In this document: positions 1-64,000 of the stretch, piece by piece | Numbering within the stretch: position 1 is the first letter of the stretch | Layout of the letters: the number at the start of each line of letters is the position of its first letter | Assembly: GCF_038443385.1 (NCBI RefSeq) | Contig: NZ_CP151726.1 | Coordinates: forward strand, 4,836,001-4,900,000 | DNA: 64,000 nt | Reading direction: 5' to 3' | Source of the DNA: Stieleria varia | GTDB taxonomy: Bacteria > Planctomycetota > Planctomycetia > Pirellulales > Pirellulaceae | The notes under the pieces: generated by a model | The model's input: only the letters and a program-made list of their open reading frames with translations | The model's database searches: none | What the model was told of the DNA's origin: nothing | Made by a program: the position numbers and the translations under genes

Positions 1-164
1 TGTCCCGACAAGGTCGCGAGCAATTCATCGTCCGTGAAGGTCGTGTTGCCACGAAAAGTAATGCGTTGAGCCGCTTCGGTAGACTGAGCTGAGAGAAACG
101 TCGTGTGCGGAAGAAGAATCGCGACTGCTATCGTGATTGCTATCGCTCTAAAAATTTGAGTCAT
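1..164 (-). CDS. N-terminus of a secreted POTRA/Omp85-like protein (runs off the window)
   Basis: An open frame starts with ATG at 164 on the minus strand and continues past position 1, giving about 54 residues. It opens with MTQIFRAIAI and a hydrophobic stretch (ITIAVAILLP), a plausible signal peptide ending near LSAQS. The mature part reads RITFRGNTTFTDDEL, the pattern of the first strand and helix of a POTRA repeat (I-x-h-x-G-N-x-x-h-x-x-x-x-L) in BamA/TamA-type outer-membrane assembly proteins. Only one incomplete repeat is visible, so the exact family cannot be decided; a generic secreted protein is possible. Confidence 0.6.
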   Translation of the reverse strand, partial: MTQIFRAIAITIAVAILLPHTTFLSAQSTEAAQRITFRGNTTFTDDELLATLSG

Positions 165-664
165 GGGAACGTCGTCCGTGACAGGATCAAGCCGAGAGAA
201 CGAGGGGCAGTATTTCCTGTCGAGTCGGTTTTCGGCAATAGCAATGACAGTGCGTCCGTTGCCGGCCATGGAAAATGGCTCGATCTGGGGCCGAGCTGCT
301 CTTCCGTAGGTCATGCGGGGGACGTGAAAAGAATTATTGCTGCATATGACCGTGAAGCGGTCTCAGACGGTAGCCGGCGATAGAGCGCAGCGATCATCGC
401 CGGTTCATTCCGTCTGACAAGAACCGACCCCGAAGGTGGTCGCAGCCCCGATTCCGAGAAGTCTGCGACACCCTTCGGGGTCGATTCAACATGGTTGTCG
501 CATACCACGGGTGCGCCTTCGGCGACCCGTGGCTACCTTCTGCGATCCCTCGCGGGATCCAATTTCGCACTCACGAATCAGCACCCATACAGAAAGGCAA
601 TCAAAGACGTCAGCAATAAACTTCACGTCCCCGAGGGACGTGCAATCAATAAGTGACGGATCTA

Positions 665-719
665 GTAGTGGACGAGGTCACGAGTCCCGTGCTCCAGGAC
701 TCGTAACCTCGTCCACTAC
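665..719. repeat. Long intergenic hairpin
   Basis: GTAGTGGACGAGGT at 665 pairs with ACCTCGTCCACTAC ending at 719. The inner arm ACGAGTCC pairs with GGACTCGT around a short loop, with one unpaired base on each side. The stem is about 22 base pairs. It has no T-run, so it looks like a REP-type palindrome rather than a classical terminator. Confidence 0.7.
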
Positions 720-848
720 GCCAGTAATTGATTTTCGCGTCCCGTGCCTGACAAGAGACGGTAAGCCAGTGCTCTTGGGACGGATGCTCTCGTTTCGCGT
801 TCAACGTTGAGTGATTTCCGGTGACATGCATGGCGTTGAGCGGAGTGT

Positions 849-865
849 GTCATGCACAGCATGAC
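849..865. repeat. Short palindrome GTCATGC-ACA-GCATGAC
   Basis: A 7-bp inverted repeat around a 3-base loop lies just beyond the stop of the minus-strand gene ending at 879. The same palindrome with loop TGT occurs at 18270-18294 (extended to 11 bp arms) and, as a core, at 39439-39453, each time just past a gene end. Confidence 0.6.
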
Positions 866-878
866 CTACCCATTCCAA

Positions 879-2213
879 TCAGCGTGAAAATGCTCGTTTG
901 AGTTCATCCAGACTGGTCAAACCACGAGCGACCGTCAGGACGGCTTCCGTTTGCACGGGGCGGAAACCTTCGGAGCGGGCGATCGCTGTCAGTTGACCCA
1001 TGTCTTGAGTCTTCTGCATGGCGTCGCGGAATTTTTCGCCTGGGGTCAACAGCTCAAAGATCGCCGTTCGGCCCATGTAGCCGCGGCCTTGGCAAACGTG
1101 ACACGGCGTGATCGGAGCCGGGCGGCCTTGCTCGTCCACTTGCTGCTCGATCGGCGGTGGGACAAACGGCTGGTACATCATCGTTACCCGTCCGGGTGGA
1201 ATTCCGAGTTGCTGCAGCAGTTGCGGCGGCGGCTGGAATCCGAGTTTGCAGTTGTCACACAAGCGGCGAACCAAACGCTGTCCAAGCACACAACCGAGGG
1301 TGGACGCGATCGCGGATTTTTGTTCGGGGTACTGTGCCATCAGCCGGGCCACGCCTTCGATCGCACCGCCCGCGTTCATTCTGAGAATCGCTTGCTTTTC
1401 GTGCGTGGAGACTTGCTTGAGCACAGTGCCCATGATCTCTGGATCGGGCAGCGTGGGGAACATGAATACGTCAGGCTCCTTGAGAATCGCCTTACGCACT
1501 GAATCGGCCAGCGTGAGGCCCGTGTCACCACCATAGAAGTTTGGATTGATGTTGATGATCTCTGGCTCGGGCGACCCTTTCGGCTCAAAGGATTGAAAGT
1601 CGCGGACCAATCGGTCGGCCGCTTGAATGGCCACGTTCCAGGTCGTCGTCAGGCCTTCCGTTGTCGGCGCGGTGATCAGAACGATGTTCCCTTCACCGTC
1701 GATGGTTTGCTTGAACGTCTCGATCATCTTGTCTCGCATTCCGAGATCGCCCAATCGTTCAAAGGGGACATTCTCGGAATCGATTTTCAGCAACACGCGT
1801 TCACCGGTCGGGACTCCTTGCGATTGGAGCGTCAAGTTGAACTTGGCCTTGGCAAGTTTTACTTTGACGGAGCCTGCTTGGGCGCTGCGTCGATCCGCCG
1901 GGTTGAGCAGTGTCAGTTGCTTCAACGCGTACAGCATCGCATCACCGGACTCACGATCCAGCGGTGGCAACTGCTCCCACTGTCCGTCGATCTGGTACCG
2001 CACCGCGCATCCTTGGGCGGTAAAGTCCAGCAGCAAGTGTGTCGCTCGCGAGTGAATGCCGTGGGACACTTGTCCGGCCGCGATGGCAAATCCGATGCCC
2101 TGACGGGCGTTGATCAACAACGCCTGCACTTGAGTGTTGTCGCTCAGCTTGGGAGTGAATTCGACCGGCGGAACGGTTTGCCAAAGTTGAGTGGGTTGTG
2201 GTTGTTCGGCCAT
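879..2213 (-). CDS. GspE/PilB-family protein with degenerate ATPase motifs
   Basis: This 444-residue protein has the C-terminal architecture of type II secretion / type IV pilus assembly ATPases. An N-domain-like part (about 30-145) is followed by the RecA-like core and a late cysteine pair (CDNC at 319-322 and CHVC at 371-374), the tetracysteine zinc site typical of GspE/PilB. The phosphate-binding loop is broken: where the family has GPTGSGKTTT it reads TAPTTEGLTTT (181-191), with the essential Lys replaced by Leu. The Walker B region PDVFMFPTLPDPE (247-259) lacks the GE-x-RD catalytic acid, and the His box is gone. It lies upstream of nothing on its strand but directly downstream of a PilT gene, 100 bases away. 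Inference: a non-hydrolysing structural or regulatory paralogue that keeps the fold. The ATG at 2213 is the natural start. Confidence 0.8.
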   Translation of the reverse strand: MAEQPQPTQLWQTVPPVEFTPKLSDNTQVQALLINARQGIGFAIAAGQVSHGIHSRATHLLLDFTAQGCAVRYQIDGQWEQLPPLDRESGDAMLYALKQLTLLNPADRRSAQAGSVKVKLAKAKFNLTLQSQGVPTGERVLLKIDSENVPFERLGDLGMRDKMIETFKQTIDGEGNIVLITAPTTEGLTTTWNVAIQAADRLVRDFQSFEPKGSPEPEIININPNFYGGDTGLTLADSVRKAILKEPDVFMFPTLPDPEIMGTVLKQVSTHEKQAILRMNAGGAIEGVARLMAQYPEQKSAIASTLGCVLGQRLVRRLCDNCKLGFQPPPQLLQQLGIPPGRVTMMYQPFVPPPIEQQVDEQGRPAPITPCHVCQGRGYMGRTAIFELLTPGEKFRDAMQKTQDMGQLTAIARSEGFRPVQTEAVLTVARGLTSLDELKRAFSR

Positions 2214-2314
2214 CGTGGCGTTGGTGACGTTGGTTGAGAGAGTGTTGTTTCAGTGGACGGTAATTGTGTCGCGTTTGGACGGGGAGACCAACGACGCGAC
2301 CTGAAAAATAATGA

Positions 2315-3520
2315 TCAAAGAATCCCGGGGGCTTTGACGTCGATTCCTTTGAGCGCCATTTTCAGAGCGTCTTTGTTCGGAGCAACGGCAAAAGCGGTGG
2401 GGCGGTCGATCAGTTCGTCATCGATTAGTTTTTTCAGGCTCATCGTAAAGTCTTGCATGCCGTCTTCGGCACCGATTCGGATCGCGTCTGGCAATTTTTC
2501 GTCTTTGCCTTCCAGGACCAGTTTTCGGACCGTCGGATTGAACGTCATGACTTCGCAAGTCGGCACGCGAGAAACACCGGGCTTGATGCTACGCAAAAGT
2601 TTCTGCGCCACGATGCCTTTCATATTGAACGCGATCGCGGAACGGATCGCGTTGTGCATTTCCTCGGGGAACAAGTCCAAAATACGTCCGATGGTCGTCG
2701 ATGCGCTGGCCGCGTGGATGGTTCCGAACACAAGGTGTCCGGTTTCCGCTGCGTGGATCGCCGTCATGAAGGTTTCTTCGTCTCGAAGCTCGCCAACCAG
2801 GATGATGTCGGGGTCTTCCCGCACGGCGTGTTTCATCCCGATCGAAAAGTCCTTGACGTCCTGACCCATTTCACGCTGATTGATCAGACACTTGTCCTCC
2901 GTGAAAAGGAATTCGATCGGGTCTTCCAGGGTCAAGATGTGTTTGCGGTAGATCGAGTTGATGTAGTTGAGCATCGAACCGATGGTGGTACTCTTGCCCG
3001 AACCGGTCACTCCCGCCAACAACACCATGCCCTGATCGTAGTGGCACAAGGCTTCGATCGAGTCGGGCAGGAACAGACCGCGGAAATCGGGAATCCAGTT
3101 GCTGATCCGGCGAGCGACCAAGCCGATGTTGCCGAGCGATTTGAGCATGTTGACACGGAATCGCCAGCGAGTGCCGTCGACGTCGCAGGTGTGCGAGAAG
3201 TCAGCCCCGCCTTCCTCCTCAAAAATCAGCAGGTTTCGCTCGTCCATCATCGGAATCAACAGACGGACCATTTCTTCCATGTCGATAGGGCCACGGTTGA
3301 GCGGTTTGAGATCGCCGCCGACACGGACGATCGGGGGCTGGCCGACTTTGAGGTGCAAGTCGGAGCCCTCCAGCTTGACCAACGCGCGAAAGATCTTGTC
3401 GACCTCCAGCTCCTTCTTTTCCTTCAGCAAGGACGCCTTGAGTCGAGCTGCAACGGCTTCCGCGGAATTGTCGGCATGTCGTGATGCCTGAGGAGCTGCT
3501 TTACCGCTTTTGTGTGCCAT
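2315..3520 (-). CDS. pilT: PilT-type twitching/retraction ATPase
   Basis: This 401-residue hexameric ATPase of the PilT class would power retraction of type IV pili at the inner membrane. Visible motifs: an N-terminal PAS-like part with SDLHLKVGQPP (53-63), Walker A GVTGSGKST (170-178), Asp box LEDPIEF (198-204), Walker B DPDIILVGELRDEET (236-250) and His box GHLVFGTIHA (261-270). All catalytic residues are present, in contrast to the next gene downstream. About 40 extra residues, Lys- and Ala-rich, precede the usual PilT start. The two genes share strand and are 100 bases apart, suggesting co-transcription. PilU or a planctomycete-specific retraction-like ATPase are alternatives, because no pilin or PilC-type genes are in the window. 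Confidence 0.88.
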   Translation of the reverse strand: MAHKSGKAAPQASRHADNSAEAVAARLKASLLKEKKELEVDKIFRALVKLEGSDLHLKVGQPPIVRVGGDLKPLNRGPIDMEEMVRLLIPMMDERNLLIFEEEGGADFSHTCDVDGTRWRFRVNMLKSLGNIGLVARRISNWIPDFRGLFLPDSIEALCHYDQGMVLLAGVTGSGKSTTIGSMLNYINSIYRKHILTLEDPIEFLFTEDKCLINQREMGQDVKDFSIGMKHAVREDPDIILVGELRDEETFMTAIHAAETGHLVFGTIHAASASTTIGRILDLFPEEMHNAIRSAIAFNMKGIVAQKLLRSIKPGVSRVPTCEVMTFNPTVRKLVLEGKDEKLPDAIRIGAEDGMQDFTMSLKKLIDDELIDRPTAFAVAPNKDALKMALKGIDVKAPGIL

Positions 3521-3979
3521 ATCGTTGGTGGATTTGAGTCAGAGAAAAGAGATGGGAGATCAGGAATCTGGCTTGTGGGTGCAAGTTCATACGTGCTCGA
3601 AAAAGGACAAACCCGCTCGCCAAGGATGCATCGGGGATGATTTAACCTCTCAGGATAGCCCAGGCGAAGCCCAACCGTAGATTTTGACGGTCTGGCCGGT
3701 CGATGCGGCACTGATATTCTAGGCAACAAGCGAATCCCCTCAATGATCCCAAGTACCCGAGGGGCTCAATCGACGCCCTTTCGATCCGCATATTCGGTCG
3801 GACAATGCCTGACATTGCCGGTCGACCGGGTTCTGCCGACGGGGGGCGACCAGGAATCGCGGTTTTCTGGGGAACATAGTCCTCGCCGGGTTGTTGCGGT
3901 TTCGCTGTGAAAAACGCAAAATACCGGCTCAGATTTATTGTTAGCAATTCCCCACATGACAACTCCAACGGAGATCTCC
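3521..3979. other. Divergent intergenic region
   Basis: This spacer separates the minus-strand pilT-like gene from the plus-strand isomerase/thiS/thiG cluster, so promoters for both should lie here. No clear sigma-factor box could be singled out. The thi-box elements of a TPP riboswitch (CTGAGA and ACCTGA motifs) were looked for and not found. Confidence 0.5.
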
Positions 3980-4984
3980 ATGGCTCGCCCCGTCACACTG
4001 TTTACCGGCCAATGGGCCGACCTGCCGATCGCAGAAATGGCCAAGATGACCAAAGGATTCGGCTACGACGGAATCGAATTGGCTTGCTGGGGGGATCATT
4101 TCGAAGTCGACAAGGCGTTGGCAGAAGACGATTATTGCGACAAAAAGCACGCCCTGCTCAGCGACGCCGGGCTGGAGTGCCACGCGATTAGCGCCCACTT
4201 GGTCGGACAAGCCGTCTTGGACACGATTGACGAGCGTCACAAAGCGATCTTGCCGGCCTACGTTTGGGGCGACGGCGACCCGGCAGGGGTGAACGAGCGG
4301 GCAATCGAAGAGCTGAAAAATACCGCGCGTGCCGCTCAGAAATTTGGCGTGGAAGTCGTCAACGGGTTCACCGGCAGCAGCATTTGGCACCTGCTCTACT
4401 CGTTCCCACCCGTTCCGCCGAGCATGATCGATGCCGGGTTTGACCTGCTGGCCGAGCGATTCAATCCGATCTTGGACGTGTTCGGTGAATGCGGCGTCCG
4501 GTTTGCCTTGGAAGTCCACCCGACGGAAATCGCGTTCGACATCCATACCGCACAACGCGCCCTGGATGCGTTGGACAACCGACCCGAGTTCGGATTCAAC
4601 TTCGACCCCAGCCACTTGATCTGGCAAGGCGTCGACCCAGTGAAGTTCATCCGCCAGTTCCACGACCGTATCTATCACGTCCACGTCAAAGACGCGATCG
4701 TGACGTTGGACGGCACAAGCGGAATCAACTGCAGCCACCTGAACTTTGGTGACCATCGACGCGGATGGGATTTCCGTAGCCCAGGTCGCGGTGGTGTCAA
4801 TTTCGAGGAAATCATTCGCGCCCTGAACGATATCGATTACCAAGGTCCCCTGTCGATTGAATGGGAAGACAGCGGAATGGACCGTGAGTTTGGTGCCCGT
4901 GAAGCTTGTGAGTTCACCAAAAAACTCGATTTCTCACCCAGCGGACGCGCTTTTGATGCCGCGTTCGACGAAGCCAACGATTGA
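3980..4984 (+). CDS. Sugar phosphate isomerase/epimerase (AP endonuclease 2-like TIM barrel)
   Basis: The product (about 334 residues) has features of the xylose-isomerase-like TIM-barrel family. [14 protein letters not shown] near the N-terminus matches the GFxGIEL motif. Later come [22 protein letters not shown] with a metal-binding Glu, [23 protein letters not shown] and [12 protein letters not shown], the last matching the Glu near the C-terminal metal site. The ATG at 3980 is preferred because GGAG precedes it by seven bases; an upstream ATG at 3956 has no such site. The stop overlaps the spacer to thiS by only 11 bases, so it is probably the first gene of a thiS-thiG operon. The true substrate is unknown. 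Confidence 0.85.
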
Positions 4985-4995
4985 TCGCCAAAGGC

Positions 4996-5199
4996 ATGAT
5001 TAAGATCACCGTGAACGGAAAGGCCGTTCAGATCGAAGAACCGATGACGGTCCAGCAATTGCTTGACACGGTCGAGGTACCGCCCAACTATTTGGCGGTC
5101 GAGCTGAACGCAGATGTCGTTCCCCGAGAGGAATACGGCTCGCACACCGTTCACGATGGCGATGATGTCGAAGTCGTCACCCTGGTCGGTGGCGGCTGA
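4996..5199 (+). CDS. thiS: Sulfur carrier protein ThiS
   Basis: This 67-residue ubiquitin-fold protein begins MIKITVNGK and ends LVGGG. The C-terminal Gly-Gly is the site that is adenylated and then converted to a thiocarboxylate to donate sulfur to the thiazole ring of thiamine. The segment [22 protein letters not shown] fits the family's central region. A TTG at 4981 would give five more residues, but the ATG at 4996 matches the usual start. It sits between an isomerase-like gene and thiG, and ThiS is the direct partner of ThiG. Confidence 0.9.
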
Positions 5200-5221
5200 C
5201 ATCAACCCACCCCTCAACCAC

Positions 5222-6106
5222 TTGAGCAACATCATCAACTTGCAAGAATCCTCCCTGGAATCCTCGTCGCCCGAGTCGCCGTTGATTGTCGGCCGACACA
5301 CCCTGGCCAGTCGCTTGATCGTTGGCACCGGTCGTTACGACACGATGCAGCAAATGAAGGATTCGTTGGACGCGTCGGGCGCCGACTGTGTCACCGTCGC
5401 CGTTCGCCGTGAAAAGCTCTACGAGCGAGGCGGCCAAAACATCCTCGATTTCCTCGACTTGGACCGCTACACCCTGCTGCCCAATACAGCGGGTTGCTAC
5501 ACCGCCGTCGATGCAATCCGCGCCGCAAAACTTGGTCGAGAGATTCTGCGTACGCTGGGAAATCCGGGCGCGGACTGGGTAAAACTAGAAGTCCTGGGTG
5601 ACAGCAAGACGCTCTTGCCCGATCCGGCCGCCACGGTGGAAGCCTGCCGTGAATTGGCTGCCGAAGGTTTCTCGGTGCTCTGCTACACCAGCGATTGTCC
5701 CGTGACCGCCCGTCGGCTGAAAGAAGTCGGTGCGGCAAGCGTGATGCCAGCCGGTAGCCCGATCGGCAGCGGACAAGGGCTGCTGAATCCGAACAACTTG
5801 AGGATCGTTCTGGAGTACCTCAAAGAAGACGATCCGAACTATCCCGTCATCGTGGACGCCGGCGTCGGCACAGCAAGCGATGTCAGCGAAGCGTTCGAAT
5901 TGGGCGGTGATGGCGTGTTGCTCAACACCGCGATCGCCCACGCTCGTGATCCCGTCCGCATGGCAGCAGCAATGAAACACGCTGCGATCGCCGGCCGCCA
6001 CGCATTCCTTGCAGGCCGCATCCCCAAGCGACTGTACGGAACCGCCAGCAGTCCATCGGAAGGAGTGATCAGCACACGCCCCTACGGCAGTGAAACAAAA
6101 GAGTGA
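5222..6106 (+). CDS. thiG: Thiazole synthase ThiG
   Basis: This enzyme makes the thiazole phosphate moiety of thiamine from 1-deoxy-xylulose-5-phosphate, dehydroglycine and ThiS-thiocarboxylate. Family segments are clear: [37 protein letters not shown] with the Schiff-base Lys, [46 protein letters not shown] and a C-terminal [13 protein letters not shown]. The N-terminus is uncertain. The frame is open into thiS, and no ATG lies after the thiS stop until inside the conserved core, so a TTG at 5222 or 5240 is the likely start; 5222 is given. The gap to thiS is 22 bases. Confidence 0.9.
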
Positions 6107-6119
6107 TGATTGATCTCGC

Positions 6120-7802
6120 TTAGCGGACTTCTGATACGAACTCGCAGTTGGGAAAGCAATCGCGTAACCTCCTCAATGCCACTTCGGTCAGGTCCGTGTT
6201 TCGAACGTCCAATTGGTCCAAATGATCCAGGTTCAATTCTGATGGAACTTCGCAAAGGGGCAAGACAACGTCATCGCAAGCAAACGTGCCTCGCAAGCTG
6301 ACGTCACAAAGCTGAGGTAGGCTATGGAAGCAACTGAGGACGCCACCAGAGATCGGGCAGCCCGATAGATCGATCCTCGTGATCGCTGTGTCCTGGGACG
6401 CTAGCTGTTCACTCGAACTGGCGAGTTGTCGGCGATTCCCTCGAAAATGCGACTTCAACCCATGGAGTTTGCCCTGCTCGACCAGCGATGAAACAACGTG
6501 ATCGTTGATCGCGGTGACTTCCAGCGTCACGATGTCCAATTTGGCAAGCTTCGCGATTTGAGCCATGTGCTCCTTGGTCAGGTTGTCATTGAAAAGCTCA
6601 AACTCGACCAACTGCTCGAATCGATCCAAACGACTCAATCCATCGACGGTGACCCTGGTGTGGTCCAAGCAGAGTGACTGAAGCGATGGCAACTCGCCGA
6701 TCAGCGAAAGCCCAATGTCGTTGATACCGGGACCGAGCGTGAGATGTGTCAGTTGAGTGTTGCCATTGAGCAGAGCCAAGCTCGTGTTGTCGACGAGGCA
6801 AGCACTCAGATTCAGCTGACGCAGCATGGGCAATTGAGTCACCCACTTTAGATCACGCAAAACGTCTCCCCTGGTGCTGGTCTCCAACGCCAGAGAATTG
6901 ATTTCGTCATCGCTCTCGGGACGCTCACCGGCTTCGTTCGATGCACCCGGCAACAAATGAAGCATTTCCTCTTTCCCAAGTACCGATAGAATGTGGTCGG
7001 TCAAGTTCAGATTCAGTGTTTTCAGATTCGGCAGTGACTTCAGTTGGGGCAACACCGTGCTGCTCAACTGGTAGTCTCCGTGCACCGTCTTGAGTGACAG
7101 GTGAGTGATCTCTGTATCGCTCGTCGCTTGTTGGCCATTCGCATTGAATGCGCGTGCGAATCCGCGACCACGTCGGGCAACATGCAACTTGCCCATGGGT
7201 AGCAAAGTCGCAACGCAATGCTCGTCCAAAATGAACTCGCTCAAGTCGACGCGCTGCAAGGAGGGCAATTGGGCGATCGCCATTTCCAGTGATTTCGGTG
7301 AAACGACAGAACGGTTGAACTTTAGCTCGACGATCTTTGAATCGTCGTCAACGGCCTCGCCCATGTTCGCACGCGCCGCATGTCCGGAGATGGACGCATA
7401 CCATTTGTGCACACAGCCATTTCTCAGCATCGCCTGAAAAACGTCATCATTGACTTGGTCGGCATGAAAGTGCATCTGTTGCAATTGGGGCAGCTTTACC
7501 AGAGTCTCGACGGCATCACCGGTGACAGGAGCATTGTAGAGCTCGATCGAGATGATCTCAGAATCTTTGGTCGCTCTCGTTGGGGATCCATTGATCGACT
7601 TTGGCACCTGACTCATTGCGCCGGGCAACTCGTGCAGCCTGCCCAGTTCGCTCAATTGGGCAATGACATCATCTGTGACGTATCTGTTCTGAGTCGGGGT
7701 CTCGACTCCGCACCCGGACATCAGCACGAGAACGAAAAAAAGAGGAACGAGTGACCGGTAACGATCTCTTGGAACCGCGATACGCCGTCTGACCACACTC
7801 AT
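6120..7802 (-). CDS. Leucine-rich-repeat lipoprotein
   Basis: This 560-residue secreted protein starts at ATG 7802, which is preceded by AAAAGGTTGAG. Its N-terminus MSVVRRRIAVPRDRYRSLV is followed by a hydrophobic segment and the lipobox LMSGC, so it should be lipidated. The rest is an irregular series of leucine-rich repeats of about 24-26 residues, e.g. LPQLQQMHFHADQVNDD, LPSLQRVDLSEFILDE, LPNLKTLNLNLTD, LPMLRQLNLSACLVDN, LPSLQSLCLDHTRVT and LPQLCDVSLRGTF, of the cysteine-poor type found in many planctomycete surface proteins. A longer reading frame extends upstream to 8012, but that would bury the signal peptide. The partner is unknown. The lgt gene needed to lipidate it lies 2.7 kb away. 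Confidence 0.8.
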   Translation of the reverse strand: MSVVRRRIAVPRDRYRSLVPLFFVLVLMSGCGVETPTQNRYVTDDVIAQLSELGRLHELPGAMSQVPKSINGSPTRATKDSEIISIELYNAPVTGDAVETLVKLPQLQQMHFHADQVNDDVFQAMLRNGCVHKWYASISGHAARANMGEAVDDDSKIVELKFNRSVVSPKSLEMAIAQLPSLQRVDLSEFILDEHCVATLLPMGKLHVARRGRGFARAFNANGQQATSDTEITHLSLKTVHGDYQLSSTVLPQLKSLPNLKTLNLNLTDHILSVLGKEEMLHLLPGASNEAGERPESDDEINSLALETSTRGDVLRDLKWVTQLPMLRQLNLSACLVDNTSLALLNGNTQLTHLTLGPGINDIGLSLIGELPSLQSLCLDHTRVTVDGLSRLDRFEQLVEFELFNDNLTKEHMAQIAKLAKLDIVTLEVTAINDHVVSSLVEQGKLHGLKSHFRGNRRQLASSSEQLASQDTAITRIDLSGCPISGGVLSCFHSLPQLCDVSLRGTFACDDVVLPLCEVPSELNLDHLDQLDVRNTDLTEVALRRLRDCFPNCEFVSEVR

Positions 7803-8021
7803 CTCAACCTTTTCCTGGCGGCCCGAACGCACGCCGATGGGGAGAGTCTGCCACTTGCCCGATGATAAGTGCCCGGCCGACGAATGCATTGAAATCGCCG
7901 CACGCACGCCCGAGCGTAGAAAGAAGTTTAAGGGGTTGACGGGGGTGATTACAACTTGATTATTAAAAAACGTGAGGAACTGACGGCGAATCCCATTACG
8001 CCCGCAAATCATTGCTCGTTG

Positions 8022-8483
8022 CTAACTGAGAATGCGCACCACGAATTCCATACAACGATCCTGGATCCCGGGCGAGCTCGTCTCTCGTGGACCGGCGACG
8101 TTCAGGGTCAATGGGCGATGTTGTTGCAACCACGATTGTGCGATTTCCACTTGATCGCGATCCAATCTCAAGCACAGAACGGGCTTGCTCCACTTCTCCG
8201 CCAGCCGTTTCGTCAACAAAGTTCCACCCTTCAGTCGACCTTCGTACAGTATCAGCGTGGCATCCGATTCGATCACGTTTTGCTCCGTGCGTGGCGGATA
8301 CTCAGGGGAACTCATTTCAACGAGTTCGTACCGACTGGGGATGGAGCCGTCTTCGGAAAGCCGGCCGGCTGGGCACCATCCTCCGTGTTCAATGCCCAAT
8401 GCGATCGCAGCATCCAACGCCCCGCGATCGACTCCTGTCTGACCGCCTGAGACAATCCGCTGTGGGCAAAAGCTATCGGGCAC
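8022..8483 (-). CDS. Putative molybdenum carrier / SLOG-fold protein
   Basis: This 153-residue protein opens RIVSGGQTGVDRGALDAAI, the nucleotide-binding signature of the Moco-carrier-like (PF12694) branch of the SLOG/lysine-decarboxylase fold. It continues GGWCPAGR, EDG-x-IP, RTEQNVIESDATLIL, GGTLLT and KPVLCL, all in the family's order. Start is GTG at 8483. It follows the pseudouridine-synthase gene by 18 bases on the same strand and may be part of that operon. Family knowledge: some members bind molybdenum cofactor, but most bacterial copies are uncharacterised, so the ligand is a guess. Confidence 0.75.
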   Translation of the reverse strand: MPDSFCPQRIVSGGQTGVDRGALDAAIALGIEHGGWCPAGRLSEDGSIPSRYELVEMSSPEYPPRTEQNVIESDATLILYEGRLKGGTLLTKRLAEKWSKPVLCLRLDRDQVEIAQSWLQQHRPLTLNVAGPRETSSPGIQDRCMEFVVRILS

Positions 8484-8501
8484 GAATCTGCCGCTCTTGG
8501 T

Positions 8502-9341
8502 TTAGGTTGAATTTTGAGTGACCGGAGTATCCGTGGTCCAGTCCAACGCTTGTGCTATGGTCTGCTGAGCGTCCGCCTCACCAGCGATGCCAGCAAGATT
8601 TCCCCAAAAGTCTGGTAGGGGCGCGACGAATCGCAGCGGAGTCGCTCGTGTGGGATGTGTAATTAAAAGCTGCCAACTGTGCAGAGCAACCCCGAGTTTG
8701 AACGCGACGTCGGCGCCGTACTTGCGATCGCCGATGATCGGATGCCCACGATCGGCCAGTTGAAGACGAATCTGGTGCTTTCGACCGGTCACCAATCGAA
8801 TCGCCAGCATCGTACGATCCGCCATTCGCCCGAGAACAGCGTATTTCATTTCGGCTCGCTGCGTATCGGTGCGTTTTGCTCGGGCAACACGCATTCGGTG
8901 CGCCGCGTCGTCTTTCCAAACCATGTCGACGAGTGTTCCCGAGTCACTCAGTCCGGAGTCACTCCAGTCGCCTTGCACGATCGCCAAATAAAGCTTCTGT
9001 GCCGCATCGGACGCTTTGCGTTTGCGGTTCTTGCTCGCATCGGATGGATGTCCGCCGCCTGCAAATTGCGTCGACAATCGGCTGGCTGCCTTGCTGGTTC
9101 GCGCCAGCACCAAAACACCGGTGGTCATCGCATCGAGTCGACTGACGATCCCGACAAACACGTTCCCGGGTTTGTTGTATTTGTGCTTCAAATAGGCAGT
9201 CGCCATGGCATGAATCGTAGGCTCGCCTGTCTCGGCACCCATGGTCGCTACGCCGGCGGGTTTGTTGATGACCAGCAAATGGTTGTCTTCATAGAGCACC
9301 GCTTCGCCAGCAAGCTGTGTCGTGTGGTTCCCTCGATTCAT
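8502..9341 (-). CDS. RluA-family RNA pseudouridine synthase
   Basis: This 279-residue protein carries the RluA core without an S4 domain. It has VINKPAGVATM, then FVGIVSRLDAMTTGVLVLARTSKAASRL, in which the Asp of RLD is the catalytic nucleophile and the usual H of HRLD is replaced by S. TGRKHQIRLQLADRGHPIIGDRKYG forms the C-terminal RNA-binding loop. Substrate specificity (23S rRNA or tRNA uridines) cannot be read from the sequence. Its ATG at 9341 overlaps the lgt stop in an ATGA arrangement, pointing to translational coupling with lgt. Confidence 0.88.
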   Translation of the reverse strand: MNRGNHTTQLAGEAVLYEDNHLLVINKPAGVATMGAETGEPTIHAMATAYLKHKYNKPGNVFVGIVSRLDAMTTGVLVLARTSKAASRLSTQFAGGGHPSDASKNRKRKASDAAQKLYLAIVQGDWSDSGLSDSGTLVDMVWKDDAAHRMRVARAKRTDTQRAEMKYAVLGRMADRTMLAIRLVTGRKHQIRLQLADRGHPIIGDRKYGADVAFKLGVALHSWQLLITHPTRATPLRFVAPLPDFWGNLAGIAGEADAQQTIAQALDWTTDTPVTQNST

Positions 9342-10588
9342 GCCGGCTCACGCCTAGTGAATTGAATCCACGCCATGCCTGCGACGGAACATATCAACAC
9401 AACAATACTGACCCACTGTGAAATCGTTAGCGCGGTGTCGAACTGGCCGGCTTCATCGACGCGAACGATTTCCAGGACAAACCGCAACACGGCATAGCTG
9501 GCAAAGCCAAGCATCATCAGTGTCCCGTCACGAAATTTCCAACGAGACAGGAAGCACAATGCGATACAGAGTGTCAGCGCAGAGACGCTGCTGATGATTT
9601 GAGCTGCGCGGACGGGCAAGGCCTTGGGGGGAAGCTCGTCGGGTCGGAAGGGATACTCACGCCCCGATACTTCCACCACCCACGGCCTGGGGACATCCTC
9701 TGCAGGCAGCTTCAACGCTTCCGAGTCCGCTCGGGGACGTACGGGATACGCGCCACGGAAAATCTGCCCCTCTTCGATTCCCCGTTGTGCCGCCAGTGAG
9801 TCTTCTTCGACCGCAAGGATTCGCCCCGTTTCTTCATCCACCCGCAGCCCGATCAGTTCCCCGCTGGCTGCTTGGTCCTCATAGACGCGACTGCCCGGCG
9901 GAAAATGAAGTGCCATCACGCCGTCGTCGCAACGTCCTCCATAACAGCATCCGTTCATCAAACATCCCAGCCTGCCGAAAAACACCCCCAGGAACATGCA
10001 AGGCACGATGATGTCGCCGAGTTTCAATAACGGCAGCTTACGCCAATACACAAACCCGACCGCAGCGAGAAAGCCACCGATGAACGATCCGTAGACCACC
10101 AGACCGCCTTCGTTGAACATCAACATGTTTCGAACGGTTTGGCCGGGAGTTTCACCGACAAAATTTTCAAAATACTGCACGACATAGAAAACGCGTGCAC
10201 CGACAATCCCCGCGACGAACACCCAGGGAGCAAGCGAATAGATCGTTTCGGGGTTCATTCCGCTTCGTTTGGCCCGTATCGCAGCCAAAGCGACCGAAGA
10301 AACGACGGCTATCAGTAGGAACACGCCGTAGCCGCGCACCGCCACCCCGACCGGTTCACCCTCCAGATTCTTTAGCTCGACCATCGGCAAGACGAAGACG
10401 ATCGCAGCGGCAACGATGCCCCACAAAATGCTTTCTGACGCGATCAACTCCCCAAACGACTGCCCCGATCGCCGTGCAACGAGCAGCCGCACGACGACGA
10501 AAATGGCGAACAAAATCAGTATCCAGCCGATGCCAAAAACCGGCAGTCCGGCGATTTCGTGAGGAATGAAAAGGAGCGTGCGACGCAT
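9338..10588 (-). CDS. lgt: Prolipoprotein diacylglyceryl transferase with a soluble insert
   Basis: Lgt transfers diacylglyceryl from phosphatidylglycerol to the lipobox cysteine in the inner membrane. Multiple hydrophobic segments are visible, with family motifs GARVFYVVQYF (130-140), EGGLVVYGSFIGG (160-172) and GRLGCLMNGCCYGG (205-218). From ATG 10588 the protein is 416 residues, well above the roughly 270-300 of typical Lgt. The excess is mainly a hydrophilic insertion at about 235-325, inside the region following the signature loop. Its centre, RILAVEEDSLAAQRGIEEG, resembles a PDZ carboxylate-binding segment. The insertion would face one side of the membrane between two helices. A further upstream TTG/ATG would only add a basic tail. 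Confidence 0.87.
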   Translation of the reverse strand: MRRTLLFIPHEIAGLPVFGIGWILILFAIFVVVRLLVARRSGQSFGELIASESILWGIVAAAIVFVLPMVELKNLEGEPVGVAVRGYGVFLLIAVVSSVALAAIRAKRSGMNPETIYSLAPWVFVAGIVGARVFYVVQYFENFVGETPGQTVRNMLMFNEGGLVVYGSFIGGFLAAVGFVYWRKLPLLKLGDIIVPCMFLGVFFGRLGCLMNGCCYGGRCDDGVMALHFPPGSRVYEDQAASGELIGLRVDEETGRILAVEEDSLAAQRGIEEGQIFRGAYPVRPRADSEALKLPAEDVPRPWVVEVSGREYPFRPDELPPKALPVRAAQIISSVSALTLCIALCFLSRWKFRDGTLMMLGFASYAVLRFVLEIVRVDEAGQFDTALTISQWVSIVVLICSVAGMAWIQFTRREPA

Positions 10589-10817
10589 TCGAGGATCTGG
10601 TTTTCGCGTAGGAAGGAGGGGAATCGCGATTGCTCTGGACGGTCCAGAACTGTCTTTTCTACGCTTCGGACATAACAATCGTCCAGCCGAATGCTAGCCG
10701 AAAGCAGGCCAACGCATCCGGAATCGCCCTCAATGCCCTGGAAACGCGATGAGTTTTCGTCCAAACACTCGTCCAAATGCCGCTCCGCAGCACGACGTTC
10801 CCCGTCCGAATGACGGC

Positions 10818-11555
10818 ATGGCGACGTCCGTCCGCGGGATCGTGCTCGCGATTTGTAGCAGCCTGATTCTGCTGTCACCCTCCCTCTGGGCAGATTTCCC
10901 GGTGTTCCGGGCGACCATTACCAACACCACCGATGAATCGGCATCTCCGGATGCGTTGCATTTGATCCTGTTCGATGGGGCTGATGTCTACGACTTTTCA
11001 CTTCGCCCGCCATACACCGTCACGGTGATCCAGTCAGACAATGAGCGAATTGTGATGTTGGCCAATGAAGAACAAGTGCAGTGCAAACTTTCGACATCGG
11101 ATTTGATGAATCAAGCCGTTCGTGTCAAGGAAAGCGCGACCACACCTGAGCTCAAGGAACGCTGGGGAATCTCTGCTGTCGCTGAGTCCAGCGACGACAA
11201 AACGTACGAACTTGCTTACGGTGCATTCCATTATCAAACGACGACACAGCCTGCTCACTCACGCGCTGTGGCCGTGGAGTTCGCGCGTTTCGCCGATTGG
11301 GCGTGTCGATTGAACATCCTGAGAAAACTCGGTCCGCCGCCGTTCGGTAGAATGACACTCAACGAACAAATCGCTGCGGCTGATCAACTGCCCCAATCGG
11401 TGACCTTGACGTACAAGTCGGACTCGGGCGAGCAAACCTTTCACTCAACGTATGAATTCACACTCGATCTCACCGACGCAGATAAGAGACGAATCGAATC
11501 GGTGCAGGAAAAGATAAACACCTATCGCGAAGTCCCGCTCAAAGCGTTTCCTTGA
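10818..11555 (+). CDS. Secreted protein of unknown function
   Basis: The product (about 245 residues from ATG 10818) has a signal peptide, MATSVRGIVLAICSSLILL to a cleavage site after SLWA. The mature part is soluble and mixed alpha/beta: FPVFRATITNTTDESASP, HLILFDGADVYDF, then a region with regularly spaced aromatic residues and a C-terminal strand pair (VTLTYKSDSGEQTF and YEFTLDLTDADKRRI). I recognise no family. A longer frame from 10749 is open, but it would put 23 polar residues before the signal peptide. It lies divergent from lgt. Confidence 0.6.
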   Translation: MATSVRGIVLAICSSLILLSPSLWADFPVFRATITNTTDESASPDALHLILFDGADVYDFSLRPPYTVTVIQSDNERIVMLANEEQVQCKLSTSDLMNQAVRVKESATTPELKERWGISAVAESSDDKTYELAYGAFHYQTTTQPAHSRAVAVEFARFADWACRLNILRKLGPPPFGRMTLNEQIAAADQLPQSVTLTYKSDSGEQTFHSTYEFTLDLTDADKRRIESVQEKINTYREVPLKAFP

Positions 11556-11635
11556 CGTTGTGGGTTTCGACAGAAATCGAGGAAGAGAGGAACTCTGGCG
11601 AATCCCATTACATGGCGAGGATGCATCGGCGTCAG

Positions 11636-13309
11636 TTATCGGTCCCACCACCAGCGTTGAATGGTGGGTGGCGCGTTTTGCTCGGTTCCACGCAAGGATG
11701 TCAGTGTTGGGTAGTCACTGATGTTTTCGCCGACGGCCACGCGGGTGTCCACGGCGACACCGCCGCTGGCCAACAAGACGTGATGCATCTTACGACCGTT
11801 TCGAACTTTATGGAGCGTCGCGATCGATTCGACTTGGCGAGGCGCCGTCAACGCGTATTGCGGGTATGTTGCGTCCGCAGCCAGTCCCGCCAATAACCGC
11901 TTCGTCGCATCGGCGTCTGCATGTTGATGCATCACTTGGGCGGCCGACGCGGCGTGATAAACCGACTCGAGAGCCGCGTAGACCGGATACCGATCGCGGA
12001 TCGCGCCGAACTGTCGGTTGAACTCGTCCACGAACATTTGGGTTCGCGGATCGACCAAGACGTTGCCGCGTCCACCTGTTGCCAAAGCACGTTGGTTTTG
12101 ACCGCTCAATTGAATCGCATCACCGGCGATTTCGAACACGGTCCGATCCGCGTCGGCCCGTACCGATTGCGGCCGCGCGGTGAACCAAAGTCTCAGCAGC
12201 AACTCATCCGGTGGTCCTTGAGCAATCGTGGCATCGATTGCATCCAAATAGTTTTTTACTCCCTCAGGCATCTCGGCTTCACCCAACGCCAGTTGTTTCA
12301 TGTGCCGGTCGGCTTCGACCATCAAGTGCCCGATCGCAGTGTCACCCGCGATCCCAAAGACCTCCACACGTTGCATGCCCAAGGCGTCTTGCAATGATTT
12401 TGCAGCCAATCCGATGGGGAGCTGTCCGGATTTGATTCGGGCGCCGACCTCGGCCGCCTGTTGCATGCCCGCCGGAGTCGGATCGATCGTGCATCCGAAG
12501 GGTTGATTGGCCGAAGCGGAAGCCAAGCAGGCAAAAAGGAAATCGCTTCGCATTGCCGCATCGCCACTTTGTCGATCAAGATACCAGCCGCCTGCGACAT
12601 CGATGCCACCCACCGGACCACCGACGATCACATCGTCGTCGGTCAAGATCACGTATTGGATTCGAGACAGTCCTGCCATGTGACGCATCGCGTCGTCGTA
12701 GGCAATGCCCGCAAGCTGACGTTCGGCCATCACATCGCGGAGGCGACGAAGTGAGATGAAACGCATGGCCGATGGCGACATCCATGCGTCGGCGTGGTCG
12801 ACGTCCCCTGGCAACGGTGGTGTCAGCATCGCGTTGAGTTGCCTCAGCGGATCCGATGCCGCCACTGTGAGGCACGGCTGGACGGTTCCCACCGGGTCGA
12901 CGTAGACGCCTTGGGGATACGGTGCCATCGTGCTGGGACCGCCGAGTGCTTCCCATGTGTCCGGGACAACCGTCTGCTGAATCAGCTGCATCAGCGAGTC
13001 AAAGTCGGCGAAAGAGCTGCCGCCCCGTGCGGCGCCGATGGCTTGCCGGCGAGCATCGGGGGAGTCGATGCCTCGAAGGGTAACGCCGGCAGCAACGGGA
13101 TCGCCCGAGGACGTTTGAGCGACAGCGATCTGAGCCAAGACCTGGTCCCGCTGAGCAGGAATGCTGTTGGGTACCGCAGCCTGTTTGGCCACGGAGAATT
13201 CGCCTGCCGCAATTTGCTTCCGCAGGTCATCGGCAAAGCCGGCTGGAGGGGCAATATGCAACGCTGCCAAGATCGCAGCAACCGTGAGCGTCAGATTCAG
13301 CAAGCGCAT
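11636..13309 (-). CDS. DUF1598 secreted protein, copy A
   Basis: From ATG 13309 (AGGATTTCGAG upstream) this 557-residue protein has a signal peptide (MRLLNLTLTVAAILAAL to GFADD). An N-terminal helical part with small internal symmetry (repeated AIA/AVAQT segments) precedes the DUF1598 region. Landmarks shared with the paralogue at 14761-16152 are SLRRLRD versus SLNRLEA, LAGLTSVQYVFFYPDTNDIVIAGPAEG versus MAGLSRIQYVILTDDDVIVGGPVGG, IDPTPAGMQ, LGMQRVEVFGI, HLMVEADRHMK, FTARPQSV, and a C-terminus RWWWDR. DUF1598 is almost confined to planctomycetes and has no known function; an extracytoplasmic role is inferred. Confidence 0.8.
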   Translation of the reverse strand: MRLLNLTLTVAAILAALHIAPPAGFADDLRKQIAAGEFSVAKQAAVPNSIPAQRDQVLAQIAVAQTSSGDPVAAGVTLRGIDSPDARRQAIGAARGGSSFADFDSLMQLIQQTVVPDTWEALGGPSTMAPYPQGVYVDPVGTVQPCLTVAASDPLRQLNAMLTPPLPGDVDHADAWMSPSAMRFISLRRLRDVMAERQLAGIAYDDAMRHMAGLSRIQYVILTDDDVIVGGPVGGIDVAGGWYLDRQSGDAAMRSDFLFACLASASANQPFGCTIDPTPAGMQQAAEVGARIKSGQLPIGLAAKSLQDALGMQRVEVFGIAGDTAIGHLMVEADRHMKQLALGEAEMPEGVKNYLDAIDATIAQGPPDELLLRLWFTARPQSVRADADRTVFEIAGDAIQLSGQNQRALATGGRGNVLVDPRTQMFVDEFNRQFGAIRDRYPVYAALESVYHAASAAQVMHQHADADATKRLLAGLAADATYPQYALTAPRQVESIATLHKVRNGRKMHHVLLASGGVAVDTRVAVGENISDYPTLTSLRGTEQNAPPTIQRWWWDR

Positions 13310-13619
13310 CTCGAAATCCTGAGTGGAGAATACAGCGGACAAGTTCGACGTCATGTCGGCGGAGGCGGCGACAACCAGTTTAGCAAATGCCAGTCCAGCG
13401 GCGAATCATTTTCCGAAATGTGCGATTCCGGGTTTTTCGTTGGGTCTGCCGAAAGGGAGGGTGTTTGATCGAGTGTTGCATTGTGCAACGATTGCCGCAA
13501 ATTGCTGCACCAAGGGGGCAGTCTGCAAACGGAAACGCTTGGGACTCGCCGCACGTTTGGCGGGGCACGCTATCGATTTGGAAAATCGAGCGACGATTGT
13601 CCTTCGACCGTTTGACCAA
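13310..13619. other. Intergenic spacer with 47-bp hairpin element
   Basis: This 310-base gap lies between the DUF1598 start and the bpt stop on the minus strand. No coding signal is convincing. The only recognised feature is the repeat at 13553-13599. Confidence 0.5.
13553..13599. repeat. 47-bp dispersed hairpin element, copy 1
   Basis: The segment from ACGTTTGGCGGGGCACG to GACGATTG is repeated at 18895-18941 with only two differences. Both fall in a small stem: CGATTT-gga-AAATCG here and CGACTT-gga-AAGTCG there, a compensatory T:A to C:G change. Both copies lie just past the 3' end of a minus-strand gene. Confidence 0.75.
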
Positions 13620-14363
13620 TCATTTGCCTTCCGCGATCGGCACCCATTTGCCTTCGATCAGTCGTTCTTGTGGACTGAAACGGGCTTTGTAGCTCAGATG
13701 CGGGTTCGCGGCGACATAGAGCCCGAGGTAGAGAAACTCGCGTCCGGTGTCGAGGACACGCTGGATTTGTTTCAGCACTGCGTAGGTGCCCAAACTGTAG
13801 CGGCTGAACTCGGGGGCAAAGTGTGTGTAGACGGCGGAAAAGCTGGTTCGTCCCCAATCGACGATCGCCACGGCGATCAACAAGTCATCCAGCGTGATCG
13901 CCAGTTCGGTGGTACTGAAACAGGTCTCGGTCAAGAACGCCTCATAGCTGAGCAAATCGACTTCGTCACCGTCGGAGAGTTTGCGTAATCGACGGTGGTC
14001 GTTGAACAATTGGACGCGACGATCGTCGGCGATTGGCGTTCCCCAGTGGCACCGCAGGTCGCGATCCCCTCGCTTCAAAACACGTTGCATCGAACGTGAC
14101 CAGTTGAACTGATCGGCCCGCAATCGCGTCGGCTGGCAGGCTTGGCAAATCGGGCAACGGGTACGGTACAAGTACACGCCACTGCGTCGATAACCGGCAG
14201 CCAACAACGCATCGGCATCGTCGCCATCGAGTTTGCCGACGGATACTTCCAGCGGCATCCGCGCTGTTTCGGCGAGGTAAGGACACGGCTGCAAGTGATC
14301 TTGAACGACCACCAGTCGACGCCGGCCCTCTGTCTGCTCCGAATCGGGATGACGATGATTCAT
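13620..14363 (-). CDS. bpt: Aspartate/glutamate leucyltransferase (arginyl-tRNA-protein transferase family)
   Basis: This 247-residue enzyme adds an amino acid from aminoacyl-tRNA to protein N-termini, creating an N-degron. The cysteine signature is complete: CPYL near residue 27, then GYRRSGVYLYRTRCPICQACQPTR (57-80). The C-terminal half has HFAPEFSRYSLGTYAVLKQI, LYLGLYVAANPHLSYKARF and a tail E-x-W. Length and motifs fit the bacterial Bpt group, although the choice between leucyl and arginyl donor is not decidable by eye. It sits between two DUF1598 genes. Confidence 0.88.
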   Translation of the reverse strand: MNHRHPDSEQTEGRRRLVVVQDHLQPCPYLAETARMPLEVSVGKLDGDDADALLAAGYRRSGVYLYRTRCPICQACQPTRLRADQFNWSRSMQRVLKRGDRDLRCHWGTPIADDRRVQLFNDHRRLRKLSDGDEVDLLSYEAFLTETCFSTTELAITLDDLLIAVAIVDWGRTSFSAVYTHFAPEFSRYSLGTYAVLKQIQRVLDTGREFLYLGLYVAANPHLSYKARFSPQERLIEGKWVPIAEGK

Positions 14364-14414
14364 AGGATTGACGCTTGGCCAAAGGGCTGTTGACTGGGTG
14401 CGTTAAGCAATTCT

Positions 14415-14617
14415 TGTGAGCCGATGGCGCTAGCCACGGGCTTCGAAGGGCTGGATCATCAACCAAGGCCCGCGGCTAGCGCCGTCGGCTCACGAAACCA
14501 ACAATCCCGCGGCTAGCGCCGTCGGCTCACGAAACCAACAAGCCCGCGGCTAGCGACGTCGGCTCACGAAACCAACAAGCCCGCGGCTAGCGCCGTCGGC
14601 TCACGAAACCAACATGC
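14415..14617. repeat. GCTAGC-centred REP array (family R1)
   Basis: One forward copy (GTGAGCCGATGGCGCTAGCC at 14416) is followed by four reverse copies of CGCGGCTAGCGCCGTCGGCT. The reverse copies repeat every 37 bases with the spacer GAAACCAACAAG. The forward copy and the first reverse copy can form a long hairpin. One unit has GAC in place of GCC. Spacers are identical, so this is not a CRISPR. Confidence 0.85.
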
Positions 14618-14675
14618 CGCGAGTGTTGCCGGGCATTTTGCTGCTGGAACGATAGCGATGCCAAGGGGAACGTCA

Positions 14676-14710
14676 AACAAAAAAAGCCCGACTCGGAGAA
14701 GTCGGGCTTT
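14676..14710 (-). terminator. Rho-independent terminator of the DUF1598 gene
   Basis: Read on the minus strand, AAAGCCCGACT and AGTCGGGCTTT form an 11-bp GC-rich stem with a short loop, followed directly by a run of seven T. It lies about 50 bases past the stop of the gene ending at 14761, the right place for its terminator. This is the clearest intrinsic terminator in the window. Confidence 0.9.
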
Positions 14711-14760
14711 AGGGTTTGCGGTGTGTTTGACCGGCTGAAGCCGGGAGACCTGCGGAGAGA

Positions 14761-16152
14761 TCAGTCCCACCACCATTGGCCTGGCTGCAGACCTGATGGG
14801 CCTGCTGATTGCTTGATTTGGTTGTTTTCGCCTTTGCGGTCGATCACCAAATACTCTTTGTCCAACGCCTTGCGAGGCTGCATTTGAACGCCGCCACCCA
14901 GAGGGGTCATCAGCGTGTTGCCTTTCCAAATCGCGTTGACGGCCGTTTCCACTTGCTGCGGGGCGGTGTAGGTCTGAACGGCAAACTGCGATTCGTCACC
15001 CAAGACGGGCATCGACCAACCGGCTTGTCCGTAGAAGTCTTGTTCCTGGATGTAGGCCGCAGCGATCGAGACATCCATTATTTGACGCAATTCCGCGTAG
15101 ATACTGACGCGGTCGGCGATCATGTTGTATTTCTCGGTGAACTCCTTGCAAAACGCTTCGCTGGCCTTGTTGACTCGCTTGGTTGCGATGCGATTTCCGC
15201 CGGCGACTCGCTCGTTTTCACCCACGAGTTGCACGCCACGCTCGTTGATCCGCATCGCCAATCCGTCTTCGCTAACGGCAACACCGTCATAGCGAGGTTG
15301 AAAATACCAGCGTTCCATAGCGTTGGCGGCGACCGATGTCGGGTTGGCACGCTCGACATAGCTGGTGACGCGGACGGGCAGACGCTCCAGTCCGATTCCG
15401 ATCAGCTTCATCCGATAGTCGGCTTCCACCAGCACGCGGGCAAAGTGGGTCGTGTCAGGGACTCCGTTAAAGGTCACGGTTTGCAGTCCCAGATTTTCCT
15501 TCAGGCCACTGGCCAATCGCTGCGCGTCGCTCGGTTGAACTCGACCGCGGACGGCGGCGAGGAACTGTTGCATCCGCTGCAGTCCCTCGGCGGTCGGGTC
15601 GATCGACACACTGATCACGCCCGTTTCGGGGCTGCCAGGTGCGAAAGCTCGCATGGCGGTCACCATGTCTTCGAGCAAAACGGTCGGGCGACCGGATTCG
15701 ATCCCAATGAAACGGTTCGTCGGATCAGCAGCGAATCCTTCTGCAGGACCAGCGATCACGATGTCGTTGGTGTCGGGGTAAAAGAAGACGTATTGAACCG
15801 AAGTCAATCCGGCCAGGGCTTTCATGGCGTCATCCGGCTGACGTCCGGCGGCGACTTCGGCTGCCAAGGCGGCTTCCAGTCGGTTGAGCGAGACCTTGCG
15901 GAGCTTGCTCGATTTCATCAAATCGCTGTCGGCCATCCGGCGGGCGGCTTCAAAACGCTGGCGTGCGAGCTGGTGGTCAAACTGCTTGACCTGCAGCACG
16001 CCACGGGCGTCGACATCGATCCCTGCGATCGGTTGCGCGAAATTGTTAACATTATTGCCACCGCCATTGTTCTGCGCAAATGTATTTGCGGCGGGAAATG
16101 CGAACAGGCAAAGGGCCGCAAAGGCGGTCATCGAACGGAAAAGGTTTTTCAT
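14761..16152 (-). CDS. DUF1598 secreted protein, copy B
   Basis: This 463-residue protein starts at ATG 16152 (a GTG directly before it is possible). Its signal peptide MKNLFRSMTAFAALCLFAFP ends near TFAQ, followed by an Asn/Gly-rich linker. The DUF1598 core begins near residue 55 and shares the IQYV/VQYV-DIVIAGPAEG strand pair, SIDPTAEGLQRM, LGLQTVTF, ARVLVEADYRMKLIGIGLE and ERWYFQPRYDGVAVSEDG landmarks. It ends GQWWWD, the same Trp-rich C-terminus as copy A. It lacks copy A's extra N-terminal helical region. A strong terminator follows the gene. Confidence 0.82.
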   Translation of the reverse strand: MKNLFRSMTAFAALCLFAFPAANTFAQNNGGGNNVNNFAQPIAGIDVDARGVLQVKQFDHQLARQRFEAARRMADSDLMKSSKLRKVSLNRLEAALAAEVAAGRQPDDAMKALAGLTSVQYVFFYPDTNDIVIAGPAEGFAADPTNRFIGIESGRPTVLLEDMVTAMRAFAPGSPETGVISVSIDPTAEGLQRMQQFLAAVRGRVQPSDAQRLASGLKENLGLQTVTFNGVPDTTHFARVLVEADYRMKLIGIGLERLPVRVTSYVERANPTSVAANAMERWYFQPRYDGVAVSEDGLAMRINERGVQLVGENERVAGGNRIATKRVNKASEAFCKEFTEKYNMIADRVSIYAELRQIMDVSIAAAYIQEQDFYGQAGWSMPVLGDESQFAVQTYTAPQQVETAVNAIWKGNTLMTPLGGGVQMQPRKALDKEYLVIDRKGENNQIKQSAGPSGLQPGQWWWD

Positions 16153-16712
16153 CACTCAAGCCAACTTCAGATGGTGGCACCAGAAAAGGTGTGGTTTGTG
16201 AGCTCGACAATAGTTGCTCGGAGCCGTTTCGGCAACAAACTGGCAGTTCTGGGGAAGGAATTCGGGTAAGGATTGATCCGGTCACAGCGAATCGATCGGC
16301 CGGTGGCCGCTGAATCTCCGTGTTGGAGCGTCCCGATGGAGCAAATCGCGTGCCTTGGACTTTTTAGAAAAACCCGTGTTTTCCCGCCCGAGCCTCGTCG
16401 ATCCCCCCAACCGTGGACTGCGTGCAACCTTATTCAGACGCGATCCGGGGACTGTCCGTTCCAATTGATGGGCCTAAAGGCAGACAATCCCACGAAAACT
16501 TAGCTTGCCACTTGATCGGCGTCCGCACCCTTTCGGATTTTTCACAACCACCTAAAATCCGGCCTTTGCTGGAAATCGACCCCCTCGCGGACGGTCAAGC
16601 GACGCGTCGCCCAAAATGAACCTGATTCCCATTGCATCGACGCGGGTTCCACTGACGATCACGTTCCCCAGACGCTTAGCGGGCGTCGCAGAATACAAGA
16701 GACAGATTCAAG
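16153..16712. other. Divergent intergenic region upstream of gnd
   Basis: About 560 bases separate the DUF1598 copy B start from gnd. No convincing coding frame, RNA gene or repeat family was seen. It should carry the promoters of both flanking genes. Confidence 0.5.
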
Positions 16713-18191
16713 ATGAGTGGTGATTGCGATTTTGGTTTGATTGGCTTGGCCGTGATGGGCGAAAACTTGGCTCTCAATGTGGAGAGTCGTGGTTACAAAG
16801 TCGCCGTCTATAACCGTACGACCAGCAAGGTCGACGAGTTGATTGCTGGCCGCGCCGCTGGCAAGAATTTTGTCGGCACCCACACCCTGGAGGACTTTGT
16901 CAAATCGGTCAAACGTCCACGCAAATTGATGATGCTGGTCAAAGCAGGCCCGGCGGTCGACGCCTTGATCGAAACGTTGATCCCACTGTGTGAACCCGGC
17001 GACATCATCATCGACGGGGGCAACACCCACTACGTGGACACGGAACGACGTACCAAGCAAGTCGAGGATGCTGGATTGCTGTACGTCGGTTGCGGCGTTT
17101 CGGGTGGCGAAGAAGGCGCGCTGAAAGGCCCCAGCCTGATGCCCGGTGGCAGCAAAGCGGCCTGGCCGGAAGTCAAAGAGATGTTCCAAGCCATCGCCGC
17201 AAAGGTCGGACCCAACGACGACATCCCTTGCTGTGAATGGGTCGGCCCCCGCGGTGCCGGTCACTACGTCAAGATGGTCCACAACGGGATCGAATACGGC
17301 GACATGCAGCTGATCTGCGAAGCCTATCAGTTGCTGCACGAACTGGGCGGATTGTCCAACGACGAACTGTATGATGTGTTCGACGATTGGAATCGCGGTG
17401 ACCTACAAAGCTATCTGATCGAGATCTCCCGAGACATCTTTAGCGTCAAAGACGACCAAGGTGGTGACGGACACTTGGTCGACAAGATCATGGACGTGGC
17501 CGGAGCCAAGGGGACGGGCAAGTGGATGAGCCAACTGGCGCTGGACCTGGGCGTTCCTAGCACCCTCGTCACCACGGCCGTGTTTGCCCGCGGTCTGTCG
17601 GCACAGAAAGACGCCCGTGTGCGTGCGAGTGAAAAACTGGAAGGCCCCGCTGCCGGTTCCAACGCCGAGATGAACGCGGTCGTTGAAAAGCTGGTCGGTG
17701 ACAAAGCTGCGTTTGTCGAAGCCGTCCGCCAAGCGCTCTATGCCTCCAAGATCGTCAGCTATGCCCAGGGCTACGTGCAGTTGCAAGCCGCATCGCAGGA
17801 GCACGACTGGGATTTGGACTATGGCCTCTGTGCTCTGCTGTGGCGTGGCGGCTGCATCATCAGGGCAAAATTCCTGGATCGTATCAAGGAAGCCTTTGAT
17901 GCCGATCCGAACTTGGAAAACCTGTTGTTGGACAAGTTCTTTGACGAAGCCATCCAGAACGCGCAAGAAGCTTGGCGGGCCGTCGTTGCCACCGCATCGA
18001 TCGTCGGCATCCCCGTCCCCGCGTTCAGCACCGCGCTGAACTACTACGACGGCTACCGCTTGGCTCGCTTGCCCGCCAACTTGTTGCAAGCCCAACGCGA
18101 TTACTTCGGCGCCCACACATACCAACGTTTGGACAAAGAAGGCACGTTCCACACCGAATGGATCCAGCTTCGCAAAGAACCCAAGGCGTAG
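16713..18191 (+). CDS. gnd: 6-phosphogluconate dehydrogenase, decarboxylating
   Basis: This 492-residue cytosolic enzyme converts 6-phosphogluconate and NADP+ to ribulose-5-phosphate and CO2 in the oxidative pentose-phosphate pathway. The nucleotide-binding loop is GLIGLAVMGENLALN, with the NADP-type segment YNRTTSK after beta-2. IDGGNTHYVDTERR, GCGVSGGEEGALKGPSLMPGG and the catalytic GPRGAGHYVKMVHNGIEYGDMQ segment (with Lys and the later Glu) are intact. Length matches the long dimeric class. The ATG at 16713 gives MSGDCDFG. No other pentose-phosphate gene is adjacent. Confidence 0.96.
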   Translation: MSGDCDFGLIGLAVMGENLALNVESRGYKVAVYNRTTSKVDELIAGRAAGKNFVGTHTLEDFVKSVKRPRKLMMLVKAGPAVDALIETLIPLCEPGDIIIDGGNTHYVDTERRTKQVEDAGLLYVGCGVSGGEEGALKGPSLMPGGSKAAWPEVKEMFQAIAAKVGPNDDIPCCEWVGPRGAGHYVKMVHNGIEYGDMQLICEAYQLLHELGGLSNDELYDVFDDWNRGDLQSYLIEISRDIFSVKDDQGGDGHLVDKIMDVAGAKGTGKWMSQLALDLGVPSTLVTTAVFARGLSAQKDARVRASEKLEGPAAGSNAEMNAVVEKLVGDKAAFVEAVRQALYASKIVSYAQGYVQLQAASQEHDWDLDYGLCALLWRGGCIIRAKFLDRIKEAFDADPNLENLLLDKFFDEAIQNAQEAWRAVVATASIVGIPVPAFSTALNYYDGYRLARLPANLLQAQRDYFGAHTYQRLDKEGTFHTEWIQLRKEPKA

Positions 18192-18269
18192 GTGCCTATC
18201 TATTGTCGTTCGACTCTCAGAGTCGAAAACGAACGCCACCAAACGCTTTGGGCCGACTATTCAGCAATC

Positions 18270-18294
18270 GTATGTCATGCTGTGCATGACATAC
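18270..18294. repeat. Palindrome GTATGTCATGC-TGT-GCATGACATAC
   Basis: A perfect 11-bp inverted repeat around a 3-base loop lies about 80 bases past the gnd stop. Its core matches the palindromes at 849-865 and 39439-39453. With no T-run, it could act as a structural 3' end or a protein-binding site. Confidence 0.7.
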
Positions 18295-18350
18295 TGCCCG
18301 CTTGTCTTCACGGCGTCCATTCTGCGACGCCCTTCGGAGACTGCTGATTT

Positions 18351-18472
18351 AGTGAGCCGCAAGGCGCTAGTGGCCTGTTGATTGAATCGAAATTGGGAAC
18401 GCAAGGGTGAGCCGTGGGCCGTAAGGCACCGGGCAATGCGGTAGGCCCGGCCGCTTACGCGTCGCGGCTCAC
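18351..18472. repeat. Degenerate R1 repeats
   Basis: GTGAGCCGCAAGGCGCTAG at 18350 resembles half of the R1 consensus. GTGAGCCG at 18407 and CGGCTCAC at 18465-18472 form the ends of an inverted repeat around a GC-rich imperfect stem (AGGCACCGGGC / GTAGGCCCGGCC). Confidence 0.55.
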
Positions 18473-18489
18473 TCAATCAACGGCCCGCT

Positions 18490-18668
18490 AGCCCGGATTA
18501 TTCATCAGCCGGAACGCGATAGCGTCCGGTTCTTGACTATAGGCATGAGAACCGGACGCTATCGCGTGGCGGCTGATCTGCGCAGACTGTTTTTCTGCCA
18601 ATCCGCGCAAGCCTTTTCACGCAAACGTATTGCGATGACTGTAGTGAGTCGCGTGAATAATCCGGGCT
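18490..18668. repeat. R2 element, inverted repeats with CGCGATAGCGTCCGGTTC arms
   Basis: AGCCCGGATTATTCA at the left and TGAATAATCCGGGCT at the right end bound about 179 bases. Inside, CGCGATAGCGTCCGGTTC and GAACCGGACGCTATCGCG make a perfect 18-bp hairpin arm pair. A shorter copy occurs at 51215-51300 and a degraded one at 60938-61046. The structure suggests a non-autonomous mobile element. Confidence 0.7.
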
Positions 18669-18735
18669 AGCCGCGGGCCTAATGGTGTTGACGAAACCCT
18701 TCGAGGCCCGTGGCTAGCGCCATCGGCTCACAGAC
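18666..18735. repeat. R1 inverted pair
   Basis: GGCTAGCCGCGGGCC is followed, after a 27-base loop containing CCCTTCGA, by GGCCCGTGGCTAGCGCCATC and GGCTCAC. The two halves are inverted copies of the R1 unit. Confidence 0.75.
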
Positions 18736-18894
18736 ACAACGCAACACGACTAAATCAGCAACCACCGGCGGTGTTCGCTACGCTCGACCGCCGCTACCAT
18801 CTGGGACCATTTCATGGTCCGCTGGCGCTTAGCCGCTGAGGCGAATGCGAGGGAGCAGGCCTGTCTGCGCGAGTGAGTGATAGGGACTGGCAAA

Positions 18895-18941
18895 ACGTTT
18901 GGCGGGGCACGCTATCGACTTGGAAAGTCGAGCGACGATTG
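18895..18941. repeat. 47-bp dispersed hairpin element, copy 2
   Basis: This matches 13553-13599 except for two positions that together preserve base pairing in the CGACTT-gga-AAGTCG stem. It lies about 30 bases past the stop of the peptidase gene ending at 18971. Confidence 0.75.
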
Positions 18942-18970
18942 GCCAGTCACAGACCCACGGCGTTGTGGAC

Positions 18971-20827
18971 CTACTCCGCACTAGGCATCAATGCCGTCTG
19001 CAGTGCTTCCTTTCCCCCGACCACGGGCAAGGACAGCGTGGTCTTGTTGGGGTCGATCGTTAGCTTGGTTCCCGGCTTGGGATGCAGCGTGAACTCCTTG
19101 TCACTCGAAAAGATCATCAGACCGATCTTTTGGCCGGCCGGGATGACTTGATCATCCGGCTGCAATGCGAAGGAGACATCGTACAATCGACCCGGCTCCA
19201 ACGGAGCACTCTTACGAATCGATTCTTGATTCTGAGGGTCCGCCCAGCCACGTGTGATGATGTTGTCCGTGATCTTGGCATCCTTTTTGTCGTTCCACGG
19301 CAGTGAAACCATCCAGACCGACAAGTTGGCCGCGGGTTGATCGCAAGCCATTCGCACGGTGATCTTGGGTGTACCCGAGAGATGCAAGTCCGTCGTCAGT
19401 TCCGGCGTCACATAGATCAACCGGTGCTGTGTCGATTCTGCTTTGGCCAACGATGCACCGTCGAACGAAAAGTTGTCGATCAATGTCTCAAGGGGCTGCT
19501 CGGATGGAGCCTCCATCGACAAGGTGCCTTGTCCGGGGCTGCCGGCGATCATGTGAACTGGGACGTGCTGAGAATCGGGGTGAGGATAATCGACGTACGA
19601 CGTGGGGTTCTCGCGTTTATCGGATTCACGAACGATCCAAGATTTGGGATCCTTTTCGACGTCGTTTTGCACTCCGTGCAGGTATCGAGTGAACCAACGG
19701 TTCATCAATTTCATCGGCGGAGGACCACCGTGGCCACCTTGATGAAAGAAGACTTGGCAGGGAACGCCTTTTTCTTTGACGGCTTCGTAGATCCGCACGC
19801 TGTGTTCGGGAACGACGTTCCAATCGTTGAAGGCGTGGGCCATCAAAACGGCCGCTTTGAGTGGTTGGAGATCGTTGAGGTAATCACGCGAAGCCCAGAA
19901 ATCGTTGTAGTCGCCCGTCTCGCGATCCAAGTTCTTGAGCATCAGTTCGTCACGGACGTTGCAATCGCAGTAATCCCGGTTGGCCTCCAGTCCGCTATGG
20001 ATGAACTCGTACAAGACATCAATGTCTTCGCCCATGTAGCCGCCTGGGTGACGGACCAGACCGTTGGATCGGTAATAGTGATAGTACGACGTATTGGGTG
20101 CCACCGGAATGATGGCTTCCAAACCATCGACGCCGGTGGTGGCTGCGGCCAAGGGGATCGTGCCGTTGTAGGACGTGCCTGTCATGCCGACTTTGCCCGT
20201 GCTCCAAGTCGCATGAACGGGCTGGCCACCCTCTGGCTCTGAGAATCCTTTGCCTCGACCGCACAGCCAATCGATGACGGCTTTCGGGGCCAACGATTCG
20301 TTGTCTCCACCGACCGTGGGACATCCTTGCGAGAGCCCTGTCCCGGGCGATGAGGAATGGACGACGATGTATCCGCGTGGCACCCAATCCTCTGTGTGCG
20401 ATTTGGAAATGATGGGCCGTGTGCCGGTTCGCTTGACTGGCGGCGCGATCTCCCGTTTGGGTGGCGTTGCCCCCAGTTCTTGACGAGGCGACCAGAAATA
20501 TTCGTCGCCCGACACGCCGACGCCAGCGAAATAAGGGCTTGAGACATAGACCACGGGCAATTTCAATCCCTCAGTCTCCGTCTGCGCCGGTCGCGTCACA
20601 CTGACGTGCATGCGATCCGGCTTGCCGTCGCCATCGGTGTCGAATTCGGTTTCCACCCACAAATCGTGTCGCAGCCAGTACGCGGGATCCTTGAACGCCT
20701 CGACCACCTGGGCCTCCCCGTCCTTGAACACCGGCCCGACCGGCTCACCGTCATCCGCGACCGAGCTGCCGACGTGACAACAAAGAACTCCAAGAAATAG
20801 GAAACAAATCAGGTGCGTGGATTTCAT
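18971..20827 (-). CDS. Secreted S15-family Xaa-Pro dipeptidyl-peptidase
   Basis: This 618-residue alpha/beta hydrolase has a signal peptide (MKSTHLICFLFLGVLCCHV, cleavage near SVADD). The catalytic Ser lies in GKVGMTGTSYNG, the GxSYxG nucleophile elbow of PepX/cocaine-esterase enzymes. Supporting segments are PRGYIVVHSSSPGTGLSQG, AHAFNDWNV (Asp) and QGGHGGPP (His). The C-terminal half (HLSGTPKITVRMA and LMIFSSDKEFTLHP) is the jelly-roll domain PF08530. Family knowledge: releases Xaa-Pro dipeptides, or hydrolyses esters in related enzymes. A periplasmic or extracellular role in peptide scavenging is inferred. Confidence 0.85.
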   Translation of the reverse strand: MKSTHLICFLFLGVLCCHVGSSVADDGEPVGPVFKDGEAQVVEAFKDPAYWLRHDLWVETEFDTDGDGKPDRMHVSVTRPAQTETEGLKLPVVYVSSPYFAGVGVSGDEYFWSPRQELGATPPKREIAPPVKRTGTRPIISKSHTEDWVPRGYIVVHSSSPGTGLSQGCPTVGGDNESLAPKAVIDWLCGRGKGFSEPEGGQPVHATWSTGKVGMTGTSYNGTIPLAAATTGVDGLEAIIPVAPNTSYYHYYRSNGLVRHPGGYMGEDIDVLYEFIHSGLEANRDYCDCNVRDELMLKNLDRETGDYNDFWASRDYLNDLQPLKAAVLMAHAFNDWNVVPEHSVRIYEAVKEKGVPCQVFFHQGGHGGPPPMKLMNRWFTRYLHGVQNDVEKDPKSWIVRESDKRENPTSYVDYPHPDSQHVPVHMIAGSPGQGTLSMEAPSEQPLETLIDNFSFDGASLAKAESTQHRLIYVTPELTTDLHLSGTPKITVRMACDQPAANLSVWMVSLPWNDKKDAKITDNIITRGWADPQNQESIRKSAPLEPGRLYDVSFALQPDDQVIPAGQKIGLMIFSSDKEFTLHPKPGTKLTIDPNKTTLSLPVVGGKEALQTALMPSAE

Positions 20828-20941
20828 CGGCTGGTCAAACGGGGGAACGAGAAATGCAAAGAAATGCGGGTCGCGGATCCGCTATGATAGACGCTCCTGA
20901 TCGTCTTGAAACTGACGTACCCCACCGGAGCATGCTGAGTC

Positions 20942-22246
20942 ATGAAAAACAACCGACGCGAATTCCTCGCTGACACCTCGAAAATGGTCGCCGCCACGGC
21001 AGCCGCTTCCGCTTTGATGGGCACGCCGCAGTCGCAAGCCGCCCAATCGAGCCAATCTGCCAACGACCGGATCAACTTGGGCGTCATCGGAATCGGGCCA
21101 CGATGCCGGTACGATTTGGCCGCCATGCTGAACCTGGACGACATTCGATGTATCGCGATCGCCGACGTTCAACAGAGCAGGCGCGACGTCGGTAAGAAAA
21201 TGGTGGACGATCATTACGGTAATACCGAATGCCAATTGCATCAAGATTTCCGCGAACTGTTGGATCGATCGGACATTGATGCCGTGTTGATCGCGACAGG
21301 CGACCGCTGGCACGCCGATGCATCCATGCTGGCTGCCCAAGCGGGCAAAGACGTGTACAGCGAAAAACCCTGCGGCATCACGATCGAAAAATGCCAACAA
21401 CTCGCCGACACCATGCATCGCGAGAAACGTGTCTTTCAGGCGGGGACTCAACGCCGAAGTGTGCCGAACTTTCAACAGGCGGTGAAGTTTGCCCACGACG
21501 GAAAGCTTGGCAAACTCCACACCATGCATGCTTCCGTCTATATTCCCGAGCTGGATAACACTTGGTTGCCTGCCGAGCCGACACCGAAGTCCGACGTTGT
21601 GGATTGGAACATGTGGCTAGGCCCAGCCCCGTGGCGTCCCTTCAATCAAAAATACGTGGACGGTCGCTGGCGTGGCCAATGGGACTTTGACTCCGGCGCC
21701 CGCCTGCTGGACTGGGGCGCACACACGGTCGATCTGTGCCAATGGGCCAACCAAGCCGACGATACGATGCCGCTGGAATACGCGCCTTCCGAAAACGAAA
21801 TCGTTTGCACTTATGCCAACGGTGTGAAACTGGTCATCGACTTCCTCAAGGATCCCTTTGGAGAACGCTCGCCGCACTACGTCACTCGGCTGGGAACCTG
21901 CCCTGTTCGTTTCGAAGGCACCGAGGGCACCGTCGAAACGGGTGACTCTGGCGAATTGGTGGTGTCCAGCGAGTCACTCAAAAAGGAACTGCCGGACTCA
22001 GAAAAACGTGTTCGGGGATTAGATGTCTCCGCACACGCGAGAAATTTCTTTGACTGCATGCGTACACGGCAGGCCACCGCAGCGAACGCCGATGTGATGC
22101 GGCGTTCCCACATCGCCTGTCATGCCGCCGCCATCGCTTGGGTACTGGGGCGGAAACTCACCATTGACCCCAATACGGAATCCTTTGTCGGAGACGAGGA
22201 AGCCAACCTGATGCGGTCACGCCCGTCGAGAATGTGGCACAGTTAG
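20942..22246 (+). CDS. Tat-exported Gfo/Idh/MocA-family oxidoreductase
   Basis: This 434-residue protein begins MKNNRREFLADTSKM with the RR motif and an Ala-rich h-region, a twin-arginine signal for export of folded cofactor-bound proteins. The Rossmann part has LGVIGIGPRCRYD, IAIADVQQSR, DAVLIATGDRWHA and KDVYSEKPCG with the conserved EKP. The substrate domain carries WNMWLGPAPWRPFN, WDFDSGARLLDWGAHTVDL and a late HxxC-like segment. This is the planctomycete expanded type with a WxxWLGPAP motif, common near sugar-catabolism genes. The substrate is unknown. It lies divergent from the S15 peptidase. Confidence 0.9.
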   Translation: MKNNRREFLADTSKMVAATAAASALMGTPQSQAAQSSQSANDRINLGVIGIGPRCRYDLAAMLNLDDIRCIAIADVQQSRRDVGKKMVDDHYGNTECQLHQDFRELLDRSDIDAVLIATGDRWHADASMLAAQAGKDVYSEKPCGITIEKCQQLADTMHREKRVFQAGTQRRSVPNFQQAVKFAHDGKLGKLHTMHASVYIPELDNTWLPAEPTPKSDVVDWNMWLGPAPWRPFNQKYVDGRWRGQWDFDSGARLLDWGAHTVDLCQWANQADDTMPLEYAPSENEIVCTYANGVKLVIDFLKDPFGERSPHYVTRLGTCPVRFEGTEGTVETGDSGELVVSSESLKKELPDSEKRVRGLDVSAHARNFFDCMRTRQATAANADVMRRSHIACHAAAIAWVLGRKLTIDPNTESFVGDEEANLMRSRPSRMWHS

Positions 22247-22355
22247 CCCCATTGGTTGACAAAGATACCCCTTTGCAGCAAGTCCACTTCGGGTTAATTC
22301 AGTTACCCAAGGTGAACTGATGCCACGGGAACGAGAAAATGTGGCTCGAAAGAAT

Positions 22356-22416
22356 CATAACCCGACGCGTTAGCAAGGGATAACGGCAAAATCCCTCGCT
22401 AACGCGTCGGGTTATG
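22356..22416. repeat. 26-bp hairpin CATAACCCGACGCGTTAGC
   Basis: CATAACCCGACGCGTTAGC followed by AGGGAT pairs with ATCCCT and GCTAACGCGTCGGGTTATG, with single bulges and a nine-base loop. It lies 110 bases past the oxidoreductase stop and could serve as its transcript end, but no T-run follows. Confidence 0.65.
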
Positions 22417-22472
22417 AAGTGATCTTAATTCGTTACCGCTGAACAAAGTCGGTAACATTCATGAACATGCTC

Positions 22473-22531
22473 CATGAGACGAACTTCCCGAGCACGTACG
22501 GTTCACGCAACCAGCTCGGGAGTTTTCTCAT
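22473..22531. repeat. Hairpin containing ACGTACGGTTC loop
   Basis: CATGAGA, AACT and CCCGAGC on the left pair with GCTCGGG, AGTT and TCTCATG on the right, leaving a loop with GCACGTACGGTTC. That 13-base string is identical to the 3' strand of group II intron domain V, but the matching 5' strand is absent. A TTTT follows the inner stem, so a weak terminator is another reading. Confidence 0.4.
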
Positions 22532-22841
22532 GTAGACTCCGATTGGAGCGATTGGAAAGCCGCTGCATGCTGGCAGCAGCAATCGTCGACACCTTGGATG
22601 TCAACGATGACGGACGTGTGAGCTGAAATTGATTTAGACACCGACTCGATCGATAGACAGACCCAGTTGGACTTCACCCGCGACCTGTACTTGGCATTAC
22701 AAGCCGAATTAGCTGGCAGAATCGCGAGTCGAGCTGGTATTTGCATCGTCTCCAATCATGGTCGATTCATGATCGCAGCACTGACGCTGGGCTGTTCAAA
22801 AGGATGGGTTGTATGGGGATTGGTAGGCGCAAGTTTTCTCT

Positions 22842-23022
22842 CTACGCCGAAGGCGTTTAACAACATAGCCCAGGGTTAAAGCCGTCATTCGCCTTGTCGA
22901 ATGACGCTGCAACCCTGGGTATAGATAACGTCCGCATCAGTTTTCAACCCAGGGTGGCGGTCCCACTCGTTACACTCGCGGGAACCTTACCCTGGGCTAT
23001 GTTGTTAAACGCCTACGGCGTA
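22842..23022. mobile_element. R3 MITE-like element with 36-bp terminal inverted repeats
   Basis: The left end (TACGCCGAAGGCGTTTAACA, continuing ACATAGCCCAGGGT) is mirrored at the right end (ACCCTGGGCTATGTTGTTAA, continuing ACGCCTACGGCGTA) with one or two mismatches over 36 bases. The 180-base interior contains two more CCCAGGGT motifs and no coding frame. Related CCCTGGGCTAT motifs occur at 28740-28800. No transposase is nearby, so it is non-autonomous. Confidence 0.7.
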
Positions 23023-23200
23023 TCTTCCAAATGGAGGAACAAAACTGGCGAATTGAAGCTGCATGTCAAGACCAACGTTTTTACAGCCCAGTTCTTGGAC
23101 GTGACAAAGCCCTAGTCACCGTCGGCCGATACTCATTGCTCCAACGGACAAGAGCGACCGGACTACGTTTGATTCCCTTCACAAATCTCAAGCCAAAACC

Positions 23201-23872
23201 TTACCGCTCATCGCATGCGATCGAAATCACGATCGGGTCGAAGCCGCAACGCCATGAGATTCGTCGGTTCGGCTTGATCCCCCGTGCGGAGAGGCAGATG
23301 GACATTCCAAGGAATCGTGCGACGGCGTATCGGCCCAGTTCCTGATCGACAAACGACCGGTGCGCCCTCGCAGACGCGAGATTCAATGGATTGATTGCTG
23401 CGGCAAATTGCTTTTCTGAATCAGAGTTCAAAACAGCCGCCAACAGGCTTCGGTAGACACCCCTGCGGCGATGCGATCTGGCGACCCTGGCCGAGTACAG
23501 CCAACGTGTATTGTCTGACAATTGGAAACGCAATCCCAGTTCGGGTTCGTTGAAACAAGTGGAGGCGAGCCACAAACCGCCGATCGTATCGCTGTTGTTC
23601 TTGGCGATCCAAGCGACCGCGTCTGGGGGCGGCATGGAGGCGGTTACTCTTGCAGCATCATCGATTTCATCCGCCTTGGCGATTTGAAAAACGTGATCTG
23701 ACTGGTACTCGTCTTGGACGTCACCCGACTTCGGTGGTTTGAGCCGATAGATTCGGAACACCTGGAATCGAAACAACCATGGAGGGACGACACGATTGAA
23801 TGCGATTCCGACCAGAAACAGGAAACCTCGCGAGCGTACCCGCGAAATCAAGCCGCTGATGCCGCGCGACAT
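23201..23872 (-). CDS. GNAT-like N-acetyltransferase
   Basis: This protein has about 223 residues. The segment WLYSARVARSHRRRGVYRSLLAAVL fits the GNAT acetyl-CoA loop (V-x-x-x-x-R-R-x-G-h/A), and INPLNLASARAHRSF fits the following Asn/helix motif. The first 40 residues are basic with a hydrophobic patch (GFLFLVGIAFNRVVPPWLF) that may contact membrane. A TTG at 23911 would overlap the upstream gene by 8 bases; ATG 23872 is chosen. It follows a small membrane-protein gene on the same strand and is probably co-transcribed. The acceptor is unknown. Confidence 0.6.
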   Translation of the reverse strand: MSRGISGLISRVRSRGFLFLVGIAFNRVVPPWLFRFQVFRIYRLKPPKSGDVQDEYQSDHVFQIAKADEIDDAARVTASMPPPDAVAWIAKNNSDTIGGLWLASTCFNEPELGLRFQLSDNTRWLYSARVARSHRRRGVYRSLLAAVLNSDSEKQFAAAINPLNLASARAHRSFVDQELGRYAVARFLGMSICLSARGIKPNRRISWRCGFDPIVISIACDER

Positions 23873-23903
23873 GGATTGTCGTCGATCGACTTGGGTGCCG
23901 CGT

Positions 23904-24374
23904 TCATGCAAGTCGCAACGCCAATACTGCGGCGGTCAGCGCAGCGCCGGACGAAACAGTTAGCAACACCAGCGCGGCGCCTGCACAGCCGGACTTCTTT
24001 TCCTGCAGCAAGCTGGCTGGCAATTGATCACCCATTCGCTCAATCAGTGCGTCGATGAAGCGAAGCGATTCCTTGAGGTTTTGCCCGGAGTGAGCACGGT
24101 ACAAATGGATCGCAGCGAGCTTTTCACCTTTCTTGAGCTGATCCAAAATCTGGTCCATCTGCTCATCGCTCAATTCATCCGCCTGGATGCCTTCCGTAAG
24201 CGAGTCATGACCTTCCAAATTGGAATCTCGCTGTAGGTCTTCGACGAAGCTCTTGGCTTTGGAGAGCGAACTGCCCGTGATGTCCATGTGCATCTTGATA
24301 GCGCCCAGCTTTCGGCCGGCTCTCAATTCATCCCGTAATTGATCGATTTGACCGGGCGAAAGTTCATTTGCCAT
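23904..24374 (-). CDS. Membrane-tailed protein with two L7/L12-CTD-like modules
   Basis: This 156-residue protein has two similar segments. Residues 14-46 contain GRKLGAIKMHMDITGSSLSKAKSFVEDL and about 82-112 contain KGEKLAAIHLYRAHSGQNLKESLRFID. Each matches the helix-turn pattern K-x-x-h-I-K-x-h-R-x-x-T-G-x-x-L-x-x-A-K-x-x-V-E of the ribosomal L7/L12 C-terminal domain, preceded by a DQL/DQI helix. A C-terminal hydrophobic segment (CAGAALVLLTVSSGAALTAAV) would tail-anchor it. Function is unknown; the L7/L12 CTD fold also occurs in non-ribosomal bacterial proteins. It lies immediately upstream of a GNAT gene. Confidence 0.65.
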   Translation of the reverse strand: MANELSPGQIDQLRDELRAGRKLGAIKMHMDITGSSLSKAKSFVEDLQRDSNLEGHDSLTEGIQADELSDEQMDQILDQLKKGEKLAAIHLYRAHSGQNLKESLRFIDALIERMGDQLPASLLQEKKSGCAGAALVLLTVSSGAALTAAVLALRLA

Positions 24375-24424
24375 GACTGGGGTTCCTTGATGGGGCAGGC
24401 TGAGTGGTGTTGACTTTGATGAAG

Positions 24425-25327
24425 TTACGATACGACTGTGGCCGTGAATGCATGTCCGTTCTTGGACGTGCCGTTCGCCATCGAACCTGGTTCAAAATGG
24501 CTACGACGGGCGACACCGATTGCGAATGCTTTGGTCTCTGACACTTGGGCGATGCTGGTCAAACGCCCCACCAGTTTTTCATCGACAAAGACTTCGCATT
24601 CTGGTTGCACGTCCCCGTGGTCGACCGACCAACGGACCAAACATTTTTGTACCTGTCCCAATGCGTCCAAGCGTGCAACGGTCTCCTGGCCGAGATAGCA
24701 ACCTTTGGTAAAAGAGATCGCGTCGGGACGGGACGCTTCCTGCGGCAAATTCTTGTCATCGAAATCAATGCCGTGCCACGGAAACGCCGCCAGCGTTCTG
24801 GCGAAATGAAAATCGCGATCATCGCCGATGGCATTGGCCGAATCTGAATCGGTCCACTCCAACGATACGCCTTCGGAGACCAGCCAGACCCTGGTTTCGC
24901 TGCCCAACCAGCCGACGCAATGATTCTCGATCGTTGGCGGCGGATCCAGGTCTTGATCTCCAATGGTGACAAAGACCTCGAAATCGTTGTCTCGGATCGT
25001 AGCGACGGCGTCTTCGCGGATGGTGTATCGATCCGCATGATCGACGATGGCCTGGGATTGACCGTCAGCACCGATGAGTCGGAAACCGTTCTCGATTCGA
25101 CAAGCATACACGTGTCCCAACGTCTTGCCTTTGACATCCGTAATGAATGTCTCGACGTTTTGGCCGACCGACAGGTTCTTGATCTGATTCGTGGTCAGAT
25201 TGTGCAGGATGGTCTCCGCATCCTGGCCCAATAAGTCCACGATGGAGAGAGAGCTGAGGCGAAAGATTTTTCTGGAGGACATGGATTGTTTCAAGCAGGA
25301 ACGGGTTAGCGATCGGTCGTGTGTCAC
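24425..25327 (-). CDS. ygfZ: YgfZ/GcvT-type folate-binding protein
   Basis: The protein is about 285-300 residues. It belongs to the GcvT-fold YgfZ group, which uses tetrahydrofolate to support iron-sulfur cluster repair and MiaB-type tRNA modification. The diagnostic motif FTKGCYLGQETVARLDALG (K-G-C-Y-x-G-Q-E) is intact, and the N-terminus LLGQDAETILHNLTTNQIKNL with ITDVKGKTLGHVY fits the family. A GTG at 25327 overlaps the stop of the histidine-kinase gene (GTGA), suggesting coupling; the ATG at 25282 is an alternative start without a clear ribosome site. Confidence 0.88.
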   Translation of the reverse strand: MTHDRSLTRSCLKQSMSSRKIFRLSSLSIVDLLGQDAETILHNLTTNQIKNLSVGQNVETFITDVKGKTLGHVYACRIENGFRLIGADGQSQAIVDHADRYTIREDAVATIRDNDFEVFVTIGDQDLDPPPTIENHCVGWLGSETRVWLVSEGVSLEWTDSDSANAIGDDRDFHFARTLAAFPWHGIDFDDKNLPQEASRPDAISFTKGCYLGQETVARLDALGQVQKCLVRWSVDHGDVQPECEVFVDEKLVGRLTSIAQVSETKAFAIGVARRSHFEPGSMANGTSKNGHAFTATVVS

Positions 25328-27135
25328 AGCAGCGTGGGGGCGCCGTCACCGTCGGTACCGTGATCTTGCTGTGGGGGCAATGTCAAGCGAAAGCGGCTGC
25401 CGGTGCTCCGATCATTGGGCATGATCTGGATCGTGCCGCCGTGCTCTCGCATGATTTTTGCGCTCACAGGTAATCCAAGTCCGGTCCCACGGGCACCTTT
25501 ACGCGACTCGAACAACGAAAAGATCTTTTCACGATCCTCTGGCGCGATCCCAGGTCCGTTGTCGATCACGTCGACATACCAGCCCAACTCGGAATCAAAA
25601 CCGGTTTGGATCTCCACGGTGGGCGGAGGTGCTTCGGCAACGACCATGCCCGAATCGCCGTCCCAGTGAAAGTCCGTGTCGGCGTTCTCGTCGTTCAACC
25701 TGCCGGCGGCAGCATCGATTGCGTTGGTGACCAAGTTCAAGACCGCTTGGTGCAACGCATCGGGATCAAACTTTGCGGTCGGCAGTTCGCCGGAGATCTG
25801 CGATACCAGTTTGACGCCCATTTCGCTGGCTCGCGTCTTCATCAGCTCGGCAATTTCGCCGACCATGTCGTTCAGATCAGAATCGACCTTCTGGGGAACA
25901 CGCTCTTTGGAGAACGACAGCATGTCCATCACCAAGTTGCTGATTCGCTCTTGGTTTCGGTCCACCATCGACCAACCGCGTCGGACCGCATCGGTATCGT
26001 TTCGTTCCAAACCGGCTTCGATCAAATAGCTGCCGCCGCGGATTCCTTGCAGGATATTTTTCACGTGATGAGAAAGCGTTGCGATGGTCTGCCCCATCGC
26101 CGCCAACCGTTCACTTTGCACCAGCGCCGAGTAATACGATGTGTCTTCGATTGCCAATGCGGCTTGGTGGCCGATTGCGGTGATCAACCGCAAGTGATCG
26201 TCGGTAAATCGCGGGCGTGCTCCGCTGCCGATCAACTGACCAGGCGGAGTATAGGTGTCGATGTAAAGTGCACCCACAATGTCGTAACGACCCTGCAACG
26301 GCACACACAAGGCTTCCCGAACGCCACCTTGGACGATGGACGCGGCGGAGTCAAACCGCACATCGTCTTTCGCGTCGCTGGTGCGGACCCCTTCCTTGCG
26401 TTCCATCACATAATCGAGAATCGTGTGGCTAATATTGATCGGTCCCCGTTGTTGGGAGTCGAACGCGACGTGATCACGGTCACAACGTCCGGCTGGGCGA
26501 AGCTGACCGGTTTCGTTGTCACGTAGCATGATGCATCCCCGATCGGCTTCGACCCAGTCAAATACCAGACGCAGGATTCGGTTGAGCAGTTCGTCCAAAT
26601 CGTCCGTCCGGCCGACGGCAATCGCGGTCAGGTACATGACTTCCAGAGATCGATCCGCATCACTGGTCGGCAAGGAGGAAACGGAGCTTTCGGAATCAGA
26701 CGCGTTCGATTCATTTTCGCCCACTGAGGTAGCGTTGTTGCCCAAGAGGGGTTGGCTGATCGACGAGACGATCCGACTGGCATCGGCGTGCCCTTTTTGC
26801 AAAACGATATCAACACCATGCGCGGCATTCATCGCTGTGGGCTGACCGGTACCGGTGAAGATCATCATCGACGAGCCGATCTCGATGCGATCGCCGCTCC
26901 GCAACTGCCGACTGGTGATGCGAGCACCGTTGACTTTCGTGCCATTGCTGCTGGACAAATCAGCCAGAACACACTCGCCGGTGCCGGCAATTGCGATCTC
27001 CGCGTGATGCCGGGAGGCTTCGGAATCCAGCAATTGGATTTCATTGGATGCTTCGCGACCGATGCGCACCAGCGCCCCCGAAAGCACATGATGCTTTCCT
27101 TGATCGCGACCGCGGACGACGTAGAGTGAGGCCAT
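25324..27135 (-). CDS. FHA-GAF sensor histidine kinase
   Basis: This 603-residue cytosolic protein from ATG 27135 shows three modules. The FHA domain spans about 1-100 (VRIGREASNEIQLLDSEASRHHAEI, then LSSSNGTKVNG). The GAF domain spans about 190-345 (DRGCIMLRDNETGQL and ALCVPLQGRYDIVGALYIDT). A HisKA-like helix with LSHHVKNILQGIRGGSYLI leads into the HATPase domain (NLVTNAIDAAAG, DNGPGIAPEDREKIFSLF, GTGLGLPVSAKIMREHGG). Family knowledge: FHA binds phosphothreonine, so the kinase may read Ser/Thr-kinase signals common in planctomycetes. There is no response regulator beside it. Confidence 0.9.
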   Translation of the reverse strand: MASLYVVRGRDQGKHHVLSGALVRIGREASNEIQLLDSEASRHHAEIAIAGTGECVLADLSSSNGTKVNGARITSRQLRSGDRIEIGSSMMIFTGTGQPTAMNAAHGVDIVLQKGHADASRIVSSISQPLLGNNATSVGENESNASDSESSVSSLPTSDADRSLEVMYLTAIAVGRTDDLDELLNRILRLVFDWVEADRGCIMLRDNETGQLRPAGRCDRDHVAFDSQQRGPINISHTILDYVMERKEGVRTSDAKDDVRFDSAASIVQGGVREALCVPLQGRYDIVGALYIDTYTPPGQLIGSGARPRFTDDHLRLITAIGHQAALAIEDTSYYSALVQSERLAAMGQTIATLSHHVKNILQGIRGGSYLIEAGLERNDTDAVRRGWSMVDRNQERISNLVMDMLSFSKERVPQKVDSDLNDMVGEIAELMKTRASEMGVKLVSQISGELPTAKFDPDALHQAVLNLVTNAIDAAAGRLNDENADTDFHWDGDSGMVVAEAPPPTVEIQTGFDSELGWYVDVIDNGPGIAPEDREKIFSLFESRKGARGTGLGLPVSAKIMREHGGTIQIMPNDRSTGSRFRLTLPPQQDHGTDGDGAPTLL

Positions 27136-27370
27136 GACAGCAGCATAAATCAGCGGCTTCGGCTGGACCACCCAAGATTGATTTCAGCCGATGCCAATTT
27201 ATGCCGATTGAAGGGATTACAAGGGGGGCGAGCCGGTCGCGAAACGACGTGCGCTTGCCAAAAAGACAAGTTTTACGCTTGCCAACTACCACGTTTTGGC
27301 TCGGCATCGCGGAAAAATCCCGCCTTGCCCAGCGTTCTCACACGACCACTCGCGTTCGACGGATCGAATC

Positions 27371-28381
27371 ATGCGCCTTTCGCTCAAACGTTTTCTCGCC
27401 TTACTGGCACTGCCCGTCCTTTCATGCGGATTGTCCGCCACGGCGGATGCCCAGCGGCCGGTTGTCCCCGGGACGGGGTCAGAAATTGTCGGAGTCGCTG
27501 ACGATTTTGAGGACCCATCTTGGGACTACATACCACGCGATCCCAAGAGTACCGAAGACATTGACGAGAACCAACGTGGTCCGATGGGCCGCAGCACCAA
27601 TGGTCGTTGGTACGAAGGCATCAAACGCGGCCATCCGGACATCGTCCGTCGAGTCGCAACGCCGCCGGGCGGAATCCCCGGCAGCCAAGGTGCTCTGTTG
27701 ATGCGATCCAAGTTCACGGGAATTCCCGGACGTCCCAGCAACACGATGCACCAAGACGACTTTGTCTGCAACATTCAGTACCGGCTCAAGCGTCGACTGG
27801 ACATTTCAGAAGTACCCAGTGTCACCACGCGAGTTTTCTTGCCGCCGGTGGATCAGTGGGAAAACCGCAGCGGACCTCACTTCGGATTTCGCCTCGCGCT
27901 GGAAACCACCGCGATGGTGGACAAGGAAGTCGGGATCGGGATCTTCAAACGGACTACCGAGGAACTCGGTAATGAGGTCTATTGGCCGGGATTGTTTGTC
28001 GAGTTCGAAAGCAAGAGTCAGTCCAAAAAAGAACACGACTACGCGTACTTGCGAATCCGAGGCAATCGTCGCGGCGGTGATTTCCGTGGTCCGCAAATCA
28101 CCACGACCGGTTGGTGGACCATGGGCATGAGTGTCACCCCAGACGGCATGGTGCACTATTACGCATCACCCGGTGTGGATGACTTAACAGAAGAAGACTA
28201 CATCACCAGCCAGTTCCCGTACGACTACCGCGCCGAACGCTTCCGCACGTTCTTCTACAACGTGTGCAGTGCCGACGACGGTGTCCGCTGGAGCACGTCC
28301 TTCATCGTCGACGATCCCAAGCTCTACGTCTTGCGTCCTAAGACTCAAATGGCATCGCGCAGCTCCAGTAACCGAAAGTAA
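27371..28381 (+). CDS. Secreted protein of unknown function
   Basis: The product (336 residues from ATG 27371) has a signal peptide (MRLSLKRFLALLALPVLSC with cleavage near TADAQ). The mature protein is rich in aromatic residues and beta strands: DDFEDPSWDYIPRDP, GALLMRSKFTGIP, HQDDFVCNIQYRLKRRLDI, GPHFGFRLALETTAM, YWPGLFVEFES, YAYLRIRGNRRGGDFRGPQITTTGWWTMGMSVTPDG. The layout resembles a jelly-roll, lectin-like or glycanase-like fold, but no catalytic signature is visible. I do not recognise a named family. It stands alone between a divergent kinase gene and a repeat region. Confidence 0.65.
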   Translation: MRLSLKRFLALLALPVLSCGLSATADAQRPVVPGTGSEIVGVADDFEDPSWDYIPRDPKSTEDIDENQRGPMGRSTNGRWYEGIKRGHPDIVRRVATPPGGIPGSQGALLMRSKFTGIPGRPSNTMHQDDFVCNIQYRLKRRLDISEVPSVTTRVFLPPVDQWENRSGPHFGFRLALETTAMVDKEVGIGIFKRTTEELGNEVYWPGLFVEFESKSQSKKEHDYAYLRIRGNRRGGDFRGPQITTTGWWTMGMSVTPDGMVHYYASPGVDDLTEEDYITSQFPYDYRAERFRTFFYNVCSADDGVRWSTSFIVDDPKLYVLRPKTQMASRSSSNRK

Positions 28382-28457
28382 ACGCGAGGGACGGCCGCAG
28401 TTGGCATGTCTTGCCCCGAGGGGGCCGAACATGAAAGCCCAGCGCAGATCGCAGCGC

Positions 28458-28683
28458 TGGACTGCTCAAAGTTTGTTGTTGTTTCTTTTTGGGTTTGCGC
28501 AAGTTTATGTCCGTACTGCCGGCACAGCTGATGGCCCCAGTGAGCCTCAGGCGCTAGCCGTGGGCCTGAGGCGGATTGTGGTGCCGGCCCACGGCTAGCG
28601 CCTGAGGCTCACTTTGATTGCGATGCATGGAACAAAAACATGGACTGTAAGAACAATGTCAACACCAAACTTTGAGCAGTCCA
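28458..28683. mobile_element. MITE-like element carrying an R1-type core, copy 1
   Basis: The ends TGGACTGCTCAAAGTTTG and CAAACTTTGAGCAGTCCA are perfect inverted repeats. The 226-base element contains an inverted pair of CAGGCGCTAGCCGTGGGC units separated by GGATTGTGGTGCC. A second copy lies at 42638-42972 in opposite orientation, with the internal unit expanded to four tandem copies. Confidence 0.75.
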
Positions 28684-28803
28684 GCGCAGCGCCGTCCTGG
28701 GTAATCTGTAACGCCCACTTCGGGGCTTTGAGGTTGTAACGACGCACAACAACCCAGGGCGACGCTGCGCACTGCCCTGGGCTATTTTGTCATGTCCCTT
28801 CGG
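28684..28803. repeat. CCCTGGG-type inverted repeat
   Basis: GCGCAGCGCCGTCCTGGGT near 28684 and ACCCAGGGCGACGCTGCGC near 28752 form an imperfect inverted repeat around a loop. GCCCTGGGCTATTTTGTC and a GTCCCTTCGGGAC palindrome follow. The CCCTGGGCTAT motif links it to the R3 element at 22842-23022. Confidence 0.55.
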
Positions 28804-28825
28804 GACGCATCCAAGCCTCGCACCC

Positions 28826-30214
28826 CTACGCTAGAATCTCGTTGACCACGTTTCCGTGGACGTCGGTCAATCGGAAATCGCGACCGGCGTAGCGGTACGT
28901 CAGACGTTTGTGATCCAAGCCCATCAGACGCAGGATCGTGGCGTGTAAATCGTGAACGTGCACCCGATTTTCAACGGCTTGGAATCCGATCTCGTCGGTC
29001 GCGCCCACAACGTGGCCGCCCTTCACTCCGCCACCGGCCATCCACATCGTGAATCCCCAGTGGTTGTGGTCGCGCCCGTTCATCTTGCCCTGGTTGGAAC
29101 CTTCCTTGGGCATTTCCACCACGGGTGTGCGTCCGAACTCGCCGCCCCAGATCACGAGCGTTTCATCCAGCAGACCCAGCCGTTTCAGATCGCTCAGCAA
29201 CGCGGCGATCGGCTGGTCGACTTGTTTGGCGAGCCGTCGGTGTCCTTGTTCCAAATCATCATGGTTGTCCCACGGTTGTCCCGCGCCGGTATAAAGCTGG
29301 ACATAGCGAACTCCGTGCTCCACCAATCGTCTCGCGATCAGCGTTTGTCGGGCAAAGTCGCCTTCACCGTACGCTTCGCGGATATTGGCCGGTTCACGTG
29401 ACACGTCGAATACTTCCGCCGCCTCGCTTTGCATTCGGTACGCCAGTTCAAAGGACTCGATTCGTGACTGCAATCTCTGGTCACCTTCGCGTTGACGCAG
29501 ATGCTCTGCATTCAGTTTGGCCAGCAAATCCAACTGGTCACGTTGGTCGCCTGGAGCCACCAATTCGCTACGGATGTGATTGATCAGCTTGTCCACGCTG
29601 CGATGACTGGAATCGACATAGGTCGCTTGGTACTTGCCCGGCAAGAAAGCGTTCTGCCAATTCTGTGACTCTTTGATCGGATAACCACCGGGACACATCG
29701 TCACGAACGACGGCAGGTTCTCGTTCTCGCTGCCCAAACCATAGGACAGCCAGGATCCGACACTTGGGCGCACCAACCGAGACTCGCCGGTGTTCATCAG
29801 CATCAACGAGGGTTCGTGATTGGGCACATCGGCACGCATTGAGTTGATCACGCAGATGTCATCGATGTGCTGCGCGGTTTTCTCGAACAGTTCACTGACA
29901 TGGATCCCCGATTCGCCGTACTGCTTGAATTTGAAGGGCGTGCCCATCACGTTGCCGGTCGGTCGTTCTGTTCGCAGGTCGCCGGTGGGCGCAGTCTTAC
30001 CGGCATACTTCTCGAGCGCCGGCTTGTAGTCGAACGTGTCGACTTGACTGGGGCCGCCGTTCATGAACAAGTGAATGACGTATTTCGCGCGCGCGGGAAA
30101 GTGCAATGGGACGGCGCCGTCGGATGCCATCGCTTGACGCGTCAGCATGTCGGACAGTGCCAAGGAACCCAGTCCGGCGGTGCAACTCTTGAGCAATTGT
30201 CGTCGGTTCAACAT
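28826..30214 (-). CDS. DUF1501 protein with Tat-like signal
   Basis: This 462-residue member of the alkaline-phosphatase-like/sulfatase superfamily group DUF1501 begins MLNRRQLLKSCTAGLGSLA, a twin-arginine-type signal. Visible family segments are FLMNGGPSQVDTFDYKP, VINSMRADVPNHEPS, GSWLSYGLG, QLYTGAGQPWDNHDD, DETLVIWGGEFGRTP and GRDHNHWGFTMWMAGGGVKGG, with likely metal-binding His/Asp residues. A TTG two codons upstream could also start it. It follows the DUF1553 gene after seven bases. This pairing is a planctomycete hallmark; its job is not established, though a role in extracytoplasmic polymer metabolism has been proposed for the group. Confidence 0.9.
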   Translation of the reverse strand: MLNRRQLLKSCTAGLGSLALSDMLTRQAMASDGAVPLHFPARAKYVIHLFMNGGPSQVDTFDYKPALEKYAGKTAPTGDLRTERPTGNVMGTPFKFKQYGESGIHVSELFEKTAQHIDDICVINSMRADVPNHEPSLMLMNTGESRLVRPSVGSWLSYGLGSENENLPSFVTMCPGGYPIKESQNWQNAFLPGKYQATYVDSSHRSVDKLINHIRSELVAPGDQRDQLDLLAKLNAEHLRQREGDQRLQSRIESFELAYRMQSEAAEVFDVSREPANIREAYGEGDFARQTLIARRLVEHGVRYVQLYTGAGQPWDNHDDLEQGHRRLAKQVDQPIAALLSDLKRLGLLDETLVIWGGEFGRTPVVEMPKEGSNQGKMNGRDHNHWGFTMWMAGGGVKGGHVVGATDEIGFQAVENRVHVHDLHATILRLMGLDHKRLTYRYAGRDFRLTDVHGNVVNEILA

Positions 30215-30220
30215 TTTCAA

Positions 30221-32974
30221 TTAGTCCACAAATGCAAATTCGTTGCTGAGCAACAGGATTTGAGCGAGCTGGGCAAAACGATCCAGAGGCTCGACGCTGT
30301 TGGCGTCTTTGGGTGCGGCAAAGTCGGCTTCGGAGTCGGCTTCGAACAACCGACCGTCTGTCGCGGTCATGGAAATTTGGGCCCGCCAAAAAAAGGAATC
30401 GTGCGACGCGGACTCACCCGGATCGGCAACAAAATCAACCGCCTCTCCTTTTGCGACCGTCGTCGTCAGCGGTCCGTACGGACGATTGTTCATCTTTTGT
30501 GTTTCCAGGAAAACACGATTCTTGCCGACCCAGATTGCAGCGCGGAACCCGTCCCCATTGTCGCTGCGGTGTCCCATCAAACCGCTCAATCGCAACTCGC
30601 CATCGGCCGGCGCGATCCAACGTCGAATCACGGCATCACGATTTGCCGGATGCCCCGCATCGCGTGACAGGAACGCGTGTCCCATCGCAGACTTGGCCGG
30701 GAATTCATTGGCGGCTTGCCATCGCGAATCTTTGAACACGGCAAACGGAGTGAAATCTGTCGGCCGGACATCGTCATCCGTGGGCGACGTGCCGTACTGC
30801 CAAGCCAGCGTGGATCGATATTCCGCAACGGACGGCCGCGCCGGACGAGACAGAAACTCGACGCAAATTTGCAGCTCGGGTTTTGTCGGTGGGCGAGACA
30901 AGATCGATCGGAACAACGCATCAATCAACGGCTCCTGTGCTTCGCTACCGACTTGCTCGCGGCTGTGTTTTGCAGCAAGCCGCGCCAGTTCACCCGTCTG
31001 ATCCGAGTTCAGCAGGTACAACGCTTGTTGCGGGACAGTGGTGAAGTATCGTTTCGGCGCGTGAGCATCAGGGTTGGCGAAATCAAACGTTCGGAACAGC
31101 GATGGCAGGTTTTGTCGATCGATCATCGCGTAGATGGTTCGTCGTGGCGTCAAGGTCGGCAACGTGATTTCGACCGGCTCGCCTCCCAAGGATTGATCCA
31201 GGAACCCGCAGACGTCCAACATGGAATCACGTAAGGACTCAAAGTCACGACGTTTTCGATTGGCTCTGGCTAACAACTGGTTGTCCGGGTCTTTGGACAG
31301 GTTTTCCGCAGCCGTGTGGACCGACTGACGGTAAACACGAGTCATGACGATGCGTTTCACCAGCCGTTTGATGCTCCAATGCGTCGAAAACTCGGCCGCC
31401 AAATCATCCAAGACTTCGGGGATCGCCGGCGGCGCGGTGCGTACGCCAAAGTCACTCGGGGTATCGACCAGCGGTCGTCCGATCAAGTGTGCCCAGACAC
31501 GGTTGACCATCACGCGTGATGTCAGTGGATTTTCCGAGTCGGCGATTCGCAGGGCCAATTCCAGTCGTCCGCTGCCGTCGGTGAATCGCTGCTCATCGGG
31601 TTTTCGCAGTGCGGTCAAGTACTGTCGGGGCGCGATCGGGCCGCGGCTTCCCTGCTGGCCCCGCAACAAAATCGGGTGGTCACCAGGTTTCTCTCGGTCG
31701 ACCATCATCAACGGACTTGGTCCGTCTTGTTTCCACTCGCTGCTATTCATCACGCCGAACAGGGAGTAATAGTCTGCCGTGGGAATCGGATCGAACTTGT
31801 GATCATGGCATCGTGCACAGGCAACGGTCAATCCGAGCAGGCCACGTGAGACAACGTCGATGCGATCATCAATCACATCAAGGTTATTGAGAAACCGTCG
31901 GCCGATGGTCAGGAATCCCATCGCGTCCAGATTGCCATTGGTGTTGTCGCCGTCCAAACGATCAGCGGCCAATTGCAGGCGAATCATTTCGTCATACGGC
32001 ATGTCCTCAGCGAACGCTTTGACCAACCAGTCGCGATAACGCTGGCTACCTTGGATGCGTCGCTCCTTGCCGCCCAGTGCATAACCGACCGTGTCCGAAT
32101 AGCGGGCCACGTCCATCCAATGCCGTGCAAAACGTTCCGCATACTCAGGGCTTGCCAACAGAGTATCGATCAACCGTTCGTACTTGTCAGGATGTGTGGA
32201 CGAGACAAACGCTTGGACCTGCTCGGTGGTGGGCGGCAGCCCGGTCAAATCAAAATAGAGTCTGTGGATGAGCGTTTCGTCCGATGCGACGTCGGCACGT
32301 TGCAGACCGGCCTGACTTGCGCGGGTGGCCGCAAGCGTATCAATGACGTCGACGTGTTGATCACCGGACGCATTGGAATCATCGATGCGGGCGCGTTGAG
32401 GGATTTGAAAAGCCCAGTGTTCGGTCCAGTTTGTCTGTGACTCGTTGGCCGGCTGGTCGGTCGCCGTATCCTCCCTCGGATCCGGTGCGCCCATTTCGAT
32501 CCATTTCCGCAGGACCTCGATCGATTCATCGTCGAGCTTGTCCGACGGTGGCATCTGGAGTTTTCGGTCGTTGTAGCGAACTGCGCGAAGTATCAAACTT
32601 TTTTCTGGTTGTCCGGGAACCAGTCCCGGTCCCATGCTGCCGCCCCGCAACAGGGCCGCTGCGGAGTCGAGTCGCAGATCGCCGGATGATTCGCCGGACT
32701 CAACACTGTGGCATTCGTAACAGTGTTCGACCAACAGGGGACGGACGTTGGACTCAAAGAAATCGATGGCTTCGCGGGAATGTTTTGCATCCGCTGGCGG
32801 TTTCCCAGGATTTTGGGCCGATTTTTCTTCGGCTTGTAGAACCGTTCCGGTCAAGGGAATGGCAAACCAAGCCAAGGCTGTGCAGACAAACCGCGATGCG
32901 GCGATGGAAAATACGGATCGCTGGCAGTCGGAATGGTCAAAACGAGTCGACGGATGACTTTCAGTAAACAGCAT
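30221..32974 (-). CDS. Planctomycete cytochrome-c-like / DUF1549 / DUF1553 protein
   Basis: This 917-residue secreted protein has an N-terminal hydrophobic signal near residues 27-47. A planctomycete cytochrome C domain (PF07635) carries the haem-type motif CYECHS within VRPLLVEHCYECHSVESGESSGDLRLDS. DUF1549 follows (RLYFDLTGLPPTTEQVQAFV, RFARHWMDVARYSDT, GLTVACARCHDHKFDPIPTADYY with a second CARCH). DUF1553 begins near SRVMVNRVWAHLIGRPLVDTPSDFG and includes NRKRRDFESLRDSMLD. The C-terminus has an extra beta-rich part (LRLSGLMGHRSDNGDGFRAAIWVG). It precedes the DUF1501 gene by seven bases and the two surely form one unit. Confidence 0.92.
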   Translation of the reverse strand: MLFTESHPSTRFDHSDCQRSVFSIAASRFVCTALAWFAIPLTGTVLQAEEKSAQNPGKPPADAKHSREAIDFFESNVRPLLVEHCYECHSVESGESSGDLRLDSAAALLRGGSMGPGLVPGQPEKSLILRAVRYNDRKLQMPPSDKLDDESIEVLRKWIEMGAPDPREDTATDQPANESQTNWTEHWAFQIPQRARIDDSNASGDQHVDVIDTLAATRASQAGLQRADVASDETLIHRLYFDLTGLPPTTEQVQAFVSSTHPDKYERLIDTLLASPEYAERFARHWMDVARYSDTVGYALGGKERRIQGSQRYRDWLVKAFAEDMPYDEMIRLQLAADRLDGDNTNGNLDAMGFLTIGRRFLNNLDVIDDRIDVVSRGLLGLTVACARCHDHKFDPIPTADYYSLFGVMNSSEWKQDGPSPLMMVDREKPGDHPILLRGQQGSRGPIAPRQYLTALRKPDEQRFTDGSGRLELALRIADSENPLTSRVMVNRVWAHLIGRPLVDTPSDFGVRTAPPAIPEVLDDLAAEFSTHWSIKRLVKRIVMTRVYRQSVHTAAENLSKDPDNQLLARANRKRRDFESLRDSMLDVCGFLDQSLGGEPVEITLPTLTPRRTIYAMIDRQNLPSLFRTFDFANPDAHAPKRYFTTVPQQALYLLNSDQTGELARLAAKHSREQVGSEAQEPLIDALFRSILSRPPTKPELQICVEFLSRPARPSVAEYRSTLAWQYGTSPTDDDVRPTDFTPFAVFKDSRWQAANEFPAKSAMGHAFLSRDAGHPANRDAVIRRWIAPADGELRLSGLMGHRSDNGDGFRAAIWVGKNRVFLETQKMNNRPYGPLTTTVAKGEAVDFVADPGESASHDSFFWRAQISMTATDGRLFEADSEADFAAPKDANSVEPLDRFAQLAQILLLSNEFAFVD

Positions 32975-33215
32975 CTTGCGGGAGACACACGTTGGAGGGG
33001 GGGCTGAGGCGGGACCTTTATTCTACCAAATCAACCGCAATCCGTCTGCTGCAAACACTCTTTCCACATCGCAAACTTTACGCGACCAGTGCGTGCGACT
33101 TGGAAAATACCGTTCTTACGGCGCATTCGACGCCGGGTGGTATCGTTTGATGAAGATCCTTCGGTAGCCTGTGTCTCTTGATGGTTGTGACCCGCTTTTA
33201 CCACGATGGACGCTG

Positions 33216-34238
33216 ATGACTGCCGACGACTCCTTTCAACCTCCTTTTCAATCTGACGAAGACACAGACGCTGCGGTTTCTGACACCGTGTCCGAATCAC
33301 AGGATTTGCAACACGACACGGACGTGTCCGCAGAACACACAGACGCCGACGTCGAGTCGATTTCTGATTCGGACCTGGACGAAGCCAAGGCGGCTTGGGA
33401 CGAAGCCGAAAATGCGGGCGAGCCGATCCTGAGCGACGAAGATCTGCAGCGTTTGACTGAGCTAGCCGAGCCGTTCGTCGGTCTGTGGAACCAGTTGATC
33501 AGCACCACCAACTGGGAAAAGGGAAAGATCATCAGCCAGTGGCGTGAGAAGTTGATCCAGAGCGGTGTGCCGGCAACGGAATATTCCGACGAAGCCTGGG
33601 CGCGGCGAGTTGGCGGAGTGACGTCACCCCACGTCGGTCGCCTTCGTCGAGTCCATGACCGCTTTGCCTCCGATTACGCATCGTACGAAGGCCTCTACTG
33701 GAGCCACTTTCTCGCGGCGTTGGACTGGGAGGATGCCCCCATGTGGTTGCAAGGTGCCGTGGAGGAAAAATGGAGTGTCGCCGGGATGCGGCAAAAGAAA
33801 TGGGAGGCAGAAGGCGCCGTGGAGTCCAATCGTCCGACGTCCAGCCAGGTCGTTGAAGTTGACTTGGATGAAGATGTCGTGATGCCCGCACAGGGTGGCG
33901 GACGTGAACGCGAGTACGACGACGGTCCGGACGGTGTCGCCACGGGGCCAACCTATGAAGGCCCAGACTTTGGCGAGGAAGAAGAACTGTCGCCGATGGG
34001 CGCCGAACGCGATGGCGGCAGCGGAGCGACGGCGCTGACGGAGGATCCTGAATCGGAGCCGGTGCAAGGCCCCGTGCAGCCTTTCGTGGGTCTGCCCGAA
34101 TTGCCCGATGACTTGTCCGATGCGATCGAGTCCCTAAAACTCTCACTGTTACGCCACAAGACCGACGGTTGGCGTGACGTGGAAATCGATACGGTTCAGA
34201 GGTACTTAGACGCGATCGGTATCATGATTCGCAATTGA
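33216..34238 (+). CDS. Acidic protein of unknown function
   Basis: The product (340 residues from ATG 33216) is strongly acidic, with a low-complexity N-terminus (about 1-80, Asp/Glu/Ser rich) and an acidic Gly-rich linker near 220-290. Between them lies a conserved-looking aromatic domain (about 80-210) with FVGLWNQLISTTNWEKGKI, SDEAWARRVGGVTSPHVGRLRRVHDRF, YWSHFLAALDWEDAPMWLQ and EEKWSVAGMRQKKWE. Its helix pattern suggests DNA- or protein-binding helical bundles, but I recognise no named family. No signal peptide is seen, so it is probably cytosolic. A short C-terminal helix (DAIESLKLSLLRHK) closes it. Confidence 0.65.
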   Translation: MTADDSFQPPFQSDEDTDAAVSDTVSESQDLQHDTDVSAEHTDADVESISDSDLDEAKAAWDEAENAGEPILSDEDLQRLTELAEPFVGLWNQLISTTNWEKGKIISQWREKLIQSGVPATEYSDEAWARRVGGVTSPHVGRLRRVHDRFASDYASYEGLYWSHFLAALDWEDAPMWLQGAVEEKWSVAGMRQKKWEAEGAVESNRPTSSQVVEVDLDEDVVMPAQGGGREREYDDGPDGVATGPTYEGPDFGEEEELSPMGAERDGGSGATALTEDPESEPVQGPVQPFVGLPELPDDLSDAIESLKLSLLRHKTDGWRDVEIDTVQRYLDAIGIMIRN

Positions 34239-34323
34239 GGTCCAGCTCGGCGTGGCAAGGATTTGTTGTTGACACCTCAGAAGAATTCCTCGCGAAACTT
34301 TCGGCACGACAAGGTTTTTATCC

Positions 34324-34935
34324 ATGAGTATCAATCCCGTTGAGCACGATGTGCTGCCCGCGATCAAGCAGCGCTGGAGCCCCTATCGCTATGACGCTCG
34401 GCCTGTGGAAACGGAAAAACTGCTGGCATGCTTGGAGGCAGCGCGATGGGCAGCGAGCAGTTTTAACGATCAGCCTTGGTCGTGGATCGTGGCGCGGCGT
34501 GAGGACAGCGATGCGTTTGACACGATGTTGGGTTGCTTGATGGAAGCCAACCAGCCCTGGGCGGCTTCCGCAGGCGTCCTCCTGCTAAGCGTGATCCGGC
34601 CAACCTTTCGCAAAAACGGAAAACCGAATCGCGTGGCGCTTCATGATCTCGGCCAAGCCGCAGCGCACTTGGCATTGCAAGCGGCAGCGCTGGGCTTGCA
34701 AGCCCACCAGATGGCAGGGGTAAATCTGAGCCGAGTACGATCTCAGTACCAGATTCCAGAGGATCACCAGCCGGAGACCGCCATTGCGATCGGATACCCC
34801 GATGACTCAGAGCCCAAGGACGAGCTTGGCGAGAGTCTGCGGCAACGCGAGGCGGGGCCAAGGACTCGAATTCCCTTGTCCGAACAGGTTTTCAGTGGTC
34901 GTTGGGGCACTACGGCAAACTTCTCCGACAGGTAG
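34324..34935 (+). CDS. Nitroreductase-family protein
   Basis: This 203-residue flavoprotein of the NfsA/NfnB-like superfamily has RWSPYRYDARPVETEKLL, then LEAARWAASSFNDQPWSWIV, matching the FMN-binding S-x-N-x-Q-P-W motif. Later HDLGQAAAHLALQAAALGLQAHQMAG and AIAIGYPD complete the fold. Family members reduce nitro or quinone substrates with NAD(P)H; the natural substrate here is unknown. The ATG at 34324 follows GGTTTTTATCC and matches the family N-terminus. Confidence 0.88.
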   Translation: MSINPVEHDVLPAIKQRWSPYRYDARPVETEKLLACLEAARWAASSFNDQPWSWIVARREDSDAFDTMLGCLMEANQPWAASAGVLLLSVIRPTFRKNGKPNRVALHDLGQAAAHLALQAAALGLQAHQMAGVNLSRVRSQYQIPEDHQPETAIAIGYPDDSEPKDELGESLRQREAGPRTRIPLSEQVFSGRWGTTANFSDR

Positions 34936-35437
34936 GGATTCCGATTCGATGACGCGTCGGTGCCTTGGTGGAGTTTCGTATTCTCCGGTCAATGGCACTT
35001 GGGAGGCTGTGATATCGGTAGAATCACGATTTTGTCGCCTGCATCCTGTACTCGGGTAGGTCAATCGGGCGACTGGAAATACAATGAGAGCTAGCAGACT
35101 GTGAAATTAGTGAGCCGACGGCGCTAGCCGCGGGCCTGTGAAATTAGTGAGCCAACGGCGCTAGCCGCGGGCCCGTCGAATTAGTGAGCCGACGGCGCTA
35201 GCCGCGGGCCTGTCGAATTAGTGAGCCGACGGCGCTAGCCGCGGGCCCAGTGGTTAAGATGCAACCAATCGAGGCCCGTGGCTAGCGCCATCGGCTCACA
35301 AGAACGGCCCGTGGCTAGCGCCATCGGCTCACAAGAACGGCCCGTGGCTAGCGCCATCGGCTCACAAGAGTTACGTAACGCACTAATTCATTAGCCAGCT
35401 AGCCTCGCTGTGGTGTCGGCCACCACAATAGAAACAT
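34936..35437. other. Intergenic region with a large R1 array
   Basis: A 500-base gap between nitroreductase and phosphatase genes. The first 150 bases show nothing identifiable; the rest is the R1 array described separately. No gene is supported. Confidence 0.65.
35104..35370. repeat. Symmetric R1 array (four forward, three reverse copies)
   Basis: Four forward units of GTGAGCCGACGGCGCTAGCC plus GCGGGCC recur every 37 bases with spacers such as TGTCGAATTA. After a central loop, three reverse units GGCCCGTGGCTAGCGCCATC plus GGCTCAC recur every 33 bases with spacer AAGAAC. The halves can fold into one cruciform. Forward and reverse units differ consistently (CCGCGGG versus CCGTGGC), so each side expanded separately. 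Confidence 0.85.
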
Positions 35438-36790
35438 TTGTCGCCCAAATCAGTCGAGCGGTCATCGGTGTCGGAAGATTGGAACCCTGGAATTTCGTAC
35501 GCAGCCCGAACCGATATCGGTATGCGCAGAACGAACAACCAGGATTCCCACGCCACGATTCCCGCCAAGAGCCAAGAGCGTTTTCTGCAGCGAGGACATT
35601 TGTTTATCGTTGCCGACGGAATGGGGGCACATGCCGCCGGTGAACTTGCCAGCCGGATGGCAACCGACCACATCGCGATGAACTATTTTCGACTCGGTCA
35701 GGACGATTCCGCTCAGGCACTGCTCGAGGCCATCCACACGTCCAACGCAGAGATCTATCAGCGTGGACAAAAGAATCCCGAGTTCTACAACATGGGCACC
35801 ACCGCCAGCTCGTTAGCGATCGTGCCGGACGGCGCGATTGTGGGGCATGTCGGCGACTCACGCGTCTACCGGCTTCGTAAAGGCGTGTTCGAGCAATTGA
35901 CCTTCGACCACTCCTTGGTTTGGGAGATGCACGCGAGCGGACAAGTTCACCCAGACAGTGCGTTGGGGCAAGCAATTCCCAAGAACGTGATCACACGTTC
36001 GCTCGGTCCTAACGCCGATGTCAACGTGGATATCGAAGGACCATTCAAAGTCGAACCTGGCGATCAGTTTTTACTGTGCAGCGATGGGCTGTCCGGTCAA
36101 GTCGACGATGTGGAGATCGCGACCCTGGTCGATTGCTTACCCGAGGCCTTGGCAGTTCAAGTCTTGGTCGATCTGGCAAATTTGCGAGGCGGTCCCGACA
36201 ACACGACTGTCGTCATCGTACGTGCGGACGAGGGGATCACTCAAAGCAATTCCGCTGTCAGCAAGCCAAAGCCGGTGGACCGCAACCAGAACATCATGGT
36301 CGCCTCCTTCGCTGCTTGTATCGTGTTGACTCTCGCCGCGATTGCGTTTTGGTCTCAAACGATGCCGGGTGCAATGGTCTTGTGTCTCCTTGGCACCTTG
36401 ATCACCCTCGGGATCGGAATCACCGCTCTGTCAAACCGCCAAAAAAGCTACCCGTCAAGAAACGGTGCTGGACACCATGCGTCTCAATCGATTGCGCCTC
36501 AACCGTTCGGAGGAAAGGCGCCCTACAGACGGTACCAATCCGCACCCAACAACGAACTGTTTGCCAAACTCGGTTCGACCGTCAAAGAACTGAAGGATGT
36601 CGCTACCACAAAGAACTGGCTGATGGACTGGGGGCACATTGATCAGTTACAGGCTCAAGGCGCGGACGCCATGAAATCCGGAGACGGACGAACCGCCATC
36701 CGATTGCAGGCCGAAGCCATCGTGGAAACGATGCAGCAATTGCGAGAGCAACACAATCGCGCCGCCGATGAAACGGCGATTGACCATTGA
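35438..36790 (+). CDS. PP2C-family Ser/Thr protein phosphatase with C-terminal membrane segments
   Basis: The product is up to 450 residues. The phosphatase domain (about 20-265) has metal-binding motifs RTDIGMRRTNNQDS, VADGMGAHAAGELAS, GTTASSLAI, GHVGDSRVYRL, LLCSDGLSGQVDD and GGPDNTTVVIVRA, so it should be active. Two hydrophobic segments near 290-310 and 315-335 anchor it, followed by a cytosolic tail of about 110 residues with a helical end (AIRLQAEAIVETMQQL). It would reverse Hanks-type kinase phosphorylation. The start is uncertain (TTG 35438 or GTG 35468). Its stop lies inside or just before the next gene. Confidence 0.88.
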   Translation: MSPKSVERSSVSEDWNPGISYAARTDIGMRRTNNQDSHATIPAKSQERFLQRGHLFIVADGMGAHAAGELASRMATDHIAMNYFRLGQDDSAQALLEAIHTSNAEIYQRGQKNPEFYNMGTTASSLAIVPDGAIVGHVGDSRVYRLRKGVFEQLTFDHSLVWEMHASGQVHPDSALGQAIPKNVITRSLGPNADVNVDIEGPFKVEPGDQFLLCSDGLSGQVDDVEIATLVDCLPEALAVQVLVDLANLRGGPDNTTVVIVRADEGITQSNSAVSKPKPVDRNQNIMVASFAACIVLTLAAIAFWSQTMPGAMVLCLLGTLITLGIGITALSNRQKSYPSRNGAGHHASQSIAPQPFGGKAPYRRYQSAPNNELFAKLGSTVKELKDVATTKNWLMDWGHIDQLQAQGADAMKSGDGRTAIRLQAEAIVETMQQLREQHNRAADETAIDH

Positions 36791-37619
36791 TGAAATGGAC
36801 TTTTTGACCGCACTCGCACCCGTTGCGGCCATTCTCTCGATCGGCATCTTTGTCCAGTCGGCGGCAGGTTTTGCGGCCGGATTGCTCATTGTTCCCTCGA
36901 TGCTTTGGATCGGATACCAGATCCCCGAAGCCTCCACGGCGTTGCTGGTCGCGACCATTCCACAGAACATTCTCGGCGTTTGGTCCCTTCGTGATTGCAT
37001 CGAGCCCAAATCAATCGCTTGGCCAGGAGTGGCTCGCGTGCTCGCTCTGCCGATCGGTGTCTACGTGCTGAAGCTCATCGAGCAAAACTATCCGGTGGTC
37101 GGAATCCGCCAGTTCGTCGGCGGTGTGGTGCTGCTCGCGACGCTTTCGATCATCTTCATCCGCCCCAAACCTCGCCCGACGATCCATCCAATTTGGGCAT
37201 GGCTGACGTTTCCACTCAGCGGCTTTCTGCAAGGACTCGTTGGCATGGGCGGGCCAGTGATGGTGTTTTGGGTACAAGCACACGATTGGAGCAGTCGACG
37301 GACACGTGGCTTTCTCTTTGGCATGTACTTGGTCAGCATGATCCCAGCCCTTGCGGTGTTGTGGTACGTGTTCGGCCACCGCATCGTTCAACCAGCCTTG
37401 CTCTCTGCGTGTTCGTTACCCTGTCTGATCCTGGCGACTCAATTGGGGCTACGATTGGGCAACTGGCTTGGTCGAGACCGTCTACGCCGCGTGACGTTGG
37501 CGTTGCTGTTGCTGATGGGAATCTCTGGACTCGCCACACCGTGGATCCAGCCCAGACGTTCCGAAGCAGAGACTGCTCCGGAGACAGAGTCGGCACCACT
37601 CAGCCCGCCATTCCAATAG
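36768..37619 (+). CDS. TauE/SafE-family (sulfite exporter) membrane protein
   Basis: This protein of 275-283 residues has about eight hydrophobic segments and the family's two-fold repeat, e.g. FVQSAAGFAAGLLIVPSMLW in the first half and LSGFLQGLVGMGGPVMVFWV in the second (G-x-x-G-G/A-x-G-G motif). Members export or import small sulfur or organic anions; the substrate is unknown. ATG 36768 overlaps the phosphatase end by 23 bases, and ATG 36795 would start five bases after its stop with the natural MDFLTALAP beginning. Overlap implies co-transcription with the phosphatase. Confidence 0.82.
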   Translation: MKRRLTIDEMDFLTALAPVAAILSIGIFVQSAAGFAAGLLIVPSMLWIGYQIPEASTALLVATIPQNILGVWSLRDCIEPKSIAWPGVARVLALPIGVYVLKLIEQNYPVVGIRQFVGGVVLLATLSIIFIRPKPRPTIHPIWAWLTFPLSGFLQGLVGMGGPVMVFWVQAHDWSSRRTRGFLFGMYLVSMIPALAVLWYVFGHRIVQPALLSACSLPCLILATQLGLRLGNWLGRDRLRRVTLALLLLMGISGLATPWIQPRRSEAETAPETESAPLSPPFQ

Positions 37620-37769
37620 AACACGCCATTCCGATAGACTACGGTCGACGCTTTTGACTGTCTTCGTTCTCGCCAATGCACAGAACGAAGGTAGGACGGG
37701 CACGCAATCCCGTCGGAGCGATGCTTGACGCTTTTGCAGTTTTCCTCCACTGTTTTCAGGAATCGCTTG

Positions 37770-38735
37770 ATGCTCCTCGCCAACGCACTTTTTGCTTCGA
37801 CGACTCAGCTAGCGGGCTACGAAAGTCTCTTCACACTCGACGCTGCACTGGCGCTGTTGACCCTGACGATCATGGAGATCGTACTGGGAATCGACAACAT
37901 CGTTTTCATCGCCATCATCACCGGCCGGCTGCCCGAGCAAAAGCGGTCCTTCGCCCGTCGCTTTGGACTGTTGCTGGCGATGGGTTCACGCATCCTGTTG
38001 CTGCTGATGATCGGCTGGCTGATCACCTTGGTCGAACCGCTTTTTCACCTCAGTGCGATCGCGCCAACGGAGGCTCTTGCGGAGCAGTTGCGTGAGAACG
38101 AAGAGGTCGATGTGATTTCATGGAAAGACTTGATCATGCTCGGTGGAGGACTGTTTTTGCTTTACACCGCTGTCCGAGAAATTCACCACAAGATCGAAGG
38201 CGGCGAGGACGAAGCCGAGCTCGGAAACTTGCCCGGAGACACAGGCGGTTCAGCCGATGGCATCACGCCAGTCGATTCCCCCGACGCCAAGATCTCTGTC
38301 GGTGGCGTTTTGTTTCGTATCGCAGTCATGGACGTCATTTTCTCTCTCGACTCCGTGATCACCGCTGTCGGAATGGCTAACCAAATCTCGATCATGGTCG
38401 CAGCCGTGATCATCAGCGTCGGAGTCATGATCGCGTTCGCCAATCAGATCAGCGATTTTGTGCAAGAACACCCGACCGTCAAAATGCTCGCCCTGTCGTT
38501 CCTGATCCTGATCGGCGTGGTGCTGGTCAGCGAGGGCGCAGGCACACCGATCAGCAAAGGATACGTCTATTTCGCGATGATGTTCTCCTTGACTGTGGAA
38601 TTCTTGAATCTGCGAATGACAATGAAACGCATTCGCCCTAGTCGTGGCGAAGGCGAAACGGGCAGTTTTCTAACCGACCCAGAAATCGATGATCCAACCG
38701 CCGCACGCGAACCGTCTGTTGATAAAGCAAATTAG
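37770..38735 (+). CDS. TerC-family integral membrane protein
   Basis: This 321-residue protein from ATG 37770 (AGGA eight bases upstream) has the two TerC signatures: IMEIVLGIDNIVFIAIITGRLP and VMDVIFSLDSVITAVGMA, each with membrane-embedded acidic residues. They are separated by a charged loop (EGGEDEAELGNLPGDTGGS). About seven hydrophobic segments are visible, and the C-terminal tail is hydrophilic. TerC proteins are linked to metal-ion (manganese) export and tellurite resistance; the ion here is inferred only. The lead-in TTG at 37725 would add 15 residues without a site. Confidence 0.9.
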   Translation: MLLANALFASTTQLAGYESLFTLDAALALLTLTIMEIVLGIDNIVFIAIITGRLPEQKRSFARRFGLLLAMGSRILLLLMIGWLITLVEPLFHLSAIAPTEALAEQLRENEEVDVISWKDLIMLGGGLFLLYTAVREIHHKIEGGEDEAELGNLPGDTGGSADGITPVDSPDAKISVGGVLFRIAVMDVIFSLDSVITAVGMANQISIMVAAVIISVGVMIAFANQISDFVQEHPTVKMLALSFLILIGVVLVSEGAGTPISKGYVYFAMMFSLTVEFLNLRMTMKRIRPSRGEGETGSFLTDPEIDDPTAAREPSVDKAN

Positions 38736-38794
38736 CAAATCGTTTTTCGACACGCGCCAACCATTCCCTTTTCCAACCGCCCGAGAACGCTGAC

Positions 38795-39436
38795 ATGATT
38801 CGAGCCGAAGTCGACCATGGGTACTTCAGAAAGTTCCTGTTCGTTTTTCTCGGATGCATGGCGTTTGCAGGCTGGTGTCTCTACGACGCGCTGATCAAAT
38901 ACCCCAGAGCGTTGGAGATTGCAGAAGCGTACGAGAAGATTGACGAATCTGTCCGCCGTGAACAATGGCCGATCCTGACGAAGGAAAAGGGTTGGCCGAA
39001 AGCGACACCACAGAAGTCGGCGGAAAAGATCTCTCAGGGAATCGGCCAGCAGTATTTTATGTTGATCATCTGCCTCGCGATGGGAATCCCAGCGGTGCTG
39101 AAATGGATGTCGGGACAAGGAACCTGGGTGGAAGGCGACGAAGCCACCATCCGCAACAGCCACGGAAAGACGGTTCCGATCGATTCGATTACCAAAATCG
39201 ATAAACGAAAATGGAGCGAGAAAGGAATCGCGAAGATCCATTTCCAAGACGGCAGCTCCAAAAAGACGTTCGTGATGGATGACTTTAAATATGAGCGAGC
39301 TGCCATGTCACAGATCATGGCGATGGCGGAAGCCAACTTGAGCGACGACCAAATCATCGGCGGACAGAGAGAATCTGCCACGGAAGCCGACGAAACATTG
39401 CCGTCCGAGCCGGAAACAGAATCCGAATCAACATAG
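38795..39436 (+). CDS. Small membrane protein of unknown function
   Basis: This 213-residue protein has two hydrophobic segments, about 13-32 (FLFVFLGCMAFAGWCLYDAL) and 85-105 (QYFMLIICLAMGIPAVLKWM). Between them is a helical loop with PRALEIAEAYEKID. The C-terminal soluble part (about 110-180) has beta strands TWVEGDEATIRNSHGKTVP and KIHFQDGSSKKTFVMDDFKYE, like a small PH-like domain on a membrane anchor. No family recognised. It lies 60 bases past the TerC gene on the same strand. Confidence 0.65.
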   Translation: MIRAEVDHGYFRKFLFVFLGCMAFAGWCLYDALIKYPRALEIAEAYEKIDESVRREQWPILTKEKGWPKATPQKSAEKISQGIGQQYFMLIICLAMGIPAVLKWMSGQGTWVEGDEATIRNSHGKTVPIDSITKIDKRKWSEKGIAKIHFQDGSSKKTFVMDDFKYERAAMSQIMAMAEANLSDDQIIGGQRESATEADETLPSEPETESEST

Positions 39437-39438
39437 GC

Positions 39439-39453
39439 CATGCTGTGCATGAC
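39439..39453. repeat. Palindrome CATGCTGTGCATG
   Basis: A 5-bp inverted repeat with the same CATGC-TGT-GCATGAC core as at 849 and 18270, three bases past the preceding stop codon. Confidence 0.5.
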
Positions 39454-39499
39454 GAAATACTGGGCAATTCAAGCATGACTGTTTTCAAAAAGTGACCGA

Positions 39500-40549
39500 A
39501 TGGACATGCCGATGGAACCGCTTGAACGACTGCGTCGACTCACACTGACGATCTTGTCATCACAGCATCCGGCATCCACACTTTGGCCAGAGATTCGGGA
39601 ACTCGCCGCAGTCCTGGAGGGACTTGAGAATAATGCCCTGAGGCGAACTCAGGAGATTGAGGCGGGCGAGACTCGCACTGCGAATGGGTTGGCCCTGTCA
39701 CCAACGATGGCATCACTGTGCTTGGATGATTTCGTTCGCACGATCCAGTTTCTGCGCGGGACTCACGCGGCAATCACCGATTTGAAAGCGTCGGTTGTTC
39801 ATCGGCCCGTCCGTGTACTGTATGTCGGCTGCGGCCCCTACGCGACGTTGGCGTTACCGCTGATGACCGTTTTGACCAAGGACGACGCAGTCTTTACGCT
39901 CCTGGACATACACCCCGAGTCGATCACGAATGCCAAATCCATCATCAACCAACTCGGACTCGATGACTCCGTCGCGAGTTTTGAGACAACCGATGCGATG
40001 AGCTATGCCATCGACACAAACGAGCCCCCTGACATTCTGCTGCTAGAAGTCATGCAGGCATGCTTGGAATCAGAGCCGCAGGTGTCCGTGACCCGGCACT
40101 TGATCCAGCAAGCTCCGTTTGCCGTTTTGGTGCCTCAAGAAGTCCGTGTGATCCTGAAACTTGTCGATTCATCGCAAGAGTTTTCCTTGAACTCGAACGA
40201 TTCCAGTCCATCGTCGCCACAGCGGGATCGTCTACCCATCGGCGTGGCCTTTGCATTGAACAAGGAGACAGCGAGTCAGTGGGATGACGGCGATGCAAAC
40301 CACATCGCCGCATCGACGCTGAGTATGCCTGCAAATTGGGATGCCCGCTATGAACCGATGCTGTTTACGGAAATCGTCGTTTACGGTGAACATGTCTTGA
40401 TGAGCTATGATTCCGGTTTGACCTGCCCCCGACACCTTTCTGTTGATGGAACGATCGAACGAGAAGCGATCATTGACTTCGTTTACCAACTCGGTGATCG
40501 CCCACGACTGACGGGCAAGGTACGACCGCCGCAAGAGTCTTGCAAATGA
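39500..40549 (+). CDS. SAM-dependent methyltransferase-like protein
   Basis: This 349-residue protein has a helical N-terminus (1-100) and a Rossmann methyltransferase core. Motif I is VRVLYVGCGPYATLALPL (104-121), with acidic residue in LLDIHPESITNAKSI (134-148, ribose contact), then DAMSYAIDTNEPPDILLLEVMQACLESEP where motif IV would lie. The C-terminal part (FTEIVVYGEHVLMSYDSG) is beta-rich. The P-E-x-x-x-N-A pattern of motif II is typical of class I enzymes. The substrate cannot be inferred; the N-terminal helices resemble those of nicotianamine-synthase-like or phytochelatin-type enzymes only loosely. Confidence 0.72.
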   Translation: MDMPMEPLERLRRLTLTILSSQHPASTLWPEIRELAAVLEGLENNALRRTQEIEAGETRTANGLALSPTMASLCLDDFVRTIQFLRGTHAAITDLKASVVHRPVRVLYVGCGPYATLALPLMTVLTKDDAVFTLLDIHPESITNAKSIINQLGLDDSVASFETTDAMSYAIDTNEPPDILLLEVMQACLESEPQVSVTRHLIQQAPFAVLVPQEVRVILKLVDSSQEFSLNSNDSSPSSPQRDRLPIGVAFALNKETASQWDDGDANHIAASTLSMPANWDARYEPMLFTEIVVYGEHVLMSYDSGLTCPRHLSVDGTIEREAIIDFVYQLGDRPRLTGKVRPPQESCK

Positions 40550-40590
40550 GTTGTGCGGTGGACTTTTGTTTGCGTTGTTGAAAAGGTTGG

Positions 40591-42384
40591 TCATCTCACC
40601 AAGCGTTTGACGTAAGCAAAGTAGCTGCCAAAAACTTCTCCGTTGGCGGTGACAAAGGTTCCGGTCATGGTCGTTTTTCCTGCGGGCAGCTTCAGCTCAA
40701 AAACAACTTCCTTCTGACCGGGAGAGACGTCGGCAGATGCGGTCACGTCACCGATCCTTACGTTCGCCTTCACCGCGGCCACGGGTTTTCCAGGTGTCTC
40801 ACGATAGGCCCTTTGTCCCGGAACGGGTTCACCAGGCGGTATCGAGTCATCGATCGCTCTGTCGACTTCGCTCGGCCAACGTCTCAAGACGACTTCATAG
40901 ATGCCAGCCGAAGTGACATTCACGTTCCAGAATCCAGTGTTCTCATCTCCGTTCATCGCTGCCCGAACTTGCGATTGATTCCACGGTGTCATTCTGGTTG
41001 TGATCCAATCGTGGCTCGTCAATCGCGCTCGTTCATCGTCGGGATGCCCCAAAGAAATCGCTGTGGACTGGGAGAACGTCGGCTCAAGCTCCGTCCACCA
41101 GTCGTCGTAGAACTTCGTCAAACGCGCAACCACTTCGGGATGATCGCTCGCCACGTTGATTTTCTGCCCTGGATCGCTGTTCATGTCGAATAACTGTTTG
41201 CCATTGCACAAACGCCAGCGTGTCGTCATCACGCTGCTATTCTTCCACTTGATCGGATCTTTGACCCGTTGTGAATCCGTGATCAACATCCGGTCAGGCC
41301 ACCGGGTCGCCGAATCGTTGAACAGGGGAACCAGGCTGACTCCGTCAAATCGAACGCCGGCGGGTGAATTCAATTTGCACCAGTCGATCAAGGTCGGCAC
41401 GACATCGACATGCGCGGTAATGGGGTCGATGTCTCGTCCTCCGGTCACTCCACCAGCAGGCCAGTGGACAAAGAACGGTACTCGATGGCCGCCATCGTAC
41501 TCGCTGCCTTTCTTGCCTCTCATTCCGGCGTTGAACACCCCATCGCCAGATGATGTCCCATTGTCAGTGGTGAAGATAAAGATCGTGTTCTCAGTCAGTC
41601 CTTCGTCGTCAAGGAACTTTCGCAGCGAACCGATGTTGTCGTCGATGTTTGCAATCATCCCGAAAAAGTTTGCGACATTGGCCCCCTGGTCTTTGTAGGG
41701 GGCGCTGTAGGACTCAGGGCAATGCATCGGTCCGTGCGGAGCGTTGGTGGCGATGTATGCCAAGAAAGGCTCGCCGGCGGACTTCTTTGATTTGATAAAT
41801 CGTTTGGCATAGTCAAAGAAAACGTCTGTGCAGAAACCGTTGACCGGCGTGGGAGTTCCGTTGTGCCAGTACGATCCATCAAAGTAAGCGTTGTCCCAGA
41901 AATCCGGCGTTTGGCCGACGCCGCCACCGCCGTGCCGCATGACTTCGTCAAATCCACGGTCCTCTGGTCGGTAGGGATGGTTGTCACCCAAGTGCCACTT
42001 TCCGAACATCCCCGTCTTGTAGCCGTTGTCAGAAAAAATCTTTCCCACGGTGACTTCGTTTTCTCTTAACATCGATCGTCCCATGATCGTATGCCAAACG
42101 CCCGTACGGTTGGTCCAGTGTCCCGTCAGCAATGCACTTCGCGTCGGTGAACAGGTCGGCGAAACGTGATAGTCCGTCAAACGGACGGATTGCGAATACA
42201 GATGATCGATATTTGGCGTCTTCAGGACCGGATTGCCCGTGCAAGACAAATCCCCATAGCCTTGATCGTCCGTCATCACGATCACCACGTTGGGGCGCTC
42301 GGCCCGAGCGGAGGCGACCGAGATTATGAGTACGTTAGCAGTAAAAACGAGCGCAACGATCGCGATCCCGGTGAACCGATTCAT
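40591..42384 (-). CDS. Secreted Cys-type arylsulfatase
   Basis: This 597-residue family S1 sulfatase starts at ATG 42384 (AAGGA eight bases before). After a signal peptide (to SARAE), NVVIVMTDDQGYGDLS gives the Ca-binding DD pair. CSPTRSALLTGHW is the C-x-P-x-R formylglycine signature, with Cys about 78. KWHLGD and DNGTSSGDGVFN complete the active site. The C-terminal 150 residues form an extra beta-rich domain (GFWNVNVTSAGIYEVVLRRWP). It requires a formylglycine-generating enzyme; a broken relic of one lies at 53512. The likely substrate is a sulfated algal polysaccharide, but specificity is not readable. Confidence 0.93.
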   Translation of the reverse strand: MNRFTGIAIVALVFTANVLIISVASARAERPNVVIVMTDDQGYGDLSCTGNPVLKTPNIDHLYSQSVRLTDYHVSPTCSPTRSALLTGHWTNRTGVWHTIMGRSMLRENEVTVGKIFSDNGYKTGMFGKWHLGDNHPYRPEDRGFDEVMRHGGGGVGQTPDFWDNAYFDGSYWHNGTPTPVNGFCTDVFFDYAKRFIKSKKSAGEPFLAYIATNAPHGPMHCPESYSAPYKDQGANVANFFGMIANIDDNIGSLRKFLDDEGLTENTIFIFTTDNGTSSGDGVFNAGMRGKKGSEYDGGHRVPFFVHWPAGGVTGGRDIDPITAHVDVVPTLIDWCKLNSPAGVRFDGVSLVPLFNDSATRWPDRMLITDSQRVKDPIKWKNSSVMTTRWRLCNGKQLFDMNSDPGQKINVASDHPEVVARLTKFYDDWWTELEPTFSQSTAISLGHPDDERARLTSHDWITTRMTPWNQSQVRAAMNGDENTGFWNVNVTSAGIYEVVLRRWPSEVDRAIDDSIPPGEPVPGQRAYRETPGKPVAAVKANVRIGDVTASADVSPGQKEVVFELKLPAGKTTMTGTFVTANGEVFGSYFAYVKRLVR

Positions 42385-42387
42385 CAA

Positions 42388-43069
42388 GGAGTTCCTTTCA
42401 AAGTGCAGACGAGTCTTGGGGAGACTCGTAGTCTAACTGATCTCGAAAGGGGGGGGTGTTGCGACAGACACTAGCGATGGCATGTTCAACATCTGAGAGG
42501 TGCGGCACTGCGGCGCTCCGCAGGTTTCTGTCACCGCTGCCAACGCAGGAGACTGCTGATCTAATCGTGTTGCGTTATCACTGTGAGCCGTTGGCACTAG
42601 CCACGGGCCTCGAAGGGTTTCATCAACACCATCAGGCTGGACTGCCAAAAGGTTGGCATTGACATTGTTTTTTCAATCCACGTTTTTGTTCCATGAACCG
42701 CAATCAAAGTGAGCCTCAGGCGCTAGCCGTGGGCCGGCACCACAATCCGCCTCAGGCGCTAGCCGTGGGCCGGCACCACAATCCGCCTCAAGCGCTAGCC
42801 GTGGGCCGGCACCACAATCCGCCTCAGGCGTTAGCCGTGGGCCGGCACCACAATCCGCCTCAAGCCCACGGCTAGCGCCTGAGGCTCACTGGGGGCCACC
42901 AGCTGCGCCGGCAGTAGGGACATAAACTTGCGAAAACCCAAAAAGACACAACACCAAACTTTGAGCAGTCCACCCATTAGGCCCGCGGCTAGCGCCTTGC
43001 GGCTCACTAAATCAGCATTCTCCACAGTTGCGGGAGGTCGAGTCGAGCGAAGCAAGATCCGTTTGTCAC
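42388..43069. other. Repeat-dominated intergenic region
   Basis: The 680 bases between the sulfatase and the large minus-strand gene contain an R1 unit at 42582-42608 (GTGAGCCGTTGGCACTAGCC), the expanded MITE-like element 42638-42972, and another R1 unit at 42979-43008. The tandem frame encoding RHHNPPQALAVG repeats is a by-product of the 36-bp units, not a gene. Confidence 0.7.
42638..42972. mobile_element. MITE-like element, copy 2, with expanded 36-bp core
   Basis: The ends are TGGACTGCCAAAAGGTTGG (degenerate) and CAAACTTTGAGCAGTCCA. Unique flanking stretches inside the element match copy 1 (28458-28683) in reverse orientation, for example GTTTTTGTTCCATG and CATAAACTTGCG. The internal unit GCGCTAGCCGTGGGCCGGCA plus CCACAATCCGCCTCA occurs four times at 36-base spacing from 42721, ending in one inverted copy. 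Confidence 0.75.
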
Positions 43070-46000
43070 TCAGCTCTCGACCAGGTGATGACTGAGCGAT
43101 GGGTCGCTGGCCGCGACACGCATCGGATCCGCTCCCAAGGTGCCCTTGAGTGACTGCAGATACTCGGGGGTTGAAACTTCTTTCAACTGCAGCTTGGCAT
43201 ACGCAAGACGGTCTTGAATTTGCAAGTCACTTCCGGAATCTCCCTCTTCGGCATCGGCCAAGTAGTTTTCCAAGCGTGCGACGCTTTGTCGCCAGTGATA
43301 GATGTCCCGCGACTGTTTCTCTTCCAGGCGAAGCTGATACCAGTCGCTTGAGAGCAGATACTCTTTGGTAAAGAGTTTCCTGACATCAGGATCATCAATC
43401 GTCATGCCTTCGTATTTGCCGGTTGCCAAAATGCTCAGCACCGCGCGCAGTGGAGGACAAGCCAATTCGTAGCCGCCGTCGGACATGTATCGCTTGGCGA
43501 CTTTCTGTTGGGCCTCGGCAATGTGCAATATGCCGTCGGCAAAGGAGTCCGGGTCCTGAAGTTCGGGTTTCAGAATCTCGTCCGTGAACACCTTGGAGGG
43601 ATTGTCAAAGACGCGTGCCAAGTAGGTGCGAACAAAACGACGCGTGATGCGATAGCCGAGTCGACTGGCAGGAATCATAGTCCCGTTGTGCTCAAAATCC
43701 TCGATGGGTTCCAGCATGCCTTTGCGGATCATCTCTTGCGGATCACGTTCTTCCGGTCCCATTCGACACCAGACTTCGGGGATCAACAACGAAATGTCAT
43801 GACCGACTTGATACCGCGGCCCGATGTGTCCTGCAGCGGTGCTGAATCCGCCCAGTTGAGTCAGAATCATGGAGACGATGGCGTTGTTCAAGTCGATCGA
43901 CGGCATCAGCATATTGAACGGCCCCTTGGTCAGGGCACCTTCGCTGCCCGCTCCCGTCGTACTGGGGCTCTTGCCTGTCAACGAGCAGACAAAGTCCATG
44001 AACAGTTCGGGCAGCTCTTGGTAGTGCAATGGCGAGTACACCGCCAGCGAGCGGATGCCGGCTTCGCGATCCGGCGGATTATTTCGTCGTCCGCAGAGCA
44101 CCGCGCCGACGGGAACGTGGACCGGGTCGTCCGCCTTGAGCGCTCGATGCAGTTGGATTCCACGTCGAGCGACGTAAGTCTCACGCGCATTAACCATATC
44201 GGGACGATCTTGCAGGTACCTCGGATTCTTTGTCGGCAGTCCATCGATCAAACGTGGGTCTGCGGTGCTGACCACGTAGCCATCCTTTTGCTTGGCTGCC
44301 TCCAACAACATTTCTTCCATCGGACCGGTGAACTTGTCGAACTCGATCGCGTCATCGATGATCTCGCGAACTTCGTCGTTCGTCAGCGGTTGAAAATTGC
44401 TGATGAAGTTGCCCGGTTGAGACAGGTCAAATTCCGTCTGCTTGTCCAATCCGCGATGCACTGCATCATCTGGCCGTTGAAACAATCGAAACTCACAGTT
44501 CTCGACAAACTTATAGCTTTCAGCCGGACTGATCGCTTCCCCGAGTTCACCAGTGACGCTGGCCGGCAACACGACGCTGCAACTGATATCGTCTTCGCGT
44601 TGGACCTTGGCCGCTGCCATGAAGTCCTGACGAAGTTTGAAGGTACGCCAGCGTGAGCCGTCCAGTCCGACGCGTAGGTAGGTGCCGACCAAAGTGCGCT
44701 CGCCGATCTTGAGTTCGTGCCCCGGAGAGCCGTTCACGATGTCGACGCCGAAGTGCTCGTGCCAATTCTCCTGCATGCCTTCGGAGGTAAAGCGTTTGAT
44801 GATCAACGCGAGCGAGTAGACGTGATCTGGGATCTTGCCGAGCCACTCGTTGTAGGCATCACTGAAATCGGGCGACGGCGTCAACAACTTGATCACGCTG
44901 CCCAAACTGCGAGTCGGGTCCAAAACGCTGCGACTGGTGTGATCACTGTAGTCCTTGCGTCCGGGGTAGGACTCAGACCAACGATCGGAAAAGTCGCGGC
45001 TAAAGATTTTGTCCAACCAGTCAAAGTCGGACTTGAGGTCACTGACAAAGATCGGGCCGAAGAGCATGTAGTCGCCCAAGCTCTTGCTGATCTCACTCTT
45101 GCCACCGCCGCTGACGGTACAGGGTTTGTGACAAAAGATGCCATCGCCGACGGTACCGACCAAACGCCACGACGGTGCGTTGGGGTGTTTCTCCAAGCGT
45201 ATTTTGTAGCCCGACGGTGCAATATAAATATTGGTCGGCTTGAGCGGGATTCGCTGCTCCTTGCCCTCATGCATCCACTTCACGCAACGATCAATCAGCG
45301 TTGCCTTCGCCTTCTCTGGAATGTAGATGACCGTCGGATCATGGCGATCGATCCCGTATCCCCCCGGCTGAACATCCACAAATGCAGCGTAGTCCCTGGC
45401 AACGTCCTCGAACGTTCGTCCGTTGTAACGTCGGCTGTTGACTTGGAATTCGTCGCCGAGTGAGTACGAAGCGAACGCGAGCGCGCCGCCGGCGTGCTCC
45501 TCCTCCGTTGCCCCCATCAAATTGCACGCAAAACTGATTTGCGTTTTGACTTCTTTTTTGCAGTACCCGTAATAATTGTCCGCGATCAACGTGATCACCA
45601 CGCCGGAGTGGTCTCGACAGGTGAGTTTGAATGCCGTGCCGTTGTTGTAGAGATCGCTTTCGTTCTTCCAACACATTCCATCTTTGCGTTGACGCTCGGT
45701 TGCCTTGTCGATGTGCGGCAACCCGACTTCTTTCTTGGTCAGCGTGCAAAGGTGCGGTGCCAGGATCACGCAGCCTGTGTGTCCGGTCCAGTGTTCCACG
45801 TCCAAACCCGCGTCGTTTCGCGGGCTCATCGGGTCGCCAGCGTTACCAAAGATCGATTCAACGAAATCGAGGTTGCTGACCAAGGAACCGGGGACAAAGA
45901 ATCTCGTTTCCAGCGATTTCTCTGAGCAGTATCCTTCCACCGCAGGACAAACAAGCGGCCGCAGCATCAAGGAAACCCATGTCGCGGCGGTGGATTGGGA

Positions 46001-46618
46001 CTCGCTGGAGTACGGCAGTTGCATGAGTTCGCTCGGAGGCGACATGGCAGCGCGAAACAAAGCGACAAATGTCTCCTTCGGAACAATGAACTTGTCACCA
46101 GGAACGGGCAGACCGCCAGCGGCGATGTGAAAGGTACCGGCGGTGGTTCGCCGGTCTGCTTTGGGATTGTTCAACACACCGTTCTTGCACCGATACGAAC
46201 TGACCAAGTCCGTTTTGAATGAATTTCCCTCGATCGGCAGGCTCAACTCTCGGGCCATCCCGTGTCGGTCCAATGTCAGCGTTCTGGATGGTAGCTGGAG
46301 CGGTTGGTCACCGGTGATGTCCTCAAAGTAACGCTTCAGGAAAGCTTCGATACGCTGGTCGATGGGGGCTCGGTATCCCGTCAGCAGCCGATTCTTTTCT
46401 CGCAAACTCTCCAGGATTCCTGCCGAGAACTCCGTCATCGAGTCGCCTGACTTGGACTCAGGAACAGGCAGACCCGCAGCCGCCAACTGCAGAACGATAT
46501 AGTTTCTGAGGTTGCTGCGTGCTGCCGGCGAACTGGCGAGCAGTTTGTCCCAACCGACACTGCGTTGTAACTGAGCTGGGTTCTTGATCAGAGACAGGTT
46601 CTCGGGAGCGATAGTCAT
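43070..46618 (-). CDS. 1182-residue protein, possible PPi-type phosphoenolpyruvate carboxykinase
   Basis: A very large soluble protein with no signal peptide or membrane segment. Conserved-looking blocks: HWTGHTGCVILAPH (276-289), ITLIADNYYGYCKKEVKTQI (342-361), NLMGATEEEHAGGALAFASY (366-385), a P-loop-like SGGGKSEISKS (503-513), TGKSPSTTGAGSEGALTKG (881-899) and DLNNAIVSMILTQLGGFSTA (909-928), then HDISLLIPEVWCR. Length and the Gly/Lys/Ser-rich loops fit my recollection of the pyrophosphate-dependent PEP carboxykinase of Propionibacterium and Entamoeba (about 1100-1200 residues), which makes oxaloacetate and PPi from PEP, CO2 and phosphate. That assignment is inference from memory, not alignment. 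It is monocistronic as far as visible. Otherwise call it a conserved protein of unknown function. Confidence 0.5.
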   Translation of the reverse strand: MTIAPENLSLIKNPAQLQRSVGWDKLLASSPAARSNLRNYIVLQLAAAGLPVPESKSGDSMTEFSAGILESLREKNRLLTGYRAPIDQRIEAFLKRYFEDITGDQPLQLPSRTLTLDRHGMARELSLPIEGNSFKTDLVSSYRCKNGVLNNPKADRRTTAGTFHIAAGGLPVPGDKFIVPKETFVALFRAAMSPPSELMQLPYSSESQSTAATWVSLMLRPLVCPAVEGYCSEKSLETRFFVPGSLVSNLDFVESIFGNAGDPMSPRNDAGLDVEHWTGHTGCVILAPHLCTLTKKEVGLPHIDKATERQRKDGMCWKNESDLYNNGTAFKLTCRDHSGVVITLIADNYYGYCKKEVKTQISFACNLMGATEEEHAGGALAFASYSLGDEFQVNSRRYNGRTFEDVARDYAAFVDVQPGGYGIDRHDPTVIYIPEKAKATLIDRCVKWMHEGKEQRIPLKPTNIYIAPSGYKIRLEKHPNAPSWRLVGTVGDGIFCHKPCTVSGGGKSEISKSLGDYMLFGPIFVSDLKSDFDWLDKIFSRDFSDRWSESYPGRKDYSDHTSRSVLDPTRSLGSVIKLLTPSPDFSDAYNEWLGKIPDHVYSLALIIKRFTSEGMQENWHEHFGVDIVNGSPGHELKIGERTLVGTYLRVGLDGSRWRTFKLRQDFMAAAKVQREDDISCSVVLPASVTGELGEAISPAESYKFVENCEFRLFQRPDDAVHRGLDKQTEFDLSQPGNFISNFQPLTNDEVREIIDDAIEFDKFTGPMEEMLLEAAKQKDGYVVSTADPRLIDGLPTKNPRYLQDRPDMVNARETYVARRGIQLHRALKADDPVHVPVGAVLCGRRNNPPDREAGIRSLAVYSPLHYQELPELFMDFVCSLTGKSPSTTGAGSEGALTKGPFNMLMPSIDLNNAIVSMILTQLGGFSTAAGHIGPRYQVGHDISLLIPEVWCRMGPEERDPQEMIRKGMLEPIEDFEHNGTMIPASRLGYRITRRFVRTYLARVFDNPSKVFTDEILKPELQDPDSFADGILHIAEAQQKVAKRYMSDGGYELACPPLRAVLSILATGKYEGMTIDDPDVRKLFTKEYLLSSDWYQLRLEEKQSRDIYHWRQSVARLENYLADAEEGDSGSDLQIQDRLAYAKLQLKEVSTPEYLQSLKGTLGADPMRVAASDPSLSHHLVES

Positions 46619-47062
46619 TCGTGCCCTTCCATAGCGGGTTTGAGTTCATGGGACGTTGAGACGTGCGAAAAAAAAATGTCGCGAAATCTACGTAGCAGTC
46701 ATCGCTCCGCGTGATCTTTACGATGAGACTGGACACGTATTTTCTGCACGTCCCTCCGCCCCAAGATAACAAACGGGTCAGGGGCTCTGTTCCGATCGAG
46801 CAACCGGTAAACCGTTAGCGTTGGAGCGTGTCCCGTTATCGCTGCGCGACGGGGCAATGTGATCCCGAACACAAGTTTGCGAAGATCAAAAGACGCCGAA
46901 ACTTCATAGAAACGGCCCAGGTCTGAATTTTTTCGGCGGGCAGGAATCATCCTCCATTGGAAATCAATGGCCGTTCCCGGCGCATTCGTGCCAGTCGAGT
47001 TGATGGATCTCGGCTGAGCAGTGGATGTCGGCCATGAGTGACTGAGCTACGACTGAGACGCG
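46619..47062. other. Intergenic region without recognised features
   Basis: About 440 bases between the large protein gene and the FtsK stop, both on the minus strand. Neither a convincing gene nor any of the repeat families was seen; an ATG-initiated frame of about 80 residues on the minus strand has no recognisable features. Confidence 0.5.
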
Positions 47063-49846
47063 TCAGACATCTTCGTCATCATCGTCGTCGTCCTCGTATT
47101 CTTCTTCCTCGTACTCTTCCTCGTCTTCTTCTTCGTAGTCGTCGTCGACTTCTTGCCCCTCGTCGTCGGACGGGGAGTCTGATTCTGGGTCCAGTCCTTG
47201 CATCTCGTGCCACTGCTCGATCGTCAGCAGAACGTCCCGTGCCTTGCTGCCGTTGTACTGCCCGACGATGCCGTCTTCGGCCATGAAATCAATCAGCTTT
47301 GCCGCTCGACCGTAACCGATTCCGAGGTGTCGTTGCAGCAGCGAGCAAGACCCGCGGCCTTCTCGGATGATGACTTCGACCGCACTGTCATAGATGTCTG
47401 GACGTTCCTCACCCAAAGCCTCCGAGTCACCGCCTTCCTCGCCCTCGACGACCTTGAGGTTCATCAGTTCGCCGACAAAACTCTGTTCCAGCAAGCTGCA
47501 GTGGGCGCAGACGTTGTCGATCTCATCGTCGGACAGGTACGTGCCTTGACCACGAATCAGCGTGCTGGTTCCTGGCCATAGGAAGAGCATGTCACCGTTG
47601 CCAAGCAACTTGTCCGCGCCATTCTCGTCCAACACCACGCGACTGTCTGTCTTACTGGCGACTTGGAAGCTCAATCGAGCGGGCAAGTTGCTCTTGATCA
47701 AACCGGTGATGACATCGACGGTCGGTTTTTGAGTCGCAAGGATCAAGTGAATACCGACGGCACGGCTCTTCTGTGCCAATCGGATGATGTGCTGTTCAAC
47801 GTCTTTGCCAGCCGTCATCATCAAGTCGGCCATTTCGTCAGCGACGATTACGATGAAGGGCAACTTGTCTGGAACGCTTCCGTCGTCCTCATCGGGACCG
47901 ATGTCGATGCGACGCAGCAATTCTTCTCGTCCCAGATCGTTGTAGCTATTGATGTGACGAACGCCCACGTTGGCCAGCAGCGAGTATCGCTCCTCCATCT
48001 TCTCGACGGCCCACGCCAGAATGGCTTCGGCTTTACGCATGTCCGTGATGACCGGATGCATCAAGTGCGGCAATTTTCCGTATCCGCTCAGTTCGACCAT
48101 CTTGGGGTCGATCATCAACATACGAACTTCGTCCGGCCGACAGGTCATCAGGATGGACGTGATGATCGCATTCAAACACACGCTCTTTCCGGTACCGGTT
48201 CGACCTGCGATCAACAGGTGCGGCATTTTGGCCAAGTCGACGACCATCGGGTTACCCGAAACGTCCTTGCCCAAGAACACCGGAATGTTCATCTTCAGCG
48301 AACGCGTGTCGGACTCTTCCATCACGTCGCGTAGACGGACGACTTGACGTTTCTCGTTGGGGACTTCGATTCCGACGGTATTCTTTCCGGGGATCGGCGC
48401 GACAATTCGTACGCTCGGCACACGCAGCGCAATCGCGAGGTCTTCCGCCAACCCGGTGATCTTGCTCAGTCGCAACCCGGCCTCAAGCTCGATCTCATAC
48501 TGCGCGATGACCGGACCGGTCTCGATCTCGACCACGCGGATGTTGAAACCGAAATCTTGGAACGTGGCTTCCAGGATCTTTGCTTTTCGGCGGACTTCAG
48601 AGAGCTGTTCGTCGTAGCTGATGTCATCGCTGGCTTCGAGCAACTGAATCGGTGGCAATCGGTAGTCTTCCGTGCCGATCGGCGCAGCTTCTTTGACGCT
48701 CTTCTGAAACTCCTCCTTGGGGTCGGACTTCTTGCGTTGTGGCAGCCGGATCTTTGGAGCCGGCACATCGTGGGACTCATCACTGCGCAAGGTGACCTGT
48801 TCGCCATCAAGCTCTATTTCCCGGACAACGGATTCGTTGGGCTCGTTTACTTCGATGTCTTCGTATTCGCCTTCGCCTTCATACGAATCGTATTCTTCGT
48901 TGACCAGTTCGTCTTCTTCGCTGGCAAGCGCTTCGGCATCCGCAGCGGCATTTTTCGCACCAATGCTGGCAGCTCCTGGCATGGGCTCTGCGGCGACACC
49001 GGTGCGTTTGGCACGCCGGAACTTGATGCGAGGTTCGCTCGTCACCTTCGCTTCGTCGGTCGGAACATGGTCGGTCAACTCGCGATGCTGACTATCAACT
49101 CGTTGTTCCGCGTCGCCCGACGCCGCCTGCGGAGCATGATCCGCGTCGCCCGCGAATGGAGCGTTCAAGTCCACGTAGGGTCGACGCTTGGGACGCAACC
49201 GCGGGGTTGCCTCTGCGGCTCGCTTCATGCCGCGTTTGGAAATCTCCGTTCCGGTCGCAACAAGGCGTTTGCCTGCGTAGAGCAACGCATAGTCCGTCGT
49301 GAGCAGCAGCCCAACGGCCATCAAACTCATGGTCAGAATCCAACCGCCGCCGGGAGCAAAATGCGACTGCAACCATCCCGACGTCATCGCGCCGAGATAG
49401 CCGCCGGCGCCGACGACCGGCATCCCTTCCATGCGAGCAGGAAACATCGCCGCCGCCGTGGACACGGCCACGATCATGATGGTTCCGCCCAGTGATCTGA
49501 GCACCGGCGCGTTGAGGCTGCCTCGCATCAACAATGCCGTGGCGACTCCGCCGATGCCTGCAATCACCAACGCGGATGACATCCCGACCGCATCAAACAG
49601 AGCCGACGCTGCTAGAGCGCCCCAGTACCCGCACGCGTTTGTGATCCGTTGCGCTTGAGGGTACACCAGTTGATCAGGCTGATAAAAAACGCTGATCGGC
49701 CAGATCGGTGTATCCAATGGATCGGCCGGATTACGCGTGACGACGGATACCGTCATTAACAGTGTGATCGCCACCAGCGCGATCGCGAAAACGTCGCGAC
49801 CGAAGTCCGGGTTTCGTGTTCCGTCGTCTTGGATGTCAGCCGACAT
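47063..49846 (-). CDS. ftsK: FtsK/SpoIIIE DNA translocase
   Basis: This 927-residue protein from ATG 49846 moves chromosome ends across the division septum. The N-terminus has four hydrophobic segments in the first 190 residues. A long acidic linker follows (about 200-400). The motor has the beta domain (DYRLPPIQLL onward), Walker A AGRTGTGKSVCLNAIITSIL, Walker B IVIVADEMADLMM and ATQKPTVDVITGLIKSNLPAR. The gamma winged helix (VIIREGRGSCSLLQRHLGIGY, then GRAAKLIDFMAEDGIVG) reads KOPS polarity. Unusually, a tail of about 45 residues that is nearly all Asp, Glu and Tyr follows gamma. It lies upstream of no division gene here. Confidence 0.95.
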   Translation of the reverse strand: MSADIQDDGTRNPDFGRDVFAIALVAITLLMTVSVVTRNPADPLDTPIWPISVFYQPDQLVYPQAQRITNACGYWGALAASALFDAVGMSSALVIAGIGGVATALLMRGSLNAPVLRSLGGTIMIVAVSTAAAMFPARMEGMPVVGAGGYLGAMTSGWLQSHFAPGGGWILTMSLMAVGLLLTTDYALLYAGKRLVATGTEISKRGMKRAAEATPRLRPKRRPYVDLNAPFAGDADHAPQAASGDAEQRVDSQHRELTDHVPTDEAKVTSEPRIKFRRAKRTGVAAEPMPGAASIGAKNAAADAEALASEEDELVNEEYDSYEGEGEYEDIEVNEPNESVVREIELDGEQVTLRSDESHDVPAPKIRLPQRKKSDPKEEFQKSVKEAAPIGTEDYRLPPIQLLEASDDISYDEQLSEVRRKAKILEATFQDFGFNIRVVEIETGPVIAQYEIELEAGLRLSKITGLAEDLAIALRVPSVRIVAPIPGKNTVGIEVPNEKRQVVRLRDVMEESDTRSLKMNIPVFLGKDVSGNPMVVDLAKMPHLLIAGRTGTGKSVCLNAIITSILMTCRPDEVRMLMIDPKMVELSGYGKLPHLMHPVITDMRKAEAILAWAVEKMEERYSLLANVGVRHINSYNDLGREELLRRIDIGPDEDDGSVPDKLPFIVIVADEMADLMMTAGKDVEQHIIRLAQKSRAVGIHLILATQKPTVDVITGLIKSNLPARLSFQVASKTDSRVVLDENGADKLLGNGDMLFLWPGTSTLIRGQGTYLSDDEIDNVCAHCSLLEQSFVGELMNLKVVEGEEGGDSEALGEERPDIYDSAVEVIIREGRGSCSLLQRHLGIGYGRAAKLIDFMAEDGIVGQYNGSKARDVLLTIEQWHEMQGLDPESDSPSDDEGQEVDDDYEEEDEEEYEEEEYEDDDDDDEDV

Positions 49847-50032
49847 AGTCCGCAAGCGATACCGTTGAGGAGATGTGGTTGGCTCCGACTGTGCGTGCAG
49901 TCAGACCGCTCATCTCTCGGTATCGGCGTGTTCACATCACGCGATCATTACCAGGGTTGGCACCGGAGCAATGCATGGAGATGCCAAAAGTTTTCCGATC
50001 GCTAAAAACTGCCATACTTGCCTAATTGGGCG

Positions 50033-50932
50033 TCAACTCGGTTCCGGGAAGACGCGGTAGGGTCCCCAAAGTCCGTTCTTGGGTTTCACCAATGCTCGCA
50101 AATCGCCGCGTTCGGTCATCGCTGCCGCCAAATCGGCATTTTCGACTTCTTTTCCGTCAAGAATCGGTCGACCCTGCACCGTTTGCCCGTTTCCCAATCG
50201 CTCATCGTCCTCTGGTCCCACTGAGAACTGTGGCAGATTGACGACGGCCAGAGCGGGCGGCATCAGCAAATCCTCCAGTGGACCACGACGAATCTGCTCC
50301 ACCGAGATGCTGTCTTCCAATCGAAAAGGCCCCACGCCGACGCGGGTCAGCGAGGTCATCACGGCCGTGGAGCCGACCGCCTGTGCCAAATCCATCCCGA
50401 GCGATCGCATGTAGGTTCCGCTGCCGCAGACGACATCCAGCTCCATGATGGGAAACTCGTAGTCCAGCACATCGAGCTGATCGATGCGAACGGTTCGCGA
50501 TGGCATCTCCACCGACTGTCCGGAGCGGACACGATCGTAGGCGCGGCGACCATCCACACGCACAGCCGAATAGGCCGGAGGAACTTGCGTGATCAGCCCC
50601 GTCAAACCCGTTGCGGCGGCACGCAATTGATCGGCTGTGGGCTGTGGCAAGTCTGGGTAGAGGGTTGGTTCGAACTCCAGATCGCCGGTCGGAGACTGTG
50701 CCCCGAGCTGAAACGTGCCCCGGTAATGCTTGGCCTGATCCTGCACCATCGGAACCAATCGCACCGCCGGACCGAGCCCGACGACCAAGACGCCTTCTGC
50801 AAGCGGATCCAGGGTCCCGCAATGGCCGACTTTGCATCGCCGGCCCCGAAGTTGCCCCTGGACGATGTTCACGAGATCCCGTGAAGTCATACCCTTGGGC
50901 TTATTGCAATTCAAAAAACCGAACAAACTCAC
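50033..50932 (-). CDS. truB: tRNA pseudouridine-55 synthase TruB
   Basis: This protein of about 300 residues makes pseudouridine in the T-loop of tRNAs. FLNCNKPKGMTSRDLVN opens the fold. KVGHCGTLDPLAEGVLVVGLG carries the catalytic Asp (G-T-L-D-P), and KHYRGTFQLGAQSPTGD, VPPAYSAVRVDGRRAYDRVR and VVCGSGTYMRSLGMDLA follow in family order. The start is probably GTG 50932, preceded by GAGGGCC, giving MSLFGFLN; a GTG at 50971 would add 13 residues. TruB often neighbours rbfA/infB, but here it lies between ftsK and a repeat region. Confidence 0.93.
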   Translation of the reverse strand: MSLFGFLNCNKPKGMTSRDLVNIVQGQLRGRRCKVGHCGTLDPLAEGVLVVGLGPAVRLVPMVQDQAKHYRGTFQLGAQSPTGDLEFEPTLYPDLPQPTADQLRAAATGLTGLITQVPPAYSAVRVDGRRAYDRVRSGQSVEMPSRTVRIDQLDVLDYEFPIMELDVVCGSGTYMRSLGMDLAQAVGSTAVMTSLTRVGVGPFRLEDSISVEQIRRGPLEDLLMPPALAVVNLPQFSVGPEDDERLGNGQTVQGRPILDGKEVENADLAAAMTERGDLRALVKPKNGLWGPYRVFPEPS

Positions 50933-51063
50933 GGTCAATTGGCCCTCAATGCCACTTAGAAACTTAACCACCCCGCTATCGTCGACCGCTACAGCTCGAC
51001 AAACTTTCCGATACAGTATCTCGCAGTCATTGAATTGACGAGGCTTGGCAACTCAAGACAAAC

Positions 51064-51200
51064 CACTAGTGCATCGTCCAGTCTTGGAACGCGGGTTTGA
51101 TAAATGAGCCGTTTTGGCGTTAGCCACGGTTTTCGCGACTCAACCGTGGCTAACGCCAAAACGGCTAACCCCAAAATCAAGACTGGACGATGCACTAGTG
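51064..51200. mobile_element. R4 MITE-like element with perfect 23-bp terminal inverted repeats
   Basis: CACTAGTGCATCGTCCAGTC plus TTG at 51064-51086 is exactly mirrored at 51178-51200. Inside, GAGCCGTTTTGGCGTTAGCC plus ACGGTT pairs with AACCGTGGCTAACGCCAAAA plus CGGCT, giving a second nested hairpin. A decayed relative lies near 60668-60735 (CTAACGCCAAAACGGCTCAT and CCAAGACTGGATGATGAGCTAG). Confidence 0.75.
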
Positions 51201-51214
51201 CGAAAACAGTCTGC

Positions 51215-51300
51215 ACATATCAGCCGCCGCGCGATAGCGTCCGGTTCTCCCACTTCGGGAACCGGACGCTATCGCGTGCCGGCTGATGAATAATCCGGGC
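51215..51300. repeat. R2 hairpin, short copy
   Basis: CGCGATAGCGTCCGGTTC and GAACCGGACGCTATCGCG form an 18-bp perfect stem with loop TCCCACTTCGG, flanked by CAGCCG and CGGCTGATGAATAATCCGGG. It matches the left part of the R2 element at 18490-18668. Confidence 0.75.
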
Positions 51301-51429
51301 TCGTATCGTGAATTTCTCCAGGAATCCCTTGAGCACGGTATTCCGGATTCCGGCAATTTTACAACTAGGTTCAACAGTCATGGATTCGTTGCTCCTTTCC
51401 CTCGCTTTTTCTTTTTCCGGCAGACGAAC

Positions 51430-51966
51430 ATGAGCGATCCAGAGGAACCGATTTTGTTGCGTGGTGCTCGATTCAACGTTCATGCGATGACGCTGAGCGG
51501 TGACGACGGCAAGACGTATCAGCGTGAAGTCATCCGGCATCCGGGCGCTGTCGTGCTGATTCCCGTGATCGATCGCGACACGGTCGTCTTGATCGAGAAC
51601 ACTCGACCGACCGTCCGCGAAACCTTGCTGGAGCTGCCTGCGGGTACTCGAGAGCCTGGCGAGCCGGCGGAAAGCACTGCAGCCCGTGAACTGATCGAGG
51701 AGACCGGCTACTCCGCTGGCAAGTTGTCGCTCGTGCACGAGTTCTATTCAGCGCCCGGAATCTGCGACGAATTGATGCATCTGTATTTGGCGACGGAGCT
51801 GACGGAAGGTCAACCCGATCGGGAAGCAACCGAGCAAATCCAAAATCGCGTGGCGTCACGTGACGAAGTCGTCCGGTGGATCCGCGAAGGCAAAATACGA
51901 GATGCCAAGTCACTTGTCGGTTTGTACGCTTTTCTCTACTCACCCGAAATCCTAGCGGCGATTTGA
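51430..51966 (+). CDS. NUDIX hydrolase (ADP-ribose pyrophosphatase type)
   Basis: From ATG 51430 the protein is 178 residues. The NUDIX box is complete: G-TREPG-E-PAESTAA-RELIEETGY follows the G-x5-E-x7-R-E-U-x-E-E-x-G-U pattern, so it should bind divalent metal and hydrolyse a nucleoside diphosphate linked to X. The upstream Gly/Pro-rich GAVVLIPVIDRDTVVLIENTRP and downstream LSLVHEFYSAPGICDELMHLYLA match ADP-ribose pyrophosphatases (SPGxxxE). It precedes the aquaporin gene by three bases and the two are likely co-transcribed. Confidence 0.9.
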   Translation: MSDPEEPILLRGARFNVHAMTLSGDDGKTYQREVIRHPGAVVLIPVIDRDTVVLIENTRPTVRETLLELPAGTREPGEPAESTAARELIEETGYSAGKLSLVHEFYSAPGICDELMHLYLATELTEGQPDREATEQIQNRVASRDEVVRWIREGKIRDAKSLVGLYAFLYSPEILAAI

Positions 51967-51969
51967 TCC

Positions 51970-52629
51970 ATGGACGCTCCCCTAACACGTCGATGCGTTG
52001 CCGAGTTTCTTGGCACCTACTGTTTGATCCTGATGGGCTGCGGCGCGATGGTCGTGCAACAGCGATCAGAATTATTGACTCACCCCGGCGTCGCGCTGAC
52101 GTGGGGTCTGGTCGTGATGGCGATGATCTACACGTTCGGTCACATCAGCGGCGCGCACATCAATCCTGCCGTGACCATCGCAATGGCAGCGTTGAGCAAG
52201 ATCACGTGGAAAGAAACCGCGTTCTACGTTGTCGTTCAATGTTTGGGAGCCACCGCCGCCGCAGCCTGTCTTCGCCTCGTCTTGGGCATGGATGAATCAC
52301 TACTTGGTGCAACCAACTCCTCGCTCCCCACTTGGTCAGCATTTGCGGTCGAGTTCATGATGACCACTATTCTGATGATGGTGGTGATGGGAGTTTCCAC
52401 GGGCGCGAAAGAAGAAACGATCACGGCGGGCTTGGCTGTGGGGGCAACGATCGCAATCGAAGCCATGGTGGCAGGCCCGTTGACCAAAGCGTCCATGAAC
52501 CCGGCACGCAGCCTTGGACCCGCATTGATGTCCGGTTCACTTGATCAATTGTGGATCTACTTGCTTGCTCCAATCGCCGGGGCACTGACCGGAGCGATGA
52601 TCTATCGCTACCTGAAACCGAGCAAGTAA
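51970..52629 (+). CDS. Aquaporin (MIP family channel)
   Basis: This 219-residue channel has six hydrophobic segments with two half-helices carrying the NPA boxes: SGAHINPAVTIAMA and ASMNPARSLGPALMSG. AEFLGTYCLILMGCGAMVV is the first-helix signature. The second box followed by ARSLGP resembles water-selective aquaporins rather than glycerol facilitators, which have D after NPAR. Its last codons lie in the first unit of a 15-bp tandem repeat. It begins three bases after the NUDIX stop. Confidence 0.92.
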   Translation: MDAPLTRRCVAEFLGTYCLILMGCGAMVVQQRSELLTHPGVALTWGLVVMAMIYTFGHISGAHINPAVTIAMAALSKITWKETAFYVVVQCLGATAAAACLRLVLGMDESLLGATNSSLPTWSAFAVEFMMTTILMMVVMGVSTGAKEETITAGLAVGATIAIEAMVAGPLTKASMNPARSLGPALMSGSLDQLWIYLLAPIAGALTGAMIYRYLKPSK

Positions 52630-52671
52630 CGACTGAGCAAGTAACGACTGAGCAAGTAACGACTGAGCAAG
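52621..52671. repeat. 15-bp tandem repeat over the aquaporin stop
   Basis: AGCAAGTAACGACTG occurs three times plus six bases of a fourth copy. The first unit supplies the last two codons and TAA of the aquaporin gene, so each unit carries an in-register stop. Confidence 0.9.
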
Positions 52672-53144
52672 AATCGCCTTGGCGAGGTGTAGACGTGGGC
52701 GAATCACACCGCTGAGTCGGTGCGATCCCTGGGGCAGACTCGGGATTCAAGCGGTGACCGATCGGTCGCGAAGGAACGAAAGCGATGGCAGGAGGTCTTC
52801 GCCACTTCGGGCAGGATGCTTACCACTCGCGTACTGCTGAGGATGCGGCACTTCATCACCCAAAAGAAGAGGCAGGAGAAAACAGCGATAGGGGGAAAGT
52901 GGTTTTAAAAGCCGAGCCGTGCACAGTCGCGGATGCGACGGCAGCGTAAAGCATGGGGCGTCAGCCCCATGGGGCTGACAGATTTCCGTATGCGAAAAGC
53001 CGCGAAGTGGCGACAGACAGGATATTGCGCACCACCCATCAATTAAGCATGTCGGCTCGGCCGCTCTTGGCTTATCAGTTTCCTTGCACTTTGTCGCCAT
53101 GAGCCGGGCTACCGAACAAGACCCTTTTGCTGGGGCTCCTCGGC
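52672..53144. other. Intergenic stretch without recognised features
   Basis: Between the 15-bp repeat and the transposon-like relic the sequence has only short frames with no domain or signal. A GGGGCGTCAGCCCCATGGGGC palindrome-like segment occurs near 52955. Nothing else is identifiable. Confidence 0.5.
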
Positions 53145-53300
53145 ACGAAAGCTGTTGCCGACCTTTTTAATGTCGCATTTTTGGCCGAACTAAGACTGGG
53201 TGGATTTTTGATTCTTTTGAGGGGTGCGTGGCCGAATTGTTGCAAAGATTGGAGAGACCTCTCGACGACTCCGCTTCGCCCGACTCTCTGTGGATGGTCT
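53145..53300 (+). repeat. Empty-site copy of the 59-60 kb repeat block
   Basis: The stretch from TGTTGCCGACC through TGTCGCATTTTTGG, AAGACTGGGTGGATTTTTGA and GGAGAGACCTCTCGACG matches 59346-59377 joined to 59579-59622 and the later segment 60018-60085. It lacks the 201-bp inverted-repeat insert found there, which marks it as the uninterrupted form. Confidence 0.75.
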
Positions 53301-53458
53301 TGGTCGATGGCCTCTCGCAACGGGACATCGCCCGCCGGCTGGGCCACTCGCGAAACTCCGTCGTCAAGGCACTTCAGTCCGCCGTGCAGAGCGACGGCAT
53401 GCCCAGTCGCCGTCGTGGCGGCGACTGCCGATTTCGATTGAGGACAGACTGCAGCTGA
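53228..53458 (+). pseudogene. Helix-turn-helix fragment, transposase-like
   Basis: A 76-residue frame from GTG 53228 contains VDGLSQRDIARRLGHSRNSVVKAL, a helix-turn-helix of the kind at the N-terminus of IS21-type IstA transposases (GMSIREIARELGHSRNTVRKYL in general form). It ends after a short Arg-rich tail with no catalytic DDE region. The first 30 residues (AELLQRLERPLDDSASPDSL) recur at 60028-60110 in the second block. I read it as a broken mobile-element gene; a small regulator is possible. Confidence 0.5.
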
Positions 53459-53508
53459 AAACCCAATGCAAAGCCTGTCCCCCTGACCCCGGCGAAGCTC
53501 TCCCCACG
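53455..53508 (-). repeat. Inverted copy of the GGAGAGCTTCGCTGGGG repeat
   Basis: Read on the minus strand, GGGGAGAGCTTCGCCGGGGT and CAGGCTTTGCATTGGGTTTT match the unit starting at 59296, 59623 and 59691 (GGAGAGCTTCGCTGGGGTCA, then TTGCATTGGGTTTTCGAC). It sits at the junction between the helix-turn-helix fragment and the enzyme relic. Confidence 0.65.
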
Positions 53509-53511
53509 AAA

Positions 53512-53760
53512 CTGTATCCCCGCGTCGTCCGCGGAGGCGGTTGGGAGCACGATGCCGATCAGCTACGCAGCGCGGCAAGAATGCCGTCTTCACCGGAATG
53601 AAAGGACCAAGATCCCCAGGTTCCCCGCAGCATTTGGTATCACACCGACGCGTTGTCCGTCGGTTTCCACGTCGTCCGTCCGCTGACCGAACCAAGTGAA
53701 GAAGAAAAGAAGCGGAAGTGGGAAAACACGCTGCCCGTGCAGCTCGATCCGGTGGAATGA
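53512..53760 (+). pseudogene. C-terminal relic of a formylglycine-generating (SUMF1-type) enzyme
   Basis: In one frame the sequence reads LYPRVVRGGGWEHDADQLRS, AARMPSSPE, a TGA at 53599-53601, then [28 protein letters not shown] and an acidic tail ending at TGA 53758. The segments RGGGW-x-DDA/HDA-x-LRSA-R and WYHTDA-x-x-VGF-VVRPL are the C-terminal hallmarks of planctomycete SUMF1/FGE-sulfatase-modifying proteins. The TGA stands where a Trp (TGG) would fit. The N-terminal two thirds, including the Cys-binding region, are missing and replaced by repeat sequence. It is therefore a dead fragment. Confidence 0.75.
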
Positions 53761-54135
53761 ACTCGCACCTCCAACAACGCGATTTCGCAAGTTCAGAATC
53801 GCTGTGGAAAGATAGAGTCCCCGTTCAAACAGCATTTCACAGCCAACACCTGAACAGGTTGCCAGTGTTCATGGCGGCTATTGTCCGAGGTCTGAAAAAA
53901 CGTTTTCCTACCACGTTTCTCCCTTGGTGACGCGTCAGGATCGAAACCAGTGCAGAAAAAATCTCTTGGGCATCGCAGATCTGGATTGGAATAACCACAA
54001 AAATCGTTTCTTCAGGCCGACCAGCGGATACGATGGTGGTTGATTTTCAATCGATTCAGAATTGCGTGGCTCGTTGTTGAGCTTGATTGGCAAGACCTCA
54101 ATGACTCCACAGGTTCCTCTCTCGGAGTGCTTGAG
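53761..54135. other. Leader region of the first S74 gene
   Basis: No gene is visible. The final 100 bases (around GTGGCTCGTTGTTGAGCTTG and the GGAGTGCTTGAG just before the start) resemble the leaders of the two following paralogues, so the promoter was probably duplicated along with the gene. Confidence 0.55.
54124..54135 (+). promoter_or_regulatory. Conserved ribosome-binding leader of S74 gene 1
   Basis: GGAGTGCTTGAG directly precedes ATG 54136. The same leader stands before ATG 55761 (55749-55760), and GGAGTGCTTGCG before GTG 57277 (57265-57276). This shared leader fixes the three starts although longer frames are open upstream. Confidence 0.75.
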
Positions 54136-55503
54136 ATGAAAACGGCCGTTCTTTCACTGTTGCTTCTGTTCAGCATTTTCGCCGTCAAGGCCGATGGTCA
54201 AAGTCTTACGGGTGAGCGTGTCCTGTTAGATTCCAGCTTTCCTTACATTCGATTCACTCGCACAAGCGATCAATCTCACTACATCGACTGTCTGACTGAT
54301 CAATTGTCATTCCTGCTAAATGGTTCCTACAGGTTTCGCGTCTTCGAGACGGCTAAGCCAGATGCATTGGTGGTTGACAGTCAGGGAATCACCGTTGCCG
54401 GAAGCGGTACGGGGACACAAATCATCATCGATCAGGTACCGACATCCCAGCAGTTTGGGGTCACAAGCCTTTCCTCTCAGCAGGGGCTTCACAACGGCGG
54501 AATCGGTTTCAGGGTAGACAGTGCTTCGTATCCCTTTTATGTCTTTGATACAGCTAATAACGAATCACTTTCTGTTCGTGAGGAAGGAGTCGGCATCGGC
54601 ACGTACGACGCGACCGCTCCTTTGCATGTTTATTCAGATGGAAATCCATTTTCAGAAGCCAGCGTTCGCGTGGAGAATAACCTGGGTGGTTCTCCCGTTC
54701 AGCGAGAGATGTTCTCGTTGGTCAACAATGGCGGATCCAAATTCACCTTCACCGATACGAGCAATGGTAACAGATGGCTTTTTGCCACGCAGAACAACGG
54801 TTCCTTTGTTTGTAGTCGCAGTGGCACCAACGGAAACGAGTTTGTAATCACAGCCGATGGACGGGTGACGATGGGGCCTGGACCGGCGATCAACTTCAAC
54901 TTGGCCCCCAACGGAAACCTTCAAATCGCTGGTACGCTCACGCAATCCTCTGACAAGAATCTCAAGACGGCGTTCATGAGCGTTGATCCGTTGACGATAT
55001 TAGATCGCGTCGCATCGATGCCGGTGCAAAGCTGGCAGTTCAAGTTCGATGAACCCGAGTTACGTCACCTCGGCCCCACGGCGCAGGATTTCCATGCCGC
55101 GTTCGGTCTCGGCCAGGATGACAAGACGATCGCGCCGGTCGATGGGATCGGTGTGTCACTCGCTGCGATCCAGGCATTGAAAATCGAATGTGTTGAAAAG
55201 GACAATCGCATTGACGAGCTGGAAGTGGAGTTGTCCTCCTACAAACGAGACATGGATCAACAGAAGGAGCAATTGACGAAACAGGGAATCTTGCTATCCG
55301 AGCAGGACGAGCGTTTGTCCAATCAGAATGCTCAGTTGTCGCAGCAGAGAGAGTCAATTGCCGAGCAAAGAAAAACACTCGTGGAATTGATGTCTCGGTT
55401 GGACAACATCGAGAATGTTAGACGCCATGAGCGGAATGATTCCTCTCGCGTCGCCCCCAGCCAAAAGGAAAGTGCGACAAGTGATGATGCTGTCTCGTTT
55501 TGA
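54136..55503 (+). CDS. Secreted protein with C-terminal peptidase S74 domain, copy 1
   Basis: This 455-residue protein has a signal peptide (MKTAVLSLLLLFSIFAVKAD). A beta-rich N-terminal region (25-160) reads FPYIRFTRTSDQSHYID, LLNGSYRFRVFETAKPDALV and LHNGGIGFRVDSASYPFYVF. A middle segment (165-268) precedes the S74 intramolecular-chaperone domain (about 271-350): SSDKNLKTAFMSVDPLTILD, SWQFKFDEPELRHLGPTAQD and GVSLAAIQALKIE. The Ser-Asp of SSDKNLK is the expected self-cleavage site. A coiled coil rich in Gln/Glu (350-430) ends the chain, the longest of the three copies. Family knowledge: S74 domains trimerise phage tailspikes and some bacterial surface fibres, then cut themselves off. No membrane anchor is visible. 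Confidence 0.82.
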   Translation: MKTAVLSLLLLFSIFAVKADGQSLTGERVLLDSSFPYIRFTRTSDQSHYIDCLTDQLSFLLNGSYRFRVFETAKPDALVVDSQGITVAGSGTGTQIIIDQVPTSQQFGVTSLSSQQGLHNGGIGFRVDSASYPFYVFDTANNESLSVREEGVGIGTYDATAPLHVYSDGNPFSEASVRVENNLGGSPVQREMFSLVNNGGSKFTFTDTSNGNRWLFATQNNGSFVCSRSGTNGNEFVITADGRVTMGPGPAINFNLAPNGNLQIAGTLTQSSDKNLKTAFMSVDPLTILDRVASMPVQSWQFKFDEPELRHLGPTAQDFHAAFGLGQDDKTIAPVDGIGVSLAAIQALKIECVEKDNRIDELEVELSSYKRDMDQQKEQLTKQGILLSEQDERLSNQNAQLSQQRESIAEQRKTLVELMSRLDNIENVRRHERNDSSRVAPSQKESATSDDAVSF

Positions 55504-55760
55504 ACTGGACCTGCATCATGTCGTCATGTGAGCATTTGTTCCATCTGAAGCTCGAGGAAATGCTTGACAGAAGGTGATTTAGCCGCAGTTACTTCAATCG
55601 AAACAAAATCGCATTTCCCCACTGTAATCAATTGCCGTTGGACGTAGGGCGGATACGATGAATGAATGTTTGTCCCTTGAATTAAGTTTGAGTGGTTAGT
55701 TGCGGCGTTTTATTTTGGAAACTCGTCAATTCCACGGTTCCAATTATCGGAGTGCTTGAG

Positions 55761-57011
55761 ATGAAAACGGTTGCCCTTGCCTCACTGCTTCTGCTCAGCG
55801 TTCTAGCCGCCAATGGCAATGGACAGACTATCCAAGCGGAGGTTTTGTACCTGAAAGGCGCTTTGGCACATATAGAATTTGATCGAAATGGATCAAGTCA
55901 ATACATCGTCCCGCTAACTGATCAATTGTCCTTTCTGGTAGGCGGAAACTATAAATTTCGCGTTTTTGAAGATGCCAAAATAGACGGCTTGGTTGTCAAC
56001 AATCAGGGAATCTCCGTTGCCGGAGATGGAACTGGAAGGCAAGTTACGATCAATCAGATCGACACATCGCAGAAGTTTGGGATCACAAGCCTTTCTTCTG
56101 CGCACGGACTAAACGATGGCGGTATTGGCTTCCAGGTCGACAGCTCTCCTTTCCCCTTCTACGTCTTTGACACGGCGAAAAGCGAAACTTTGAGCGTTCG
56201 CCGTGAAGGCGTGGGGGTGGGGACCTACAACGCCAACGCTCCATTGCATGTTTATGCAGACGGATATCCGTTTTCGGAAGCCAGCGTTCGCGTGGAGAAT
56301 AACCTGTCTGGCTCTCCAGTTCAGAGAGAGATGTTTTCGTTGATCAACAACGGTGGCTCAAAGTTCACCTTCACCGACACGAGCAACGGAAACAGATGGC
56401 TCTTTGCCACCCAGGACAATGGGTCCTTTGTTTGTAGTCGAAGTGGCACCAACGGAAACGAGTTTGTGATCACAGCCGATGGACGGGTGACGATGGGGCC
56501 TGGACCCGCGATCAACTTCAACTTGGCCCCCAACGGAAACCTTCAAATCGCTGGTACGCTCACGCAATCCTCTGACAAGAATCTCAAGACGGCGTTCATG
56601 AGCGTTGATCCGTTGACGATATTAGATCGCGTCGCATCGATGCCGGTGCAAAGCTGGCAGTTCAAGTTCGATGAACCCGAGTTACGTCACCTCGGCCCCA
56701 CGGCGCAGGATTTCCACGCCGCGTTCGGTCTGGGGCAAGACGATAAGACGATCGCGCCGGTCGATGGGATCGGTGTGTCACTCGCTGCGATCCAGGCGTT
56801 GAATATAGAAGTCATCGAAAAGGACAAGCAAATTGAGGAACTTCAGACAGATCTCTCCATCTGCAAACGACAACTGGATCGCCAGGCATCCGAACTCCAG
56901 TTGCAATCCAAAGAATTGAATGAGCAGAAAGTGCTGTTGTCCGAACAGATGAAAACGCTGACGTCACTGATGAGTCGCCTGGAAAAGGTCGAAAGTACAA
57001 AACGCCAGTGA
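55761..57011 (+). CDS. Secreted protein with C-terminal peptidase S74 domain, copy 2
   Basis: This 416-residue paralogue of the previous gene has signal peptide MKTVALASLLLLSVLAANGN. Its N-terminal region differs most from copy 1 (ALAHIEFDRNGSSQYIVPLT, NYKFRVFEDAKIDGLV). From about residue 160 identity rises sharply, and the S74 segment SSDKNLKTAFMSVDPLTILD through the end of the domain is identical to copy 1 in protein, with only scattered silent differences in DNA. The coiled coil (about 350-410) is shorter. It starts 258 bases after the copy 1 stop, behind its own GGAGTGCTTGAG leader. Confidence 0.82.
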   Translation: MKTVALASLLLLSVLAANGNGQTIQAEVLYLKGALAHIEFDRNGSSQYIVPLTDQLSFLVGGNYKFRVFEDAKIDGLVVNNQGISVAGDGTGRQVTINQIDTSQKFGITSLSSAHGLNDGGIGFQVDSSPFPFYVFDTAKSETLSVRREGVGVGTYNANAPLHVYADGYPFSEASVRVENNLSGSPVQREMFSLINNGGSKFTFTDTSNGNRWLFATQDNGSFVCSRSGTNGNEFVITADGRVTMGPGPAINFNLAPNGNLQIAGTLTQSSDKNLKTAFMSVDPLTILDRVASMPVQSWQFKFDEPELRHLGPTAQDFHAAFGLGQDDKTIAPVDGIGVSLAAIQALNIEVIEKDKQIEELQTDLSICKRQLDRQASELQLQSKELNEQKVLLSEQMKTLTSLMSRLEKVESTKRQ

Positions 57012-57276
57012 CGACAACGAATCCGATCAAACTCAGTTCCGCGAGTGAAAACCAGGGAGTTTCGCGGTACCCTGCATTACGATGTCCCCCTCGACTCGAT
57101 CCACTGAGAAAATGCAGTCTTTTGAAATTGTGTTTTCCATTGATCGATAGCGAAGATTTGTTGAGAAGATACAGTCAAGTTTTATCGTCAATTTGTTCGA
57201 TTTTGAGTGGTTCGTTGTTGAGCTTACGCTGGGGCTAAGACGGCGACTCCACCGACCCTTCACTGGAGTGCTTGCG

Positions 57277-58470
57277 GTGAAAACGGCAACCCTTTCATTT
57301 CTGCTTCTGTTCTGCGTTCTGGCCGCAAATGGTAGCGGTCAAGTCATCAACGGGGAAAAATTGATTTTGGAGTCAACCTTTCCGTATATACATTTCATTC
57401 GCACAGGCGAAACAACTCACTTCATCGACTCCCTGAGTAATCAATTATCATACTACTTAGATGGTGAGTACAGATTTCGCGTTTATGACAATGCTAAAAT
57501 TGACGCCCTGGTTGTCGACAGCCAGGGGATTTCCGTTGCCGGAAATGGGCTTGGAATGCAGATAGCCATCCACCAGGTCCCCACGGGCCAGGAATTTGGG
57601 ATCACGAGTCTTTCCTCTGCAAACGGGCTGCACAATGGTGGAATCGGCTTTCAAGTCGACAGCGCACTTTTTCCGTTTTTTGTCTTCGACACGGCCAATG
57701 AAGAAGCGTTGAGCGTCGGTGGTGAGGGCGTGGGTGTGGGGACATACAATGCAAACGCTCCCCTGCATGTCTATACAAATGGGTTCCCGTTTTCAGAAGC
57801 CAGAGTTCGCGTGGAGAACGACCTGGGGGGCCCTCCGGTTCAGCGAGAGATGTTCTCGTTGGTCAACAATGGCGGTTCGAAATTCACCTTCACCGACACA
57901 AACAGTGGTTATCGATGGCTCTTTGCCACGCAGAACAACGGTTCCTTTGTTTGTAGTCGCAGTGGCACCAACGGAAACGAGTTTGTAATCACAGCCGATG
58001 GACGGGTGACGATGGGGCCTGGACCGGCGATCAACTTCAATTTGGCCCCCAACGGAAACCTTCAAATCGCTGGTACGCTCACGCAATCCTCTGACAAGAA
58101 TCTCAAGACGGCGTTCGCAAGCGTCGATCCGATGGAGGTCCTGGATCAAGTGGCATCAATGCCGATACAGAGCTGGCAGTTCAAGTTCGATGAACCCGAG
58201 TTACGTCACCTCGGCCCCACGGCGCAGGATTTCCACGCCGCGTTCGGTCTGGGGCAAGACGATAAGACGATCGCGCCGGTCGATGGGATCGGTGTGTCAC
58301 TCGCTGCGATCCAGGCGTTGAACATCGAAGGCATCGAAAAGGACAAACGGATCAACGAACTCAAGACCGATCTGGCCATGTGCAAGCGACAATTGGCACA
58401 GCAGCAAGATCAGTTGAAGAAGTTGCTGTCTCGGCTGGATAACATCGAGAACATGCAACGCAAGAAATAG
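57277..58470 (+). CDS. Secreted protein with C-terminal peptidase S74 domain, copy 3
   Basis: This 397-residue third paralogue starts at GTG 57277, aligned with the ATG of the other two. The signal peptide is VKTATLSFLLLFCVLAANGS, then FPYIHFIRTGETTHFIDSLS, closer to copy 1 than copy 2. Its S74 domain differs at one patch (TAFASVDPMEVLDQVASMPI), then is identical onward. Coiled coil is the shortest (about 345-395). The stop is followed after 13 bases by the next gene, so the two are probably one transcript. Confidence 0.82.
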   Translation: MKTATLSFLLLFCVLAANGSGQVINGEKLILESTFPYIHFIRTGETTHFIDSLSNQLSYYLDGEYRFRVYDNAKIDALVVDSQGISVAGNGLGMQIAIHQVPTGQEFGITSLSSANGLHNGGIGFQVDSALFPFFVFDTANEEALSVGGEGVGVGTYNANAPLHVYTNGFPFSEARVRVENDLGGPPVQREMFSLVNNGGSKFTFTDTNSGYRWLFATQNNGSFVCSRSGTNGNEFVITADGRVTMGPGPAINFNLAPNGNLQIAGTLTQSSDKNLKTAFASVDPMEVLDQVASMPIQSWQFKFDEPELRHLGPTAQDFHAAFGLGQDDKTIAPVDGIGVSLAAIQALNIEGIEKDKRINELKTDLAMCKRQLAQQQDQLKKLLSRLDNIENMQRKK

Positions 58471-58483
58471 AGGGAAGCTTGAT

Positions 58484-59263
58484 ATGATGAACGTTCAATT
58501 GATGAGCACCGCCGTTTTGGCGTTGCTTCTGTTCGGAGCAGTTCCTCCGATTGCAGCGCAAGATCCGGATCAGCGGCGTGAGGTGCCTAATTCTACTGAG
58601 GAAACGCCGATCAGAGCGGCGGAACCGCGTGAGTTTCAAATGTCGGGGCAATCAGGAACACGCGAGTCTTTCGGGCATTTGGCTGAATTTCCCGGGATGC
58701 TTGTCCACAACGACGTCTTTTCGCTGCTGCAATACAAACCTATTCGCAACGCAATTGAAGTCACAGACGAGCAGGCAACCGAGTTGGCCAAAGCTCAGAT
58801 AGAACAAATCAAACTTCGACAGCAGACCTTGCGTGATCTCCCTCGTCCGGTCGGGCCACTGCAAGGGGACGCGGAGAGTGCAAAACGCCGCGCGGACGCT
58901 TTCGCGGAACTCGATCGCAAAACGCAGGATTTGTACCGTCAGATACTATTGCCGAAACAGGTCGAGCGTCTGACGGAAATTGCCTTTGAACTGCGAATCC
59001 AATCGATGGGTATCGTCGCGTTTCTCAAAGATCCGCAAATGGTCGCGGAACTTGAGATCTCGGACGAACAGCAAGCCCGACTGGATCGGCAAGCCATTGA
59101 GTCATCGCAAGATCTTGACGCGAAGGTCGGCGAGTTGAAACGTCAAGTTCGCCGGGACATCATGGCGGTGCTGGATGACAACCAGCGAGCCCAATTGAAA
59201 AGCATGCTCGGTCAGGAATTCGACTGGAGTCGTGCCAGCGCAGCCGCTCCCGAAGGCGAATGA
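58484..59263 (+). CDS. Secreted helical protein of unknown function
   Basis: This 259-residue protein has a signal peptide (MMNVQLMSTAVLALLLFGAV, cleavage near PIAAQ). A disordered Glu/Arg/Pro-rich stretch runs to about 60, followed by two long helical halves with LLQYKPIRNAIEVTDEQATE, LAKAQIEQIKLRQQTL and FLKDPQMVAELEISDEQQAR. The repeated motif V/L-E-h-T/S-D-E-Q-x-x-x-L is common in planctomycete secreted proteins, where it resembles CpxP/Spy-like helical hairpins. It begins with GGGAAG nine bases upstream, 13 bases after the S74 copy 3 stop. A chaperone or scaffold partner for the S74 proteins is inferred from linkage only. Confidence 0.7.
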   Translation: MMNVQLMSTAVLALLLFGAVPPIAAQDPDQRREVPNSTEETPIRAAEPREFQMSGQSGTRESFGHLAEFPGMLVHNDVFSLLQYKPIRNAIEVTDEQATELAKAQIEQIKLRQQTLRDLPRPVGPLQGDAESAKRRADAFAELDRKTQDLYRQILLPKQVERLTEIAFELRIQSMGIVAFLKDPQMVAELEISDEQQARLDRQAIESSQDLDAKVGELKRQVRRDIMAVLDDNQRAQLKSMLGQEFDWSRASAAAPEGE

Positions 59264-59295
59264 AATGACGACGGACTTTCGTCCTTTTTTTACTA

Positions 59296-59622
59296 CGGAG
59301 AGCTTCGCTGGGGTCAGGCCTTGCATTGGGTTTTCGACGGTGACAGATGTTACCGGCCTTTTTCATGTCGCATTTTTGGACACTTCTCGCTGATCGCCGC
59401 CACTGGTTCCCAGGCTCCTGCCTGGGAACCCAATGATTGGCAGGCTCCTGCATGCCGATCTGCTGACAATTTCCAGACCACGCTGATTTCCGCGAGGCAG
59501 AGCCTCCGTGGCAGTGCGTTCCCAGGCGTGAGACCGGGAACGAGCGTTCTGCGGGGTGGCGATCAGCGAGAAGTGTCCATTTTTGGCAGAATTGAGACTG
59601 GGTTGATTTTTTATTCTCTTGA
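59296..59622. repeat. 327-bp tandem block, copy 1
   Basis: It begins CGGAGAGCTTCGCTGGGGTC and ends ATTTTTTATTCTCTTGA. The same block recurs at 59691-60017 with no difference found by eye. Between them, 59623-59690 repeats only the first 68 bases. The block contains the MITE at 59378-59578. Confidence 0.9.
59378..59578. mobile_element. 201-bp MITE, copy 1
   Basis: The terminal inverted repeats are 21 bp and perfect: GGACACTTCTCGCTGATCGC plus C on the left and its complement at 59558-59578. ATTTTT flanks both sides (59372-59377 and 59579-59584), consistent with a target-site duplication. The interior has TTCCCAGGCTCCTGCCTGGG and GTTCCCAGGCGTGAGACCGG stem sequences but no gene. The homologous sequence at 53177-53184 has the target uninterrupted. 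Confidence 0.8.
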
Positions 59623-59690
59623 CGGAGAGCTTCGCTGGGGTCAGGCCTTGCATTGGGTTTTCGACGGTGACAGATGTTACCGGCCTTTTT
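59623..59690. repeat. Partial 68-base unit of the tandem block
   Basis: This repeats the first 68 bases of the block (CGGAGAGCTTCGCTGGGGTC to TACCGGCCTTTTT) and stops exactly where the next full copy begins, giving a one, one-fifth, one arrangement. Confidence 0.85.
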
Positions 59691-60017
59691 CGGAGAGCTT
59701 CGCTGGGGTCAGGCCTTGCATTGGGTTTTCGACGGTGACAGATGTTACCGGCCTTTTTCATGTCGCATTTTTGGACACTTCTCGCTGATCGCCGCCACTG
59801 GTTCCCAGGCTCCTGCCTGGGAACCCAATGATTGGCAGGCTCCTGCATGCCGATCTGCTGACAATTTCCAGACCACGCTGATTTCCGCGAGGCAGAGCCT
59901 CCGTGGCAGTGCGTTCCCAGGCGTGAGACCGGGAACGAGCGTTCTGCGGGGTGGCGATCAGCGAGAAGTGTCCATTTTTGGCAGAATTGAGACTGGGTTG
60001 ATTTTTTATTCTCTTGA
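59691..60017. repeat. 327-bp tandem block, copy 2
   Basis: Second copy of the block at an offset of 395 bases from the first, containing the second MITE. After it the sequence continues into GGCGTGCGTAGCCGAATTGT, homologous to the area after the empty site at 53221. Confidence 0.9.
59773..59973. mobile_element. 201-bp MITE, copy 2
   Basis: Same element as at 59378-59578, carried along by the block duplication. Its flanks are the same ATTTTT repeats, so this is not an independent insertion. Confidence 0.8.
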
Positions 60018-60138
60018 GGCGTGCGTAGCCGAATTGTTGCGAAAATTGGAGAGACCTCTCGACGCTTCTTCGTCTCCCGATTCTCTCAGGATGGCCTTGG
60101 CCGAATTGAGATCGGATGGTTTCATTGACCAGAAGTGA
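60018..60138 (+). pseudogene. Fragment related to the helix-turn-helix frame at 53228
   Basis: The frame reads ACVAELLRKLERPLDASSSP, then DSLRMALAEL, matching residues 1-30 of the frame at 53228-53458, then departs before the helix-turn-helix and stops at 60138. It is the truncated end of the same element. Confidence 0.5.
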
Positions 60139-60241
60139 CTCATTGTTCACAGTCTACGTAAGATGGATTCTTTGCTTCCGCCGGGCTTGCCCCGGTTCGG
60201 AGCAACAACTGGCAGCTACCCGGTAACACAATCGCATTCAT

Positions 60242-60290
60242 TTCCCCACCGCCCGCGAATCGCCAAAGGCGATTCGCGGGCGGTGGGGAA
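60242..60290. repeat. Perfect 23-bp hairpin
   Basis: TTCCCCACCGCCCGCGAATC plus GCC is followed by loop AAA and its exact complement. GTTTTG follows. The stem is unusually long and perfect, so it could be a recent palindrome rather than an intrinsic terminator. Confidence 0.8.
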
Positions 60291-60504
60291 GTTTTGTTGG
60301 CCTGGGCGAGTAGCCGTCAGTTGTTTCCTCCGCCGAGACAAGCTCGACGGAAGGAGCTTCGAATCAGAGAAAGTAGGATCGGATCATGAGTGGAAGTTAG
60401 AAATGGGAGGAGTGAAGTTGGTAGTTGGCTTTTCGTGCTCGAAGTCGCTTGGGATGGATGCGTGTTGGGTGAAGCAACGTTTCAGCGCTCAGCCCCCTCA
60501 TCCC

Positions 60505-60543
60505 CCGCCTTCTCCCCCAGAAAAGCTGGGGGAGAAGGCGGGC
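60505..60543. repeat. 17-bp perfect hairpin CCCGCCTTCTCCCCCAG
   Basis: CCCGCCTTCTCCCCCAG and CTGGGGGAGAAGGCGGG flank a five-base AAAAG loop. This CCTTCTCCCCC type of palindrome is a commonly dispersed bacterial repeat. Confidence 0.75.
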
Positions 60544-60937
60544 GGCGAGATACTGGCTGCGAGGGCGGGCGAAAGTGTACCGAATTAGCGGTGTACGACG
60601 CCTTTCCTATTCCAACCACAAATCGGCCCAGAACGCGCGGGATTTGCGATCCAAGCGAGGCCGGTAACAGCTAACGCCAAAACGGCTCATTCGGCGAAAC
60701 CGTGTTCCAAGACTGGATGATGAGCTAGAGAGTTGGGACGAACCGAGCGAGCGTTTGGTTGATCGTTGCGATCACGCATGGGACAATCCTGATCGGCAAT
60801 CGTCGCACAATGACCGCTGTCGCAGGATTGCACTTAAAATGCTGAGCGAATCATTTTTGATCGATGTGTCAAATGCACCCGACAACACAATGTTCCGCGA
60901 CCGGATCAACCGCCTACTGGCGCTGGCGGTCTTACAC

Positions 60938-61046
60938 TTAGCCCGGGTTATGAAAAGCAATCTGCATTTCCCCACGATGTGACAACTCATTGTCAAGAAT
61001 CAGTTTGCGCTAAATTCAATCATCCGCATGAATAATCCGGGTTAGG
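60938..61046. repeat. Decayed R2-type element
   Basis: TTAGCCCGGGTTATGAA on the left and ATGAATAATCCGGGTTAG on the right are imperfect inverted repeats, matching the ends of the R2 element at 18490-18668 with several changes. The interior shows no further match. Confidence 0.5.
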
Positions 61047-61197
61047 CCGCCACAAGGCCATCGCCTTAAGTGAAGTCGTGAGTGGACACAGTAGAGCAAC
61101 TCTGGTTCGCTTTTCACGTCGCATTCACGTAGGCGAGCCTCTTCGAGCCTCCACGAGGCTCGAAGTTTCGCGTCTTGGAGAGACGTGGCTACGTGGC

Positions 61198-64000
61198 TCA
61201 TGCCAAACGTAGGAACCGCTGTAGGTCCATGAACAAGACAAAGACCACCGGTACCAAGACTAGGGTAAAGCATGTTGAAACGACCATGCCGCCCAAGAAC
61301 ACCACGCCCAACCCGCGGTACAACTCGCTGCCCGCACCGGGAAAGAGTACCAACGGCAGCAATCCCAACACGGTGGTCAACGTCGTGATGAGAATCGGGC
61401 GAATACGCGTACGTACACTTTCGGGGACCGCTTGGATCGGAGTCAAGTTTTCTTCGCGCATGTGGATGAGTGACTGGTGGACGATCAAGATCGCATTGTT
61501 CACCACGGTTCCGATCAAGATGATGAAGCCCAACATTGTCAACACGTCCAACGATTGTTGAACAAAAAAGTTCAACAGCCAGAGCCCGACAATCCCGCCG
61601 ACGGCTCCCAGCGGCACACTGAAAATCACGACGAGCGGATACAGCCAGGACTCAAACAAGGCCGCCATCAACAGGTAAGTGATCAACAACGCCAACAGAA
61701 AGTTGTATTGCAGCGCATCCCAGGCTTGACGCAGTTTGTCTGCCGTACCTGATAGGGCGACGAAGTACTCGTTGCCGATGACGCCTTCATCGATCATCGG
61801 TGAAATGATCTGATTGTTGACCAAGTCCATTGCGGCCTCCAACGGCATCTCAGACGCGGGGCTGACTTGAACGGTGATCGACCGCAATCGCTCGCGGCGC
61901 TGAATCTGCTCTGGCCCACTTCCATATTTCATCTCGGCAACCGCCAGCAACGGTACGATTTCGCCATCGCTCGTTGCCATCGGCATGGACATCAGCAGTT
62001 GTGGATCCTTCGTTCCCGTCTCGGATCCCTTAATGGTCATGTCGATCTTCTCACCGCCGACGTAATAGTCACCCGCATAGGCGCCGTCGACCAGAGCGTC
62101 CACGACATACCCCAAGTCCGTCGTATCGATGCCCATCTCCGACGCCGCCAGCAATTTAGGACGAAGATGAATCTCGGGACTGGAGAGTTCCAAGCTCGGC
62201 TCCGCGGAAGCTTGCGCGCCGGGCATCAGTCGTTCGACATCGGCCAAGACCCTCGCGGCAATGTCCACCATCCTCTTCAAGTCGGGACCAGAGATCTCGA
62301 TGTCAATGGTTCGACCGCCGGTCAGACCTCGGCCGAACAAGCTGGATTGTGCGCCGATGACACGGATCCCTGGCAGTCCGGCGCCGGCGGCTCGTACCAA
62401 CGGAATCAACTCCGCCGCACGTGCTTCATCTGCCGCCCGAAATCCCATGAAAAGACTTCGCTCGCGGATCGAGCAGAAATAGTAGTCGATGGCCGGCGCG
62501 TCCGCCCCGTTGCTCGGTCCTTCACCTTCATTGACATCCCAATAGGGGCGCAATCGTTCTTCAACAATCGCTCCGATGTCGGACAGTTCGTCCAAGTTAT
62601 ACCCGGGCGGCAAGGAGAATCGGGCGAAGACGAAGTTGCGATTCCCGGTCGGCAAATACTCGACTTTCGGCCACAACCAATAACTGACCCCGAGCGACAG
62701 ACCTGTCATCACCAGGGCAACCGTGATCGATCTCAATCGCGACGTCAGAATCCAAGAATTGAATCCGACCACTGCACTGACCAACGCACCGGAAACGGCC
62801 ATCACCCAACGCTCCAACCATCCGCTGTGACGCTCGGATTCCGGCTGCCGCTCGGATTCCGGATGCCGCTCGGATTCCGGATGCCGATCGGGCGATGTAT
62901 TCGCTGTCGTTGCATTATCCAATTCGGACGATGCGTTCGCGTCTACGGCGTCGCTGCGGCGAAACAGTCGTGAGGCGGCGACTGGAATGACCGTGAAAGA
63001 AACCACGAGTGAAAATGCGATCCCACAACTGATGGCAAGGGCAATGTCGCGAAAGAGCTGACCCGCCGTTGCTTGGACAAAGATCACCGGCAAGAACACA
63101 GCGATCGTCGTCAACGTCGACGCGACAATCGCGCCGGCGACCTCGCTCACACCCCGAGACGCTGCGTTGAATGCGGTTTCACCCATCTGCTTTCGCCGCG
63201 TGATGTTTTCTAAGACCACGACAGCGTTGTCGACCAACATCCCGACGGCAAACGCCATTCCGGCGAGAGAAATCACGTTCAACGAACGGCCCAGCAACGT
63301 CATGCACAAGAACGCGCCTGTGATGCTGATCGGAATCGCCAGCGCGGCGACCAAGGCACCACGGGCATACCGATAGCCCAAGATGATGATCAGTGCCAAC
63401 GTGCCAAGGTAGTACCACGGCGACAGATAGACGGACGCGACGGCGGTGGCTGCGATCGCGATGCTGGAGAGCATCGTGGCACGACTGAAGTGCAAGAAAA
63501 GCATCAGCACGATGATGGTTGCCGCGCTGCCGATCAGCATGTTTTGCAACACCAACGCAATCGCGGACTCAATGTACTCCGTTTCGTCGTAATACTGAAA
63601 CAGCTCCAGCCCCTCTCGAGCCAGGAAGCCTTCGTTCAATTCTCGTTCCGCCTTTCGCAGTCCGTGCATCACTTCTAACACGTTTGCACCGGTGACCCGC
63701 TGCACACTCAATCCGATGCTCTCGGTCCCGTATCGACGAGACACGCTATCGCGATCCTTGTAGCCCAATCGGACTTCGGCCACATCGCCGACATACACAC
63801 GCATGTTGCCGTCGGATACCAGTAGCTGCTGCTTGACTTGTTCGGGGTCACGAAACTGCCCCAAGGTTCGGATGACCCATGTTCGCTTGCCTTGGAAAAT
63901 CTCACCCGCCGTGCTGTCGCTGTTCTGGCGGTTGAGAGCCTCTCGAACTTGGCGAATCGTGATTTGGCGGGCCGCCAGTTTTTCGGCATCGACGATGATC
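61198..64000 (-). CDS. RND efflux transporter permease, 5' end beyond the window
   Basis: The frame is open from the window edge (IIVDAEKLAARQITI) to the stop at 61198, about 934 residues. It is an AcrB/MexB-type inner-membrane pump of the hydrophobe/amphiphile exporter-1 family. Visible parts: the pore/docking segment (QVREALNRQNSDSTAGEIFQ), TM2-6 (VLQNMLIGSAATIIVLMLFL to the AGMAFAVGMLVDNAVVVLEN proton-relay Asp pair), a hydrophilic insert with PESERH repeats, the second periplasmic half and TM8-12 (NFLLALLITYLLMAALFESW, LTMLGFIILIGTVVNNAILI). The membrane-fusion partner should lie upstream, outside the window. Substrate is unknown. Confidence 0.92.
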   Translation of the reverse strand, partial: IIVDAEKLAARQITIRQVREALNRQNSDSTAGEIFQGKRTWVIRTLGQFRDPEQVKQQLLVSDGNMRVYVGDVAEVRLGYKDRDSVSRRYGTESIGLSVQRVTGANVLEVMHGLRKAERELNEGFLAREGLELFQYYDETEYIESAIALVLQNMLIGSAATIIVLMLFLHFSRATMLSSIAIAATAVASVYLSPWYYLGTLALIIILGYRYARGALVAALAIPISITGAFLCMTLLGRSLNVISLAGMAFAVGMLVDNAVVVLENITRRKQMGETAFNAASRGVSEVAGAIVASTLTTIAVFLPVIFVQATAGQLFRDIALAISCGIAFSLVVSFTVIPVAASRLFRRSDAVDANASSELDNATTANTSPDRHPESERHPESERQPESERHSGWLERWVMAVSGALVSAVVGFNSWILTSRLRSITVALVMTGLSLGVSYWLWPKVEYLPTGNRNFVFARFSLPPGYNLDELSDIGAIVEERLRPYWDVNEGEGPSNGADAPAIDYYFCSIRERSLFMGFRAADEARAAELIPLVRAAGAGLPGIRVIGAQSSLFGRGLTGGRTIDIEISGPDLKRMVDIAARVLADVERLMPGAQASAEPSLELSSPEIHLRPKLLAASEMGIDTTDLGYVVDALVDGAYAGDYYVGGEKIDMTIKGSETGTKDPQLLMSMPMATSDGEIVPLLAVAEMKYGSGPEQIQRRERLRSITVQVSPASEMPLEAAMDLVNNQIISPMIDEGVIGNEYFVALSGTADKLRQAWDALQYNFLLALLITYLLMAALFESWLYPLVVIFSVPLGAVGGIVGLWLLNFFVQQSLDVLTMLGFIILIGTVVNNAILIVHQSLIHMREENLTPIQAVPESVRTRIRPILITTLTTVLGLLPLVLFPGAGSELYRGLGVVFLGGMVVSTCFTLVLVPVVFVLFMDLQRFLRLA
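62831..62885 (-). repeat. In-frame 18-bp microsatellite encoding PESERH
   Basis: CGCTCGGATTCCGGATGC recurs about three times, giving RHPESERHPESERQPESERH in the loop between the transporter's TM6 and TM7. Unit differences are single bases (GCTGCC versus GATGCC). Confidence 0.8.

Follow-up and report, generated by a model that had tools for sequence, protein, structure and literature searches.

A tandem trio of probable MAT-like S74 fibre genes in Stieleria varia with a block likely homogenized by gene conversion

Three adjacent genes of Stieleria varia (assembly GCF_038443385.1, contig NZ_CP151726.1) probably encode secreted fibres resembling the mosaic adhesive trimer (MAT) superfamily, i.e. 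cell-encoded relatives of phage fibres that would be exported, trimeric, self-cleaving and surface-bound. The genes appear to be old duplicates that carry a converted block between a distinct base and a distinct tail. The window, i.e. the whole stretch of DNA analysed, comprises 64,000 nt (positions 4,836,001–4,900,000 of the forward strand), and all features given with coordinates below are on its + strand.

Gene layout, S74 domain and predicted processing

Copy 1 (54136..55503, 455 aa) is composed of a signal-like N-terminus, a beta-rich base/shaft, an S74 domain and the longest coiled-coil tail of the trio. It is followed by copy 2 (55761..57011, 416 aa) and copy 3 (57277..58470, 397 aa), the latter with a GTG start and the shortest tail. 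An upstream leader and signal-peptide start were common to the three (54106..54200, 55731..55825 and 57247..57341, respectively). Pfam family PF13884 (S74) was present in 3/3 copies (E 1.2e-9 to 5.1e-9; 36.7–38.7 bits against a curated cut-off of 22). These observations, with signal-like N-termini judged by inspection of the sequence, confirm the coordinates and the organization of the tandem trio as given in an earlier note on this DNA. A gene for a secreted helical protein (58484..59263, 259 aa) lies 13 bp behind copy 3, and the cluster is flanked by a dispersed genomic repeat, whose left copy is at 53176..53307 and right copy at 59973..60104 (84% to the left one).

A Ser-Lys dyad (SDxxxK) is known from S74 proteins, as described in the available portions of PMC3742443 and PMC10769870. 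We found it at 54949..54966 in copy 1 (SDKNLK; Ser272, Lys277), 56571..56588 in copy 2 (Ser271, Lys276) and 58090..58107 in copy 3 (Ser272, Lys277), with Ser and Lys invariant in 14/14 and 26/26 aligned sequences of two alignments. In known S74 proteins the cut falls just N-terminal of the catalytic Ser, and the cut expected from them in copy 1 is between Ser271 and Ser272, not at the Ser-Asp bond proposed earlier.

Structure prediction, by which the S74 fold was checked, recovered the ICA fold together with a C-terminal coiled coil (7dc3, probability 1.00, TM(target) 0.60–0.62), although this best hit of the PDB fold search had an E of 2.6e-3 and nothing fell below 0.001. The AF2 model, a monomer, had pLDDT of 83–94 in each 10-residue block from residue 201 on and below 50 over base residues 17–142; it contains strands, those of the N-terminal part at low confidence. 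The top PDB fold match was the MyRF ICA (probability 1.00), followed by the T5 tail fibre with its chaperone (0.63), Bd1334 (0.44) and Bd3182 (0.72), and a PDB profile search found Bd2133 (5.7e-7, in the stalk region) and MyRF (1.7e-5). Viral predicted structures matched more often and more strongly (137 at E <= 0.001), as expected for this fold.

The trio proteins would be exported by Sec, trimerize, driven by the coiled coil at the C-terminus together with the intramolecular chaperone (S74), and cleave themselves before Ser272, Ser271 and Ser272, respectively, to yield a mature trimeric beta fibre of ~250 residues. The parts needed for these three steps can be recognized in the sequence. By analogy with relatives, the fibre may then be exported to or retained at the cell surface and bind a surface or polysaccharide.

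A uniform block in divergent genes

Codons 213–347 of copy 1 (54772..55176) and the corresponding regions of copy 2 (56394..56798) and copy 3 (57913..58317) were near-identical. This block begins ~60 codons upstream of S74 and stops short of the coiled-coil tail; the C-termini proper are thus divergent too, which corrects the earlier description. Synonymous differences were distributed unevenly along the genes, with saturation on both flanks: dS was 1.4–3.7 in the base and 0–0.25 in the block, except for one island. Among codons for identical residues, 45–46% per pair differed synonymously outside codons 221–345 and 9–10% inside (Fisher p 4e-12 to 6e-11).

The patchwork of shared strings reported earlier was found in the copies as stated. 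In an exact + strand scan of the window, ATGAGCGTTGATCCGTTGAC occurred at 54976 (copy 1) and 56598 (copy 2), and TTCCACGCCGCGTTCGGTCT at 56712 (copy 2) and 58231 (copy 3), with TTCCATGCC at 55090 in copy 1; CAGAACAACGGTTCC occurred at 54790 (copy 1) and 57931 (copy 3), with CAGGACAATGGGTCC at 56412 in copy 2. Copies 1 and 2 agreed at 19 consecutive polymorphic sites over codons 255–298, a run that 0 of 5000 shuffles reached; the runs shared by copies 1 and 3 and by copies 2 and 3, of 7 sites each, were marginal alone (186/5000 and 220/5000 shuffles). Codons 281–300 of copy 3 (58117..58176) form an unconverted island with 70% nucleotide identity to copies 1 and 2, between which no difference occurs in this stretch.

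Gene conversion, as had been suggested, is well supported by this near-identity of synonymous sites between saturated flanks, and would have homogenized the distal beta stalk and the S74 core in at least two tracts. It is very unlikely that strong constraint alone kept the block similar with no conversion at all: the S74 core is generally conserved at the protein level, but here the synonymous codons are near-identical as well; over codons 301–345 copies 2 and 3 had 0/45 synonymous differences whereas copy 1 had 6/45, and the 20-codon island returns to a dS of 1.9, measured on no more than 13 synonymous sites. For other arrays, the idea that conversion is the rule was rejected: among 24 pairs from 10 of 14 multi-copy loci (15 chosen by hand, then the other nine), 2 passed Bonferroni correction (in L197 and L110), one (L095) was at the limit and five were nominal.

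Base, tail and genomic setting

According to the earlier note, the common assembly domain lies behind diversifying heads, a model in which the N-terminal parts would bind receptors and change under selection. The N-terminal parts indeed differ (58–64% identity among copies over codons 1–160) next to a uniform S74 block, but dN/dS in residues 23–160 was 0.07–0.18, a rough ratio because dS is near saturation, but one consistent with ancient duplicates kept under purifying selection. Moreover, characterized MAT fibres have the N-terminus at the cell, as a cell-proximal base, and the tip beside the S74 domain, as far as the available text of PMC10769870 describes them, and the uniform block of the trio covers the ~60 residues upstream of the cut, which correspond to the expected distal tip. 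Diversifying heads are therefore unlikely; by analogy with MAT fibres, the trio would share its tip and vary its base.

The coiled-coil tails differ in length by 14, 21 and 35 residues, i.e. exactly 2, 3 and 5 heptads, with a ~1 in 49 chance of accident. Heptad a/d positions were 64–67% hydrophobic, compared with 18–22% elsewhere, although a second frame scores equally well in copy 2. The whole-heptad steps in tail length would disfavour mixed trimers despite the common chaperone core, and could thus keep trimers homotypic. Base and tail would have stayed distinct under purifying selection beside the converted block.

The tail fibres of a remnant prophage or a phage-like particle (including eCIS) would be a very improbable source of the trio. 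PHROG tail-fibre profiles match it, its fold is common to many viral proteins and S74 genes can occur in eCIS operons (PMC8213781, in the part available). However, signal-like N-termini were present on 3/3 copies and, in agreement with the non-phage nature claimed earlier, a Pfam scan of ten flanking ORFs detected no phage family: eight matched non-phage families (sulfatase, FtsK, TruB, NUDIX, MIP, AcrB-type RND transporter, HlyD and DHOR) and two matched none. Among the phage matches listed (20 of 23 records), coverage was restricted to the S74 end and reached at most 27% of stalk and core, which align with cellular proteins instead (81% coverage and 33% identity in a roseobacter plasmid). 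In the S74 tree, the sister of the trio was a Planctomycetaceae protein (98/82), and both fell within a weakly supported group (95/74) of 46 rows with no viral row. A phage or eCIS origin was thus disfavoured by S74-end-only coverage, tree and flanks. The neighbours of planctomycete relatives also appeared non-phage by eye, among the ORFs listed.

The trio was present in 0/13 congeners and thus does not serve a core function. In seven stretches around the RND gene of congeners (L070–L076, 3.7–19.9 kb), tblastn detected neither the trio nor the helical gene nor the genes of the left flank. A crude hydrophobicity rule scored signal peptides in 76 of 97 ORFs of relatives; 14 of the other 21 ORFs were cut by a contig end. 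The helical protein had been taken for an operon partner, but its link to S74 genes did not recur: a tblastn search of 84 non-viral loci from relatives gave no match, and in the two other genomes with both families, which are fragmented assemblies, these were on different contigs. On these two results, a conserved partnership of the helical gene with S74 genes is not supported.

A 130-residue domain was found in 29 of these 84 loci; in a given locus it is part of the fibre protein or the product of a nearby gene, never both. It was absent from the window and had no match in the S. varia genome in a search made without a positive control. It occurs on roseobacter plasmids together with one GspG subfamily, suggesting that export there may use a dedicated type II system; the available text of PMC10090131, on roseobacter biofilm plasmids, does not mention these fibres. 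No export system linked to the trio was found, and none of 27 GspD matches in its own genome exceeded the curated cut-off.

A wider reading, which we consider tentative and rather doubtful, would combine these features. The trio would be a MAT set of reversed polarity, in which one converted adhesive tip plus chaperone is carried on three bases and heptad-stepped tails enforce homotypic assembly. More widely, some of the cell-encoded S74 fibres would form an export-and-anchor system with a detachable 130-residue N-terminal domain (either fused or secreted as a protein of its own), travelling with dedicated type II secretion in roseobacters, and lost or replaced in this planctomycete, where a Spy-like helical protein adjoins copy 3. 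Proteins that bacterial plasmids and chromosomes encode under the annotation "tail fiber domain-containing" usually lack a functional account among the matches listed, and the trio offers a natural test of how self-cleaving trimeric fibres with a common chaperone avoid mixing. The fused-or-separate domain and its co-residence with a type II subfamily make MAT export and base anchoring directly testable in roseobacter.

Comparison with known systems

The helical protein belongs to a planctomycete family with weak resemblance to LTXXQ (Spy/CpxP) periplasmic proteins, with which it shares being, by prediction, secreted and all-helical. However, it stays below every curated threshold and has ~250 residues with a conserved pattern of its own. 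PF07813 gave no match in the protein of the window, the best of three relatives scanned reached 23.9 bits (cut-off 24.3), and profile matches to four Spy sequences were weak (E 0.057–0.13); a single-sequence structure model had a mean pLDDT of 50.

The trio shares the Ser-Lys dyad, five residues apart, and the C-terminal coiled coil with S74 intramolecular chaperone auto-processing domains (endosialidases, T5 pb1 and MYRF; PMC3742443 and PMC8326128, in the portions available), and trimer-dependent cleavage may be expected from this likeness. Unlike these proteins, it has no sign of being a virion protein or transcription factor, and a Pfam scan recognized no catalytic sugar-cleaving domain such as that of endosialidases.

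The closest parallel is the MAT superfamily, whose Bdellovibrio bacteriovorus fibres were characterized by Caulton et al. 2024 (PMC10769870); what follows refers to the available part of that paper. MAT proteins are surface-located and adhesive, have a conserved beta-rich domain of ~130 aa that follows the signal peptide immediately, and 13 of 21 end in an S74 domain with SDxxxK. Both groups are cell-encoded, signal-peptide-bearing beta fibres (trimeric in MAT, predicted to be so in the trio) with several genes per genome and gene-to-gene mosaicism, and the trio has sequence or fold matches to Bd2133, Bd3182 and Bd1334. A signal peptide and a secreted beta-rich fibre ending in S74 were also found in the trio, as far as the signal-like N-termini and the AF2 strands indicate. 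In contrast, MAT proteins combine a conserved N-terminal base with a diversified C-terminal tip, and the trio shows the reverse. It is also smaller (397–455 aa versus typically ~1,000), it lacks the 130-residue domain that is a possible equivalent of the MAT ~130-aa domain, and its host, unlike Bdellovibrio, is presumably not a known predator. Such fibres had been thought undescribed; a scan with a broad alignment query found at least 519 related loci, a narrower alignment found nothing in either of two collections, and the MAT superfamily is in print. The kind has thus already been described, and the trio differs from it by its reversed mosaic polarity and whole-heptad tail steps.

Layout and transcription of the fibre cluster

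The earlier note described a tandem trio of fibre genes plus a downstream helical ORF, and this arrangement was borne out. All four genes lie on the + strand: copy 1 at 54136-55503 (455 aa), copy 2 at 55761-57011 (416 aa), copy 3 at 57277-58470 (397 aa, GTG start) and the secreted helical protein at 58484-59263 (259 aa). The copies are separated by spacers of 257 and 265 bp and have in common a leader-plus-start unit of ~95 nt, whose identity to copy 1 is 73% in copy 2 and 64% in copy 3. Transcription may start separately at copy 1 and at copy 2, and what looks like an operon is limited to copy 3 and the helical gene. A single long transcript spanning the cluster is also possible, because a promoter scan scored close to chance (5 sites vs 3.3 expected) and detected no + strand terminator-like site in either inter-copy spacer; the same scan placed one at 59267-59283, just past the helical gene.

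The helical gene had been proposed as an operon partner. Its start 13 bp past the end of copy 3 agrees with this, but a recurring partnership was not supported: relatives of the helical protein (20-34% identity) were found in 30 of 60 genomes, Stieleria varia counted, and besides the latter only G022 and G033 also had an S74 gene, on a different contig of a fragmented assembly in each case, so the two genes may yet be distantly linked. Of three helical relatives scanned, one scored 23.9 bits against LTXXQ (cut-off 24.3) and a second matched it at E 0.013. The family profile matched Spy weakly (E 0.057-0.13) and a designed binder better (E 0.0015). One might guess at a periplasmic chaperone role of the helical protein.

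S74 domain and mosaic structure of the trio

The gene set is real and well preserved. All three copies matched Pfam PF13884 (E 1.2e-9 to 5.1e-9) with an intact Ser-Lys dyad, both residues of which were invariant in two alignments (14/14 and 26/26 sequences). Known S74 proteins are cut directly N-terminal of the catalytic Ser, as described in the paper on mosaic adhesive trimer (MAT) fibres of Bdellovibrio bacteriovorus, one of which, Bd3182, has a mature tip ending at A781 and Ser782 as the catalytic residue (PMC10769870); the trio's predicted cut therefore separates Ser271 from Ser272 (copies 1 and 3) or Ser270 from Ser271 (copy 2).

Synonymous differences, which the earlier note had suggested comparing, were measured on codon alignments of the three copies, and divergence proved uneven. 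In the mature N-terminal part (residues 23-160), pairwise identity was 60-65%, with dS 1.4-3.7 and dN 0.26-0.33 across all pairs; since dS is this high in every pair, the copies are old. In contrast, codons 213-280 and 301-347 showed dS 0-0.25 and dN about 0, and for all pairs synonymous differences were clearly fewer inside the block (codons ~213-347; Fisher p below 1e-10). At codons 281-300 copy 1 equals copy 2 and copy 3 stands apart at dS 1.9 (13 synonymous sites only), and at codons 301-345 copies 2 and 3 had 0/45 synonymous differences and copy 1 had 6/45. Shuffle run tests gave one clear result (0/5000) and two marginal ones (186/5000 and 220/5000); on synonymous sites alone, the same three tests gave 25/5000, 340/5000 and 67/5000. 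Gene conversion, in two or more tracts, is the best reading of this pattern. The patchwork claimed previously is real, but its shape differs: the block begins ~60 residues before the cut, includes the S74 core and ends where the coiled-coil tail starts; beyond it, in the tails, the copies diverge once more (dS 1.3-1.9).

Between two shared anchors the tails measure 50, 36 and 15 residues, and their differences (14, 21 and 35 residues) are all multiples of seven, with a chance of ~1 in 49 given two independent differences. The best heptad frame is identical in the three copies, with 64-67% hydrophobic a/d positions; a second frame ties in copy 2. The proposal of diversifying heads was not supported: dN/dS in residues 23-160 was 0.18, 0.07 and 0.18 for the three pairs, a rough ratio with dS near saturation, and nothing suggested a value >1.

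Relatives, distribution and associated genes

A broader alignment retrieved at least 519 confirmed relatives in genome_contigs (80 kept) and 26 in viral contigs. Matches also included 23 phage records, with coverage of at most 27% among the 20 listed, and 16 plasmid records, with coverage up to 81%. On a midpoint-rooted S74 tree (133 rows; a short alignment of 106 columns with many open forks), the trio was sister to a Planctomycetaceae protein (support 98/82), and the group containing it (46 rows, 95/74) was without a viral row. Among 110 S74-ORF loci surveyed (84 non-viral, 26 viral), 14, all non-viral, had at least two S74 ORFs per stretch; at L091 the two are on opposite strands. The apparent conversion pattern recurs in relatives' arrays and is not general, because a trio-like drop in synonymous differences over stalk and core passed Bonferroni in 2 of 24 pairs (L197, L110), with the L095 pair at the limit (p 0.0021) and 5/24 nominal.

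By eye, three ORFs (L197:11595-12800, L197:12842-14038 and L218:6834-8024) keep the stalk with a different C-terminal region instead of S74. Two Chloroflexota S74 proteins (L126, L148) show, also by eye, a hydrophobic segment and basic tail past the coiled coil, so self-cleavage might free these fibres from a membrane anchor. Remoter planctomycete S74 proteins (L025/L078, L026/L084, L032/L083, L037) have GPTGPAG or GGG.N.A repeats before S74, which we take to be collagen-like and YadA-head-like, respectively.

In the Stieleria varia genome (9.72 Mb, one contig), S74 matches were confined to the trio. PF13884 was present in 4/60 genomes and 0/13 congeners; the trio profile matched 12/392 genomes across the phylum and 6/149 within the family (own genome counted in the 60-genome, phylum and family figures), the other five family matches being one strong (G518, 2e-80) and four weak (1.8e-5 to 3.7e-4). 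This patchy distribution could reflect either acquisition by transfer or losses among the congeners. GC is 51.4% in the cluster vs 56.1% in the window, and was as low in 3 of 236 overlapping cluster-sized windows, the cluster's own among them. A dispersed repeat, matched in part 54 times across the genome (itself counted), lies on both sides of the cluster, 6.8 kb apart. An identical 300-nt direct repeat at 59295-59990 (395-nt spacing), holding a 70-nt unit in three copies, belongs to it.

A secreted 130-residue domain, first met upstream of roseobacter fibres and widened by iterated profile search, was scored as separate (a helper gene) in ORFs of 320 aa or less and as fused when N-terminal in a longer ORF. 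Across the 84 non-viral loci it was separate in 11, fused in 18 (L092, L094, L096, L098-L101, L103, L105, L106, L109, L115, L119, L123, L146, L165, L170, L199) and neither in 55; no non-viral locus had both forms, and none of the 26 viral loci had either. One more separate case occurs in another genome from the family of Stieleria varia, and the profile match of the fibre downstream of it ends short of S74. Examples of the separate form are L200:6959-7369, L197:10090-10527, L091:4435-5115 and L218:6311-6814. In PLSDB the helper gene was on 8 plasmids, all roseobacter-type (NZ_CP034347 and NZ_CP019317 among them), exactly the 8 records with GspG at least 70% identical to the fibre-linked GspG (one GspG subfamily); one of these records had supplied the query, and the 8 plasmids are possibly related to each other. 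Fibres were borne by 8 roseobacter-type plasmids, 7 with helper gene and GspG, the eighth being another plasmid recorded for the same species. On 5 of these 8 the fibres may lack S74, because the best fibre match reaches no further than residue 304-339 of 405. Since fibre, helper and GspG are adjacent on some plasmids and tens of kilobases apart on others, the association is co-residence, not always linkage. Fibres adjoin gsp operons on two annotated plasmids; a third, Tropicibacter plasmid NZ_CP124619, has no gsp operon beside its fibres. Six of nine roseobacter loci had gsp or prepilin-peptidase genes inside the stretch (L095 peptidase only), and three had none. Examples of the domain gave no notable match in Pfam, NCBIfam, PHROGs or PDB, and a search of the Stieleria varia genome, run without a positive control, gave none. 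It may correspond to the ~130-aa domain after the signal peptide in the MAT paper (PMC10769870).

Comparison with known fibres

Titles and abstract starts in the open-licence literature yielded nothing on point for S74 in planctomycetes, tail-fibre proteins with type II secretion, planctomycete tail fiber and adhesin, or S74 with gene conversion. The fibre kind is not undescribed as had been suggested: the MAT paper already presents cell-encoded self-cleaving trimeric fibres (PMC10769870). We assign the trio to this kind, and infer for it trimerisation, cleavage, surface location, adhesion and tail insulation; its distinctive point is the polarity of the mosaic. MAT fibres, as described in the same paper, have a constant, cell-proximal N-terminus and a variable C-terminal tip (PMC10769870). 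If the trio is likewise oriented with its N-terminus at the cell, its tip would be common and its base variable, the reverse of the mosaic polarity in MAT fibres.
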